53,330 bases of DNA, taken from SAR202 cluster bacterium. GTDB lineage: Bacteria > Chloroflexota > Dehalococcoidia > Lucifugimonadales > VXLM01. The translations under genes were made by a program, and so were the position numbers. Positions 1 through 53,330 of the stretch are shown here, piece by piece. The notes under the pieces are model-generated. The model worked only from the letters and a program-made list of their open reading frames with translations. It ran no database searches and had not been told where the DNA came from. How positions within the stretch are numbered: the first letter of the stretch is position 1; each line of letters starts with the position of its first letter. The stretch is taken from contig JAKUTR010000017.1 of NCBI GenBank assembly GCA_022448725.1, positions 1 through 53,330 on the forward strand. The letters run 5' to 3'.

Positions 1-717
1 GCCCCCACAAAATCTAGTTCATTCCTCAAGGACTGCGATGCAGATCCAGGACAACTCAAGATTGCAGTCTCAGTCGCATCCCCTACAGGAACACCAGTTC
101 ATCCAGACTGTATTGCTGCGGTCCACGACATAGCAGCGCTATGTGAAGACTTAGGCCATCACGTAGTAGAAGCTGCACCTTCCTATAATGCGGATGCCCT
201 TTGGTACAACTTCACATCAATGATGTCTGTGGGAGTAGCCTGGATGGTCGATGCATGGGCCGAAAAGCTTGGGCGTGAAGCAGTAGATGATGAGTTAGAA
301 CCATTTATCAAGGCCCTCGCAGCCCACGGGAGAACCATCACTGGCCCCAATTACCTCGCAATGCTGCAAGAACTTCAGGTACTCGCTAGAGATATCGGTC
401 GGTTTTTCCAAGACCACCACATCTTGTTAACACCGACGCTCGGAGAACCAGCTATCCCACTTGGAGTCCTGAAATATGACTCAGGCGACCCACTGGAACT
501 ACGGAGGAGCCAGGGCAAGTTCTCACCTTTCACATACATGACGAATGTCACAGGTCAGCCCGCCATTACGTTACCCTTAGCTATGTCCCAAAATAACCTG
601 CCGATTGGGCTACACTTTGCTGGTAGATATGGAGACGAATCAACGCTATTTAAACTATCCACACAGCTAGAACAAGCGCGGCCATGGCTAGATCGAGTCC
701 CCCCAGTATCAGCATGA
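1..717 (+). CDS. Amidase signature family hydrolase, C-terminal part
   Basis: The reading frame is open from the first base of the window, so the gene starts upstream and 238 C-terminal residues are visible. The end of the protein carries the block typical of amidase signature enzymes: PFTYMTNVTGQPAITLPL, then LPIGLHFAGRYGDE and a closing LEQARPW. This C-terminus most resembles the amidases related to 6-aminohexanoate-cyclic-dimer hydrolase and other aliphatic amide hydrolases. The Ser-Ser-Lys catalytic residues lie in the missing N-terminal half, so activity cannot be judged. The substrate is unknown. The first Met in the visible part, at 220, is internal and not the start. Confidence 0.9.
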   Translation, partial: APTKSSSFLKDCDADPGQLKIAVSVASPTGTPVHPDCIAAVHDIAALCEDLGHHVVEAAPSYNADALWYNFTSMMSVGVAWMVDAWAEKLGREAVDDELEPFIKALAAHGRTITGPNYLAMLQELQVLARDIGRFFQDHHILLTPTLGEPAIPLGVLKYDSGDPLELRRSQGKFSPFTYMTNVTGQPAITLPLAMSQNNLPIGLHFAGRYGDESTLFKLSTQLEQARPWLDRVPPVSA

Positions 718-807
718 TACGAGCTTGTTACCCAGATGCTCATCTTTTTAACTCAGAAGACTCTACCCACTCCAATTGAGTGACAATTACTACATTAGGA
801 ATCGCTT

Positions 808-3381
808 ATGACAACACCCAGCATGCTCCCGCAAAACGTGAAACCCGAGCTGTACGACATCACGCTAATACCAAATCTGGACAATTTCACCTTTACTGGT
901 GAAGAGATTATCGATATCAGCATCTCGAAACCGACCACAGATCTGACACTTAACTCAACTGAGATTTCAGTGCAAGAATGTATGGTTGCAACATTCGACG
1001 GAAGAGCATTCGCGCCCCAAACCACCACCTTCGATGACGATGCAGAAACCGTCACTTTTACATTCACATCTGAATTACCAGCAGGACGGTCGAGATTACA
1101 TATTACATTCACCGGGGAACTCAACGATAAACTACATGGCTTCTACCGGAGCCGCTATGAGGACACCAACGGCCAGGAGCGATACCTAGCAACAACACAA
1201 TTCGAAGCTACAGACGCACGCCGCGCATTCCCTTGCTGGGACGAACCTGCCATCAAAGCGCGCTTCAGAGTAACACTTGAAATCCCGTCAGAACTCATTG
1301 CAGTTTCTAACATGCCTGTTACCCGTGAATCACAAACCACCAATAACAAAAAGCGCATAGAGTTTGCTGAAACACCAGTGATGTCGACGTACTTACTAGC
1401 ATTCATTATTGGTGACTTGTCATGGATCGAAGCAACGACAGATGACGGTACCCTAGTACGAGTTTTCACAGTTGCGGGGAACGAAGAACGTGGTCGCTTC
1501 GCGCTCGAGACATCGGTAAAGTTACTTTCCTACTTTAACAACTACTTTGGAATCCCCTATCCCTTGGCGAAAATGGACCACCTAGCTATACCAGACTTCG
1601 CAGCAGGGGCAATGGAGAACTGGGGAGCGATCACCTACAGGGAAAACGCCTTACTAGTCGACCCAGACTCTAGTTCGGCAGTCACCCGACAGACCGTAGC
1701 AAGTATCATCTCTCACGAAATGGCGCACCAGTGGTTCGGGAACCTCGTAACCATGGCCTGGTGGGATGCCCTCTGGCTCAACGAAAGCTTCGCTTCTTGG
1801 ATGGGAGACAAAGCTGTTGATTCGTTGTTCCCTGAATGGGACACGTGGACCGCATTCGTTTCACAAGATACAAATCGTGGTCTTGGCCTAGATGGGCTCA
1901 AGAACTCGCATCCAATACAGCAGGAGGTTTCCAACCCTGCTGAAATCGGCCAACTATTTGACGCCATAAGCTACAGCAAGGGTGGCTCTGTTCTAAGGAT
2001 GCTGGAAAACTTCCTAGGCCCGGATCCGTTTCAGCGCGGCCTCCATGACTATCTGTCCACGCACTCATACGCAAACGCTGAAACAACCGACTTGTGGCAT
2101 GCTTTAGCCAAAGCTTCAGGCCAGCCAGTAGAAGAAATAATGGAGTCGTGGTTAAACCAAACAGGTTATCCATACCTCAAAGTATCTGTGGATCGTGGCG
2201 TCGAGGAAACGGTCGTTACCGCTACCCAAAATAAATTCCTTTACGACAACATTGTCCAACCTAATGAGACAGACGAGACTCTTTGGCACGTCCCCTTCAG
2301 TGCCCGTGCCGTTGACAACTCTACCCAATCGACCCTAATAAAACAGCGGCGTGGCCAACTCGTCCTTCACTCATCAATGCCCCGATGGGTCAAGGTGAAC
2401 CGCAACCAGACCGGTTTCTACCGAGTCCAGTATGAGGAATTAGAAATTTCTCGGCTTTCTACTGCGGTCGAGAAATTGGCCTTACCTGCTATCGACCGGC
2501 TGGGTCTTCAAAGTGACGCATATTCTCTAGCAAAGGCCGGCCACATTCCCGCAACACAGTTCCTTGAGATAGCTCAGTCTTACAAGAACGAGGACAACGC
2601 ATATGTCTGGATTGATCTTGCTACGAACCTCGGCAGCCTAGACAACCTTCTAACAGATGAACCCTTCTTCGAGAATTTTCAACGGTTCGCCCGAAAGCTA
2701 TTCATCCCTTCCGCTGAACGTATGGGGTGGGAAGCAGCACCTACTGATGGGCACCTCGAAACACTTATGCGTAGTAGTGTACTGGCAGGAGCTGGGAATT
2801 ATGGGGACACCAACACTCTTAAGGAAGCCTCAAATCTATTCACTGCCTATCCGCAGGGCGTTCATGCTGATATTCGAAGAGTAGTGCTTAGCCTAGCCGC
2901 CCAGTCAGGAGATCGTTCAGTACAAGATGCTATGTGGGATCTACAGCGAAACGCAACAACGGAGGAGGAGAAAGTAAGAGTACTTGGGGCACTGACTGAG
3001 TTCACAGATCGAAACCTTCTACAGGCAACACTTGAACGAGTACTTGACGTCGAATACGTGCGTACACATAACGCAGTTGGAGTAATGGCACGTATGTCAA
3101 TGAACCCCCAGGGCCGTGACCTAGCGTGGCAGTTCCTTAAAGACAATTGGGACGAATTCGAACGCCGGTATGCTGACGGCGGATTCGCCATTATGACCCT
3201 GGTCAGTATAACTAGCCGGTTCACCACCCAAGATAAAGCAGAAGACGTCGCCAAGTTTTTTGCAGACCACAGTGTTGCATCAGCTGAGCGGACCATCCGC
3301 CAATCTTTAGAAGCTATAAACATCAACGTAGCCTGGCTTGCGCGGAACCGGCAGTTGTTAGCCGACTGGCTAGATTCATGA
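808..3381 (+). CDS. M1 family zinc aminopeptidase
   Basis: This 857-residue metallopeptidase removes N-terminal amino acids from peptides. The exopeptidase motif GAMEN is at residues 267-271. The zinc site HEMAH is at 303-307, with the third ligand Glu326 in LNESFA, which gives the classical HEXXH-x18-E arrangement. An ERAP1-type helical C-terminal domain fills roughly residues 530-850. No signal peptide is visible, so it is probably cytoplasmic. The ATG has an AGGA ribosome site eight bases upstream. Length and order match eukaryotic-type and actinobacterial PepN relatives. It lies 90 bases after the amidase and converges with the M20 genes. The family call is firm; the preferred peptide substrates are unknown. 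Confidence 0.96.
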   Translation: MTTPSMLPQNVKPELYDITLIPNLDNFTFTGEEIIDISISKPTTDLTLNSTEISVQECMVATFDGRAFAPQTTTFDDDAETVTFTFTSELPAGRSRLHITFTGELNDKLHGFYRSRYEDTNGQERYLATTQFEATDARRAFPCWDEPAIKARFRVTLEIPSELIAVSNMPVTRESQTTNNKKRIEFAETPVMSTYLLAFIIGDLSWIEATTDDGTLVRVFTVAGNEERGRFALETSVKLLSYFNNYFGIPYPLAKMDHLAIPDFAAGAMENWGAITYRENALLVDPDSSSAVTRQTVASIISHEMAHQWFGNLVTMAWWDALWLNESFASWMGDKAVDSLFPEWDTWTAFVSQDTNRGLGLDGLKNSHPIQQEVSNPAEIGQLFDAISYSKGGSVLRMLENFLGPDPFQRGLHDYLSTHSYANAETTDLWHALAKASGQPVEEIMESWLNQTGYPYLKVSVDRGVEETVVTATQNKFLYDNIVQPNETDETLWHVPFSARAVDNSTQSTLIKQRRGQLVLHSSMPRWVKVNRNQTGFYRVQYEELEISRLSTAVEKLALPAIDRLGLQSDAYSLAKAGHIPATQFLEIAQSYKNEDNAYVWIDLATNLGSLDNLLTDEPFFENFQRFARKLFIPSAERMGWEAAPTDGHLETLMRSSVLAGAGNYGDTNTLKEASNLFTAYPQGVHADIRRVVLSLAAQSGDRSVQDAMWDLQRNATTEEEKVRVLGALTEFTDRNLLQATLERVLDVEYVRTHNAVGVMARMSMNPQGRDLAWQFLKDNWDEFERRYADGGFAIMTLVSITSRFTTQDKAEDVAKFFADHSVASAERTIRQSLEAININVAWLARNRQLLADWLDS

Positions 3382-3404
3382 CTACCTTGCGCACCTACAT
3401 GGAC

Positions 3405-4748
3405 TTATAGGGATTCGTACAGATCCTCGCTGAATATGGACTCTTGCAGCGCTAGGTATCTAGCTTTCGTCATCAGCCGGTCGCTCTTTACGAGCACTTC
3501 TTTTGCCTTCTCCGCTTGCGCGGTAAGGAGATCAATAACCGTCATAGCCAACGCCTTCGCAGGATAGATCAGTGCCTGATCATAGTCACGGACCATATAG
3601 TCTCTACCGTGTCCAAGCCCAGTGAAACCACTTGCATAGGGGTGTATTACAGGCATAATCTGGCTAAGATCACCCATATCAGTTGATCCACCACGTCCAA
3701 CGCTATTACCCAGTTCACTCACACTGCTTCGCCCCACCAATCTTGTCGCGCTTTCTTTGAACAATTCTCCCAACCATCTATCGTTCTTGATCGGGAAGTA
3801 GCCCGGTATCGTGGTGATTTTGACGTTTGCCCCCAATGCAAGCGCTCCCGCTTTCATACATCGATCCATTTTGCTCGCAGCGTCGGCAATCGATTCAGAC
3901 GTCGCACCTCGGACTCTGCCTTCATAACGAACGCTCGACGGGACAGAGTTCACGGATCTTCCTCCATCCGTGATGATGCCATGTAATCTTACCGTGTCGG
4001 ATTCAGCAAATGTCTCACGCTGAGTATTGAGTGCATTCATCCCAACCATAGCAGCCTGCAGGGCATTCACTCCTTGGTGAGGAGCACTACCAGAGTGTGC
4101 AGACTTACCTATGAATTCAACTTGTTTAACTAGGTGCCCATTACTGGTACCCCCGAGAGAAAACTTGGAATGTTCAGAAGTAGCAGATGTGTGGACCATC
4201 ATCGCAATATCCACTTCATCGAACTCGCCAAGTCGTATGAATTCCTGCTTTCCAGAGAGCAAGCCGATTTGTCCATTTTCCCGAATGCGTAGTCGCTCTT
4301 CAATATCAATGAATTCTTCTGCCGGTACAGCCATGAAAATGACCTGACCATCCAAAGCATCCCGTACTTCAGGTACGGATAACCCCAACGCCACCCCCAA
4401 GATCATCCCTATTTGACAGTTGTGTCCACATGCATGAGCAACTCCCGTGCTGGGATCGGAATACCGGTGGTCCGGGACACGTAGCGCATCCATTTCCCCT
4501 AAAATCGCGACCGCCGGACCAGGGCGACCACCTGAAAGCACAGCTTTTATACCTGTTATCGCAATTTCATCACGATACGGGATTCCTATCTGGCTAAATG
4601 CGTCAGCCACCAGTCTAGACGTCTTTGCCTCTTGGAAGCCGACCTCGGGGTTTCGTAATACAGATTCAGCGATCTCAATTAGCCAGCCCCGACGTTGATC
4701 AATCGCAGCAATAGCAGCAGTTTTTAGTTCATCAATCCCCAACATCAT
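3405..4748 (-). CDS. M20 family amidohydrolase/peptidase, paralogue 1
   Basis: This 447-residue protein belongs to the M20D/AbgB-like amidohydrolases, which cleave N-acyl or aminobenzoyl amino acids or small peptides with a metal centre. Visible motifs are GEMDAL near residue 85, the metal site HACGHN beginning at His105, PAEEF with the catalytic glutamates, and a late GHGRDY. The dimerisation domain sits between about residues 205 and 320. The start is one of two adjacent ATGs with no clear ribosome site. It follows its paralogue by only 12 bases, so the two are probably co-transcribed. The residues after HACGHN (Cys-Gln) differ from the usual Asp-x-His of aminoacylases, so it may be closer to AbgB. 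The exact substrate cannot be told. Confidence 0.92.
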   Translation of the reverse strand: MMLGIDELKTAAIAAIDQRRGWLIEIAESVLRNPEVGFQEAKTSRLVADAFSQIGIPYRDEIAITGIKAVLSGGRPGPAVAILGEMDALRVPDHRYSDPSTGVAHACGHNCQIGMILGVALGLSVPEVRDALDGQVIFMAVPAEEFIDIEERLRIRENGQIGLLSGKQEFIRLGEFDEVDIAMMVHTSATSEHSKFSLGGTSNGHLVKQVEFIGKSAHSGSAPHQGVNALQAAMVGMNALNTQRETFAESDTVRLHGIITDGGRSVNSVPSSVRYEGRVRGATSESIADAASKMDRCMKAGALALGANVKITTIPGYFPIKNDRWLGELFKESATRLVGRSSVSELGNSVGRGGSTDMGDLSQIMPVIHPYASGFTGLGHGRDYMVRDYDQALIYPAKALAMTVIDLLTAQAEKAKEVLVKSDRLMTKARYLALQESIFSEDLYESL

Positions 4749-4760
4749 TGAAGAGGAGAT

Positions 4761-6101
4761 TTATTCTCCATATTCCTCTTCGCTTTGGAGACTCCGCATG
4801 AAAGCTAAGTATTGGCTTTTGGTCATCGGGGGAATAAACCGACTAATAACCTCATTCGCTCGGCTTCCATTTTCCGACAGTAGATCAACTATAGTATGCG
4901 CCATTGCCTTACCTGCCGTCGTCACTGCCAGTTCATAATCTTCGACCACATAGTCATCACCATGAGCTTTTCCTGTCGCTGCTGCTGCGTAAGGGTGTAT
5001 AGCAGGCATTATCTGTGAAACATCTCCCATATCGGTCGAGCCTGAGCGATGTCCCATTTGGACCACGTTACCATCACCGACCAGTGGAGTCGCATTCATC
5101 TCATAGATACTTGTCAGAAGAGGATCCTGTTGAATCGGGGCATATCCTGAAACAGTTGTAATCTTAACTCGACCTCCGACAGCCATCGCACCAGCACGTA
5201 GCGCCCGGTCCACCTTTTTAGCCGCTGAAGTGTAAGCGTCGATCGTCCGTCCTCGCACGAACGTTTCCATGCGCACATCCGCCGGGACGGAACTCACTGC
5301 AATCCCTCCCTGCGTTATTATCGGATGGACACGAATAGTGTCATGGTCTCGAAATGTCTCTCTTTGAGCGTGAATCCCCATAAGGGCAATATTCGCAGCA
5401 TTCAGAGCATTAGTACCTAAGTGGGGTGACCCACCAGCGTGGGAAGCAACTCCCAAAAATTGAATACGCTTGGCAACCATTCCATTGTTGGTAGCACCCA
5501 CTCCAATCGTTCCATCATGAGTCCAGTCACGATTTTCTGTGTGGGTCATCATCGCAAGATCCACATCATCCATGGCGCCGGATTTTATAAATTCAGGTGT
5601 ACCGCCGAGAAACTCTAGCTTGCCTTCGACTCGAAGATCATCCCGGTACTCGATTTCGATGTACTCTTCTGCGGGAACGGCCAAAAGCGCTACTCGACCA
5701 GAAAGGTTTTCCAACACTCCTGGTGCCTGTAAGCCAACAGCAACTGCCAACATATTGCCGATCTGAGCATGGTGGCCACACGCATGCGCGGCATTCGTGA
5801 GAGGATCGGCATGCGGATGGCCAAGTACAATTAGTGAATCAAGTTCACCAAACACTCCAACCGTTGGACCAGAACTGCCCCCCTCAAGCACTCCCTTTAA
5901 GCCAGTCAAGCCGATACTTGACTCGAACGGGATGTTAAGCTTTTCAAACTGATCACCAACGTACTTGGATGTCTTTTGTTCTCGGAATCCTGGCTCAGGG
6001 TTAGCAAGTATATGTTTTGCGATATCGATTAAATCGTCGCTTCGACGATCAATCTCGGCTGCCACTGAAGCTTTAATTTCGTCAATTGTCATCTTAGGCA
6101 T
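4761..6101 (-). CDS. M20 family amidohydrolase/peptidase, paralogue 2
   Basis: This second M20 amidohydrolase is collinear with its downstream neighbour along the whole length and is clearly a tandem duplicate. It has GELDSL in place of GEMDAL, HACGHH near residue 106, PAEEY, and GKAHGDDY near the C-terminus. I place the start at the ATG at 6101, because an AGGA ribosome site lies eight bases before it. A GTG two codons upstream, at 6107, is also in frame but would sit almost on that site. The gene is divergent from the glycerate kinase. It probably acts on a related but different N-acyl amino acid or peptide; divergence in the loop after HACGH supports separate substrates. Confidence 0.92.
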   Translation of the reverse strand: MPKMTIDEIKASVAAEIDRRSDDLIDIAKHILANPEPGFREQKTSKYVGDQFEKLNIPFESSIGLTGLKGVLEGGSSGPTVGVFGELDSLIVLGHPHADPLTNAAHACGHHAQIGNMLAVAVGLQAPGVLENLSGRVALLAVPAEEYIEIEYRDDLRVEGKLEFLGGTPEFIKSGAMDDVDLAMMTHTENRDWTHDGTIGVGATNNGMVAKRIQFLGVASHAGGSPHLGTNALNAANIALMGIHAQRETFRDHDTIRVHPIITQGGIAVSSVPADVRMETFVRGRTIDAYTSAAKKVDRALRAGAMAVGGRVKITTVSGYAPIQQDPLLTSIYEMNATPLVGDGNVVQMGHRSGSTDMGDVSQIMPAIHPYAAAATGKAHGDDYVVEDYELAVTTAGKAMAHTIVDLLSENGSRANEVISRFIPPMTKSQYLAFMRSLQSEEEYGE

Positions 6102-6229
6102 TGGCACATCCTGAGGTTATTTGGAAATCAACTTCCCGATTCTAGCAGAGAGCAATGTGGCAGCCAAAGTCTACCCTGAACAGTTGAAGCGGTATACTGA
6201 ATACTCCTAAGTTTCGAATGGAGCACTAG

Positions 6230-7381
6230 ATGAAAATAGTCATCGCCCCTCAAGCTTACAAAGGTAGTATCTCGGGCCTAGGTGTTGCGGAAGCTATCCG
6301 TGAAGGGATACTTCGTGTCATACCTGATGCCCAGACCGTTTTGGTACCTGTTGCAGATGGCGGTGATGGGACGCTTGAGACACTCGTTGAGACAACAGGA
6401 GGCGAAATTCGCAACCTTGAAGTCACTGGCCCACTTGGTCAGCAAGTGTCTGCAGATTGGGGAGCTCTCGGAGACGGCGAAACCGCGTTAGTCGAAATGG
6501 CTCGATCTTCTGGCTTAGCACTTGTTGCTGACAAGGATCGAAACCCCTTAACTGCAACAACCTACGGCCTTGGAGAAGTAATAAAGGCGGCGTTGGACGC
6601 TGGTTTCAGACGCTTTATAGTAGGGATTGGTGGTAGCGCCACTAACGACGCAGGTGCGGGTATGGCGCAAGCTCTGGGGGTACGGTTACTCGATAAGGAT
6701 GGAATGGATCTAGAAGTCGGTGGAGCGGCGTTGTCACGGCTAAAAAAGATTGATATGAGTGGCCTAGATACTCGGATCGCTGATTGCGAATTCTCAGTCG
6801 CCTGCGACGTGTCAAACCCTTTGACCGGCCCCGAAGGCGCAGCGGCGGTATACGGACCACAAAAGGGAGCTACACCAGCTATGGTCCAACAGTTAGATGC
6901 TGCACTTTTACACCTAGCCAAGATCGTCAAGGATGATTTGGATGCTGAAATTAACGGTGTACAAGGTGCGGGAGCCGCAGGTGGTCTCGGTGGTGGGCTG
7001 ATTGCATTTCTCGACGCCACTTTAAGAGCTGGTGTCGATATAATCCTCGATACAGTGGAGTTGGATAAGACAATGTGTGGAGCTACTCTAGTGATAACCG
7101 GAGAAGGTCAAATGGATTTTCAAACGGTTTACAGTAAAGCTCCGATCGGGGTCGCATGGCGTGCAAAAAAACTAGGCATCCCAGTAATTGGGATATCCGG
7201 GTCCCTTGGCCGGGGGTTCACCGATGTTCATCAGCACGGCATTGATGCCGCTTCCGCAATCGTACCCGGACCGATGTCACTGACCGAGGCTTCAGAGCGA
7301 TCCCATGAGTTAATCGCGGCGGCAGCAGAGCAAGCGATCCGCCATTTGCGCGTGGGGCAACGGGTGTTTGGAAGCCATTAA
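6230..7381 (+). CDS. Glycerate kinase (GlxK/GarK type)
   Basis: This 383-residue enzyme of the GlxK/GarK glycerate kinase family phosphorylates D-glycerate with ATP, normally to 2-phosphoglycerate, linking glyoxylate and sugar-acid breakdown to glycolysis. The N-terminus IAPQAYKGSISG and the ADGGDGTLETL block are family hallmarks. Further marks are GIGGSATNDAGAG near residue 135, GPQKGAT, and TGEGQMDFQTVYSKAP near residue 295. The length is normal. A GGAG ribosome site lies six bases before the ATG. Related steps appear elsewhere in the window (hydroxypyruvate isomerase-like at 9122, 3-hydroxyisobutyrate dehydrogenase family at 44322), but glyoxylate carboligase is not present. Confidence 0.96.
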   Translation: MKIVIAPQAYKGSISGLGVAEAIREGILRVIPDAQTVLVPVADGGDGTLETLVETTGGEIRNLEVTGPLGQQVSADWGALGDGETALVEMARSSGLALVADKDRNPLTATTYGLGEVIKAALDAGFRRFIVGIGGSATNDAGAGMAQALGVRLLDKDGMDLEVGGAALSRLKKIDMSGLDTRIADCEFSVACDVSNPLTGPEGAAAVYGPQKGATPAMVQQLDAALLHLAKIVKDDLDAEINGVQGAGAAGGLGGGLIAFLDATLRAGVDIILDTVELDKTMCGATLVITGEGQMDFQTVYSKAPIGVAWRAKKLGIPVIGISGSLGRGFTDVHQHGIDAASAIVPGPMSLTEASERSHELIAAAAEQAIRHLRVGQRVFGSH

Positions 7382-7424
7382 CTACCGCCTTGGATTGAAA
7401 ACCTAAGAGCAGACTGTTCCGATA

Positions 7425-8186
7425 TCAATCTTGTTGCTCCACCATAATCATGTGGACTTCCTTGGGCCCATGCATACCTTTAACAAGTGTTTGATCAATG
7501 TCAGCAGAACGACTTGGCCCAGTAATGATGTTCACATAGCTGAGAGCACCAGTCGCAAGATAGTCATTGCGCCGAAGAACAAATAACTCATCAAGGCTCT
7601 TTACGACCTGTCCCTTCAGTACAACTGCTACATGGATAGGTGGAAGTAATGATACCAATCTACTAACCCCTGCTTTAGCTTCGATCACTGCACTACCAGT
7701 CTCAGCTATAACCCAGTCCACACCCGTGATCCCCAGCCCAGTGTTGAGGGCCTCATCACGGAATTTTTGTCGCTGAGTTTGCCGACCGCCAACTTGTTCA
7801 TCAAAAGCCATGAGGGTTAGACCGATGTTGAGACTTAAGAGCTTTGCCTCCAACTCGAGGTTATCCAGCACGGTATGGGCAGATCTCATAGCCGTCGTTA
7901 TTCCTAGCTTTCGGATTAATTGTTCGATACATACTGCTGCGTCCTGGTATGTTGGTACTCTCACTACCTCCCAACCACCTGACCTCGCCGAAATCTCAAA
8001 TTCATCAAACAGTGCGTCCTCATTTTTCGACATCTCATTTTTTATTTGCACTACTCGTTCTTGAACTTGAGGGAGTCCATGCGCTAGCCCAGTAACTTCA
8101 GGGATTTCTCGAGATAAGCTTTCTGAATTGCCTAGCGCAGCACGTACTGAATTCAAAAACTCGGCTTTATTGGTATCTTGTGACAA
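7425..8186 (-). CDS. LUD domain protein, LutC/YkgG-like
   Basis: This 253-residue LUD-domain protein is related to LutC (YkgG), one of three subunits of the LutABC L-lactate-oxidising complex. The central segment GITGVDWVIAETGSAVIEA matches the conserved LUD core. LutA and LutB are not in the window, so involvement in lactate use is uncertain; stand-alone LUD proteins exist. The predicted start is TTG at 8186, preceded by a TAGGCGA ribosome site. The gene begins seven bases after the pantothenate kinase stop, so the two share a transcript. No membrane segment is visible. Confidence 0.87.
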   Translation of the reverse strand: MSQDTNKAEFLNSVRAALGNSESLSREIPEVTGLAHGLPQVQERVVQIKNEMSKNEDALFDEFEISARSGGWEVVRVPTYQDAAVCIEQLIRKLGITTAMRSAHTVLDNLELEAKLLSLNIGLTLMAFDEQVGGRQTQRQKFRDEALNTGLGITGVDWVIAETGSAVIEAKAGVSRLVSLLPPIHVAVVLKGQVVKSLDELFVLRRNDYLATGALSYVNIITGPSRSADIDQTLVKGMHGPKEVHMIMVEQQD

Positions 8187-8193
8187 ACTTCGC

Positions 8194-8976
8194 CTACTGG
8201 TTCATTTCGTAAATGATTTTTAGGCCACTAAGCGTCAAATCTTGGTTAACAGCGTCAAATAGATCCGGTTCCGCAGCAATTAATTCTGCGAACCCTCCTG
8301 TCGCTACTACCTTGCTCCCACCACCAAGTTCTTGGTTAAACCGGGTTACCATTCCCTTCACAATATCGGTGTACCCCAGTACCAGTCCTGATTGGAGTGC
8401 ATGGATGGTATTAGTCCCGATAGCGGTTTGGGGACGTTCCAACTCCACTCTGCGTAGTTGGGAGGCAGAGCGATATAAGGCTTCGGCAGCAATGGAAATC
8501 CCGGGTGCGATTGCACCACCTAAATACTCACCATCTGCTGTTATGGCATCAAATACCGTACCGGTACCAAAATCAACAACAATCACTGGCCCTCCGTACA
8601 GGTTGAGAGCCGCAACCGCATCAACGATACGATCCGCTCCAACATCTCTAGGATTATCGTAAAGAATTCTTATACCTGTCTTCACTCCGGTACCAACTAT
8701 GAGTGGATCAATACCAAAATACGTTTTGCTCATTTCGCGAAAGACAGATCGCAATGGTGGCACTGCACTACATAGCGCCACATCTGTGATTGAATCCGAC
8801 TGGATCCCTCGTAGTGGAAGAAGATTTGTAATCATCAAACCATACTCATCTAAGGTACGGCCACTTTCTGTGTTCAGACGCCATGTAGCCACAGGCGTGT
8901 GTGAACTGGAGTCCTTCTCAGCACTAAAAACACCAATCTTAATATTGGTATTACCTATATCGAGAGCTAGTAACAT
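8194..8976 (-). CDS. coaX: Type III pantothenate kinase
   Basis: CoaX performs the first step of coenzyme A synthesis, ATP-dependent phosphorylation of pantothenate. The 260-residue protein has the ASKHA-fold phosphate motif DIGNTNIKIGVF at the N-terminus, the GADR motif followed by IVDAVAALN, and DFGTGTVFDAI where most homologues read DFGTATTFD. Length is typical. It is first in a two-gene unit with the LutC-like gene and begins at an ATG. The second CoA enzyme in the window, CoaBC at 15931, is not linked to it. Confidence 0.96.
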   Translation of the reverse strand: MLLALDIGNTNIKIGVFSAEKDSSSHTPVATWRLNTESGRTLDEYGLMITNLLPLRGIQSDSITDVALCSAVPPLRSVFREMSKTYFGIDPLIVGTGVKTGIRILYDNPRDVGADRIVDAVAALNLYGGPVIVVDFGTGTVFDAITADGEYLGGAIAPGISIAAEALYRSASQLRRVELERPQTAIGTNTIHALQSGLVLGYTDIVKGMVTRFNQELGGGSKVVATGGFAELIAAEPDLFDAVNQDLTLSGLKIIYEMNQ

Positions 8977-9121
8977 AAAGCAAATGATACAGGTGTATGA
9001 CTCGTGTGTCAGTTAATGCTAGATGAGTTTGAGCAGCAATAGAAACTACATACGCCAGCACTTCCTTGACTCGACTCTGCCACTCACGAATAATGATGGC
9101 AATCTTCCAGATGGGGAACAT

Positions 9122-9919
9122 ATGCCAAAGCTGGCCGCCAATTTGTCCATGATGTTCAGTGAAGTCGACTTTATGACCCGGTTCAGCGTGGCCGCAGGGG
9201 CTGGGTTCAAGGGAGTTGAGTATCTCTTCCCCTACGACTATTCGGCGGAAGATATTCTTTCGGAACTCGAAAAATATGGACTAACACAGGTACTGCACAA
9301 CTTGCCAGCAGGTAACTGGGATGCTGGAGAGAGAGGAATAGCATGCCTACCGGACCGAGTCAATGAGTTCCAGAACGGTGTGATCCAGGGAATCGAGTAC
9401 GCTACCGCGTTAGGTTGTACCCAAATTAATTGTCTGGCGGGCATACGCCCAGATAGTGTGGACCACGACACCGCTCACGACACCTTGGTAAACAACTTAA
9501 GATTCGCGGCTGGTGAACTCCAGAAGGCTAACATCTCACTGCTTATCGAAGCTATTAATACTAAAGATATCCCAGGTTTCTACGTGACGACGACAGATCA
9601 AGCAAAATTGATCATTAACGATGTGGGATCAGATAACCTCCGACTCCAGTACGACATCTACCACATGCAGATCATGGAAGGTGATCTGATTCCTACCATT
9701 GAACAAAACCTTGACCTCATACAGCACATCCAACTCGCTGATAATCCTGGGCGCAACGAGCCAGGAACAGGCGAGATCAATTACCCTAACGTTCTCAGTG
9801 CAGTTGATTCACTGGGTTATAAGGGCTGGATCGGCTGTGAGTACAAGCCTCAAACCACCACAATTGACGGACTAGCTTGGGCTTCACCTTACCTAGGTGA
9901 TGTGAACCATGACAACTGA
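9122..9919 (+). CDS. Hydroxypyruvate isomerase-like TIM-barrel protein
   Basis: This xylose isomerase-like TIM barrel is related to hydroxypyruvate isomerase (Hyi), which interconverts hydroxypyruvate and tartronate semialdehyde. I start it at the ATG at 9122 rather than the in-frame ATG at 9023. Homologues begin MPK.AANLSMMF, a GGGGA ribosome site lies just upstream, and the result, 265 residues, is the usual size. Visible conserved parts are GFKGVEYLFPYDY, LLIEAIN with the metal-binding Glu, YDIYHMQI, HIQLADNPGRNEPGTGEINY and GCEYKP. Its last 11 bases overlap the next gene, so the two are translationally coupled. Other Hyi-like isomerases cannot be excluded. Confidence 0.9.
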   Translation: MPKLAANLSMMFSEVDFMTRFSVAAGAGFKGVEYLFPYDYSAEDILSELEKYGLTQVLHNLPAGNWDAGERGIACLPDRVNEFQNGVIQGIEYATALGCTQINCLAGIRPDSVDHDTAHDTLVNNLRFAAGELQKANISLLIEAINTKDIPGFYVTTTDQAKLIINDVGSDNLRLQYDIYHMQIMEGDLIPTIEQNLDLIQHIQLADNPGRNEPGTGEINYPNVLSAVDSLGYKGWIGCEYKPQTTTIDGLAWASPYLGDVNHDN

Positions 9920-12296
9920 TGTCGACCGTGTCGCTGGGCCTGATATTGGGGATGATCTCCGATCTGCGTTAGAGGAAATCCAAGACCGGGTTCTATGGCT
10001 TGCAACGTACATCATTCATTACGCGAATAACGTCCGCCATAGTCCCAGCGGCCTAAAGGTCGGCGGTCATCAAGCCTCAAGCGCCTCGGTCGTCTCCATC
10101 ATGACTTACCTGTTTTTCGAATATATGAACGCAGGAGACCGAATATCCGTTAAGCCCCATGCGTCTCCTACCTACCACGCGGTCCAGTATCTACTTGGCA
10201 ATCTTGACCATGAGTACCTCAGAACCCTTCGCGGATATCATGGACTCCAAGCCTACCCCAGTCGAACGAAAGACCCGGACGATGTCGACTTCTCCACAGG
10301 ATCAGTCGGACTTGGCGCTGTAGCACCTAACTTCGCGTGGCTTACTGAAGAGTATGTGCGAGGGCATCTAAACCCCGACTCCGTGCCTGGAAGACGCTAT
10401 ATCAGTATCGTCGGAGATGCTGAGCTTGACGAGGGTGCTGTATGGGAAGCCGTTGCCGATCCTTCGATGATAGATTCTCGCGACATCCTCTGGATCATTG
10501 ACCTGAATAGACAGAGCCTGGATCGAATTATTCCAGGGATTCGGGTCCAGTGCTGGAGAGACATGTTTGCCGCAAATGGCTGGGGCATCGTCGATGCAAA
10601 ATATGGAAGAAAATTAGAGGCTGCATTCTCAGAACCGAAAGGTGAATTACTACGCTCATGTATTGATGACATGTCAAACAACGTGTACCAGCGACTGCTA
10701 CGGGCTTCGCCCACGACGCTACGCGAATGGCTTCCGAAGACCAGTACCCACCCACGTGACTTAAAGAAACTGATTGATAAATGGGATGATGGTCAGCTTC
10801 AAGACCTCTTTCGGGATTTGGGTGGCCACGATATGGATACCCTCCACAAAGCGTTCACCGGGGCAGATCTATCCACTGGGCCGCATGTCATGTTTGCGTA
10901 CACACAGAAAGGGTGGCGTCTACCGATAATAGGTGACCCACAAAACCATTCGGCTACCGTCAGTGACAAACAAATGGAAGAACTACGCCTGACACTGGGC
11001 ATTGGACCTGAAGAAACTGACTTCAGACTAAATTCTGATTCAAAGGGCGGGCAACTGTGTTTGGATGCAAAAGAACGTCTTGAAATCGGACACAAAGCAC
11101 AAACTGTAGTACCCGAAATTCCGATTCCTACTACCTTTGGCCGCGAGTATCGAAATCTAATGTCAACTCAGCAGATCTTCGGACTAGTGCTAACTGAGTT
11201 ATCTCGAAGCGCCCCTGAGCTATCTGATCGGGTGGTAACGACAAGTCCAGATGTAGCAAGCTCAACAAACCTTGGAGGATGGATCAACAAGGTAGGTGTC
11301 TGGCATAAAGGTGAACCTGAGGAACTCCCAACCGAGGATCACCCCAGGGCTCTCAAGTGGGTCGAATCTGAGCAAGGACAACATGTCGAGCTAGGTATCT
11401 CCGAGAACAACTTGTTTATGGCGTTAGGCCAACTCGGTCTATCGTTTGAGATGAATGGTGAACTCCTGTTCCCCATCGGGACACTTTATGATCCCTTTAT
11501 TCGGCGCGGTCTGGATGCCTTCTTCTACAGTACATATGCCGATGCTCGGTTCATGGTTGTAGGTACGCCATCAGGCGTAAGCCTGGGGCCGGAAGGCGGC
11601 GCTCATCAATCACTAGTCACCCAATCTATCGGTGCCGAACTGCCAGGACTGGCATTTTACGAACCCTGCTTTGGTCAAGAGTTGGAGTGGATAGTGCTGT
11701 CAGCACTCGAAAAAATCCGTTTGCGGGAAGAGTCAACTTACCTAAGACTAACTAGCAAGCGCATTGACCAAGACCTAATGAAGGTACCTAACAACCGTAC
11801 CCAACAAGAGCAACTTCGACTACAAGTGCTCGCTGGTGCGTACAGACTTGTCGATAGGCGCGAACAGACTGGCTATGGCAAGGAACGTAACGTCGTAAAT
11901 ATTATGGCCTCCGGAGCGATCCTCCCAGAAGCCGTGGCTGCAAGTAACATGCTACTGGATGAAGGAATCTACGCTAACGTGATCAACGTCACCGGGCCAG
12001 GCCCCCTGTACAAAGCGTACCAACGATCCGTCCGGAACGATATATGGGGTAGCGGCCAATCTGCCCCCTTTATGTCAGACATATTCAACGTACAAGAACG
12101 GGGCGCTCCCATTGTGACTGTTATTGATGGCCATCCTCATTCACTAGCTTGGCTCGGAGCAGCACTGAAAACCACCACGTTCCCACTTGGGGTTAGTGAA
12201 TACGGTCAATCCGGTGACTACATGGACTTATATAAAGAATACGGGATCGACTCTGGTAGTATCGCAGCTGCTTGCTTTGGCTCGCTCGGCATGTAA
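9909..12296 (+). CDS. Homodimeric 2-oxoacid dehydrogenase E1 (AceE/MdeB-like), thiamine diphosphate dependent
   Basis: This 795-residue protein has the domain order of single-chain E1 enzymes: N-terminal pyrophosphate domain, pyrimidine domain, transketolase-like C-terminal domain. The thiamine diphosphate motif starts GDAELDEG at residue 169 and closes with WIIDLNRQSLD. Gly-Asp-Ala replaces the GDG of E. coli AceE, which appears usual for the shorter subfamily that includes the alpha-ketobutyrate dehydrogenase MdeB. It is about 90 residues shorter than E. coli AceE. No E2 or E3 gene is nearby, so it either serves a remote complex or works alone. An AGGTGA ribosome site precedes the ATG, inside the isomerase gene. 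The 2-oxoacid used is not known; coupling to the isomerase hints at hydroxypyruvate or pyruvate metabolism. Confidence 0.88.
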   Translation: MTTDVDRVAGPDIGDDLRSALEEIQDRVLWLATYIIHYANNVRHSPSGLKVGGHQASSASVVSIMTYLFFEYMNAGDRISVKPHASPTYHAVQYLLGNLDHEYLRTLRGYHGLQAYPSRTKDPDDVDFSTGSVGLGAVAPNFAWLTEEYVRGHLNPDSVPGRRYISIVGDAELDEGAVWEAVADPSMIDSRDILWIIDLNRQSLDRIIPGIRVQCWRDMFAANGWGIVDAKYGRKLEAAFSEPKGELLRSCIDDMSNNVYQRLLRASPTTLREWLPKTSTHPRDLKKLIDKWDDGQLQDLFRDLGGHDMDTLHKAFTGADLSTGPHVMFAYTQKGWRLPIIGDPQNHSATVSDKQMEELRLTLGIGPEETDFRLNSDSKGGQLCLDAKERLEIGHKAQTVVPEIPIPTTFGREYRNLMSTQQIFGLVLTELSRSAPELSDRVVTTSPDVASSTNLGGWINKVGVWHKGEPEELPTEDHPRALKWVESEQGQHVELGISENNLFMALGQLGLSFEMNGELLFPIGTLYDPFIRRGLDAFFYSTYADARFMVVGTPSGVSLGPEGGAHQSLVTQSIGAELPGLAFYEPCFGQELEWIVLSALEKIRLREESTYLRLTSKRIDQDLMKVPNNRTQQEQLRLQVLAGAYRLVDRREQTGYGKERNVVNIMASGAILPEAVAASNMLLDEGIYANVINVTGPGPLYKAYQRSVRNDIWGSGQSAPFMSDIFNVQERGAPIVTVIDGHPHSLAWLGAALKTTTFPLGVSEYGQSGDYMDLYKEYGIDSGSIAAACFGSLGM

Positions 12297-12382
12297 CTTT
12301 GCAAAAAACAACCTTCTAGTTAAAATACCGTTGACTAGCGGGCCGGCATGGTCCCCACAACTTTTCCACGCGAGGTACAACA

Positions 12383-13141
12383 ATGAAGGGTTCCAATGTT
12401 AAGAGTTTTTTTATAGGTCTGGTCATTATTGGAATGGCACTCGCCCTAGCGTGCGGCGGGAGTAACTCATCATCCGATGACAGCACATCAACCACGGATG
12501 AAGAGGCGGCTAGTGTCGCAAGTCAACCAACCCCACCACCCGTACCTACCGCTACACCCGCCCCACTACAATGGGAAGTAGAACCCCCGCTACGTATAGA
12601 TGTTGCAAAAGACTATAAAGCTATCTTTACACTCAAGAACCTGGGCAGCTTCACAGTCGACCTGTATGAGAAACGGGCAACAAAAGCTGTCAACAACTTT
12701 GTCTTCCTTGCCCGTGAGGGATATTACGACGGTTCAACTTTTCACAGAGTCATTAAAGGCTTCATGGCTCAAGGGGGAGATCCTACTGGCACTGGCATGG
12801 GCGGGCCAGGGTATACCTTCCACAACGAGTTCCATCCTGAACTCCGCCATTACGGACCTGGCTACTTAGCTCAGGCTAATGCCGGGATAAATCCAGCAAC
12901 CGGGAAGGGCACTAACGGCGGCCAATTTTACATCACGTATTCTGAGCAACTCCGACTTGACGGCCTAGACGAAAATGGGGATACGAAACCTTGCGAACAA
13001 CCAGGAGTCTCCTGCCACATGGTATTTGGGAAAATCGAGGGCGATGGTATGGACATCGCTAACGCGATCGCCGAACGTGATCCATCTGCTGCTAGATCCA
13101 AAGGGACCGAAATTACATCTATAGAGATTACAGAGCAGTAG
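12383..13141 (+). CDS. Cyclophilin-type peptidyl-prolyl isomerase lipoprotein
   Basis: This 252-residue exported foldase has an N-terminal hydrophobic segment ending in the lipobox LALAC, then a Ser/Asp/Thr and Pro-rich linker to about residue 70, then a cyclophilin domain. Catalytic-domain motifs are VNNFVFLAREGYYDG, TFHRVIKGFMAQGGDP, a GGPGYTFHNEF block and NGGQFYIT. It should be anchored on the outer face of the cytoplasmic membrane and speed prolyl isomerisation of exported proteins. The ATG has GAGG eight bases upstream. The gene ends about 30 bases before a strong terminator. Confidence 0.95.
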   Translation: MKGSNVKSFFIGLVIIGMALALACGGSNSSSDDSTSTTDEEAASVASQPTPPPVPTATPAPLQWEVEPPLRIDVAKDYKAIFTLKNLGSFTVDLYEKRATKAVNNFVFLAREGYYDGSTFHRVIKGFMAQGGDPTGTGMGGPGYTFHNEFHPELRHYGPGYLAQANAGINPATGKGTNGGQFYITYSEQLRLDGLDENGDTKPCEQPGVSCHMVFGKIEGDGMDIANAIAERDPSAARSKGTEITSIEITEQ

Positions 13142-13170
13142 TCGATTCAAAGTATCTTTAATGTGATTTA

Positions 13171-13209
13171 AAAAGGGGCCAGAATCTCCAACTGATTCTG
13201 GCCCCTTTT
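13171..13209. terminator. Bidirectional intrinsic terminator, perfect 16-bp stem
   Basis: The arms 13171-13186 and 13194-13209 are perfectly complementary with a seven-base loop. Each strand ends the hairpin with four T, preceded by GGGGCC/GGCCCC. It sits between the convergent cyclophilin and vWA-like genes and can stop transcription from both sides. Confidence 0.93.
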
Positions 13210-13229
13210 CGATCTCAGCCTGTAACTAA

Positions 13230-15386
13230 CTAATCAGCTCCCACTAGATCTCCTAGTTGTATTGGGTTCGCCAGGAAGGTGTAAAGCTTACCGCCAGTAC
13301 CAATCCATGACTTGTCCTCTAGATCAGTCTTATCGACTAATGGTTGGTTGTTCACCCGTACCGTTGGATGCTCATGGGAACTACGAATGTTGATCCGACT
13401 CCCATCAAATTGGAAAACAACTCCTTCAAGCCCGGGCACGTTTAACTCACTACCGCGCACGAGCCCCGTGCGGAGGAGTCGAGCGATACGCCCTCTTTGT
13501 AAGGTCGCGAAGTCCACAATCGGCTCTTGGTTATCGTTATATATATATCCGTAGGGAGTTGTCCGAGTCCTTAAATAAACTGCGACGATCCCGATAATCA
13601 ATATCAGAATAACAGGGATCATCAAGAGCATCCTCGGCAGTTCCATCTCATTTTGCGGATCCAGTCTCGGAGCAATCGCAACAGGCACCGTAGCTACTTC
13701 TTCTGCATTTAGTGAGTCAGCAGAGTCAGTCAAGGCAGGCACAATTACTGGGACAGGAGGAGGTAGAGCCGTGACTGCCATAATCACATCAGAAGTATCA
13801 CTATACGCCTGGCCAGCATAGCTCATGTCCATGCGGAATTGAACAGCATAGGTTCCGCGCACGTCTGGAGTAATGAAGACATCATACTCCCACGCCGGAC
13901 CATCTCCGTAGAGACGCCGAGGCTTAACTTGCAAGTCTAGTGTCTCACCATTCGGCGTTGCGGACATTGGTGTTATATGATCAGGATCGATGGGGTATGG
14001 TTCCTCGTCAACATGCACTGAAACCGTCGCAACCTGCACTTGCTCCCCCAACTCAAGTGCTTCGACCATAACCGGTTCAATAGCAATTCGAGGGAAAACT
14101 TGAGCATCCAAAGTCCAGTCCGATGTAACGCTATGGTTGAACTCATCCCACACGATCTCCAGGGCTATCTTGTAGGTACCGCCCGAACTCACGGGAGGCA
14201 AGGTCAGTGCATACAAGCCATCTCCAGCTACAGCATCTCCACCCGTCCCATCGTCGTCCATCTCCATAATTCTACTAACACCGTCTGGGCTCAAAATTGT
14301 TGCTTGAAGCCGTACATCGTTCAGGACCACTTGTTGCTGGCCGTCACGGATATAAGCACTAATCGTCTGAACTTTGTTTACAACAATAGGTGACGGTGCC
14401 TTAAGGACGGCGTTATATCGATTAGTTGTATGGTGAAATAACGATAGTGCCCCGTTTATATTTCGGGCATCAATTTGCCATTGGCCCGGCGTTGGCTCAG
14501 CAAGTTTCCAAATCACAAGGTTTGGCGTCTCCATGAAATATGACGCCATACTGCTTCGGGTTGATACTTCTAGCCCAGATGGATACCTTAAACGTAGCGA
14601 CCCTGTGGGGCTATCCTTGAAGAAAAGAAGATTCGTCTCACGTGTACCGGGAGCTATGCTAAACCCGGTCCTGAAAAGAGTCGACCCAGTTTGGGCATAT
14701 TCACTTATCGGTACTAGGCTACCATCTCCCCCTTCAGCAAGCAGAGCATTAGCAATTATTTGAAATCCATCCGGAAGGGTTAGGCTGAAAACACGACCAC
14801 CAGTGGCACCAGATATATCCTGTAGAAATTCTCGGGCTGCACCTGAAGTGTTCGGTAATCCAACACCGTGGATAGCCCACCCCCATGCAGCGATGGTCTC
14901 TAGGGTTGGAGATAGGGTTTGATAAATCTCACTCTGACTAATATCGTTTGAATCCCCACCAATTATATAGATATCAGAGCCATGTGGAGCTTCCAGAGAT
15001 GCAAGATTAGCACGTGCCTCGACTACAGCTTCAACTATCGTCTCCGGGAAAACCGATGGCAGTTGATGAAGTTTCTCTTCGATTTGATCAAGACGGTTAT
15101 TGAAATCGGGTGCACCGAATGTAAAAGGCCCTATATATTCAGATGGACTGTCTGTATCAACAAAAACAATCCTTCGTTCAGGCTGTAGGGTTGCCATCAT
15201 GTGTACGAACGAACGCGTATAAGAGATCCATTCAGCATCTTGTCGTACTGCAGCACTATCAGCTACGACGATTGTGACTGGCCGATCTACTTCATCCGCT
15301 GTAGCCATTCCCGTAGTAAGACCAAACAGTGACATCGTAAACACAATAAAAGCAAGGATGAATGTTACAAATCGTCTGAAATACAT
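13230..15386 (-). CDS. Membrane-anchored protein: vWA-like ectodomain, one TM helix, FHA-like tail
   Basis: No exact family is recognised for this 718-residue protein. It has a signal peptide (about residues 1-30, ending GMATA). A von Willebrand A-like domain follows, beginning PVTIVVADSAAV. The MIDAS motif is degenerate: DSAAV instead of DxSxS. Two or more beta-rich Ig-like regions follow, including a DDDGTGGDAVAGDGLYALTLP segment of the kind found in surface proteins. A single hydrophobic helix lies at about residues 584-603. The last 115 residues would be cytoplasmic and end in VRVNNQPLVDKTDLED and IGTGGKLYTFL, which resembles the end of an FHA domain. It may link an outside binding event to inside phosphopeptide recognition, but this is inference. 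It is divergent from the small lipoprotein at 15516. Confidence 0.8.
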   Translation of the reverse strand: MYFRRFVTFILAFIVFTMSLFGLTTGMATADEVDRPVTIVVADSAAVRQDAEWISYTRSFVHMMATLQPERRIVFVDTDSPSEYIGPFTFGAPDFNNRLDQIEEKLHQLPSVFPETIVEAVVEARANLASLEAPHGSDIYIIGGDSNDISQSEIYQTLSPTLETIAAWGWAIHGVGLPNTSGAAREFLQDISGATGGRVFSLTLPDGFQIIANALLAEGGDGSLVPISEYAQTGSTLFRTGFSIAPGTRETNLLFFKDSPTGSLRLRYPSGLEVSTRSSMASYFMETPNLVIWKLAEPTPGQWQIDARNINGALSLFHHTTNRYNAVLKAPSPIVVNKVQTISAYIRDGQQQVVLNDVRLQATILSPDGVSRIMEMDDDGTGGDAVAGDGLYALTLPPVSSGGTYKIALEIVWDEFNHSVTSDWTLDAQVFPRIAIEPVMVEALELGEQVQVATVSVHVDEEPYPIDPDHITPMSATPNGETLDLQVKPRRLYGDGPAWEYDVFITPDVRGTYAVQFRMDMSYAGQAYSDTSDVIMAVTALPPPVPVIVPALTDSADSLNAEEVATVPVAIAPRLDPQNEMELPRMLLMIPVILILIIGIVAVYLRTRTTPYGYIYNDNQEPIVDFATLQRGRIARLLRTGLVRGSELNVPGLEGVVFQFDGSRINIRSSHEHPTVRVNNQPLVDKTDLEDKSWIGTGGKLYTFLANPIQLGDLVGAD

Positions 15387-15515
15387 CTTGCACCTCCACA
15401 GTTATCCAGATTCTAATACTTGTATAAAACTTTGTTCAAGCAGTTAAAAGGTATTAGTTCCTCCAAGTTTCACTTCTGAGCAGCTAGTAGAGATATACTT
15501 TAACTGGAGGTTACT

Positions 15516-15842
15516 TTGCCCAGAACTGGTTCAATAACTGTGTGGTTTCAGGTGTTGATCATCGGAATATTGATATTCGGATGCGGTCTCCAAACATCTA
15601 AAATTAGTGGGGTCGTAGTGGATGTTCGGGCTGACTCACTACTAAAGTTTGAGTCCATTGAGATCCGTGATGCCGAGGGCGTCATATGGCATTTGTTGGG
15701 CGACGATTTCAAATCTCAACCAACCACCCATTCTTTCACTCCGTCCCATATCCGTGAGCATATGCTCCAAGGTCTTCCTATAACTGTTTGGTATAAGGAG
15801 GATAAGACTGGACGGCTACTGATAACAGCTATTCAAGACTAG
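15516..15842 (+). CDS. Small lipoprotein with a SxTPSHIREHM motif, function unknown
   Basis: This 108-residue protein starts with TTG, supported by a GGAGG ribosome site five bases upstream. The N-terminus has a hydrophobic stretch ending in a lipobox, LIFGC. The mature part is about 85 residues and beta-rich: SGVVVDVRADSLLKFESIEI, then FTPSHIREHMLQG and ITVWYKED. I recall this last motif from uncharacterised Chloroflexota and actinobacterial proteins, and the strand pattern suggests a small OB-like barrel, but no function is known. A TATACT -10-like hexamer lies at 15494-15499. It is divergent from the vWA-like gene and 88 bases before coaBC. Confidence 0.8.
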   Translation: MPRTGSITVWFQVLIIGILIFGCGLQTSKISGVVVDVRADSLLKFESIEIRDAEGVIWHLLGDDFKSQPTTHSFTPSHIREHMLQGLPITVWYKEDKTGRLLITAIQD

Positions 15843-15930
15843 GTCATTCCTTCAAAACCAATAATTACAGGCCCCTAGAATACTTTTCTCCGTATTCCTT
15901 TGACTCGTAGGATAGTTACAGGAGTTCCAA

Positions 15931-17136
15931 GTGCCAAATATTCTGGCTGATAAAAAAATAGTGCTCGGAGTCACCGGTAGCATCGCCTGCTACAAAGCGG
16001 TAGACCTCGCGAGCAAACTAAAACAAGCCGGGGCTCTTGTCGAAGTGATATTGACTGAGAGTGCGCAACAATTTCTTAGTCCACTATCCTTTAACAGCAT
16101 CACACATCAACCAGTAGTTACCTCTCTTTTTGACACTAATTCCGAAGCTGGTATCAACCATGTGGCACTAGCACGTAGAGCTGATATCGTGGTCGTTGCT
16201 CCTGCAACTGCTAACACCATCGCTAAAATTGCCAACGGCCAAGCTGATGACGCCCTCGGAACGACGGTACTAGCTACAGAGGCTCCTATAATGGTATGCC
16301 CTGCAATGGATGGCAATATGTATGAGAGTCCCGCGACTCAAGCTAATATCGCAACCTTAAAGGAACGGGGCATCCATTTAGCCGGCCCAGAAGTAGGTCA
16401 CCTTGCATCAGGCCAAACAGGAATTGGGCGCCTAATCGAACCTCAACAAATCGCCAGCCACATACGACTCATCCTAGGGCGTAACGGTGACTTAGCTGGA
16501 AAAAAAATTGTGGTTTCGGCCGGCGGGACACGCGAGTCCCTCGACCCTGTAAGAGAGATCACTAATCGATCCTCCGGTAAGATGGGATACGCTATCGCAG
16601 AGGCTGCTTTGGATCGCGGGGCTTCTGTTGTACTTGTTTCAACGCCCACCAACCTCTCTTCTCCAGTCGGAGCAACGGTCGTTCTCGTCAAAGATGCGGC
16701 CGACATGTACCAAGCAATTATTACTGAAAGTAAAGATGCTGACGGGCTCGTGATGGCAGCCGCAGTAGCCGACTGGCAACCTGTTGCATCCTCTGGACAA
16801 AAAGCCAAAAAATCCAACAAGAAAACTTGGGCCATCGAATTAACCCAAACCCCTGATATCATCGCAAGTGTTTCGACGAAAGGACTCATTAAGGTGGGTT
16901 TTGCAGCGGAGACTGAGTCTGTTCTGCAAAATGCAGAGGCGAAAATAAAGTCCAAGAATCTCGATATCGTGGTAGCGAACGATGTAAGTTCAGAGCAAAT
17001 CGGTTTTGGTTCTGATAATAACGAGGTTACGATAATCGACCGACTAGGCCGGGTCGAAGAGACCGGCCTTCTGAGCAAATACGATATCGCGTGGCAGATC
17101 CTTGACCGAACTCTGGAGTTTATGAAAGCGACTTAA
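15931..17136 (+). CDS. coaBC: Bifunctional phosphopantothenoylcysteine decarboxylase/synthetase
   Basis: CoaBC adds cysteine to 4'-phosphopantothenate (C-terminal CoaB domain, about residues 185-401) and decarboxylates the product (N-terminal, FMN-dependent CoaC domain, residues 1-180). Landmarks are GVTGSIACYKA, INHVALARRADIVVVAPAT, PAMDGNMY with Asp127, and in CoaB SAGGTRESLDPVREITNRSSGKMG. Start is GTG with a CAGGAG ribosome site. The flap segment reads GHLASGQTGIGRL, so Ser160 stands where E. coli has the catalytic Cys of ACG. The last 17 bases overlap the end of the convergent dioxygenase gene. Confidence 0.97.
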   Translation: MPNILADKKIVLGVTGSIACYKAVDLASKLKQAGALVEVILTESAQQFLSPLSFNSITHQPVVTSLFDTNSEAGINHVALARRADIVVVAPATANTIAKIANGQADDALGTTVLATEAPIMVCPAMDGNMYESPATQANIATLKERGIHLAGPEVGHLASGQTGIGRLIEPQQIASHIRLILGRNGDLAGKKIVVSAGGTRESLDPVREITNRSSGKMGYAIAEAALDRGASVVLVSTPTNLSSPVGATVVLVKDAADMYQAIITESKDADGLVMAAAVADWQPVASSGQKAKKSNKKTWAIELTQTPDIIASVSTKGLIKVGFAAETESVLQNAEAKIKSKNLDIVVANDVSSEQIGFGSDNNEVTIIDRLGRVEETGLLSKYDIAWQILDRTLEFMKAT

Positions 17137-18004
17137 AAGTTGCGTAACCTGTAGTTTCATAGGAATCGTAATCTAGACGCAGTCCGGTTGCAGATTGCGG
17201 AGTCTTTGCCAAACGTTCCCAGGTATTGATCCAACTTTGCCGTAATCGGCTCCCGTGAGGATCCGAGAACCATTCATCCCACTGGACTTTGTTCCACCTT
17301 GTAGGCGACTTGTAAAATTCTTTAGCTGTGACCCGCATAACTTCCAATTCTTCAGGGGTTTCAGGGTAATGGTAGTAGGTGACAGCAGACATGCGTCGGT
17401 CACTACTTCCTCCATATGTGGCATGTACAAGCCTCATGTCGAACAGCACAACATCACCCGGTTTTGCAGCTATAGCCACGCTAGGAATACGGTCGAGGAT
17501 CGCCACAGCCTCAGGGCTACGCGAGCTTCCTGACGCAAGAGGCCACCATTGAGTTAGCTCCTTTTGCCATGATTCTTTGTGAGATCCGGGTATAAAGCGG
17601 AGAGCACCTGTTTCAGGAGTAACAGACTCAAACACCGGGAATTGGTATTTCGGCCCATAGCCATGTACGTTCGGCGCTCCATCATTAAAGTGCCATGGCG
17701 TGTTCTCAATATAGCGGTATCCGTTTGTCTCTAGGCCAAAAACATCAGTCCCAAATAGTTGTGATGCAGGACCGTAGAAACGAGAATCTTCAAGTAGAGA
17801 TGAGTACAAGGGGGTGTCATTCCCAAGCATACTAAAAGTGTGAGTCACGGAGTTATCAAATACACCCGCCTCCGCCTCGTTCCGTTTTGCAGCGTATAGA
17901 AACTCAGACTGGAGAGTACCCATTTCATTTGGAGAAAAGAGGTCGGGAATCAAGACAAACCCAAACAGCTTAAACTGCATTACTTGGTCATCATTCAGTT
18001 TCAT
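17120..18004 (-). CDS. Phytanoyl-CoA dioxygenase (PhyH) family protein
   Basis: This 294-residue double-stranded beta-helix protein is of the PhyH family, whose members are Fe(II)/2-oxoglutarate oxygenases acting on many small molecules. Recognisable parts are TPETGALRFIPGSHKESW, AAKPGDVVLFDMRLVHATYGG and the trailing SDRRMSAVTYYHY with the 2-oxoglutarate-binding Arg. The metal motif normally reads HxD; here it is His105-Phe-Asn107-Asp108, so the acid is one position late or is replaced by Asn. An AGGAAG ribosome site precedes the ATG. It follows an SMP-30 gene on the same strand, 64 bases after it. Substrate unknown. Confidence 0.87.
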   Translation of the reverse strand: MKLNDDQVMQFKLFGFVLIPDLFSPNEMGTLQSEFLYAAKRNEAEAGVFDNSVTHTFSMLGNDTPLYSSLLEDSRFYGPASQLFGTDVFGLETNGYRYIENTPWHFNDGAPNVHGYGPKYQFPVFESVTPETGALRFIPGSHKESWQKELTQWWPLASGSSRSPEAVAILDRIPSVAIAAKPGDVVLFDMRLVHATYGGSSDRRMSAVTYYHYPETPEELEVMRVTAKEFYKSPTRWNKVQWDEWFSDPHGSRLRQSWINTWERLAKTPQSATGLRLDYDSYETTGYATFKSLS

Positions 18005-18068
18005 AAGTACTTCCTATCTAATGCCGGTGCAGACTCTACGAATACAGGTAGATGTGGCCAAAAACCAA

Positions 18069-18950
18069 TCAACATTTCACATTGGAGAGAAAATCTGGAC
18101 GCCCCTTCACATTCACATCTAGGTGGAAGAGAGCTCCAGCTCCTTCACCATGAGTAGAGCGGTCGTCACCACCGATGGTGGTCACGTAAATATCCTGATA
18201 CTCGTTACCGCCGAAGATCACACTCGAAACCATGTTACAGGGAAAATCTATAGATAGTACTTTCTCCCCGCTGGGTGAGTACCTATGCAGTTCGCCAGTG
18301 ATAACCCGTGCAGACCATACGTAACCATCTGCGTCGACCGTCATCCCGTCAGGCAACCCATCCTGCTCAGTAGCCTGACGATATACACGCTTGTTGCTCA
18401 CGCTTCCCGTTGAACGGTCGTAGTCGTAAAGAAAAATACTCCCTGTTGGACTATCCACGTAGTACATTCCGGTTAGGTCAGGAGTGAAGCCGATCCCATT
18501 GGAAATTGCGACATTGTCTTCCACAACGGTTATCGACCCGTCAGTATCCATTCGATAGAGTGTCCCAAGAGAAGTACCATCCATCGCTGCAGCAGAATCC
18601 TTGCACATTGTCCCACAAAAGACTCTGCCCTCTGGGTCAGCAATAACGTCATTGAAGCGATTCTGCTCTTCACCTGGCAAGCAGTCAATCAGGGTTTCAA
18701 GCTTCCCATCTTTTAAAGAAGCCACCTTGCCGGACTCAAGGAACATGAGAATGGATCCATCAACCTGAAAAGTGTACCCGCCAAACATCTCATCTGCTTC
18801 AAACACGAGCTCATGTTTCCCTGATGAAGGATCCAACCTGTAAAGAAGACCGCGAGTGATATCACCCCAATAAAGTTTCCTTTCTATCGGGTGCCACAGA
18901 GGCCCCTCCCCTGTTTGGTCCATCGTATCAACTATGATTCTCGGTTCCAT
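18069..18950 (-). CDS. SMP-30/gluconolactonase family protein
   Basis: This 293-residue six-bladed propeller of the SMP-30/LRE family hydrolyses sugar lactones to acids in known members. Motifs visible are EGPLWHPIERKLYWGDI with the metal-binding Glu near the N-terminus, NRFNDVIADPEGRVFCGTM with Asn and Asp ligands, ISNGIGFTPD and DGMTVDADGYVWSA. Its GAGG ribosome site is six bases from the ATG. It begins 12 bases after the SDR gene stop, so dehydrogenase and lactonase probably act in sequence: oxidation of a sugar to a lactone, then ring opening. The sugar is not identifiable. Confidence 0.94.
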   Translation of the reverse strand: MEPRIIVDTMDQTGEGPLWHPIERKLYWGDITRGLLYRLDPSSGKHELVFEADEMFGGYTFQVDGSILMFLESGKVASLKDGKLETLIDCLPGEEQNRFNDVIADPEGRVFCGTMCKDSAAAMDGTSLGTLYRMDTDGSITVVEDNVAISNGIGFTPDLTGMYYVDSPTGSIFLYDYDRSTGSVSNKRVYRQATEQDGLPDGMTVDADGYVWSARVITGELHRYSPSGEKVLSIDFPCNMVSSVIFGGNEYQDIYVTTIGGDDRSTHGEGAGALFHLDVNVKGRPDFLSNVKC

Positions 18951-18962
18951 ATCAATCCTCCA

Positions 18963-19721
18963 TTAGTCTGGGTCCAACATAAACCCGCATGTCTGTCCAC
19001 CATCAACGGTAAGATGAGTACCCGTGACATATGACGACATGTCAGAAGCTAAGAACAGAGCCGCTTGAGCGATATCTTCTGGTTGGCCATTCCTTTGCAG
19101 CGGGAGACCTTTGGCAATTTTCTCGCGTTCCTCAGGTCCAAGGTGGTCCCAGAGCCCAGTCTCAACAGCCCCTGGCAGAACCGCGTTTATACGAACAGTC
19201 GGGGCGTAGTCTAGCGCTATGTTACGCACGAGACCGAGGAGCCCTGCTTTTGCGATATCGTAAGAATGAGTGCCTGTAAAACCAAAAAGTGAGTGAACCG
19301 ATCCTGTAACCACAATTGTTCCGCCACCTCGTTTTACCATTCCAGGTAAGGTGTGTTTCGCCAACATCCAGGTGGCCTTCAGACAGACAGAGATGACTCG
19401 GTCCCAATCCTCCTCGGGTACGTCTGCTGCCTTTCCCTCCGGATAATGGCAAGCATTACTAAAGAGCACGTCAATTCGTCCATAGTGTTGGGTAGCTGCG
19501 TTAACCAGTCCTTCAACTTCAGACATTTTACCGATATCGGCCTTTAAAAAAATCGAGTCTCCACCGGTCGCATTTATCCGTTTCACAGTCTCATGACCGT
19601 CATCTTCAGCTAGGTCAGTAACAATTACTTGGGCCCCTTGTTTTGCAAAAAGTTCAGCACTGGCTCGTCCAATACCTGATGCAGATCCAGTAACAAGCGC
19701 TACTTTGTTTTCCAGTAACAA
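18963..19721 (-). CDS. Short-chain dehydrogenase/reductase
   Basis: This 252-residue classical SDR oxidoreductase has the nucleotide motif TGSASGIG at residues 11-18, an Asp at the end of beta-2 (VTDLAEDD) that favours NAD, the active-site serine in VTGSVHS, and YDIAK with the catalytic Tyr and Lys. SNAC stands where most SDRs have NNAG. The C-terminus shows NAVLPGAVETG and TGTHLTVDGGQ. The start is TTG, with a strong GGAGG ribosome site six bases before it. It leads the SDR, SMP-30 and perhaps PhyH transcript and is divergent from the NHL gene. A sugar or polyol dehydrogenase role is inferred from the lactonase neighbour. Confidence 0.95.
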   Translation of the reverse strand: MLLENKVALVTGSASGIGRASAELFAKQGAQVIVTDLAEDDGHETVKRINATGGDSIFLKADIGKMSEVEGLVNAATQHYGRIDVLFSNACHYPEGKAADVPEEDWDRVISVCLKATWMLAKHTLPGMVKRGGGTIVVTGSVHSLFGFTGTHSYDIAKAGLLGLVRNIALDYAPTVRINAVLPGAVETGLWDHLGPEEREKIAKGLPLQRNGQPEDIAQAALFLASDMSSYVTGTHLTVDGGQTCGFMLDPD

Positions 19722-19818
19722 TCGTGCCTCCGTACAGCGCCGCTTAGCGTGCTAAGATACTGCCATAAACAGGGCGTTAAGTCACGAGCACCGCCCCGTA
19801 CCTACCAAGGATAACGCA

Positions 19819-20769
19819 ATGACACCTACTGCCAGCAAGAGCAACAGTGAGTTTAAGTTTGAATTCACTATCAATTGGGAGACACTGCCTCCAGGGTATT
19901 CCTGGCAAGAAGCGGCTTCCGTAGCAGTAAACTCAAAAGATGAAGTTCATGTCTTCAATCGAAGTGACCATCCCATCATCGTATTCGATATTAATGGGAA
20001 TTACTTACGGGATTGGGGTAATTCGTCAATGTATCCACGCTCCCATGGGATAACTTTCACACCCGATGACACCATGTTCTTGGTAGACGATGATGACCAC
20101 ACCGTCCGTAAAGTCGACGAGAATGGAAGGGTCATTTTTACCCTAGGGACATCGGGGCATCCAACCGATTACATGAGTGGCGAGCCTTTCCATCGACCAA
20201 CCGATGTGGCGATAGATCCCAAGACGGAAGACTTCTATGTTGCTGACGGGTACGGTAATTCCCGCGTTCACAAATACTCCGCCAACGGTAAATACCTCTT
20301 TTCTTGGGGTGAACCCGGGACAGACCCTGGTCAGTTCAATATCACACACAATATCGCTACGGACAAAGATGGCTGGGTATACGTGGCAGATCGTGAAAAT
20401 CACCGTATCCAAATATTCGACTCAAACGGTAATTACGAAACTCAGTGGGGAAACATGCACCGCCCATGTGCACTGTTCATCTCACCCGAGCAACACGTTT
20501 TTGTTGGAGAATTAGGTGCAGGGATGAACGTCAACCGAGATATGCCTGGCATTGGACCGAGGATCAGTATCTACGACAATAATGGAAATCTCCTATCGAG
20601 GCTAGGATGTGGGTTCGGGGAGGGCCTCGGAGAATTTATTGCTCCTCACGATATTGGGATGGACTCAAAGGGAAATCTGTACGTCGCAGAAGTTGCATGG
20701 ACGAATCTAAAGAACCTCGGCGAAACTCGGGATGGGGTTCGAAGTTTACAGAAATTGACCTGCTTATAA
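19819..20769 (+). CDS. NHL-repeat beta-propeller protein
   Basis: This 316-residue propeller is made of NHL-type repeats such as FHRPTDVAIDPKTEDFYVAD, GQFNITHNIATDKDGWVYVA with DRENHRIQIFDSNG, and a last blade IAPHDIGMDSKGNLYVAE. The layout resembles the peptidyl-alpha-hydroxyglycine alpha-amidating lyase-like and streptogramin lyase-like propellers, but the amidating-lyase active site cannot be verified by eye. No signal peptide is seen, so it is probably cytoplasmic. An AAGGA ribosome site lies eight bases before the ATG. It is divergent from the SDR and convergent with the SelA-like gene. Function unassigned. Confidence 0.9.
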   Translation: MTPTASKSNSEFKFEFTINWETLPPGYSWQEAASVAVNSKDEVHVFNRSDHPIIVFDINGNYLRDWGNSSMYPRSHGITFTPDDTMFLVDDDDHTVRKVDENGRVIFTLGTSGHPTDYMSGEPFHRPTDVAIDPKTEDFYVADGYGNSRVHKYSANGKYLFSWGEPGTDPGQFNITHNIATDKDGWVYVADRENHRIQIFDSNGNYETQWGNMHRPCALFISPEQHVFVGELGAGMNVNRDMPGIGPRISIYDNNGNLLSRLGCGFGEGLGEFIAPHDIGMDSKGNLYVAEVAWTNLKNLGETRDGVRSLQKLTCL

Positions 20770-20879
20770 AAAAAGACGTCTACAGCCCTCTCTAGCCCAT
20801 TCGCCCACAAAAGCATCGATCTGCCATACGCATAACTTCTCGTCAGGAACCAAAAGCACTACGGGAAATCTAGGCGCTA

Positions 20880-22055
20880 TCAGGGCGTATGGCTGTCTTT
20901 AAACGCCCTTCGCAGACGTTCTGTAACAACTTCCGTTTCTCCTGGATTCATAGTGTGCACAACCACCCAAAGCGTTTCATCGTTCAATGCACCGATCCAC
21001 ACTCTTGGATTACCTGTGTCTAGTTCAAGACGGATCTCTTCCGCTGTTTTACGGACAAGCGATGGATCAAACTCAACAAGTAACATCTGTGGGACATAGT
21101 GATCAACTTCAACTATCCGGGTATTAACTGAATCGAACTCACTGAGTGCTTCACGGACCGTCGAGAAACGGGCATGGTATTCGAGAATACGCTCTTCATG
21201 GTCAATATTGAACCAATCATCAACTGCTTGGACAAGGCCAACAATCTCCTGACGGTCCACTTTCATCGCGCGTCCAACAGCACGAGCACCATCATAATGA
21301 TACGCAACAAACCCTTGAGCCTCTACAGCCTCAACTAAATCACGTCGACCGCACACAAAGCCTGTAGAGTGAGGCCCCCCTATATACTTACCCCCGAAAC
21401 TTACAAGATCAGCTGACTGTGCCGACTCACGGAAGTACTCCAAGGGGAATACCTGAGAACACGCGTCTCCCAATAATGGGATCCCTAGTCCACCTGCAAT
21501 CTCACGAACCTCCGCAATAGATAACATCGGCACCTTTGGACGTGGATTAAACTCATAGAGAGTAGGATCATATTCAGGCTGAATATAGTAGGCCACAGCC
21601 GCTGTGTTGGCTCCAATTACGGATTCAAGGTCATCGGCGCTGCAACCTTCCTCAGTCCCTGCTTCAACTAGCGTAGCTCCAGTCAGGGTGTAGCATCTGT
21701 CGAACATATACCGCATAGGCTTCTGGATAACGACCTCATTCCTCATGGAAGTCGTATCGGGAAGTCGGCCAATCTTGTCTGGATCAGTGCCCGCCATGCA
21801 GGCTGCAACACTGAGGGCCTGTGCCGCTGCCGCGCCAGAAGTCACAAGTGCTGCCTCAACCCCAAGTAGATCCGCTATGAAATCTCCAGACTTCTGAAGC
21901 AACTCGATCATCTCGACTTGACTGCTATTTGCTTCATCCATTGCACGGATTACGCTCTGGGTAGGCGTCCATCCGCCGAGCTCAGTCCCTACACCCCATG
22001 CGTTTATAACACGCCTGACTCCTAGCTTCTCATACATCCCTATACTGCTAGACAT
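20880..22055 (-). CDS. PLP-dependent enzyme of the SelA/DgaE type
   Basis: This 391-residue fold type I PLP enzyme resembles bacterial selenocysteine synthase (SelA) and D-glucosaminate-6-phosphate ammonia lyase (DgaE). The N-terminus reads GVRRVINAWGVGTELGG, typical of this group. TSGAAAAQALSVAACMAG binds the cofactor phosphate, and LLGDACSQ supplies the Asp that contacts the pyridine. The PLP lysine is Lys223 in SFGGKYIGGPHSTGF. No selB or tRNA-Sec was noticed here, so selenocysteine synthesis is unlikely. An ammonia lyase or aldolase acting on an amino sugar acid or amino acid fits the surrounding catabolic genes better. It follows the sialidase-like gene by 51 bases on the same strand. 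Confidence 0.88.
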   Translation of the reverse strand: MSSSIGMYEKLGVRRVINAWGVGTELGGWTPTQSVIRAMDEANSSQVEMIELLQKSGDFIADLLGVEAALVTSGAAAAQALSVAACMAGTDPDKIGRLPDTTSMRNEVVIQKPMRYMFDRCYTLTGATLVEAGTEEGCSADDLESVIGANTAAVAYYIQPEYDPTLYEFNPRPKVPMLSIAEVREIAGGLGIPLLGDACSQVFPLEYFRESAQSADLVSFGGKYIGGPHSTGFVCGRRDLVEAVEAQGFVAYHYDGARAVGRAMKVDRQEIVGLVQAVDDWFNIDHEERILEYHARFSTVREALSEFDSVNTRIVEVDHYVPQMLLVEFDPSLVRKTAEEIRLELDTGNPRVWIGALNDETLWVVVHTMNPGETEVVTERLRRAFKDSHTP

Positions 22056-22106
22056 ACTAATATTTCAGCTCCATATGTGATCCTATCGATTGCGCATTAT
22101 ACCGAC

Positions 22107-23312
22107 TTACTGGATCACCAATTGTTCTGGTAAGCGCCAGCGGCTCCAAAGCAGTGCACACTTGTCATCCACTGAGTTCGGCCTTTGGTAGTAAACAGTA
22201 AGAATACTCCCATCATTCAACTCAACGCTCGATGGATAACCTAGATCAGGGTGAGGTCCATCATCGCGAAGCACGTAATCATAATCCCAAGTTCCACCTT
22301 GATCGTAGCTGATCATCACACGTACTCCGAATGGATCCATCCGGTGACTGTAAACACAGACAACGGTTCCAGTGGAGTGCTCCAATAGGTGTGGAGGAGC
22401 ACCATGGAATCCAAGCGGTTCGGCCGGACTCCAAGTGTAACCATCATCATCAGAAATAGACTGGTACATCGTAAAGTCAGTCTGGCCTGGTTGGCGGTTG
22501 TGGTAGTCATGGCGGTTTGGATCGTTTCTTATTAACCCGATGATACGCCCAGTTCGTAATTGGATAGCATGAGGCTCATTAAAGCCTGCGATGTCTTCCC
22601 CTGCCTCCGTCAAAGGTACCACTCCACGTTGATTCCATGTATGCCCTCCATCAGAACTTCCAATAGCACCAATTTCGCCTTCGATCATCCGGGCAGGAGG
22701 AAACTCATCACCCGTTGCATACTTAGCAACGTTCTCACCAGTTGTGGCAGGCTCTCGGACCTGTTTACCTAAATACAAAAGATCACCGGTTCGGAGTTTA
22801 CCTGGACCATGTGGTGCGCTGACGGATACGCGAACAGGCTCCAGCCAAGTGAGACCAGCATCGTTACTGATCCTGATCCATGAACCAACGAAGCGCCTAG
22901 CACTCTCATCGGTGACACCCGCAAGGCCGTCCTCCCACCATTTAGATTCCCTGGAAGAAAGCTGCAACTGATAATCAGATGGCTTAGCGTTACGATTATC
23001 AGTCGAGAACCACGAAAGTACTAGTTTATTGCCACCAAGAGAGAGAATCGAAGCATCACGATCATCCAACGGTGTATCGTTAATAACCCTTGGCGGAGTC
23101 CACGTCTGACCATCGTCGTTACTCACACAGGTAATCGTACGACCGAAGGGACATACGTGATAATTACGTAGACCAGATGCTGCGACAACTAGAGTCCCGT
23201 CTTCCATTCTTGCCACAGTCGGCCAACCCAAATACCCAAAAAACTGATCGGGGTAGCTAGCGACGACACCGTGCTGTGCGGTTAGAGTTTTTCCTACGCG
23301 ACTAGTTTCCAT
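22107..23312 (-). CDS. Sialidase-like Asp-box (BNR) protein
   Basis: This 401-residue six-bladed propeller carries five Asp-box repeats: SNDDGQTW, SNDAGLTW, SSDGGHTW, SDDDGYTW and SYDQGGTW. Such proteins are often called exo-alpha-sialidases, but many hydrolyse other glycosides or only bind. An Arg-rich early segment and YPSSVELNDGSILTVYYQ near the end match the family. No signal peptide is seen, so it probably acts on imported substrates, which argues against a secreted neuraminidase. The ribosome site AAGGTGA precedes the ATG. Pairing with the SelA-like enzyme suggests breakdown of an amino-sugar compound; this is inference. Confidence 0.88.
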   Translation of the reverse strand: METSRVGKTLTAQHGVVASYPDQFFGYLGWPTVARMEDGTLVVAASGLRNYHVCPFGRTITCVSNDDGQTWTPPRVINDTPLDDRDASILSLGGNKLVLSWFSTDNRNAKPSDYQLQLSSRESKWWEDGLAGVTDESARRFVGSWIRISNDAGLTWLEPVRVSVSAPHGPGKLRTGDLLYLGKQVREPATTGENVAKYATGDEFPPARMIEGEIGAIGSSDGGHTWNQRGVVPLTEAGEDIAGFNEPHAIQLRTGRIIGLIRNDPNRHDYHNRQPGQTDFTMYQSISDDDGYTWSPAEPLGFHGAPPHLLEHSTGTVVCVYSHRMDPFGVRVMISYDQGGTWDYDYVLRDDGPHPDLGYPSSVELNDGSILTVYYQRPNSVDDKCALLWSRWRLPEQLVIQ

Positions 23313-23395
23313 AACATGTCACCTTAATTCATGGATGTGGCCAACCTACGGCATACAGACCACTTGTAACGTCTTCCCTAAGCGGGGGCACCCAA

Positions 23396-24403
23396 TCACC
23401 CATAACCACTCGCACGGATACAAGCAACCCAGTGGTTAGAGTCCACTTCCATTAGGGCCGGTATCTCCTCCTTACATTCATCAATCATTTTCGGACACCG
23501 TGTGTGAAAGACGCAGCCCGTCGGAGGATTTGTGGGACTGGGAAGTTCACCCTGAAGGATTATCCGATCGCGGTTCATTTCAAGATCAGGATCCGGGATA
23601 GGAATCGCAGATAGGAGCGCTTGTGTGTAGGGATGCAAAGGATTTTTGTATAGTTCTTGCCAACTAGCAATTTCAACGATATGCCCTAAATACATTACTG
23701 CCACACGATCACTGATATGCCGAACCACGGAGAGGTCATGTGCGATAAACAGGTAAGTTAGCTTAAGTCGCTCCTTCAACTCCTCTAGCAAGTTAATAAT
23801 CTGCGCCTGGATAGACACGTCAAGCGCCGAGACAGGCTCATCGCATACTATGAACTCTGGGTTGACGGCAAGGGATCTTGCAATACCGATACGTTGACGC
23901 TGTCCACCAGAAAACTCGTGTGGGTATCGATCTGCCATGAACGGGTTCAACCCTACCGTTTCAAGCAAATCCGCTACACGATCATCATATTCTCGTGGTG
24001 TCTTTGCCAGGTTATGCACGTTTAGCGGCTCACCGATAATGTCCCCACAAGTCATCCTCGGATTTAATGAGCCGTAGGGATCTTGAAAAATTACTTGCAT
24101 CCGACGCCGGATCGATCGTAGCTCCTTGTTGCTCAAATCATTTAGCCTGACACCATCAAAAATGACGTCTCCCGAAGTAGCTGGCTGAAGCTGAAGAATT
24201 GTGCGTCCCAGAGTAGTCTTTCCACTGCCACTCTCACCAACCAATCCAAGTACTTCCCCTCTCCCGATATTCAACGACACATCATCAACAGCTTTCACTT
24301 CAGCAACTTTCCGTTGAAAAATGACTCCACTGGTCACAGGGAAATAAGTCTTGAGATTCCTTACCTCAAGCAGCGTCCTATTCTTCGAGCTGGATTCAAC
24401 CAA
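23396..24403 (-). CDS. Oligopeptide/dipeptide-type ABC transporter ATPase (OppF/DppF-like)
   Basis: This 335-residue ATP-binding subunit of peptide/nickel-type importers has Walker [13 protein letters not shown] signature FSGGQRQRI, Walker [13 protein letters not shown] and a switch His in FIAHDLSV. The C-terminal oligopeptide_HPY extension contains [14 protein letters not shown]. The TTG start overlaps the end of the preceding ATPase gene by eight bases, which gives translational coupling. No permease or binding-protein gene lies within the window, so the transported compound and the partners are unknown. Confidence 0.95.
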
Positions 24404-25421
24404 ACTGCTCTCCGATCGATGTCTGTATCGTCATATCTACAATATCTTCCGCACGCCAACACCTTGATCGGTGGTGGTTCTCCATCCCTGACAAAGTTTT
24501 CAGAGATGGGGTATCGGAAACGCATTTTTCAATCGCGTACGGACATCGAGGAGAAAATTTGCATCCAGCACCCACTCCAATCAAGTCTGGAGGCAAGCCA
24601 TCAATCGGACGTAGACTCATCCCTTCGCTATCATCCAATCTAGGAACAGAATCTAGCAGGCCTAGTGTGTAAGGATGGCGGGAATTATAGTAAATCTGAC
24701 GAGACGTCCCCTCTTCGACAACATTGCCCGCATACATGACGACCACACGTTCAGCGTATCTAGCGACGATCCCAAGATTATGGGTGATAATAATCATCGC
24801 CGTACCTAATTCCTCCGACAATCGTTGCATTAGTTCCAAAATTTGAGCCTGGATGGTGACGTCTAATGCTGTAGTTGGTTCATCTGCAATAATTAGTCTG
24901 GGATTACAACTAATCGCCATAGCAATCATGACTCTCTGTCGCATACCACCACTCATTTGGTGAGGGTAGTCACTCAGATGACTTTTAGGATCAGGGATCC
25001 CCACCATGTCCAACAAATCCTGAGCTCGTTCTAGGGCGGCCCCCTTAGACATTTTCAGGTGAAGTTCAAGAACCTCTGTGATCTGCTTACCCACTGTAAG
25101 TACTGGGTTAAGAGAAGTCATTGGCTCTTGAAAGATCATCCCAATACGGTTGCCACGGATCCTTCGCATCTGAGCATCTGAGAGTTCGAGAAGATTCTGA
25201 CTATCAAAAATAACCTCACCGGTGACGATTTTACCCGGGGGATCAGGTACAAGCCTTAAAACAGATAGGGCGCTAACGCTCTTCCCGCAACCGCTTTCTC
25301 CAACAACTCCGACGATCTCGCCTTCTTCGACTGAGAAACTAACATCGTCAACAGCCTCAACCGTACCTTCATCAGTGAAGAAGTGAGTAGTGAGACCTCT
25401 AACTTCAAGTAGGGTTGCCAT
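24396..25421 (-). CDS. Oligopeptide/dipeptide-type ABC transporter ATPase (OppD/DppD-like)
   Basis: This 341-residue partner of the OppF-like ATPase has Walker A GESGCGKS, signature MSGGMRQRV, Walker [13 protein letters not shown] and an HPY-type C-terminus with [14 protein letters not shown]. Together the two would form the ATPase heterodimer of a peptide, opine or glycoside importer. The start ATG lacks a clear ribosome site. A weak minus-strand promoter, TTGACT at 25479-25484 and TACTCT at 25455-25460 with an 18-base spacer, lies upstream. The 207-base gap to the glycosyltransferase holds nothing else that I can recognise. Confidence 0.95.
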
Positions 25422-25628
25422 AATCTGATATCTGGGAAAAACCAGCCGCGAGTTAGAGTAGCAATGTCACTCGAAGTCAGTCAACGAACAAGGCCAACGA
25501 ATTGAAAGGGATTTACACATCCAAGGTCACCTCGTTGGTCAAGTGATAAACGAGATCCTGACTCTATATACCGAAATCTATGAGATACCAAATGTAGGTA
25601 ACCCATGACTCATTGGCAAGTCACTATC

Positions 25629-26381
25629 TTACGTTCGGGGATGTATGAAGAATTGCAAAGGCTTGGAAGCTACCTTAAGAAACGGCACAGCAAGTCCGAA
25701 TCGTAAATCGTTATGTCGCCATGCTCGGAAAACTTGGTAATTCTGACGTAGTACAGTTGGAATAGTAGGAGTGGTAGTCCCACCCGTTGCCATATGAACT
25801 AGTACCCGATCGATATAAGCCGTGTTAACTCTGTACTTGAACACCAAGCGCAGCATTAACTCATAGTCAGCAGCGGTGCCAAAATCGAGATCAAATACCC
25901 CATATTTATCATATACCTCTCGCCGAACAAAAAAGGTTGGGTGTGGAGGCATCCAACCCCGGTACCATTTTAGTCTGCCTGGAGAGTGCGACTTCCAATA
26001 GCGTAGCGTTTGACCTGATTCGTTGACATATAGGAGGTCTCCGTAGACGGCCTCCGTTGAAGAAGAACCAAAGGTATTCGTAACATCGCGTAGGACAAGC
26101 GTATCGCTGTACTGATCATCTGCATTGAGGATCCCTATAATATCCCCAGTAGCTTTTGCGATCCCTTTGTTCATCGCTTGATAGATTCCTTCATCTGGTT
26201 CGCTAATAAAAACAGTAATATGACTGCGGTAATTATTGATCGCCTCTTGAGTTTCTTGCGTCGACGCCCCATCAACGACAATGATCTCAAGTTCATGGTC
26301 ATGTTTTTGAGAAATAATAGAACCCAGCGCCCTTGCAATACGGGGATCGTTATAGACTGCCGTAACAATGGATATCTTCAT
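25629..26381 (-). CDS. Family 2 glycosyltransferase
   Basis: This 250-residue GT-A fold glycosyltransferase resembles WcaA-type enzymes that add a sugar from a nucleotide donor during polysaccharide or glycolipid synthesis. Motifs are SIVTAVYNDPRIARALGSI at the N-terminus, IIVVDGAST, MNKGIAKATGDIIGILNADD with the metal-binding acids, and GWMPPHPTFFVRREVY in the acceptor region. No membrane helix is visible; it is probably membrane-peripheral. It follows the carbamoyltransferase by 23 bases on the same strand, so a carbamoylated glycoside product is plausible. Confidence 0.93.
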   Translation of the reverse strand: MKISIVTAVYNDPRIARALGSIISQKHDHELEIIVVDGASTQETQEAINNYRSHITVFISEPDEGIYQAMNKGIAKATGDIIGILNADDQYSDTLVLRDVTNTFGSSSTEAVYGDLLYVNESGQTLRYWKSHSPGRLKWYRGWMPPHPTFFVRREVYDKYGVFDLDFGTAADYELMLRLVFKYRVNTAYIDRVLVHMATGGTTTPTIPTVLRQNYQVFRAWRHNDLRFGLAVPFLKVASKPLQFFIHPRT

Positions 26382-26404
26382 GTTCAGGACCTACAGACCT
26401 ACCG

Positions 26405-28153
26405 CTATGCACTAACAGATGTATCAGCTTGCTTTTCTACGAAAAACGGGCCAAGAACGAGAACCTCCATGTGAGTACGCAGAAAGCATTCAATTGCTTC
26501 ATCTGGTGTACATACTATCGGTTCGTTCTCATTAAACGATGTGTTGAGTACTATCGGGACACCCGTTAGAGCTTCAAATTCCTTAATTAAATGCCAGTAG
26601 TCCGGATTATCATGTTGGTTAACTGTTTGCAGTCGTCCACTACCATCTACGTGTGTAACTGCTGGTATCACATCCTGCTTATCGGCCTTAACAGGATAAA
26701 CTTTTAACATAAATGGATCGGGGTGATCTTGTTCAAAAAAGTCAGATACAGCCTCTTCTAAAATAGAGGGTGCGAAAGGCCGAAAACTCTCTCTACGTTT
26801 GATGCGAGCATTCAGGATATCTTTCATATCAGGCCGACGTGGATCTGCCAAAATACTCCTGTTACCAAGTGCTCGTGGCCCCCACTCAAGACGACCTTGG
26901 AAGTAACCGACAATTTTCCCTGCAGCGATAGCTTTAGCGGTTTGAGTATGTCGGGCAGTAACCTCAAATTTTTCGTATTCGAGATTGCGGTTCTCAAGAC
27001 ACTCTTGTAATTTTTCCTCAGAGTAATGCGGGCCCCAATAAGCAGTCCGCATATGAAATGTTCTTGGCTTCGCAAGGGTATTGTTGTAAACAAAAGCGGC
27101 AGCTCCTAATGCGGTACCTCCGTCTCCAGCAGCTGCCTGAATATAGACATCATCAAACTCAGTGTTATCGAAAATTTTGCCATTGGCAACACTATTCATA
27201 GCGACACCTCCAGCCAATGCCAGCGTCCGCTTACCAGTCAACTTTTGCGCGGCATTCAAGATATGGAAGTAGGCTTCTTCGAGGACAACTTGTAACGAAC
27301 TCGCAATATTTTTATGTCGCTCAGTGACAGGATCATCAGGCTGACGATGAGGCCCCAGACGTTGCTCCATATATTCCGAGTACAACCTACCTATTTCAGG
27401 TGCTGCATTGTCCCATGTCATGGTGACACCTTTAGTTGAGTGAAGGAAATAACGCTCATTGAGCTTGAATTTACCCTCCGATTCAAGTGTCACAATGTTA
27501 CGAATTTCTTCAACGTAGGTTGGCTCACCGTAGGAAGCTAAACCCATAACCTTGTATTCATCCCCGTATTGCAGAAAGCCAAGATACTGGGTAATAGCAG
27601 TGTAGAAAATACCTAAGGAATGGGGATAACCCACACCACTAATCCTACGCAGATTACTTCCTTCACCGATGCTAAGAAGTGTACTCCGAAAATCTCCCAT
27701 CGCATCAATAGAGACTACAGCAGCCTCATCAAAGGGTGAGACTAAAAAGGCACTCGCACTATGTGATAGGTGATGCTCTACATGGTGGATTTGACTTTTT
27801 ATCTCACCTGAGGAGATATCGAAGGCTTCAGCCAACGGGTTAGCAGATCCTCGCGCCCGCATATGTGCCTTGAGCCTATCGATTACAAAACCTGGCTTTG
27901 GACGACTCCTGATGGTGTATACAATTTTTTCAAACAAATGGGCCATCGGATCACGTGAGAACGCAACATGGTCGATCTGGTCGGATTTCACACCCGCCTC
28001 ACTAAGGCAGTACCGGATCGATTCAGAAGGGAAACCAGCCCAATGTTTTATCCGCCGCAAACGCTCTTCTTCAACAGCTGCGACCAATTCACCATCGACA
28101 TATAGCGCAGCAGATGAATCACCGTGGAATGCATTAATACCAAGAATAATCAT
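26405..28153 (-). CDS. NodU/CmcH/TobZ-type O-carbamoyltransferase
   Basis: This 582-residue enzyme transfers a carbamoyl group from carbamoyl phosphate, through carbamoyl adenylate, to a hydroxyl of a sugar or natural product, as NodU, CmcH and TobZ do. It opens ILGINAFHGDSSAAL and has VEHHLSHSASAFLVSPF with metal-binding histidines. ALAGGVAMNSVANGKI and AAGDGGTALGAAAF are the Kae1-like nucleotide site, and the C-terminal YrdC-like part contains GRLEWGPRALGNRSILADPR and TSFNENEPIV. Length is normal. It begins two bases after the dehydratase stop with no own ribosome site, so it is translationally coupled. The acceptor is unknown. Confidence 0.95.
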   Translation of the reverse strand: MIILGINAFHGDSSAALYVDGELVAAVEEERLRRIKHWAGFPSESIRYCLSEAGVKSDQIDHVAFSRDPMAHLFEKIVYTIRSRPKPGFVIDRLKAHMRARGSANPLAEAFDISSGEIKSQIHHVEHHLSHSASAFLVSPFDEAAVVSIDAMGDFRSTLLSIGEGSNLRRISGVGYPHSLGIFYTAITQYLGFLQYGDEYKVMGLASYGEPTYVEEIRNIVTLESEGKFKLNERYFLHSTKGVTMTWDNAAPEIGRLYSEYMEQRLGPHRQPDDPVTERHKNIASSLQVVLEEAYFHILNAAQKLTGKRTLALAGGVAMNSVANGKIFDNTEFDDVYIQAAAGDGGTALGAAAFVYNNTLAKPRTFHMRTAYWGPHYSEEKLQECLENRNLEYEKFEVTARHTQTAKAIAAGKIVGYFQGRLEWGPRALGNRSILADPRRPDMKDILNARIKRRESFRPFAPSILEEAVSDFFEQDHPDPFMLKVYPVKADKQDVIPAVTHVDGSGRLQTVNQHDNPDYWHLIKEFEALTGVPIVLNTSFNENEPIVCTPDEAIECFLRTHMEVLVLGPFFVEKQADTSVSA

Positions 28154-28155
28154 AG

Positions 28156-29307
28156 TCAGATGGAGAACCTTATGACTGCATCCTCATTAACCTCAACGCC
28201 CAGCCCTGGACTATCGCTTGGTAGAAAGTAGCCATCCTTAGGGCTCGGGTAGATTTTTGCAATCCTAGATCGAGTCTCATGTGCTGTGTGCATATGTTCG
28301 AGAATCTGGAAGTTTGGAACAGCTAATGCGTAGTGAATAGATGCCGCAACAGCGATAGTACCTCCTCCACCTAAATGTGGTGCAATCGGAAGATTATAGG
28401 TATCACACAGTGCAGCAATCCGTTTACCTTCTGAGAGACCAGTGCGGGCTATATCAGGCATCGCAACATCAAAGGCACGGTATTCAATCCACTGTCTCCA
28501 TTCCCAAGACGTCCGCAACCACTCTCCTGTTGCAACTTGCATATCAAGAGCACGGGCAATCTCTGCATGCCCGTGAACATCTTCCGCTAGTGTTACCGCC
28601 TCTAACCATCTAACATCTAACGCTTCCAGACCTCGTCCAAGTTCAATCGCCTCAGAGACATCTCGGGTCCCATGAATATCCACCATCAGCTCAATATCTG
28701 TGCCGACCTGATCACGAGTAGCGGCAACGATCTCGAGAATATCGCAATTCGAAGAACGAAGATGGAGCTTTAAGGCACGGTAACCAGCATCAGCGTGCTC
28801 TGATGCGGACTCCGCTGCTGCCGATGGATTGTTGGTCCCGATACCAGCGTATACCAAGATTTTTTCACGGTAACGCCCTCCAAGGATATGGTATATCGGC
28901 TTATTAACCGTTTTACCTATGATGTCGTATAACGCAATATCTACAGCTGCAAGTGCATCAACATAAAAGCCAGTACCGTGACCACGTTCTCGCATCGCGC
29001 TGTAAAGTCGGTACCAAAGATACTCAACATCAAACGGATCAGCACCAACCAGTACCGGACTACACAGGTCATCGACTATAGTCTTGACCACTCGAGGAGC
29101 GACCGGAGCCTGGCCCTCTCCCCATCCTACAATGCCATCATCCGTTTCAATCCTAACCAATGCTGTCTCATGGTGCTTGGAATAGATAGAGGTCCACTTA
29201 TCTTTAGCAATGGAGTAGCCTTCATACTCGTCAACAGTCGTATCACCGTTCGGGTGCATTCCATCTGGAATTCGAATTGCAAACGCATCGACTCTCTTAA
29301 TCTTCAA
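28156..29307 (-). CDS. Enolase-superfamily acid-sugar dehydratase
   Basis: This 383-residue protein has the mandelate racemase/muconate lactonising enzyme fold. Metal ligands are Asp210 (VDIHG), Glu236 (WLEAV) and Glu262 (TGEW). The base dyad is Asp285 and His311 (IAPHLGGG), with Glu337 following. His212 next to the first ligand, DxHG, is a mark of galactonate and mannonate dehydratases, where it acts as an acid. The barrel strand-2 motif is Lys180-x-His182. It therefore probably dehydrates a sugar acid to a 2-keto-3-deoxy acid; which one is open. The start is TTG at 29307, with GGAG and CAGG just upstream. It leads the operon with the carbamoyltransferase and glycosyltransferase. Confidence 0.9.
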   Translation of the reverse strand: MKIKRVDAFAIRIPDGMHPNGDTTVDEYEGYSIAKDKWTSIYSKHHETALVRIETDDGIVGWGEGQAPVAPRVVKTIVDDLCSPVLVGADPFDVEYLWYRLYSAMRERGHGTGFYVDALAAVDIALYDIIGKTVNKPIYHILGGRYREKILVYAGIGTNNPSAAAESASEHADAGYRALKLHLRSSNCDILEIVAATRDQVGTDIELMVDIHGTRDVSEAIELGRGLEALDVRWLEAVTLAEDVHGHAEIARALDMQVATGEWLRTSWEWRQWIEYRAFDVAMPDIARTGLSEGKRIAALCDTYNLPIAPHLGGGGTIAVAASIHYALAVPNFQILEHMHTAHETRSRIAKIYPSPKDGYFLPSDSPGLGVEVNEDAVIRFSI

Positions 29308-29596
29308 GTGCCTGCTCCCGCTAGAGAACTAATACCTTGATCGTTAAGCTTCATTAACTTCGAAGCAAATAAATAGTAATTGTTGTTACTGGATTCTCCG
29401 TATAGACCAATCATAACGTGAGACCCGTGTAAGGCCAATGTATAGAGGGCAACCCTACTTCGTAAATTAGATGGTTTGTCATGAATCAGCGATAAACACT
29501 CACAAAGACTGCTGGCGGGCAATTTACATAGAGTACAGCTATCAAGACGTAGTGTTTATCAAATAACAAGCACCGGAAGTATCCATCACTGGGCTC
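29308..29596. other. Divergent intergenic region without a gene
   Basis: The region separates the dehydratase (minus strand) from imuB (plus strand). A 72-codon minus-strand frame crosses it but lacks any recognisable family feature and overlaps the dehydratase start, so I do not call it. A short inverted repeat, AGTAAT to TTACT, lies around 29371-29386. No other structure is seen. Confidence 0.5.
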
Positions 29597-29627
29597 TTGA
29601 CATACAAGGTACGCCTTTAAGTATGAT
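29597..29627 (+). promoter_or_regulatory. Promoter of the imuB-dnaE2 operon
   Basis: A consensus -35 TTGACA is at 29597-29602. A -10 TATGAT lies at 29622-29627 with a 19-base spacer, overlapping an alternative GATAAT at 29625-29630. Transcription would begin within a few bases of the ATG at 29636, so the mRNA would be nearly or fully leaderless, in line with the missing ribosome site. Confidence 0.65.
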
Positions 29628-29631
29628 AATA

Positions 29632-29643
29632 GAACATGTGTTC
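29632..29643. promoter_or_regulatory. Putative LexA (SOS) box over the imuB start codon
   Basis: The sequence GAACATGTGTTC has the two half-sites GAAC and GTTC separated by four bases. This is the core of the LexA operator of Gram-positive bacteria and of Chloroflexota. It lies directly after the -10 element and contains the imuB ATG, so a bound repressor would block RNA polymerase. imuB/dnaE2 cassettes are known LexA targets in other phyla. The 12-base pattern also occurs once by chance in the amidase gene at 89-100, so the position, rather than the match alone, carries the argument. Confidence 0.65.
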
Positions 29644-30838
29644 CTATTACTGGTATCCCTCAAAAATCGCATGCGTTCTGGTAACACACTTACCAGCCAA
29701 GGCCGAAATTAGACGAAACCCGCATCTCCGCAAGAAACCTTTCATTATCCTCACACAAGGACGACAAGGGAAAGAAGTCCTCGACTTCGCAAAGGTGAAA
29801 GGAATCATGGCCGGTATGCCAGTACAACAGGCAATTTCTCGAGCAACGGACACTACATTTATTGAAGCTGACGAAGCTTACTATGAAAAAGTCTTTGACA
29901 AAATGATCGGGGGGCTTCTGAACTTCAGTCCATTTATCGAGAAGAGTGAGAGGGGTTGTGCCTATGTGGCTATGAAGGGATCAGACTGGGATTACGGTAA
30001 TGATGATGACGCCATGTCCGCGATACTAGATACAATTCCACACGAGTTCAACCCACGTGTAAGCCTAGGTAATTCAAAGTTCCTATCGTACATTTCTGCC
30101 ATAACTAGTACAGGGGGGCAGGTCCATAAAGTCCCCGATGATATCAAGGGATTTCTGCGTAAGATTCCAATCAATGTATTGCCTATCTCATGGAGTAACC
30201 GCACACGCTTACACAGCTTGGGTCTTCACACTCTTGGCCAGCTATCCGAGATACCTATAGGGGCTATGCAAGCCCAGTTCGGGGTTGAAGGAAAACTTGC
30301 ATGGCAACTAGCTAGCGGTATCGATAGAAGTCCTTTCGTACCCTCCAAAAACCGGAATCTAGCAAGTGATTCTATTACTTTCCCTGTACCTGCCACCTCA
30401 CTGGTTCCTATCTTATCCGCGGTAGAACTCCTACTCGACCGGATCTTTAGGAGTCCTTTTACCAGGGGGAAAGAACTACGTTCTGTGCATATTCAGTCGA
30501 ATATTGAAGACAGAGCACCGTGGTCAAAAAAAATCGTCTTCCGAACACCATTACGTAACAAAGAAACCGTCCTGATTACAATTAGGCACAGTTTTGAATC
30601 CAATGACATTCCAGGCCCATTAGAAGATTTGCGGATGACTGTATGGGAAACAGCACATGCATCAGGTCTGCAATCAAGCTTCTTAACCCATTCTCGTCGA
30701 AGCTATCAACTCCAAAATGCCTTGAGACAACTCGAACTACGCCTCCGGATTAAGCCACCGATATACCGAATTAAGGAAATGGAGCCATGGTCAAGAATTC
30801 CAGAAAGAAGACAATCTCTGGTCGAATACGCCCCCTAA
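29636..30838 (+). CDS. imuB: ImuB-like Y-family polymerase homologue, catalytic residues lost
   Basis: This 400-residue Y-family polymerase relative belongs to error-prone translesion synthesis. The palm begins IACVLVTHLPAKAEIRR, where active Y polymerases carry a metal-binding Asp in VDMDAFFA. The second motif SIDE is replaced by Ser104-Glu-Arg-Gly107. Both catalytic acids are therefore missing, as in ImuB, which acts as an adaptor between the clamp and DnaE2. A helix-hairpin-helix/little finger region follows (LGLHTLGQLSEIPIGAMQAQFG). The tail reads SRIPERRQSLVEY, a possible clamp-binding peptide. It is the first gene of a cassette with a DUF6504-like gene and dnaE2. No imuA gene is adjacent. 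Confidence 0.9.
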   Translation: MCSYYWYPSKIACVLVTHLPAKAEIRRNPHLRKKPFIILTQGRQGKEVLDFAKVKGIMAGMPVQQAISRATDTTFIEADEAYYEKVFDKMIGGLLNFSPFIEKSERGCAYVAMKGSDWDYGNDDDAMSAILDTIPHEFNPRVSLGNSKFLSYISAITSTGGQVHKVPDDIKGFLRKIPINVLPISWSNRTRLHSLGLHTLGQLSEIPIGAMQAQFGVEGKLAWQLASGIDRSPFVPSKNRNLASDSITFPVPATSLVPILSAVELLLDRIFRSPFTRGKELRSVHIQSNIEDRAPWSKKIVFRTPLRNKETVLITIRHSFESNDIPGPLEDLRMTVWETAHASGLQSSFLTHSRRSYQLQNALRQLELRLRIKPPIYRIKEMEPWSRIPERRQSLVEYAP

Positions 30839-31083
30839 ACAGTCCTCTGATGATTACAGTTCAAGTCGACACGAATGGCTGCCCAGCGGTGCTGAAAGTG
30901 AGAGGTCAAGACGTAGCGATTAGTGCGATTTTCGACATATGGGACGTAGTAGATGAATGGTGGAAACCCGGACAAATCGTAAGACGTTATTACGGTATTG
31001 AGCTAGAAGATGGTGGCCGAATGATGATCTTTCACGACAACTACAACAAGGCTTGGTATCGTCAGCAGATCTCTCCTCATTGA
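30787..31083 (+). CDS. DUF6504-like small protein of the mutasome cassette
   Basis: This protein of up to 98 residues resembles DUF6504, a domain that accompanies ImuB and DnaE2 in other bacteria. The diagnostic stretch is ISAIFDIWDVVDEWWKPG, followed by RRYYGIELEDGG and a closing KAWYRQQ. The chosen ATG at 30787 overlaps the end of imuB by 52 bases and has AAGGA nine bases before it. A second ATG at 30850, just past the imuB stop, would give 77 residues. I prefer the longer form because PLNSPLMITVQVDTNG resembles the domain start. dnaE2 follows after four bases. Its job is unknown; it may be an accessory part of the ImuB/DnaE2 complex. Confidence 0.82.
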   Translation: MVKNSRKKTISGRIRPLNSPLMITVQVDTNGCPAVLKVRGQDVAISAIFDIWDVVDEWWKPGQIVRRYYGIELEDGGRMMIFHDNYNKAWYRQQISPH

Positions 31084-31087
31084 TACT

Positions 31088-34000
31088 ATGTCTACCAAAT
31101 ATGTCGAGCTTCACTGTCATAGCAATTATTCGTTCTACGAAGGGGCTTCATTCCCTGAGGAACTCATTGCAGCAGCAAAAGTACTTGAATACCCTGCACT
31201 CGCCTTAACGGACCACAACAACCTCTGTGGCGCGATGGAGTTCGCTCGACTCGCCAACAGGAATGGGATTCAACCAATAACCGGGGTAGAACTCACTCTC
31301 TCCGAGGGATCCCATGTGACACTTCTAGCTGAGACACGCGAAGGATATACAAACCTCTGTAATCTGATCACGGCATCTCATATGGACATGGATGGGACAC
31401 GTCGGCAACCAAGACTCAATCCAAGGGCATTAGAAGGTGGATCAAAAGGCTTAATTCTCCTGACCGGATGTTCGAAGGGCAGAGTCCCCAGATTAATAAA
31501 TGAATCCAACTTTACTGGTGCAGCAGAGGAACTTCAAAAATACATCGAGTGGTTCGGACACCAAAATGTTTTCGTTGAGTTACAACAAAATCTCGTCTAT
31601 GGCGACACACCGCGCAATAGGGGCCTCGTTTCCCTTGCACAGGATCATGGTCTTGAAGTCGTTGCGACTAATAATGTGCACTATCACGTCCCTGAGCGAC
31701 ATCGTCTTCAAGACGTTCTAGTTACAATTCGTCATAATCAAAACCTTGAGGAAACTCATTCGCAACGACGCCCTAACACCAATTTCTATCTACGGTCTGC
31801 GAACGAGATGTCGACCTACTTCCGTAGTCTGCCAAACGCCATCAACAATACAATCGTGATCGCTGCGCGCTGCTCGTTTAATCTCGAAACCAACCTTGGC
31901 TACAAGTTCCCTAGCTACGACAACTTGCCACCTGAACACACTCCCTATAGCTACCTTGTACAGATCTGTAACGAGGCAGCAATACGCAAATATGGATCGA
32001 TACGTTCTCCTATTCAAAATCGTCTAGATGAAGAGCTCCGCTTGATCAAGAAACATGGCCTAGCCGGCTTTTTACTAATCTATTACGAAGTGATGCAAAT
32101 CGCTCAAGAAGTGATGATCGATTTGGGGTACTCAAACTGGGAAACCCCTCTTGAGGAACGCTCACCTGGACGTGGACGTGGATCCTCGGTTGCCATGCTG
32201 GTTGGGTATTTGATCGGGCTCTCACATATTGACCCACTGCACTATGACCTTAAACTTGACCGTTTCATAAACAATGACACCAAAAGTGTCCCCGATATTG
32301 ACATCGACTTCCCACGAGATATCCGTGAAGAAACCATCAAGCGAATACACCAAAAGTATGGTCGAGAGCGAGCCGTTCTCACTGGTGCAATCGCAACTTA
32401 CGGCATTAAGGGTTGTATCAGAGACATCGGGAAAGCATTGGGGATTGCGAAAGAGGAAATTGACAAGTTAGCTAAACGTGTCGATGGTGATCACGCCAAT
32501 AGCTTGGAATCAGAGATCCAGCAGCTACCTGAATTTCAAGACAAAATTAACACAACCCCTTGGCAGATGCTGATTGATTTAGTCGTACAACTTCATGGAT
32601 TCCCTAAGTACCTCATGCAGCATCCCAGTGGGATGATCATTAGTGATACATCTCTTGCCAACATGGTGCCGATTCTACCAGGAGGTATCGAGGGGCGATA
32701 TATATGCCAGTGGGATAAAGAAACAATCGGAGATGCAGGCTTTTTAAAGATTGACCTTCTAGGACTCGCCACGCTCTCCCAAATGCAAGACACGCTTGAC
32801 CTTATATATAAGAGGACCAGTAAATACGAAGACCTTTCCAAGATTAACTTCGAGGACAAGAATGTCTACGAATCCATCCACCGGGCTGACACTGTTGGAG
32901 TATTCCAAATAGAGTCACCTGCCCAAATACAAACGGTTGGTCGACTTAGGCCCAGGAACTTACAGGATATGGCCTACCAAATTGCATCCGTACGTCCTGG
33001 GGTGGGACATAACGACGGCGTTAGCCAGTTTATCGATCGACACACTTTTGGAGTCGATTGGGATTACGACCATCCTTTGGAAAAACCAGCGCTCGAACGT
33101 ACCAAAGGAGTCATCCTCTACCAGGATCAGGTCAACGAACTTGCAGTCTGCGTTGCAGGTTTCAATTATGAGGATGCTGATTTACTTCGTCGTGCCTTTA
33201 GCCGTAAACGGAACAAACGCCTACTTGAAAACTACTGGGAGAAGTTCCGTGTGGGGGCAGCAGAGAACGATATTGATGAAGAAACCGCATCAAAGATCTT
33301 CCAGAAATTTTCAGGACAATACATGTTCCCAGAATCACACGCTTATGCCTTCGGCATCACGGCGTATCAGATGGCATGGCTAAAGTATTACTACCCTCTT
33401 GAATTCTTTGTCGCTATTTTCAATCAACAACCGATGGGGTTTTACAGTCTCGAGACCCTTAAGGAGGATGCTAAACGCCATGGCATTAGAATTCTAGCAC
33501 CAGATATTAACTATAGTGAAGGTGTCTCAGTAATTCGCGATAGCAACGCTTTCTGGCTTGGTTTCTTTAACGTAAAAGGTATTGGGAGAACACATGTAGA
33601 TTTAATACTCAATGAACGTAAGAACGGAGTTTTCACAAGTCTGTCTGAAACGGTCAGGCGAACCGGTCTTCATCAAACAGCCATCGAAAATCTAGTCACA
33701 GCCGGTGCATTTGACTCACTCATATCTAATCGTCGAACTGCTAGGTGGGAGGCTGGTTTACTCTACCACCCCACTGGAGATCAACAACCTTTACCACTGC
33801 CTGTAACGCAAGACATGACCACACTCCCGGATCTGACAACTTGGGACAAAATGGTAAGTGAACACGAGGTCATGAACATTTATCCGACAAGCCACATTAT
33901 GGCTCATATCCGTTCTAGACTCCCAACAAAAACAATATCAAGTAAGGATATCCCTGATTTAAGTGACGGGACCTCTGTCACTGTTGCGGGATTAGTGATT

Positions 34001-34237
34001 CGGAGACAACACCCCAGGGCGAGTGCAATCTTTATAACTCTGGAAGACGAGTTCGGCCATACTCCTTTGATTCTCTGGCCTGATGTCTTCCAACGTTACC
34101 GCCTAGTGATCCGAGAACCACTTCTGAAAGTCCATGGTATAGTCTCCAAGCGACGGGGTACTCTCAATATTCTGGTTCGCCATGTGGAAGCCATCCCCTT
34201 TTCCACTGCTTTACCACCTGCAAAGAATTGGAGCTAG
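31088..34237 (+). CDS. dnaE2: Error-prone DNA polymerase III alpha subunit (DnaE2/ImuC)
   Basis: This 1049-residue C-family polymerase has the PHP domain first (ELHCHSNYSFYEGAS and LTDHNN, with metal-binding His and Asp), then the palm with GRGRGSSVAMLVGYLIGL and the catalytic aspartates in VPDIDIDF (Asp403, Asp405). Fingers, a helix-hairpin-helix part and a C-terminal OB domain follow (TVAGLVIRRQHPRASAIFITL). The short N-terminus and the length of about 1050 residues are typical of DnaE2 rather than the replicative DnaE1. It should carry out mutagenic lesion bypass with the ImuB-like protein. The ATG comes four bases after the DUF6504-like gene. Confidence 0.95.
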   Translation: MSTKYVELHCHSNYSFYEGASFPEELIAAAKVLEYPALALTDHNNLCGAMEFARLANRNGIQPITGVELTLSEGSHVTLLAETREGYTNLCNLITASHMDMDGTRRQPRLNPRALEGGSKGLILLTGCSKGRVPRLINESNFTGAAEELQKYIEWFGHQNVFVELQQNLVYGDTPRNRGLVSLAQDHGLEVVATNNVHYHVPERHRLQDVLVTIRHNQNLEETHSQRRPNTNFYLRSANEMSTYFRSLPNAINNTIVIAARCSFNLETNLGYKFPSYDNLPPEHTPYSYLVQICNEAAIRKYGSIRSPIQNRLDEELRLIKKHGLAGFLLIYYEVMQIAQEVMIDLGYSNWETPLEERSPGRGRGSSVAMLVGYLIGLSHIDPLHYDLKLDRFINNDTKSVPDIDIDFPRDIREETIKRIHQKYGRERAVLTGAIATYGIKGCIRDIGKALGIAKEEIDKLAKRVDGDHANSLESEIQQLPEFQDKINTTPWQMLIDLVVQLHGFPKYLMQHPSGMIISDTSLANMVPILPGGIEGRYICQWDKETIGDAGFLKIDLLGLATLSQMQDTLDLIYKRTSKYEDLSKINFEDKNVYESIHRADTVGVFQIESPAQIQTVGRLRPRNLQDMAYQIASVRPGVGHNDGVSQFIDRHTFGVDWDYDHPLEKPALERTKGVILYQDQVNELAVCVAGFNYEDADLLRRAFSRKRNKRLLENYWEKFRVGAAENDIDEETASKIFQKFSGQYMFPESHAYAFGITAYQMAWLKYYYPLEFFVAIFNQQPMGFYSLETLKEDAKRHGIRILAPDINYSEGVSVIRDSNAFWLGFFNVKGIGRTHVDLILNERKNGVFTSLSETVRRTGLHQTAIENLVTAGAFDSLISNRRTARWEAGLLYHPTGDQQPLPLPVTQDMTTLPDLTTWDKMVSEHEVMNIYPTSHIMAHIRSRLPTKTISSKDIPDLSDGTSVTVAGLVIRRQHPRASAIFITLEDEFGHTPLILWPDVFQRYRLVIREPLLKVHGIVSKRRGTLNILVRHVEAIPFSTALPPAKNWS

Positions 34238-34246
34238 CCGATATTA

Positions 34247-34696
34247 ATGAAAACTTTCAAGTACACCTCTAGTTTATGGTTGCCACACCCCCTGGAAGAA
34301 GTGTTCAATTTCTTTTCAGACCCTATGAATCTTGAAGAGATCACCCCTGACTGGCTTCACTTCCACATTATGGATCCAGTGCCGCAATCTATCGAGGTCG
34401 GATCATGCATCAACTATAAGCTCAGATTCCGTGGCTTCCCATTACGCTGGACTAGCGTCATCACTACTTGGGAACCACCTAACAGGTTCATAGACTCACA
34501 GATTAAAGGCCCATACCGGAAGTGGGTTCATGAACACACCTTCCATGAGATTGATGGAGGAACTCTAGCGAAAGACCATGTTGAATATGCTACGTGGGGT
34601 GATTCCTTAGTTAATACACTGTTGGTTGGGCCAGATGTACAGCGCATTTTTAAATACCGCGCAACTAAATTGAGAAGCCTGTTCCCATCTTCCTAA
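34247..34696 (+). CDS. SRPBCC (START-like) superfamily protein
   Basis: This 149-residue helix-grip fold protein has FKYTSSLWLPHPLEEVFNFF at the N-terminus, WTSVITTWEPPNRFIDSQI in the middle and HTFHEIDGGTLAKDHVEYAT near the end, all typical of SRPBCC ligand-binding proteins annotated as cyclase/dehydrase or CoxG-like. Its ligand is unknown. It starts nine bases after dnaE2 and seems to share the cassette transcript, but a GGAG lies 13 bases upstream, so initiation may be weak. An eight-bp hairpin, 34685-34704, spans its stop codon. A role in DNA damage tolerance is not indicated by its fold. Confidence 0.88.
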   Translation: MKTFKYTSSLWLPHPLEEVFNFFSDPMNLEEITPDWLHFHIMDPVPQSIEVGSCINYKLRFRGFPLRWTSVITTWEPPNRFIDSQIKGPYRKWVHEHTFHEIDGGTLAKDHVEYATWGDSLVNTLLVGPDVQRIFKYRATKLRSLFPSS

Positions 34697-34762
34697 GAAG
34701 ATGGTGGATATGAGAGACACGTCGACAGAATTATGAAACGACAGAAGCATCTCCGGGAGAAG

Positions 34763-34803
34763 CATCAGCCTTCTACCGTCCTCTCCGGAGTAGAAGGCTG
34801 ATG
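34763..34803. terminator. Perfect 14-bp hairpin next to tmRNA 3' end
   Basis: Arms 34763-34776 and 34790-34803 are perfectly complementary around a 13-base loop. The hairpin lies 14 bases beyond the tmRNA CCA on the minus strand and 66 bases after the SRPBCC stop on the plus strand. Neither side has a U-tract, so it may protect or process the tmRNA 3' end or act as a factor-assisted terminator. Confidence 0.6.
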
Positions 34804-34817
34804 ACGACGAGTGCGTC

Positions 34818-35176
34818 TGGTGGAGACGGGGGAGGGTCGAACTCCCCGTCCAGAAGACCCTCTGAGCTAGAACGTCTACAGGCTTAGCCGGTATTTAATT
34901 CTCGCCACCTACAGACCTAACCGGCATCGAATTCTGAAGGCGACCAGCCGATATATCTTAGGCCCGAGCGTATCGGCGTCGGACGGGCAGCGCCCCGATA
35001 ATCGGCGCCCATCCAATCTCTTCGGGGAGAGAGATCAGCGGACGTAGCCGCGTGGTTACGCGGCTAGAGCAAGCTGTTCTTTGTCAGTTACTCTTTTTAC
35101 CGCCTGATTAACGAGGGTGACGGCACCTCGACCTGCGGTCCCGCAGAAGCTTCCCCTGTCGAAGCCACGCGTCCCC
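34818..35176 (-). ncRNA. ssrA: Transfer-messenger RNA (tmRNA)
   Basis: This is a 359-base one-piece tmRNA that rescues stalled ribosomes. The 5' end GGGGACG and 3' end GTCTCCACCA pair as the acceptor stem with the G3-U70 wobble that marks alanine charging; CCA is encoded at 34818-34820. The conserved 5' GGCTTCGACAGGGG element is at 35155-35168 and the T-arm GGGGAGTTCGACCCTCCCC lies near the 3' end. The tag reading frame ends at the TAA at 35056-35058 and codes for (V)TDKEQLALAA. The resume codon is probably ACT, as GAGTA precedes it with A at -4 as in other tmRNAs. Four pseudoknot-like regions fill 34860-35050. It is separate from smpB, which was not seen. Confidence 0.96.
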
Positions 35177-35181
35177 ACGTA

Positions 35182-35212
35182 TGAATACATCCATTGTATC
35201 AGTACTTGTGAA
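35182..35212 (-). promoter_or_regulatory. Possible tmRNA promoter
   Basis: On the minus strand, TTCACA (35207-35212) and TATTCA (35182-35187) are separated by 19 bases. The -10 ends six bases before the first G of the tmRNA at 35176, as expected for a direct start. The -35 matches five of six consensus bases, the -10 only in part. Confidence 0.4.
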
Positions 35213-35242
35213 TGATATTTAGCAATGCCGTTAGCCAGTCCA

Positions 35243-35271
35243 TTGACCGCTTTGGGGCAAACTGCTACGAT
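35243..35271 (+). promoter_or_regulatory. Promoter of cytochrome c lipoprotein gene
   Basis: TTGACC (35243-35248) and TACGAT (35266-35271) are exactly 17 bases apart. Transcription would start near 35278, downstream of the in-frame GTG at 35274, which supports the ATG at 35319 as the real gene start. Confidence 0.6.
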
Positions 35272-35318
35272 ATGTGAAACTATTCACCAATACAGTTTTA
35301 CTAGGCAACTCAAGGCGA

Positions 35319-35816
35319 ATGACTACCCCTTTCAGGCTTCTAGCACTACTAACCATAACGCTGTTTGTAGTCGCATGCAGTAGCGGTACAGATAGTAAGA
35401 CTACCCCGACACCGGAAGGAACTTCTCCACCTATACCAGCGGCAGCAGATGAGGCGTTAGTTGAGTTAAGTGCGAACGCGATAGGCGCACCAACGCCAAA
35501 TACTGGATCGACTGAAACTCTGCCGGAGGATCCTATCGAAGCTGGCGCAGAAGTCTCAGCCCAAAACGCCTGCACTGCGTGCCATACCATTGATGGGACA
35601 TCGCTGGTGGGACCAACTTGGAAAGGCCTATTTGGACGAAATGAGGAAATGACCGAAGGACCAAGCGTTAAAGTCGATGATGCCTACCTCGTCGAATCTA
35701 TCCGTGACCCAGGTGCACGTATAGTCAAAGGCTTTACCAATGTGATGCCAGCGTTTGATTACCTTTCTGACGAAGAAATAGAAGCGCTGGTTGCCTACAT
35801 CCGCTCACTACAGTAA
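35319..35816 (+). CDS. Lipoprotein monoheme cytochrome c
   Basis: This 165-residue exported electron carrier starts at the ATG at 35319, with AAGG just before it. The longer GTG-initiated frame from 35274 would put 15 odd residues before a normal signal peptide and would start ahead of the predicted transcript. The signal peptide ends in a lipobox, FVVAC. A Pro/Thr-rich linker leads to a class I cytochrome c domain with heme motif CTACH at residues 85-89 and a Met ligand in NVMPAFDYLSDEEIEAL. The domain resembles the cytochrome c part of caa3-type oxidase subunit II. It faces the alternative complex III operon and could accept its electrons, though no oxidase is present here. Confidence 0.93.
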   Translation: MTTPFRLLALLTITLFVVACSSGTDSKTTPTPEGTSPPIPAAADEALVELSANAIGAPTPNTGSTETLPEDPIEAGAEVSAQNACTACHTIDGTSLVGPTWKGLFGRNEEMTEGPSVKVDDAYLVESIRDPGARIVKGFTNVMPAFDYLSDEEIEALVAYIRSLQ

Positions 35817-35833
35817 CTAGTCCTACGGGCTAG
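35817..35833 (+). terminator. Weak hairpin after cytochrome c gene
   Basis: CTAGTCC and GGGCTAG form a seven-bp stem with one G-T pair around a TAC loop, directly after the stop codon. Only a short T-rich stretch follows (CTTGTTACT), so it is at best a weak terminator. Confidence 0.35.
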
Positions 35834-36116
35834 CTTGTTACTCAAAATCAGCTATCGATAGCACTGCACTGTGCCCTCAAGCACCACATTGGACTACTAT
35901 GCTGCTGATCCAAGGTTTATTCTGGTTAACAGTACAGGAAGATTGTCAGCGGACTACAGTTTCAGCTAAATAGTAAGCGTACGATCAGCGAGTGAAATAA
36001 ATCTAGGACACCAGAGCCGCAATCAGGATTTGCTCACTTTATGCTTACCAGCCTAGCAGACAGCCCAGGCCGGGAACCCGATCAATTTCCCGTTGAAACA
36101 CCTGATCTCGTGATCA
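35834..36116. other. Intergenic region without a recognisable gene
   Basis: The stretch lies between the convergent cytochrome c lipoprotein gene and actE. No open frame with coding character and no strong hairpin was found. A short inverted repeat TGATC/GATCA around 36101-36115 lies next to the actE stop and could be part of a weak terminator. Confidence 0.5.
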
Positions 36117-36743
36117 TTACTGCCCCCTGAGGTACTTAACCAGGGTCCACCGATCACTTTCAGTAAGAAGCATTTTAAATGCAGGCATTGGGGATGTAGA
36201 CACTTGGCCAGCTTCTACAAGAGCATATCCCTGGCGGCCACCTTCGGAAATGAAGGCAAACAATTCTCCGTCACTCGCGTCTCTTGTCGCATCTGCCGTG
36301 AGGTCTGCAGGACGGGCACCACGAGTGATGAAGGATCCTATTGGGCCATCTCCCTGCATTGAGGAACCGTGACACACTTGGCAATTCACTCTATATAACT
36401 CTGCCGCAGTATCTTTGTCATAGCCTGTTACAACCTCAGCAGGCGCTTCTAGCAATACATACTCCTCCAATGACTCGTATCTATTTTGAGCACCTGATAT
36501 CGGCACAGAATCTGGTGGGGGAAGGATTCGAGGAGGATCTTGCGAATCAAACCTCGGCTGGTAATGCATCTCAGAGAAAACCATCACTTTATGTGATCCT
36601 GTTTTAGGGAGCACTGGCAACTTGAATTTGGCGATGCCATGCACCTCTGTATCTCCCGTCGTACTGTTGTAGCAACCGGCACCTAGCAGTGCAACTGCGA
36701 AGACAATAATTAATAGTGAGAATTTTCGATATAGATACATCAT
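36117..36743 (-). CDS. actE: Alternative complex III subunit ActE, monoheme cytochrome c lipoprotein
   Basis: This 208-residue subunit passes electrons out of alternative complex III. I start it at the double ATG at 36743, eight bases after the actD stop; the longer GTG-initiated frame (36779) begins inside actD and adds residues ahead of the signal peptide. The signal peptide ends in a lipobox, LLGAGC. The heme motif CQVCH occupies residues 121-125, and the Met ligand lies in TSPMPAFKML near the C-terminus. Before the heme there is the ActE-type segment HYQPRFDSQDPPRILPPPDSV. It is last in the operon. There is no clear ribosome site, so translation is probably coupled to actD. Confidence 0.92.
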   Translation of the reverse strand: MMYLYRKFSLLIIVFAVALLGAGCYNSTTGDTEVHGIAKFKLPVLPKTGSHKVMVFSEMHYQPRFDSQDPPRILPPPDSVPISGAQNRYESLEEYVLLEAPAEVVTGYDKDTAAELYRVNCQVCHGSSMQGDGPIGSFITRGARPADLTADATRDASDGELFAFISEGGRQGYALVEAGQVSTSPMPAFKMLLTESDRWTLVKYLRGQ

Positions 36744-36750
36744 AAAAGGG

Positions 36751-37290
36751 TTAATCGAAGTCTGTTTGCTCCCATCCACGTTTTATGTCCACCGCTCCAG
36801 CCTTTTTAAGTATCTCTTCTGCTTTAGGCATTTCATCCTCACCTGATGTTATGGTGATTCCTATATACCCTTCGGTGATCCGTGTGTCATACGCCCCCAT
36901 GAAGAGTCGAGGCAACCTTGATTCAAAAATGATCCCTGCAACTGTGAACAAAATCGCGCCCAACATCGTACCTTCATACATAATGATGGCCATCGGGGGT
37001 ATCGACAACAGGGGTTTACCACCAACAATAAGTGGGTAAGCTAATTGCGTCCCTGCGGTCAGAAGCAAGCCAGCAGTGAAGCCACAAGCAGCTCCTATCA
37101 GCGGAAATCGATAGAGCTTGTGAATAGGTTCTTCCTCTCCAAACGTCCCCTCGGGGTAAGGTGTACCGGTGAGTATCTCGTACTCCTTCTGCTCAAATCC
37201 TGCAGAAGCGACCGCATCCAAAGCATCAGCCGCAGTATCCTCATCCTCAAACAGGCCTATGACGCTCTTGGGTGGTTTCAGTGTCGTCAT
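36751..37290 (-). CDS. actD: Alternative complex III subunit ActD (DUF3341)
   Basis: This 179-residue membrane subunit of alternative complex III starts with the DUF3341 signature VIGLFEDEDTAADALDAV, a soluble ferredoxin-like part. Two hydrophobic helices follow (ACGFTAGLLLTAGTQLAYPL and GTMLGAILFTVAGIIF) with a short loop between them. The C-terminus returns to a soluble strand, IGITITSGEDEM. It lies 11 bases after actF and seven bases before actE. In the solved complexes this subunit is structural and binds no cofactor. Confidence 0.93.
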   Translation of the reverse strand: MTTLKPPKSVIGLFEDEDTAADALDAVASAGFEQKEYEILTGTPYPEGTFGEEEPIHKLYRFPLIGAACGFTAGLLLTAGTQLAYPLIVGGKPLLSIPPMAIIMYEGTMLGAILFTVAGIIFESRLPRLFMGAYDTRITEGYIGITITSGEDEMPKAEEILKKAGAVDIKRGWEQTDFD

Positions 37291-37301
37291 CGCGTATACC
37301 T

Positions 37302-38678
37302 CTACTCTCTTATTGACGCAGGTACTATGCGTCGTCCTATTCGAATTTCGTCTCTCCCAACCATACCTTCCTTGATATCAAAAAGCGGGATCAGGGGAAA
37401 CACTTTTGTGAAAACCAACATACCCATACCAACCCAAGCAAAGGTCATAGCAACCATCGCTAGCTCAATTATACTCGGGTGATAACTCCCCCAATCGAAG
37501 ATAAACTCAGATCGCCGCATAAGGCCCGGGACAATTATCAGGAACCGCTCCAACCACATCCCCACATTTACCAAAATTGTAGTCACGAACATCCAAAACA
37601 GGCTTCGACGGACTCCTCGGAATAACCACATCGGAACTGGTATGAAATAAGCTGTGAAAAGAAACACAACAAACAGCCAACTCCACGGGGATTCGAAAAC
37701 CTGCAATTTACGCATCGCCATCTCAGCTGGCTCCAACGTGTATAGAGCAAAGACCCACTCAAGAAAGAAGAAAAAGAACCATGCAGTAGCAACGATGATA
37801 AGGAGTCGAGCTATGGCATCCAAGTGGTCGGGAGTTATGTACTTGTTCCAGCCCCACGCCCAGACCATTACCACCATTAAAGTAGCTACGGCAGAAACGC
37901 CTGAATGGATCGCACCGATAATGAAATAAGGGGCGAAAATTGTCGAGTGCCAAGCCTCTGGCCCAATCTGAACTGCAAAGTCCCACGACACGATGCTATG
38001 CACCGAAACAAATACGGGTAGAACGAGCGCTGATAGAAGAATACCTGCAATCGTCTGCAGCTTCCACTGACGGGGGGTCCCACGAAATCCAAGAGCCATC
38101 CCAGCATATAGTTTCCGCTTCAATCCAGTAGAACGGTCGCGAATAATCGCAAGATCAGGGATAAGTGCTATCAGAACAAATAGTGTACTTGCCGTTAAAT
38201 AGGTCATCACCGCACTTGGGTCCCATACAAACGGTGACCGAATATTGATCCACACACCGCGTGCGAAGTCGTATGGGAAGACCCAGAGGTCTGCACGCCA
38301 TGGCCGCCCAACGTGAACGAGTGGGGCTGCCATTAAGGCAGACATCAACGAAAAAACGGTCAACACTTCCGCTGCCCGCGTTATTGGACGACGCCATTCA
38401 GCTTGGGTCAAACGGAGAATCGCTGAAATCATAATTCCAGCATGACTAATACCAATGAAGAAAACGAAATTGACCATAAATGCGCCCCAGAAAACTGGGC
38501 GATTCAAACCTGTCACCCCAACGCCTTGGTTTAGCATGTAACCAAAAGCACTCATACCTATGAGGAAGACGAGAACGAAGAATCCAAGTGCCGGCCACCA
38601 CCACCTTGGGGTGCCTAGCACTGAAGTCAGAAGATCTTCATTGATCTGTTTCTGCGTTAGTTGTACGTGTTCTTGCAT
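37302..38678 (-). CDS. actF: Alternative complex III subunit ActF (NrfD-like membrane protein)
   Basis: This 458-residue polytopic protein has about ten transmembrane helices and the NrfD/PsrC fold. It starts with a short soluble leader that includes NEDLLTSV-type residues, followed by TPRWWWPALGFFVLVF. Helix-end motifs such as GISHAGIMISAILRL and HSIVSWDFAV are shared with ActC. In alternative complex III, ActC and ActF form two quinone- or proton-related membrane modules. Here the order is C then F, next to each other, while in many operons D and E come between them. The gap to actC is 31 bases. Confidence 0.93.
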   Translation of the reverse strand: MQEHVQLTQKQINEDLLTSVLGTPRWWWPALGFFVLVFLIGMSAFGYMLNQGVGVTGLNRPVFWGAFMVNFVFFIGISHAGIMISAILRLTQAEWRRPITRAAEVLTVFSLMSALMAAPLVHVGRPWRADLWVFPYDFARGVWINIRSPFVWDPSAVMTYLTASTLFVLIALIPDLAIIRDRSTGLKRKLYAGMALGFRGTPRQWKLQTIAGILLSALVLPVFVSVHSIVSWDFAVQIGPEAWHSTIFAPYFIIGAIHSGVSAVATLMVVMVWAWGWNKYITPDHLDAIARLLIIVATAWFFFFFLEWVFALYTLEPAEMAMRKLQVFESPWSWLFVVFLFTAYFIPVPMWLFRGVRRSLFWMFVTTILVNVGMWLERFLIIVPGLMRRSEFIFDWGSYHPSIIELAMVAMTFAWVGMGMLVFTKVFPLIPLFDIKEGMVGRDEIRIGRRIVPASIRE

Positions 38679-38709
38679 CTATCTTACGGGCCCTCACCCG
38701 TGGGCTAAG

Positions 38710-40098
38710 CTAGTCAGGCTTACCTAAAATCTGGACTTCCGTCCGGTGGAATTTCTTATGAACCTGATAGAGTTTCAACTCCTTTTGCTCCCATATATTG
38801 ATCGGTGGAATGAAGCGAGCCGCAAGCATATATACCAACACACATGCAGCTATCCCGCCTATCCAAATTAACACGTCGGGCAACCCCGGTAAAACGGCAT
38901 CAGGGATGCTGTCCAATTGGTGCTTGTTCTCATGTTGAGAGACAGAGAATGCACCTACATATACTCGTATGCGGTCCAGAGCGGTAGCGATCAGCACACT
39001 GATAGCTATGGTTACAGGTCCCCAAACACTTCGTCGTAACGGGTTCCATATCATAGCCCAGAGCGGTATGAAGAATACCAAGAAAAACACGACAAAGAAT
39101 ATTGGAAGATATGGCCCTACCATGAGTAAATCCAATATCGCTTCTTCCGATGGCTTAGCTCCATACCAAAATATTATGAAACTAGAGAACCAGAACCAGA
39201 ACCAGAGGAGAGACAAAGCGAAAAGCAGTTTGCCGAGACCCCAGAATTGGTCAAAGTTTATGTATTCTTTGTAAGGGCCCCACTTATAGAACACGTACAT
39301 GGCCACGAGCGTTATCGCTACGCCCGCTTGCAAGGAACTATGGGCATGGGTAACTGGATAAAGGGCATCGATCCAGCCAGGAACAAGAGCCATACCGAAG
39401 TCGACACTGACATTGAAATGGACCGTGACTAACATCATGAAGTAGAAAGCACCCAAAATCCCTAACCGGTGTTTCTGCCAATACCATTGCTGAGAGGATC
39501 CAATCCATCCATGAGCAAGCCTGCCATACCACTTACGTCTCCGCCCCTGGGATCGATCCCTAAGGAAAGCAAAGTCTGGCCTTGCAGATACCCATAGTAG
39601 CGATAAGCCAGTTACCACCAACGAGACCAGTACCAACGTTGCCATTATTTGGGGCATGTAAGCTGGCACGTTGAGCTCACCGTAAAACCATAGAGTCCGC
39701 CGGCCATCGGTCATGCTTGGCAAGACCCAAATAAGAGGAATGTATATCAAGAAACTCACAACACCAACGAGTCCAAACAATTCTGCAGCACGGGAAATCG
39801 ACCGTCGCCAATGCGCCTTCGCAATCCTGGGTGCAATGGCAACCATTGGCGCGCCCTGAACTGCAGTAAGGATTAAAGCAAACAGGGCCATATGGTAGCC
39901 CCACTTCGGCGTATCTCCGAGCCCATCTGAGGTGAGCCTAATAGCGAAACCCACAATGCCAGCTACAGTTAACAATCCTAGAAGTGCAGTTATGCGCCAA
40001 AATAGCGGTTTCTGACCGCTGCCCTTCTCAAGCAGGTCATTCATAACCTCAACCGGGTTCGTGGACCCGTGGCCGTTATGTACGGCCTCTTCACTCAT
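38710..40098 (-). CDS. actC: Alternative complex III subunit ActC (NrfD-like membrane protein)
   Basis: This 462-residue NrfD-fold membrane protein, with about ten helices, is expected to hold the menaquinol-binding site of alternative complex III. Marks include GDTPKWGYHMALFALILTAV, IAKAHWRRSISRAAELFG and VHFNVSVDFGMALVPGWIDA near the quinone pocket. The start ATG overlaps the end of the iron-sulfur subunit gene by eight bases. The N-terminal 35 residues and the C-terminal tail EQKELKLYQVHKKFHRTEVQ are soluble. Confidence 0.95.
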   Translation of the reverse strand: MSEEAVHNGHGSTNPVEVMNDLLEKGSGQKPLFWRITALLGLLTVAGIVGFAIRLTSDGLGDTPKWGYHMALFALILTAVQGAPMVAIAPRIAKAHWRRSISRAAELFGLVGVVSFLIYIPLIWVLPSMTDGRRTLWFYGELNVPAYMPQIMATLVLVSLVVTGLSLLWVSARPDFAFLRDRSQGRRRKWYGRLAHGWIGSSQQWYWQKHRLGILGAFYFMMLVTVHFNVSVDFGMALVPGWIDALYPVTHAHSSLQAGVAITLVAMYVFYKWGPYKEYINFDQFWGLGKLLFALSLLWFWFWFSSFIIFWYGAKPSEEAILDLLMVGPYLPIFFVVFFLVFFIPLWAMIWNPLRRSVWGPVTIAISVLIATALDRIRVYVGAFSVSQHENKHQLDSIPDAVLPGLPDVLIWIGGIAACVLVYMLAARFIPPINIWEQKELKLYQVHKKFHRTEVQILGKPD

Positions 40099-40843
40099 GG
40101 GCTACCGTTTCCTTCGCATGTTTGTCGATTTTTTTGAGATAGATGACGTTGGGGCTAGTCCCAAGGTTCTCCATCATTTTGTACCCACGCCCATGGTGGC
40201 TACCGTTATGAGACATCTCTTTCTCAGCCAAGTTGCTAACCTTGCTATTCTTGTTGTTGAAATCACCCCATACTAACGCGCTAGTCGGACACGAGTTAAC
40301 ACATGCTGGGCTCAACTCTCGAGCCCCATCCTCAATTTCCCGGCCATCGCGATCAGCCTCACGGCTAGTCCTTCGGATACGCTGCACACAGAATGTGCAT
40401 TTTTCCATAATTCCCCGACTCCGAACGGTTACGTCAGGGTTCAATTGATGCGTTAAAGTATCAGGCCATTCAGGTTCCCAGAAATTGAAATACCTAACAT
40501 GGTAGGGGCAGTTGTTTGCGCAAAATCTGGTCCCTATACAGCGGTTGTATATCTGTACATTCATTCCTTCGTTGTTGTGATATGTAGCAAATACCGGACA
40601 CACAGGCTCACATGGTGCGTCATCACAATGCTGGCAAAGCACAGGGATAAAGCGCGCTTTAACGTCAGGGAATTCTCCCTCCCAATACCGTTCTACACGT
40701 ATCCACTCAATGGCACGACGCTGGTTGAAAATATCCTCTGTATTGATCGGCACATTGTTCTCAGACTGGCACGCAACTACACAGGCCTGACAGCCTGTAC
40801 ATTTATCAACATCTATAACCATTCCCCACTTCGCGTCAGCCAT
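40091..40843 (-). CDS. Alternative complex III iron-sulfur subunit (ActB C-terminal part, separate gene)
   Basis: This 250-residue protein with four cysteine clusters is related to the iron-sulfur half of ActB and to NrfC-like ferredoxins. Clusters seen are CTGCQACVVAC, CQHCDDAPCEPVCP, CIGTRFCANNCPY and, later, CTFCVQRI paired with ACVNSCP. This fits four cubane-type centres (three [4Fe-4S] and one [3Fe-4S] in the characterised complexes). In many species this domain is fused to the molybdopterin-like domain as one ActB; here it is encoded apart, 41 bases after it. A GGGAG ribosome site is seven bases before the ATG. It carries electrons from the membrane part to the hemes. Confidence 0.95.
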   Translation of the reverse strand: MADAKWGMVIDVDKCTGCQACVVACQSENNVPINTEDIFNQRRAIEWIRVERYWEGEFPDVKARFIPVLCQHCDDAPCEPVCPVFATYHNNEGMNVQIYNRCIGTRFCANNCPYHVRYFNFWEPEWPDTLTHQLNPDVTVRSRGIMEKCTFCVQRIRRTSREADRDGREIEDGARELSPACVNSCPTSALVWGDFNNKNSKVSNLAEKEMSHNGSHHGRGYKMMENLGTSPNVIYLKKIDKHAKETVAHE

Positions 40844-40884
40844 TTTTTTCTCCCAAAAGTATCATTACACGAATGCTTAAACCG

Positions 40885-43128
40885 CTATCCATTTGTCAGC
40901 GGTATGATCTTACGATGTGTATCTTCAGATATATCAGGCTTTGTATTTTCAAACTTCGAAAGTCGCACCCAATCACCCGTCTTTCTTAAGCTCACCCTTG
41001 TGGCGCCCCACGCCAAGGCTCCGGTCTTATCATCAGTCAAGGGTTCAAGAATAGAGAAGACGTTAGAACCTCGTTCCTTTGAGTACCGACCTCCACCCAA
41101 GTGACCTCCTCCAATGGGCACAGCTACAGCGTCCGGGGATATACCCGGATGCGGGTAGGCCAGTGCCTTGATAGAGCCGCGCGGCGAGGTGACCTCAACG
41201 ACATCACCTTCACGAATATCCATTTCCTCTGCTTTCTTGTTATTAATCTCAACCCATGTATGCCATACAGCCGTTGAGATAGGGTCAGGCAGCGCCTGCA
41301 GCCATGGTAGGTCTGAAGTACGGCCGTCGGACAATCCTGCCGATTCAAACGGAACCAGGGCAAACTCTCCTGATCCGCTTATAGGCTCTTGCGGACTAAC
41401 TGGGAGCGCCGGCGGAGTCGGACTTGGACCATCGTAGCGTGCACCAGTATCCCACCAACCACCCCGTTGTAAGACCCCTTGCCAGAATGATCTGAAGTCA
41501 TCTGACTTAACAGAACCCCGATTGAGCCCGTATAGAGATCGCGCACCCTGTTCAACCACATCCTTAAAAGTCTTTACGTCATCACCAGGCAGACTTAAGG
41601 GATTAGAAAGTATCTCTCCTAGGGTTATCAAAACATCGCCAAAATTCTTCGTCCCGAGGTGACCACCTCTATTTTCAAAGAACGGCCTGACAACCGGTTG
41701 CTGAAACCCAACAACCTGGTATCCCGGGCCAGGATCAGGCACGTCCGTGCCCCAGTCTTCAAGATAGTTATGCTCCGGGAGCACAATATCGGCCATTGCC
41801 GTCGTATCATCAAACTGGCCGGAGAAACTAACGATCAGGTCTACACCAAAACTCGCTTTCCGTACTTCACTACTTGAAGGCATCCCATAGAATGGGTCTG
41901 CCTCGCGGACGAAAAGCGCTTTCACTTCTCTATTCGCCATTCGATCAGACAGCGTACTCATCTGCTGGAAGGATGAAGATCGCGACCCCACTGGCAAACC
42001 TATAGGTGGCATTGGATTAAAAATCACCCCACCCTTCTTGTTCACATTGCCAACAAGATAGTTAAGCGAGTGAACGGCATTCAAATTGAAGAGCCCGTTT
42101 GTGTGGGCAGCAGCGGAGCCTCCACCAATTGCAACCGCAGGTCTCTTGGTGGCAAATTCATGAGCGATCTCACGTATACGCTGTGCAGGAACTCCTGATA
42201 CTGCAGACACATTACTAGGATCGAATTGACTAAGGTCATTTGTCCCATTCTGGGTAAGAGATGCAACAGCAGCATCGTCCCCTAGCCCTTCATCGATAAT
42301 CACCTTCGCCATACTGAGCGCTAGGACCCCTTCGTAACCAGGCTTAACGTAGATCCAGTCATCTGCATTAGCCGCAGTCATAGAAAGACGGGATTCAATA
42401 TGAGTGAAGGTCCCTCGCTCTCGTCCTTCCGCATGCCTGAAGTCACCATATCCACGACCGAAACGCACTGGGGATACCCATCCATTAAGAAAATCAGCCC
42501 CAAAAGATAGAACATAGGCCGCATTTTCAATATCGAAGTCTGGCATGACATCCTGGCCGAACACGTTCTTGATTGACGCCTGAAGAACGGTCCGTTCTAG
42601 AGGTTCGTACTGAAGATGAGTGCTCCCAAAAGCATCTGTAAAGCTGTTCACCACCGAGCCCATATGGCCTCCAATCGGGCTCGTTACCAGCACTAATTCT
42701 TCCCCAGACACACCCTCAAGCCTACTGGCGATTCGCGATACGGCGTCGGTCCAACTGATCTCCTCCCAGTTACCTTCTCCTCGCTCACCAGTACGCACCA
42801 GAGGGGCACTGATCCGATCAGGATGATAAAGGGATTGCACCCCGGCATCCGCAATGGCGTTATGTTTGCCAACGTTCACCGGATAATCAACGTTACCCTC
42901 AATCTTCTTGGCACGTCCTTCCATGACACGAACAACAATCCCTATACCGTTGCGGTTCTGGCGATCAATCGTGGCGTACCAGTTGTCCAGCCCCGTGACA
43001 AGATCCTCTGGCATCTCCAAAGGTGCTTGCACAAGTAATTCTTTTTCAGGCACACCACACGCTGCGGCTGCCACCGCAGTAGCAGAGCCACCCATGAGAG
43101 TTAGAAATTGTCTTCTGGTTAAGTCCAT
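40885..43128 (-). CDS. Alternative complex III ActB N-terminal part, molybdopterin-oxidoreductase-like
   Basis: This 747-residue protein has the fold of molybdopterin oxidoreductases, but in alternative complex III the subunit is known not to bind the cofactor. A twin-arginine signal stands at the N-terminus (LTRRQFLTLMGG, RR at residues 5-6), so the folded subunit is exported. I place the start at the ATG at 43128, a few bases after the actA stop; an in-frame GTG at 43146 overlaps actA and adds six residues. The part that would normally hold the first [4Fe-4S] cluster lacks its cysteine motif. The C-terminal domain has VWHTWVEINNKKAEEMDIRE with GDVVEVTSPRG, as in the family. Confidence 0.94.
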   Translation of the reverse strand: MDLTRRQFLTLMGGSATAVAAAACGVPEKELLVQAPLEMPEDLVTGLDNWYATIDRQNRNGIGIVVRVMEGRAKKIEGNVDYPVNVGKHNAIADAGVQSLYHPDRISAPLVRTGERGEGNWEEISWTDAVSRIASRLEGVSGEELVLVTSPIGGHMGSVVNSFTDAFGSTHLQYEPLERTVLQASIKNVFGQDVMPDFDIENAAYVLSFGADFLNGWVSPVRFGRGYGDFRHAEGRERGTFTHIESRLSMTAANADDWIYVKPGYEGVLALSMAKVIIDEGLGDDAAVASLTQNGTNDLSQFDPSNVSAVSGVPAQRIREIAHEFATKRPAVAIGGGSAAAHTNGLFNLNAVHSLNYLVGNVNKKGGVIFNPMPPIGLPVGSRSSSFQQMSTLSDRMANREVKALFVREADPFYGMPSSSEVRKASFGVDLIVSFSGQFDDTTAMADIVLPEHNYLEDWGTDVPDPGPGYQVVGFQQPVVRPFFENRGGHLGTKNFGDVLITLGEILSNPLSLPGDDVKTFKDVVEQGARSLYGLNRGSVKSDDFRSFWQGVLQRGGWWDTGARYDGPSPTPPALPVSPQEPISGSGEFALVPFESAGLSDGRTSDLPWLQALPDPISTAVWHTWVEINNKKAEEMDIREGDVVEVTSPRGSIKALAYPHPGISPDAVAVPIGGGHLGGGRYSKERGSNVFSILEPLTDDKTGALAWGATRVSLRKTGDWVRLSKFENTKPDISEDTHRKIIPLTNG

Positions 43129-43133
43129 TTTAT

Positions 43134-43739
43134 TTAATAGTGACACGTGGTGCAGTCAGTCGGTGCATCATTGGCTTTATGACAGTCCACACAATCACCC
43201 ATCTTCAGAGAGCGCACCTGCTTAACCTTCACCATCCGTCCAACATCCCCGTGACAAAGTTGGCACGTTCCCGCTGGGCCACCGTATTTTTCACCGAAGT
43301 GGCGTATATGAGGCTCATGGATAAAGTTGACGTGGTCAGGCACACGGTGCACACGCACCCAGTTTATTGGGAGCCCACTAGAATGATAGTCCCTGAGCTT
43401 TGAAATTTCTTCGTTTCCATCCCCAATGGTCTTGTGACAAGTCATGCATAAGCCGACAGCAGGAACTGACGCAGCTGCTCCAACCGTGACATTTCTATGA
43501 CAGAAAGTGCAATCCATCCCAAGACTCTTAACGTGTGTAGTGTGAGGAAAGGCTATCGGTTGTTCAGGACCTTCGTTCAGGCCAAACACATCGAGAGGTA
43601 GTCCAAGCCATGCTGTTATAACAAAGGCCCCTAGCACCAAGCCAACAACAGCCCCGACAAGCCCTCCGATGCCAAGGATACCTAAGATAAGGACTTGTAT
43701 ACGACTGGGCTTCCGTATTTGAAAATCGCCAGGTATCAA
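43134..43739 (-). CDS. actA: Alternative complex III pentaheme cytochrome c (ActA)
   Basis: This 201-residue membrane-anchored cytochrome has an N-terminal transmembrane helix (IQVLILGILGIGGLVGAVVG region). Five heme-binding CxxCH motifs follow: CTFCH, CMTCH, CQLCH, CVDCH and CTTCH, the last at the very C-terminus. Distal histidines such as FPHTTHVKSLGM and HEPHIRHFG match the bis-His ligation of ActA. The start codon is TTG at 43739, with AGG nine bases before. It relays electrons from the iron-sulfur subunit to ActE. The stop lies a few bases before the actB-part start. Confidence 0.95.
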   Translation of the reverse strand: MIPGDFQIRKPSRIQVLILGILGIGGLVGAVVGLVLGAFVITAWLGLPLDVFGLNEGPEQPIAFPHTTHVKSLGMDCTFCHRNVTVGAAASVPAVGLCMTCHKTIGDGNEEISKLRDYHSSGLPINWVRVHRVPDHVNFIHEPHIRHFGEKYGGPAGTCQLCHGDVGRMVKVKQVRSLKMGDCVDCHKANDAPTDCTTCHY

Positions 43740-43748
43740 ATACTTGAC

Positions 43749-44102
43749 CTAGTCGTGGCCGACAGCACTTGAACTGCCGTCAGTATGCCCAAGAAAATCA
43801 ATAGAACCACCCTTAATCCAATACGTCTCATATATATCAGCTATGACGTCTGACTCAACAATAGCCTGCGAAAGGAAATAGAAATACACAACTATAAAAA
43901 ACACCATCGATGCATACATCGGGAGGCGCAAGATGTTGAATATGGAAGGTAGGTGATGTGAAGCAACCAAGGAGGGAATGAATATGTGTGCTGTCACATA
44001 TATGGAGCCGATGATGATAATGGAGCCAAGCATCAACCAGAGATTGGTTACAAGGTTTTCAAGCTGAGTCCATTCCGGATTCGCGAGGGCCGCTGGATCC
44101 AT
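43749..44102 (-). CDS. Small two-helix membrane protein, first gene of the ACIII operon
   Basis: I do not recognise a family for this 117-residue protein. It has two strong hydrophobic helices, about residues 18-40 (LWLMLGSIIIIGSIYVTAHI) and 58-82 (LPMYASMVFFIVVYFYFL). The tail of about 35 residues includes ADIYETYWIKGGSIDFLG. The ATG has a GGGGAG ribosome site and lies about 60 bases downstream of the operon promoter. Since it begins the operon and ends nine bases before actA, it is probably an accessory or assembly subunit of alternative complex III. Confidence 0.85.
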   Translation of the reverse strand: MDPAALANPEWTQLENLVTNLWLMLGSIIIIGSIYVTAHIFIPSLVASHHLPSIFNILRLPMYASMVFFIVVYFYFLSQAIVESDVIADIYETYWIKGGSIDFLGHTDGSSSAVGHD

Positions 44103-44166
44103 CTTCTCCCCTTCTTAGTGAGCCGCAAGTAGGGACGTGAACTGCCCCTCAAAAGCCTTGGTGAAA

Positions 44167-44193
44167 ATTATCACAGCAGTATAGGGGTGTCAA
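44167..44193 (-). promoter_or_regulatory. Promoter of the alternative complex III operon
   Basis: On the minus strand, TTGACA (44188-44193) is followed after 15 bases by an extended -10, TGTGATAAT, whose GATAAT is at 44167-44172. This predicts a start near 44160 and a 5' leader of about 58 bases. Confidence 0.65.
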
Positions 44194-44271
44194 GCAAGAT
44201 TCTAGGCGTTAGCGGCTCAATACTCTGCTGCGTGTCAAACCAGGCTATCGTCGTTTATGAGATTTCGTGCG

Positions 44272-44277
44272 TATAAT
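44272..44277 (+). promoter_or_regulatory. -10 element before the 3-hydroxyisobutyrate dehydrogenase-like gene
   Basis: A perfect TATAAT lies 45 bases before the ATG, preceded by TGCG. A good -35 is not visible at 16-18 bases, so activity may depend on the upstream TG or an activator. Confidence 0.5.
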
Positions 44278-44321
44278 ATGTCCAGAAAGAAAGTATTCGG
44301 ATATTTCAAGGAGACTCAGTG

Positions 44322-45209
44322 ATGACAACCGTCGGATTTGTGGGACTTGGCCTCATCGGCAAACCAATGTGTTTAAACATCGTGAAGAAGGGATTTGACG
44401 TGAGATGCTGGAACCGAACGACATCTAAGATGGAAGATGTTGTTCAAGCAGGCGCTATTGGGTGTGCCACGCCGAAAGAAGCGGCTGAAGGTGCAGATGT
44501 CGTTGTGACTTGCGTGAATGACTCACCTGACGTCAATACAGTCATCCTTGGCTCAGGTGGAGTGATCGAGGGGATACAGCAAGGGGCAACGGTTATAGAC
44601 ATGAGTACCATTTCGCCATCAGTGACACGGGATATAGCTAATAAACTCGCGGAGACTGGTGTTCACATGTTGGATGCCCCAGTGAGTGGTGGCGTAGTCG
44701 GTGCTGAGAACGGAGCTCTTTCAATCATGGTCGGAGGGGACTCGCGCACCCTCCAAAAAGTAAAACCCGTTCTTGAAGCAATGGGCACGCGTATCACGCT
44801 CTGCGGGCCAAGCGGGATGGGACAAGTAACGAAATTAGCGAATAATATTGTGGGACAGGCCACCCTGGCAGCTGTATCCGAAGGTTTGATTTTTGCCTCA
44901 AAGTCGGGAGCAGATCCCAACGCTGTGCTTGCGGCATTAGGTGGAGGAGCAGCCCAATCTTGGATGTTAGACAATCTAGGCCCCAAGATGTACGACCGTG
45001 ACTTCGCTCCAGGGTTCATGGTCGATACAGCACAGAAAGATATGAGACTCATCATGGAAACAGCTGAGGAAACTAACGTGCCTCTTCCCGTGACCGCAGT
45101 TGCGATGCAAATTTTTCGTGCCGCGCAAGAGATGGGGTTTGGACGCGAGGGCACCCAAGCATATGCAAAGGTTTGCGAAATTCTTGCCGGCGTGGAATTA
45201 AATAGATAG
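44322..45209 (+). CDS. 3-hydroxyisobutyrate dehydrogenase family reductase
   Basis: This 295-residue beta-hydroxyacid dehydrogenase has VGFVGLGLIGKPM at the N-terminus for NAD(P) binding, DAPVSGGVVGAENGALSIMVGG for the substrate and the catalytic lysine in GMGQVTKLANNI. Members include 3-hydroxyisobutyrate dehydrogenase, tartronate semialdehyde reductase and related enzymes that cannot be separated by eye. The start is ATG at 44322, with AAGGAG eight bases upstream; a GTG one codon earlier is less well spaced. The thiolase gene follows by 21 bases, favouring a role in branched-chain or acyl-CoA breakdown. Confidence 0.94.
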   Translation: MTTVGFVGLGLIGKPMCLNIVKKGFDVRCWNRTTSKMEDVVQAGAIGCATPKEAAEGADVVVTCVNDSPDVNTVILGSGGVIEGIQQGATVIDMSTISPSVTRDIANKLAETGVHMLDAPVSGGVVGAENGALSIMVGGDSRTLQKVKPVLEAMGTRITLCGPSGMGQVTKLANNIVGQATLAAVSEGLIFASKSGADPNAVLAALGGGAAQSWMLDNLGPKMYDRDFAPGFMVDTAQKDMRLIMETAEETNVPLPVTAVAMQIFRAAQEMGFGREGTQAYAKVCEILAGVELNR

Positions 45210-45230
45210 CGTGATCTCTAGGAGAGTTTG

Positions 45231-46418
45231 ATGCCAGAAGCAGTAATCGTTAGCGGTGCACGCACTCCTCTTGGATCATTTGGAGGATCTTTCAAGGACA
45301 TTACAGCCTCCGACTTAGGGGCTACAGCTATAAAAAGCGCACTGGACCGAGTGGAAATCAACCCAGATGAGGTTGATGAAGTGATCTTCGGAAATGTGCT
45401 GCAGTCAGCAGAAGCCGGATACACAGCGAGAATAGCCGCGCTGAAAGCAGGAATCTCGGAGCAAGTCCCTGCAATCTCTATCAATCGAGCTTGTTCTTCT
45501 GGTTTGGAATCTATAAATATAGCCGCCCAGATGATCAAGACAGGAGAGATTGATATCGCCGTCGCCGGTGGCACTGAGAGCATGAGCCAATCGCCTTTCT
45601 TACTCGATTACCGTGCTCGTTTTGATGGGTATAAGTTAGGCGAAATTCCGATGCGCGACGCCTTACTAGAGGGACTAACTTGTCCCGTAAACCGATACCA
45701 CATGGGACGTGGTGCGGAAAACATTCAGGAACGTTACGAGATCAGCCGGCAGGAGCAAGACGAGTTGGCACTCCAGAGCCACCAGCGCGCCGTCGCCGCT
45801 ATTGCAAGCCACTCATTTGACTCCCAAATAGCCCCTGTGGCAGTTCCTCAACGACGTGGCGACCCTACCGTTGTCAGCGTAGACGAAGGCCCGCGAGGAG
45901 ACAGCAGTATCGAAAAGCTAGGCTCGCTCCGCCCCGTCTTTAAAGAAAATGGAACGGTAACGGCTGGAAACGCATCGAGCATCAACGACGGTGCCGCCGC
46001 AGTAATCATCATGTCGGAAGAAAAAGCCCATTCACTGGGAATTAAACCACGTTTACGATGGCATACCCGCGGAGCGGCAGGAGTCGACCCCGCCTTCTTT
46101 GGCATAGGCCCAGTACCTGCAGTGGAAAAAGCCCTTGCAAAGGCCGGCATGGATATTGGCGACATCGATCAGACCGAGCTTAACGAAGCATTTGCAGTGC
46201 AAGCTCTTTACTGTATTCGAGAACTCGGTATGGACAGAGACAAGACCAACGTTAACGGTAGTGGTATCAGTCTTGGTCACCCCCTAGGCGCAACTGGTGC
46301 CATCATGACAGTCAAACTAGCTGAAGAAATGGATCGTCAAGACCAAGAAGTAGGACTCGTAACCATGTGTGTTGGCGGGGGCATGGGGATCGCAACCATC
46401 TTCCAACGAATCAACTAG
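45231..46418 (+). CDS. Acetyl-CoA acyltransferase (thiolase)
   Basis: This 395-residue thiolase performs the thiolytic cleavage or condensation of acyl-CoA. The nucleophile is Cys88 in NRACSSGLESI. The later motifs are NEAFAVQAL, GHPLGATGA with the active His, and CVGGGMGI with the second Cys. The ATG at 45231 has AGGAGA five bases before it; the in-frame TTG one codon earlier is not needed. It shares a transcript with the dehydrogenase. Degradative or biosynthetic direction cannot be told from sequence. Confidence 0.96.
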   Translation: MPEAVIVSGARTPLGSFGGSFKDITASDLGATAIKSALDRVEINPDEVDEVIFGNVLQSAEAGYTARIAALKAGISEQVPAISINRACSSGLESINIAAQMIKTGEIDIAVAGGTESMSQSPFLLDYRARFDGYKLGEIPMRDALLEGLTCPVNRYHMGRGAENIQERYEISRQEQDELALQSHQRAVAAIASHSFDSQIAPVAVPQRRGDPTVVSVDEGPRGDSSIEKLGSLRPVFKENGTVTAGNASSINDGAAAVIIMSEEKAHSLGIKPRLRWHTRGAAGVDPAFFGIGPVPAVEKALAKAGMDIGDIDQTELNEAFAVQALYCIRELGMDRDKTNVNGSGISLGHPLGATGAIMTVKLAEEMDRQDQEVGLVTMCVGGGMGIATIFQRIN

Positions 46419-46468
46419 AAACAACAATCTGAGTCAGTCCCACTGCATCAGCAGGTTCGTTGCAGCAG

Positions 46469-47635
46469 TCACATCAGGTCCAGGTTTTTTAGACCTGAAC
46501 CAGTGTTGATAAGGAGAATTTTATCATCTCGCGAAAGGGTCCCTTGCTCAATTAACGTTCTGGCTGCTGCTACTACAGCACCTCCCTCTGGACCTACCAC
46601 GACTCCTTCCAACTGCGCGGTTAGCCTCATGTGATGAAGCATGTCCTCATCCTTGATCGCAATTGCTCCTCCTCCACTATCACGCAGCACCTTCAGTATC
46701 ATGTAATCAGCAATAGCTGAGGGAACTCGCATACCATGAGCGATCGTGTGAGCATTTTCCCAAGGCTCTGCGTGGTCGTCTCCTCGCTCAAAAGCGCGCA
46801 CTATCGGCTGACAATCTTCAGCCTGTACCGAGAAGAATCGTGGCCGCTTTCCATCAGACCAGCCTAAACTTTCTAGCTCCTCAACTGCTTTCCAAATTCC
46901 AACGACCCCTGTACCACCACCCGTGGGGTATATGATTGCGTCTGGAAATGTCCAGTTCAACTGTTCGGCAATTTCATACCCCATGGTTTTCTTTCCTTCT
47001 GCCCGGTACGGTTCCTGCAGTGTAGACAGGTCGAACATGTCCTGTTCCTCAGCTACCTGCCGAGACTGTTGACCGGCCTCGCCAATGAGACCGTCAACTA
47101 ACACAAGTTCGCCGCCGGCATGGACAACCTCTTTTTTATTAGCCTCTGAAGCATCTTGGGGCATGAAAACGTGTGAACTCATACCTGCTCTTGCAGCATA
47201 TGACGCTAGCGCACCACCTGCATTCCCTGCTGTAGGGATAGTGACGCCTGTCACTCCCAACTCCTTGGCTTTCGAGACTGCGGCTGATAGGCCACGGGAT
47301 TTGAAGGTACCTGTCGGGTTCTGTCCTTCATCTTTAATCAAAAGATCCGAAGAACCTATTTCTCGTCCGAGTCTTGGTGCCGCCAAAATAGGCGTCAATC
47401 CTTCACCTAGAGTGACAATGTTGGACTCATCCTTGACTGGGAGGATCTCAAAATATCGCCACATATCAGCAGGACGACCAGCAAGTACAGATCTTGGGAC
47501 CTCGACCCTTGCAGTATCTAGGTCGTATCGCGCGTACAGCACCTTTCCACATTCTTGGCACAGCCGCATACGTTCATCGACGGAATATGTCTTCCCGCAC
47601 CAAGTACACTCTAAGTGAGATATATAACTTTTCAT
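46469..47635 (-). CDS. Threonine synthase-like PLP enzyme with zinc ribbon
   Basis: This 388-residue fold type II PLP enzyme resembles threonine synthase, which converts O-phosphohomoserine to threonine. An N-terminal zinc ribbon has Cys10, Cys13, Cys26 and Cys29. The PLP lysine is in NPTGTFKSRGL, followed by TIPTAGNAGGALASYAARAG and the phosphate loop PTGGGTGVVG. Extra zinc-ribbon versions are common and can also be cysteate synthase or related lyases, so the exact reaction is left open. It is convergent with the thiolase and divergent from the aminotransferase. Confidence 0.9.
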   Translation of the reverse strand: MKSYISHLECTWCGKTYSVDERMRLCQECGKVLYARYDLDTARVEVPRSVLAGRPADMWRYFEILPVKDESNIVTLGEGLTPILAAPRLGREIGSSDLLIKDEGQNPTGTFKSRGLSAAVSKAKELGVTGVTIPTAGNAGGALASYAARAGMSSHVFMPQDASEANKKEVVHAGGELVLVDGLIGEAGQQSRQVAEEQDMFDLSTLQEPYRAEGKKTMGYEIAEQLNWTFPDAIIYPTGGGTGVVGIWKAVEELESLGWSDGKRPRFFSVQAEDCQPIVRAFERGDDHAEPWENAHTIAHGMRVPSAIADYMILKVLRDSGGGAIAIKDEDMLHHMRLTAQLEGVVVGPEGGAVVAAARTLIEQGTLSRDDKILLINTGSGLKNLDLM

Positions 47636-47675
47636 AAATTAGATTGGGGCCACGAACGGGGTGGTACTCGGCTCC

Positions 47676-47704
47676 TTCCCATACATATAGGCGGGAGCTA
47701 TAAT
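47676..47704 (+). promoter_or_regulatory. Promoter of the class III aminotransferase gene
   Basis: TATAAT at 47699-47704 is preceded, with a 17-base spacer, by TTCCCA at 47676-47681 (four of six -35 bases). The start would lie about 31 bases ahead of the ATG. Confidence 0.5.
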
Positions 47705-47741
47705 AATCCCATCTTTGCAAACAGTCTACTTAAGGAGTCCG

Positions 47742-49058
47742 ATGGTCTCGATAGAGCAACAGTACATAGACACCCACCCAAAGTCACTAGAGCGTTACCA
47801 GGTGGCTAAGGATCTTTTCCCAAACGGCGTAACCCACGACGCACGTAATTTGACCCCATTCCCGTTCTATGTAACCCACTCAGAGGGAGCACATAAGTTT
47901 GATGTTGACGGTAACAAAATCATTGATTACCGCACAGGGCATGGTTCGCTCCTACTTGGGCATAATCACCCTGAAGTAGTTAAGGCGGTACAGGATCAAA
48001 TGGCGATTGGCACGCACTGGAGTGCATCAACTGATATTGAAATCGAGTGGGGCAAACTTGTAACCGAACTCGTACCCTGTGCAGAAAAGGTTCGCTTCAA
48101 TAGTTCTGGTACTGAAGCAGACATGATGGCGATGCGGTTAGCCCGCGCCTACACCGGCAAATCAAAAATAATCCGCTTCAGAAACCACTTCCATGGTTGG
48201 AGCGACTACGCGGTTCCAGGTTGGGCTGCACCCAGCGGTGTACCAGACCCAGTCCTTGACACGATGATCGTATTGGAGCCCAACAACATATCGTTAGTCG
48301 AAGAGGCTATTCAAAAAAATGATGTCGCAGCTGTAATCCTCGAGCCGACTGGGGCGCACATGGGTCAAGAACCTATCAAACCTGCTTTTCTTGATGAACT
48401 GCGTGATGTGACGCAGCGAAACGGTGTCGTATTTATTATGGACGAGGTTGTTACCGGCTTTCGCACATCGCGCACCGGCGCTTCAGGCTACTACGGCATA
48501 GTTCCTGACCTATCTACCCATGCCAAAATATTAGGAGGTGGCCTCCCAGGTGCATGTGTTGCAGGCAAAGCAGATATCCTCGACATGATTCAGTTTAGAG
48601 ATGATCCTGACTTCAACTCGAACGGCAGGGTATCCCATAATGGGACTTTTAACGCCAACCCTCTCTCCGCAGCCGCGGGAGTGACCGCCTTAAGAATAGT
48701 CCGCGACGAGTCGGTCAACGACGTCGCCACAGAGCGTGCTAGTCAATTAAAGGCTGGCCTCAATGAAATTCTTACCCGGAAAGAAATACCTGGTATCGCG
48801 ACTGGAGTAGCCTCTATCGTATTTTTACGTATAGGTCTCGATGTCGACAACGAAGATGCCATCTACGACGTCCCGATTGATGATATAGAACCCCGCTCGG
48901 ACCTGAAAAAACTGGGCGGTCTCGCTATGTACAATCATGGAGTGGATGGTTTCGATCGGTTCCTTCTGAGTGCCGCGCACACAGAGGATGACATCGCCGC
49001 AACGGTCGAAGCAGTTGGAGCTACCATTGATGACTTCCGGAGCGGCGGCCTATTGTAA
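47742..49058 (+). CDS. Class III aminotransferase, glutamate-1-semialdehyde aminomutase-like
   Basis: This 438-residue PLP enzyme is related to glutamate-1-semialdehyde 2,1-aminomutase (HemL) and to omega-aminotransferases. The ATG at 47742 has AAGGAG six bases before it; an in-frame ATG 27 bases upstream adds residues unlike the family. Motifs are LFPNGVTHDAR, GHGSLLLGHNHPEV, NSSGTEADMMAMRLARAYTG, IMDEVVTGFR and the PLP lysine in HAKILGGGLPGA. HFHGWSD replaces the YHG-H seen in true HemL, so a role in heme synthesis is doubtful. The amine substrate is unknown. Confidence 0.91.
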   Translation: MVSIEQQYIDTHPKSLERYQVAKDLFPNGVTHDARNLTPFPFYVTHSEGAHKFDVDGNKIIDYRTGHGSLLLGHNHPEVVKAVQDQMAIGTHWSASTDIEIEWGKLVTELVPCAEKVRFNSSGTEADMMAMRLARAYTGKSKIIRFRNHFHGWSDYAVPGWAAPSGVPDPVLDTMIVLEPNNISLVEEAIQKNDVAAVILEPTGAHMGQEPIKPAFLDELRDVTQRNGVVFIMDEVVTGFRTSRTGASGYYGIVPDLSTHAKILGGGLPGACVAGKADILDMIQFRDDPDFNSNGRVSHNGTFNANPLSAAAGVTALRIVRDESVNDVATERASQLKAGLNEILTRKEIPGIATGVASIVFLRIGLDVDNEDAIYDVPIDDIEPRSDLKKLGGLAMYNHGVDGFDRFLLSAAHTEDDIAATVEAVGATIDDFRSGGLL

Positions 49059-49095
49059 GCCAGTAAAAGTAACGAAGTATTGCTTCGCTCGAAGG

Positions 49096-50040
49096 TTAGG
49101 CACTAGTTTCGAAAAGAGCGTCCGTAAACTCTCTCGGGGCGAATGCAGCAATATCGTCAGGTTGCTCTCCTGTACCAATGTATAAAACCGGGAGTTTTAA
49201 TTCGTGGCCTATAGCAACTGCAATCCCGCCCTTAGCAGTGCCATCCAATTTCGACAAGAATACACCGTCACACTCAACGGCATCTGCAAATGCTCGGGCT
49301 TGGTAAAGGCCATTCTGTCCTGTCGTTGCATCGATAGTGAGCATGATTCGTAAGTCTTGCTCCTGATTTTCACGAAGAAGGACCCGTTGGATTTTCTTTA
49401 ATTCCTCCATCAAATTCGTTTTCGTGTGAAGCCGACCTGCCGTATCAATGATCACAACATCCGCTCCGCGACTTTGTGCAGCCTTAAAAGAATCAAATGC
49501 AACAGCCCCTGGGTCGGCTCCTCTTTGGTGTGTAACTACGTCTACACCCAATCGCTGACCCCATTGCTGAAGTTGCTCTATCGCCGCAGCTCGATAAGTG
49601 TCCCCAGCACCCAATACAACCTTTTTACCCAAGGTTTGATAAAGGTGGGTAAGTTTAGCGATACTTGTAGTCTTGCCTGCACCGTTTACACCGACAAACA
49701 GCCAAACAAGTGGCCGAATAGAAGACGTCTTATCAACACCTTTGCCAGCAATACTAAGAATTGAGACCATCTGGTTCTTCAGAACTGCTACAGCCTCTGC
49801 TGCACCCAAATCACCCTGGCCTTTGACAGTATCTCGGACCACTTCAATGAGGTCGAACGTAGCCTCGACACCAACATCCGCGGATATCAGCATCTCCTCA
49901 ACTTGCTCCCACAAAAGATCATCGAGTTCAGCGTTGCGAAAGAGGGCCGCTACTCGGGAAAACCATTGCGTACGTGATTTCTGGGTAGCCTGCCTCGTCT
50001 TTTCACTATCTCTACCATCTAGGGAAAGGGAGTCAGCCAT
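49096..50040 (-). CDS. ftsY: Signal recognition particle receptor FtsY
   Basis: FtsY is the GTPase that docks the signal recognition particle at the membrane for co-translational insertion. The 314-residue protein has the N-domain four-helix bundle (about residues 20-105) and the G domain with VNGAGKTTSIAKL, GAGDTYRAAAIEQL, IIDTAGRLHTKTNLMEEL and LSKLDGTAKGG. It lacks the long acidic A domain found in E. coli, which is normal outside the gamma-proteobacteria. It is the last of a three-gene group with the zinc-ribbon and monooxygenase genes. Confidence 0.97.
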   Translation of the reverse strand: MADSLSLDGRDSEKTRQATQKSRTQWFSRVAALFRNAELDDLLWEQVEEMLISADVGVEATFDLIEVVRDTVKGQGDLGAAEAVAVLKNQMVSILSIAGKGVDKTSSIRPLVWLFVGVNGAGKTTSIAKLTHLYQTLGKKVVLGAGDTYRAAAIEQLQQWGQRLGVDVVTHQRGADPGAVAFDSFKAAQSRGADVVIIDTAGRLHTKTNLMEELKKIQRVLLRENQEQDLRIMLTIDATTGQNGLYQARAFADAVECDGVFLSKLDGTAKGGIAVAIGHELKLPVLYIGTGEQPDDIAAFAPREFTDALFETSA

Positions 50041-50158
50041 TGTTAGTTATGGTTATAACGAGATACTGCCATGCAAAACCAAGGAGGCGATTCGGCATGC
50101 TGGTGCTTCTCTTGTAACCTTGAGCCCAGGGGGCAATCGACGCGCCACATCCGGAGAG

Positions 50159-50389
50159 CTATCTTTGACGCGGTGAGTAGCCTGCACCACTCGCTATTGG
50201 TTCATTCAGATAGATATCTCCGTTCCGGATCTTCAAATTGAACCCACAATCAGGGTTACTGCAAGCCCACGCTTTGTAGAGGATGGACTCACCCTGACCG
50301 CCAAAATCCGAGCGAGGAAGTAGCGATCCAGATCCACACGACACACACTCCGGCCAACCATGCTCAGTATTCCCCACTTCTACCTCCAT
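50159..50389 (-). CDS. Small zinc-ribbon protein, function unknown
   Basis: This 76-residue protein has Cys15-x2-Cys18 and Cys43-x4-Cys48 spaced as a zinc ribbon, with segments HGWPECVSCG, YKAWACSNPDCGFN and a beta-type tail KIRNGDIYLNEP. GGGGG lies about six bases before the ATG. It sits between the luciferase-like gene (70 bases away) and ftsY (118 bases) on one strand. Similar ribbons occur in RNA- or DNA-associated proteins, but no function can be assigned. The cysteine pattern and ribosome site argue that it is real. Confidence 0.75.
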   Translation of the reverse strand: MEVEVGNTEHGWPECVSCGSGSLLPRSDFGGQGESILYKAWACSNPDCGFNLKIRNGDIYLNEPIASGAGYSPRQR

Positions 50390-50459
50390 ATCACGCCCCC
50401 ACCAAGATGTGGTGCGGGAGTATACACGCTACATTTTGAACACACAAGTACATCGGCTC

Positions 50460-51563
50460 TTAAGTTACGGGTCTCCCGGAAGCCTTGTTCAATGCTGGCA
50501 TTAACTCCGTGGCAAAGAGTTCAGTACTGCGCACCCATGTGTCCTTATCATCCCAGTCATATGACATCATGACCAGGGTCCCAAACTCACCGATCTCTTC
50601 CTTAAGTTCCAAGAGCCGGTCGAGAACTGTATCGACGTCACCTGCGATAATTTGCTCATCCATCCAATAGCTGAGATTGATATCAGAATCTGAAATCTGG
50701 GGGTCACGCTTAAACATCTCTCTCCCAGCGCCAGCACGGTCTAGAAGGCTTCCAATATACTCAAATCCAGCTGCAAGGCTATTGTTCCTAACTATACGCT
50801 CCGCCTCGAGAGTAGTATCGGCAAGGAAAATAGCTCGAGTCACCTTAAAATCCTGCCGGTCGGGGGCGTTCCCTACTGCCAGTGCTGCTTCCTCATATGT
50901 ATCCCATATGTTGGCCACAACATTGCCAGTTATCACGCAATGAGTGAATGGTGAAAATCCTCTTCGGCCAGCTATCTTCGCGGTGTTGGAATTCATTGAA
51001 CTAACCGGCATTGAAATTGGAGGGAATGGCTTCTGGTATGGCTTATGGGTTATCCCCAGGCCAATTTCCATATCAATGTTTTCCTTCAAGCTAATGTTCC
51101 AATACTTCCCATTAATCTCAAACGGAGGCTCTAGTGACCATAATTCAAGGACCATGTCCATGGCTTCAGCAGCCATAGCTGCACCTTCCTTTGGATCAAT
51201 ACCCAGCAATTCCATATCAGTAGACACTGTACCTGCGCCAAAACAAAGATTTAGCCGCCCTTTACACAAGTGGTCGAGAAAAGCGAGCCTACTAGCTGTG
51301 ACCGCTGGATGATGTTGCTGTAGACAAACCGGTGCCGGTCCCATGCGAATCTGGGTCGTCTCACGCATCGCCGCCGATATGAATATCTCTGGCATCGTGA
51401 TGTTCTCGTAGCCCATTGTGTGGTGTTCCCCGACCCAAAATTCGTCAATGCCTAACTGATCCGCAAGAATGGCCAGTTCCATATCTTCGTCGTAGCATTG
51501 CGTGAGGGGTTTCGCAGGATCGTGGAAGGGCATAATAAATATGCCGGACTTGATACGTTCCAT
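50460..51563 (-). CDS. LLM class flavin-dependent monooxygenase
   Basis: This 367-residue TIM-barrel enzyme of the bacterial luciferase-like family uses FMNH2 or F420 and oxygen on small organic molecules. Visible are SGIFIMPFHDPAKPLTQCY at the start, FWVGEHHTMGYENITMPEIF with the flavin-loop histidines, RLNLCFGAGTVSTDMELLGI and HCVITGNVVANIW. Members of the SAR202 clade are known for large sets of these enzymes, used on recalcitrant carbon. The AGGAC ribosome site lies seven bases before the ATG. The substrate and the reductase partner are unknown. Confidence 0.93.
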   Translation of the reverse strand: MERIKSGIFIMPFHDPAKPLTQCYDEDMELAILADQLGIDEFWVGEHHTMGYENITMPEIFISAAMRETTQIRMGPAPVCLQQHHPAVTASRLAFLDHLCKGRLNLCFGAGTVSTDMELLGIDPKEGAAMAAEAMDMVLELWSLEPPFEINGKYWNISLKENIDMEIGLGITHKPYQKPFPPISMPVSSMNSNTAKIAGRRGFSPFTHCVITGNVVANIWDTYEEAALAVGNAPDRQDFKVTRAIFLADTTLEAERIVRNNSLAAGFEYIGSLLDRAGAGREMFKRDPQISDSDINLSYWMDEQIIAGDVDTVLDRLLELKEEIGEFGTLVMMSYDWDDKDTWVRSTELFATELMPALNKASGRPVT

Positions 51564-51636
51564 TTAGATGTCCTAACTTGATTCAGTCGAGTTTACTACA
51601 CGCAAGCGCTGTGGCCTGGGACATAAAGTAATGCAT

Positions 51637-51712
51637 TGGTGGAGATAGGGGGACTCGAACCCCCAACCTCGGCATTGCGAACGCCGCGCTCTCCCAGTTG
51701 AGCTATATCCCC
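51637..51712 (-). tRNA. tRNA-Ala (anticodon CGC)
   Basis: The 76-base gene folds as a full cloverleaf on the minus strand. The acceptor GGGGATA pairs with TATCTCC through the G3-U70 wobble that marks alanine. The anticodon loop TTCGCAA gives anticodon CGC, reading GCG. The T-arm reads GGGGGTTCGAGTCCCCC. The discriminator is A and CCA is encoded at 51637-51639. Confidence 0.97.
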
Positions 51713-51782
51713 ACTTACTGCTGTTAATTATATAGGAGGGCAGATCAACCGGTCTACCAGAATTCAGTCTTAAACAAAGCTG

Positions 51783-51811
51783 TTGAGTAATCTAACTGCG
51801 TAGCCTATCCT
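51783..51811 (+). promoter_or_regulatory. Likely gapA promoter
   Basis: TTGAGT (51783-51788) and TATCCT (51806-51811) are exactly 17 bases apart and each match four of six consensus bases. The start would be near 51818, about 34 bases before the ATG. Confidence 0.5.
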
Positions 51812-51823
51812 AGACGTTGTCTA
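51811..51823. promoter_or_regulatory. Inverted repeat at the gapA transcription start
   Basis: TAGAC and GTCTA form a perfect inverted repeat around GTT and lie exactly on the predicted start site. This position suits a repressor site, but no regulator is known. Confidence 0.4.
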
Positions 51824-51851
51824 AAGATTTTTTGTAGGAGGACACTACGGT

Positions 51852-52862
51852 ATGGCAACACGTGTCGGCATCAATGGATTTGGTCGCATCGGCAGACAGG
51901 TGACTCGCGCCATAATGGAACGTCACCCGAACGATCTCCAGTTGGTTGCAATCAATGATCTGACTGATACGACTACGAACGCCCATCTCTTCAAATACGA
52001 CTCCACTTACGGGAAATACCCAGGCGATGTAGAGGCGAAAGAAGAAAGCATCGTAATTGACAACAATGAAATTCAGGTGCTTGCGGAACGCAACCCTGCG
52101 GACCTTCCCTGGGGTGACCTTGGTGTCGAGATTGTCTTGGAATCCACTGGGTTCTTCACTGACCGTAGAGCAGGAGGACACATTGAGGGTGGAGCAAAAA
52201 AGGTAATCATCTCTGCCCCGGCCACTGATGAAGACGCGACTATTGTTCTGGGAGTTAATGAGAGTACATACGATCCAGCCAAGGATCATATCGTCTCTAA
52301 CGCATCTTGCACGACCAACTGTATCGCAACCATGACGAAAGTGATCCATGATTCCTTTGGTGTCCAGCACGGTCTAATGACGACGGTACATTCATACACC
52401 GGTGACCAGCCAGTCCTCGACAAGGTTCACTCGGATCTGCGTCGAGCGCGAAGTGCGGCCACCAACATTATTCCAACGACTACAGGAGCAGCAAAAGCTG
52501 TAGGCCTAGTCCTACCTGATCTAAACGGTAAAATTCACGGATTATCTTTTAGGGTCCCTACCCCAACCGGCTCAGTAACGGACTTCGTAGCAAACCTTGC
52601 ACAGGATGTAACTGTAGAGGAAATCAACGACGCATACAGAACCGCAGCAAGTGGCTCTATGAAAGGGATCCTCGAGTACAGTGAGGAACCGCTGGTAAGT
52701 TCTGACATACGGCTTAATCCCCACAGTAGTATCATAGACGGGCTTTCCACCATGTCGATGGCTGGCAATATGGTGAAGGTGGTCGGATGGTACGACAATG
52801 AATGGGGTTACAGTTGCCGTGCATCAGACCTAGCTGCATTCATCGCAGACAAGGGAATTTAG
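51852..52862 (+). CDS. gapA: Glyceraldehyde-3-phosphate dehydrogenase
   Basis: This 336-residue type I glyceraldehyde-3-phosphate dehydrogenase catalyses the NAD-linked oxidation step of glycolysis. The N-terminus [16 protein letters not shown] binds NAD. The catalytic nucleophile is Cys153 in [13 protein letters not shown], and the last part contains [16 protein letters not shown]. Asp33-like acidic residue follows VAINDLTD, favouring NAD over NADP. An AGGAGGA ribosome site lies nine bases before the ATG. No pgk or tpi gene follows in the window, so gapA may be monocistronic. Confidence 0.98.
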
Positions 52863-53010
52863 ACCACCCGATTTCCCGACTCGCTGGTTCACCACAAGAA
52901 AAACCTCGCCGAATCGGATAGCCCTCAGAAGTTTGTGCATAGGAAAATCCTTAACAAGGCTGGCAAGAAGTTCTGCTTGCTACTAACTGTTTACCAGGAG
53001 GAACGTTATC

Positions 53011-53330
53011 ATGGGCATAAGATTGAATCACGCAGGCGTTGTGGTGAGGGATCTTGAAAAAGCTGTGACATTCTACAGGGACGTGATCGGGCTCGAGGTA
53101 ATGGAACGACTAGATCGTATTGGTCCAGAGATCGATCAAGTTGTGGGGTATGAAAACAGCCGTCTGCTGATCGCAAAAATGAACGCTCCGAGCGAAGATC
53201 ATCTTGTAGAACTAATCCAGTACGTGCGTCCAGAACCTCTTCAACGACATTCGGAAGAACGCAGTCAAATCGGAGCCAGCCACATTGCGTTTTTCGTCGA
53301 TGATATCGATGACAAATTCAACGCGATTAT
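53011..53330 (+). CDS. VOC (glyoxalase/bleomycin resistance) family protein, N-terminal part
   Basis: The gene begins at an ATG with an AGGAGG ribosome site and runs off the window after 106 complete codons. The protein starts IRLNHAGVVVRDLEKAVTFY, the first metal-binding strand of the vicinal oxygen chelate fold, with DVIGLEV next. LIQYVRPEP and ASHIAFFVDDID, the start of the second half, follow. It could be methylmalonyl-CoA epimerase, a glyoxalase or a dioxygenase; the missing end prevents a choice. It is 148 bases after gapA with no clear terminator between. Confidence 0.9.
   Translation, partial: MGIRLNHAGVVVRDLEKAVTFYRDVIGLEVMERLDRIGPEIDQVVGYENSRLLIAKMNAPSEDHLVELIQYVRPEPLQRHSEERSQIGASHIAFFVDDIDDKFNAI

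Follow-up and report, generated by a model that had tools for sequence, protein, structure and literature searches.

The 47 nt segment at 29597-29643 of the 53,330 nt stretch of SAR202 cluster bacterium DNA analysed here (the window) raises two questions: is the palindrome at the start of its imuB gene a LexA operator, and is imuB translated from an mRNA that lacks a leader? The original prediction held that a -35, a -10, the motif GAAC-N4-GTTC and the imuB ATG are packed into 47 bases, and direct reading of the sequence confirms this, the layout being ctcTTGACA-19 nt-TATGAT-aata-GAACATGTGTTC-ctattac. The elements of the promoter and start region are as follows.

29597-29602, + strand: -35 element TTGACA, 6/6 to consensus; the hexamer also stands before the box in most relatives
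29622-29627, + strand: -10 element TATGAT, 5/6 to consensus, after a 19 nt spacer
29623-29628, + strand: ATGATA, which may be left over from a spacer-type promoter or act as its alternative -35, 4/6 to TTGACA and weak
29632-29643, + strand: LexA operator GAACATGTGTTC, rank 3 by matrix in 810 kb, the box being conserved at the imuB of relatives
29633-29636, + strand: predicted transcription start, placed 6-9 nt after the -10 from the position of the latter
29636-29638, + strand: ATG that opens imuB, lying within the operator
29645-29650, + strand: TATTAC, which immediately follows the box and could be an alternative -10, 4/6 to TATAAT

The ATG occupies positions 5-7 of the palindrome, and none of AGGA, GGAG or GAGG occurs in the 20 nt before it, so the absence of a ribosome site at an ATG inside the box, also part of the prediction, holds. 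Within the 400 aa frame this ATG is the earliest start codon, and an in-frame TAG (29630-29632) lies just 5′ of it; thus there is no earlier imuB start. No other start codon precedes the conserved ImuB segment, IACVLVTHLP. Since the ATG is inside the operator, the operator also encodes the first codons, Met-Cys-Ser. The 19 nt separating the -35 and -10 is unusual and non-optimal, and a standard scan for spacers of 16-18 nt misses the pair; a 19 nt spacer is also found in two imuB relatives, L084 and L114.

Three genes, all with intact reading frames, make up the operon.

29636-30838, + strand: ImuB-like inactive Y-family polymerase, 400 aa (Pfam IMS, 4e-12)
30787-31083, + strand: stand-alone ImuB C-terminal domain (ImuB-C, DUF6504-like), 98 aa (sub-threshold DUF6504 match, E 0.029)
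31088-34237, + strand: DnaE2-type error-prone polymerase, 1049 aa (Pfam DNA_pol3_alpha, PHP and finger domain)

In alignment, the ImuB-like protein has lost the catalytic D and DE motifs of DinB. The small, overlapping ImuB-C frame is also separate in L113 and L114, the nearest relatives; in L084 it looks fused. For DnaE2 the best NCBIfam match is PRK05672, error-prone DNA polymerase (E 1e-248), at 828 bits against a cut-off of 939. No imuA is present in the operon, and the upstream neighbour is a divergent enolase-family gene. By its sequence, with ImuB-C called on a sub-threshold match and imuA checked at the operon, the locus matches the Kyrpidia tusciae-type imuA-less mutasome variant published by Timinskas and Venclovas (PMC6511836), which likewise combines an inactive PolY, a separate ImuB-C and DnaE2 with no imuA in front; it differs in that the window operator lies over the start codon. 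The imuB copies of two genomes of the same genus (G002 and G003) are only about 30-32 % identical to that of the window, and the nearest copies (50-52 %) are found in other families of the order, a pattern that suggests exchange of the cassette.

Regulation of the mutasome cassette by LexA is described as persistent wherever the cassette occurs (PMC3323433). The bare motif says little in this genome. Exact GAACN4GTTC occurs three times in the window, a count reached or exceeded in 9 of 100 shuffles, and 24 times in the 2.09 Mb genome as against 41 for the reversed control. On its own the exact motif is weak evidence, within chance, and its counts were dropped as evidence for LexA because the genome count lies below the reversed control. 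Genome-wide enrichment by matrix counts was rejected as well, there being no excess over the reversed matrix at thresholds 6 to 12; the matrix scan is informative in its top ranks only. The site is raised above chance by its placement in a promoter, by being conserved in relatives and by its rank under a matrix from which it was left out.

That matrix was built from the lexA and imuB promoter sites of relatives, the window genome's own sites being excluded, and was run over 810 kb of the genome, taken in stretches. The top four sites are those in the promoter of a small Cys4 protein (19.0) and at recA (17.0), imuB (16.5) and lexA (14.7); because the matrix contains no recA sites from relatives, the rank of recA is an independent check. 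Counted as GAACN4GTNC or its mirror over non-redundant loci, the box lies upstream of imuB in 44 of 59 relatives (shuffles: mean 1.3, maximum 5; reversed control: 1) and upstream of lexA in 20 of 24. Among named loci, nearly all from Dehalococcoidia/SAR202 Chloroflexota, it precedes lexA in 69/78, versus 5/78 for the control. An initial DnaE2 scan across named genomes gave no hits. The recA box was found by pattern in 0 of 28 non-redundant order relatives (loci L142-L170), the window genome's own recA promoter having a clear box; the order may thus not be uniform in placing recA under LexA.

As the original prediction had proposed, the genome was searched for lexA and for the motif at other SOS genes. 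It holds one LexA (C23:133941-134576), complete, with HTH DNA-binding and S24 peptidase domains, which aligns over its full length with solved LexA proteins and whose Ala-Gly (A90-G91), Ser132 and Lys171 are invariant across 10 relatives of the order; recA is also present. The lexA promoter reads TTGACA-29 nt-GAACATACGTGC and that of recA TTGAAC-aaataGAACGCCTGTGC-TACACT, with the recA box, GAACGCCTGTGC, between the two hexamers. Both boxes are GAACN4GTGC, a one-base variant in the second half-site. The literal GAACN4GTTC 12-mer is absent upstream of recA, lexA and uvrA, an absence before recA or lexA that the prediction had counted against itself, but the GTGC variant is a normal form of the box in this group. 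The upstream region of uvrA contains no LexA box, and LexA control of that gene was rejected. The LexA box of Dehalococcoides is of the GAAC-N4-GTTC type. The Gram-positive box of Bacillus subtilis and Mycobacterium tuberculosis (PMC3323433) shares with the window the palindrome, the LexA family and the recA, lexA and mutasome targets; the window's group differs in often having GTGC or GTAC as its last half-site, and the window genome has GTGC at its own recA and lexA. The LexA half of the original reading, LexA control combined with a leaderless mRNA, is well supported by the lexA gene, the boxes at recA and lexA and the conservation in relatives, and the imuB promoter site is, as far as sequence comparison can tell, very probably a real LexA operator.

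Other LexA-type sites were seen in the 810 kb. The strongest (G000:C23:21684; L190:1684) has the form TTGACA-aataca-GAACATTTGTAC-TATTAT and precedes a gene at about L190:1731-1955 (+) for a 74 aa Cys4 zinc-ribbon-like protein, which has no Pfam family over the cut-off and a 60 % paralogue in the genome. LexA control of this gene as a conserved feature was rejected, the box not being seen in the gene's relatives. Additionally, dnaA is preceded at 0.2-0.4 kb by two GAACN4GTGC sites (G000:C5:54617 and 54814; L203:14617 and 14814), which score 14.3 and 13.7 with the matrix.

The placement of the imuB operator sets the window apart from its relatives. Of the 29 imuB promoters whose -35 is good, the window's among them, 27 have the box within the spacer between -35 and -10, where it stands 2-6 nt after TTGACA (the spacer type). 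In relatives the start codon follows at least 31 nt downstream of the box, often with a Shine-Dalgarno sequence. Nearly all lexA promoters place the box 26-32 nt after TTGACA, past the -10 and over the expected transcript start. At 29 nt after TTGACA, and across the predicted transcript start, the window imuB box belongs by its geometry to the lexA type. A copy of the genome's own lexA promoter was considered as its source and rejected, since by eye the two share no resemblance beyond the hexamers and the box. The nearest imuB relatives, L113 (52 % identical) and L114 (50 %), are of the spacer type, and their ATG is at the conserved position. None of 45 relatives checked has its start codon inside the box; the window is the only such imuB locus. 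The LexA-mutasome system itself is known; what is new is this variant placement of the operator, which the window genome alone has shown so far.

Taken as a whole, the locus is probably best explained as a promoter under LexA repression that serves an imuA-less mutasome operon with a leaderless or near-leaderless imuB mRNA. RNA polymerase would use TTGACA/TATGAT and initiate at about 29633-29636, and a LexA dimer bound to GAACATGTGTTC across the start point would block initiation. After DNA damage, RecA would trigger the self-cleavage of LexA and the operon would be switched on. As the predicted 5′ end falls 0-3 nt before an AUG that has no ribosome site, imuB would then be translated from a leaderless or near-leaderless mRNA. 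Counted against this explanation are the lack of enrichment of the GTTC motif and its absence at recA, lexA and uvrA, the 19 nt spacer, the rarity of leaderless spacing, an arrangement shared by no relative and the missing recA box in the 28 relatives.

A near-leaderless imuB mRNA, with a predicted leader of 0-3 nt, is likely and the best reading, given where the promoter lies and that no other start codon is available. The first T of TATGAT is 14 nt before the ATG; in bacterial leaderless genes TANNNT stands about 12 nt before the start, and Zheng et al. reported that in 4 of 12 Chloroflexi genomes some 4-6 % of genes are leaderless (PMC3160421). Within the window genome, strong promoter pairs fall at -29 to -38 from the start in 24 cases and at -9 to -18 in 4, imuB included, so leaderless-spaced genes are a minority. 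A Shine-Dalgarno tetramer precedes 44 % of sampled ATG starts, as against 6 % at the control distance. A second near-leaderless spacing, CTGACA-17-TATCAT with the -10 13 nt before the ATG, is seen in the window at the gene 8194-8976 (-).

The operator might instead be genuine and the imuB mRNA not leaderless, transcription starting elsewhere. This is possible, though unlikely. It could take the form of an unrecognised upstream promoter with a leader free of Shine-Dalgarno sequence, or of a promoter ATGATA-16-TATTAC with a non-standard start such as AUC at 29666, variants that even jointly remain the less probable account. The usual position of the box between -35 and -10 in relatives speaks for such a start, as do the -10-like TATTAC after the box, paralleled in L085, and the ImuB proteins of relatives, whose first residue corresponds to roughly residue 9 of the window's ImuB; moreover, about half of the genome's starts have no clear Shine-Dalgarno sequence anyway. 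ATGATA is 3 nt from the box, as is usual for the -35 in relatives, and it and TATTAC could be remnants of a spacer-type promoter. However, these two hexamers match consensus at 4/6 each, compared with 6/6 for TTGACA and 5/6 for TATGAT, a transcript from them would contain no ATG, GTG or TTG in frame before the conserved segment, and a scan of 29300-29700 gave no other + strand promoter.

Because no relative has the arrangement, it could also be peculiar to this one genome or arise from faulty assembly: a draft assembly or sequence error, or a decaying promoter, might have compressed the layout while the real leader and start are of the usual kind. The comparison covered one genome of the species, and the imuB nearest to that of the window is 52 % identical. 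This account is improbable, given that the three frames of the operon are intact, the hexamers, box and ATG form a coherent working set, and the 29 nt from -35 to box equals that of lexA promoters. That the 12-mer is a chance palindrome on which LexA does not act at imuB is very improbable: motif counts below the genome-wide control and within chance in the window would allow it, but the site ranks third in 810 kb by a matrix that excludes it, and the box is conserved in the imuB promoters of relatives.

The favoured reading, a LexA-repressed promoter with a near-leaderless imuB mRNA, has partial counterparts elsewhere. The lexA gene of M. tuberculosis is a precedent for a LexA-regulon gene on a leaderless mRNA (PMC2897130), likewise an SOS gene with its translation start at the transcript start; there the gene is lexA and the evidence experimental, whereas here the gene is imuB and the start predicted. 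In Deinococcus, a genus known for leaderless mRNAs, damage-response genes likewise have RDRM operators near or over their transcription starts, the system being DdrO/IrrE and not LexA (PMC8072749).

A more speculative and rather doubtful extension is that in this lineage the operator left the promoter spacer for the transcript start, capturing the start codon. One 12 bp element would then serve at once as the site for the repressor, the 5′ end of the transcript and the coding sequence of the N-terminus, and a leaderless mRNA might favour translation of the mutasome under damage stress; this too is doubtful.

For the SAR202-type Chloroflexota, the comparisons give a picture of the SOS response with a degenerate box, GAACN4GTNC, placed in the spacer at imuB and at the start site at lexA. 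Within it, one species would have a mutasome promoter of the other placement class and without a leader, a natural case for asking whether error-prone repair under stress benefits from leaderless translation.
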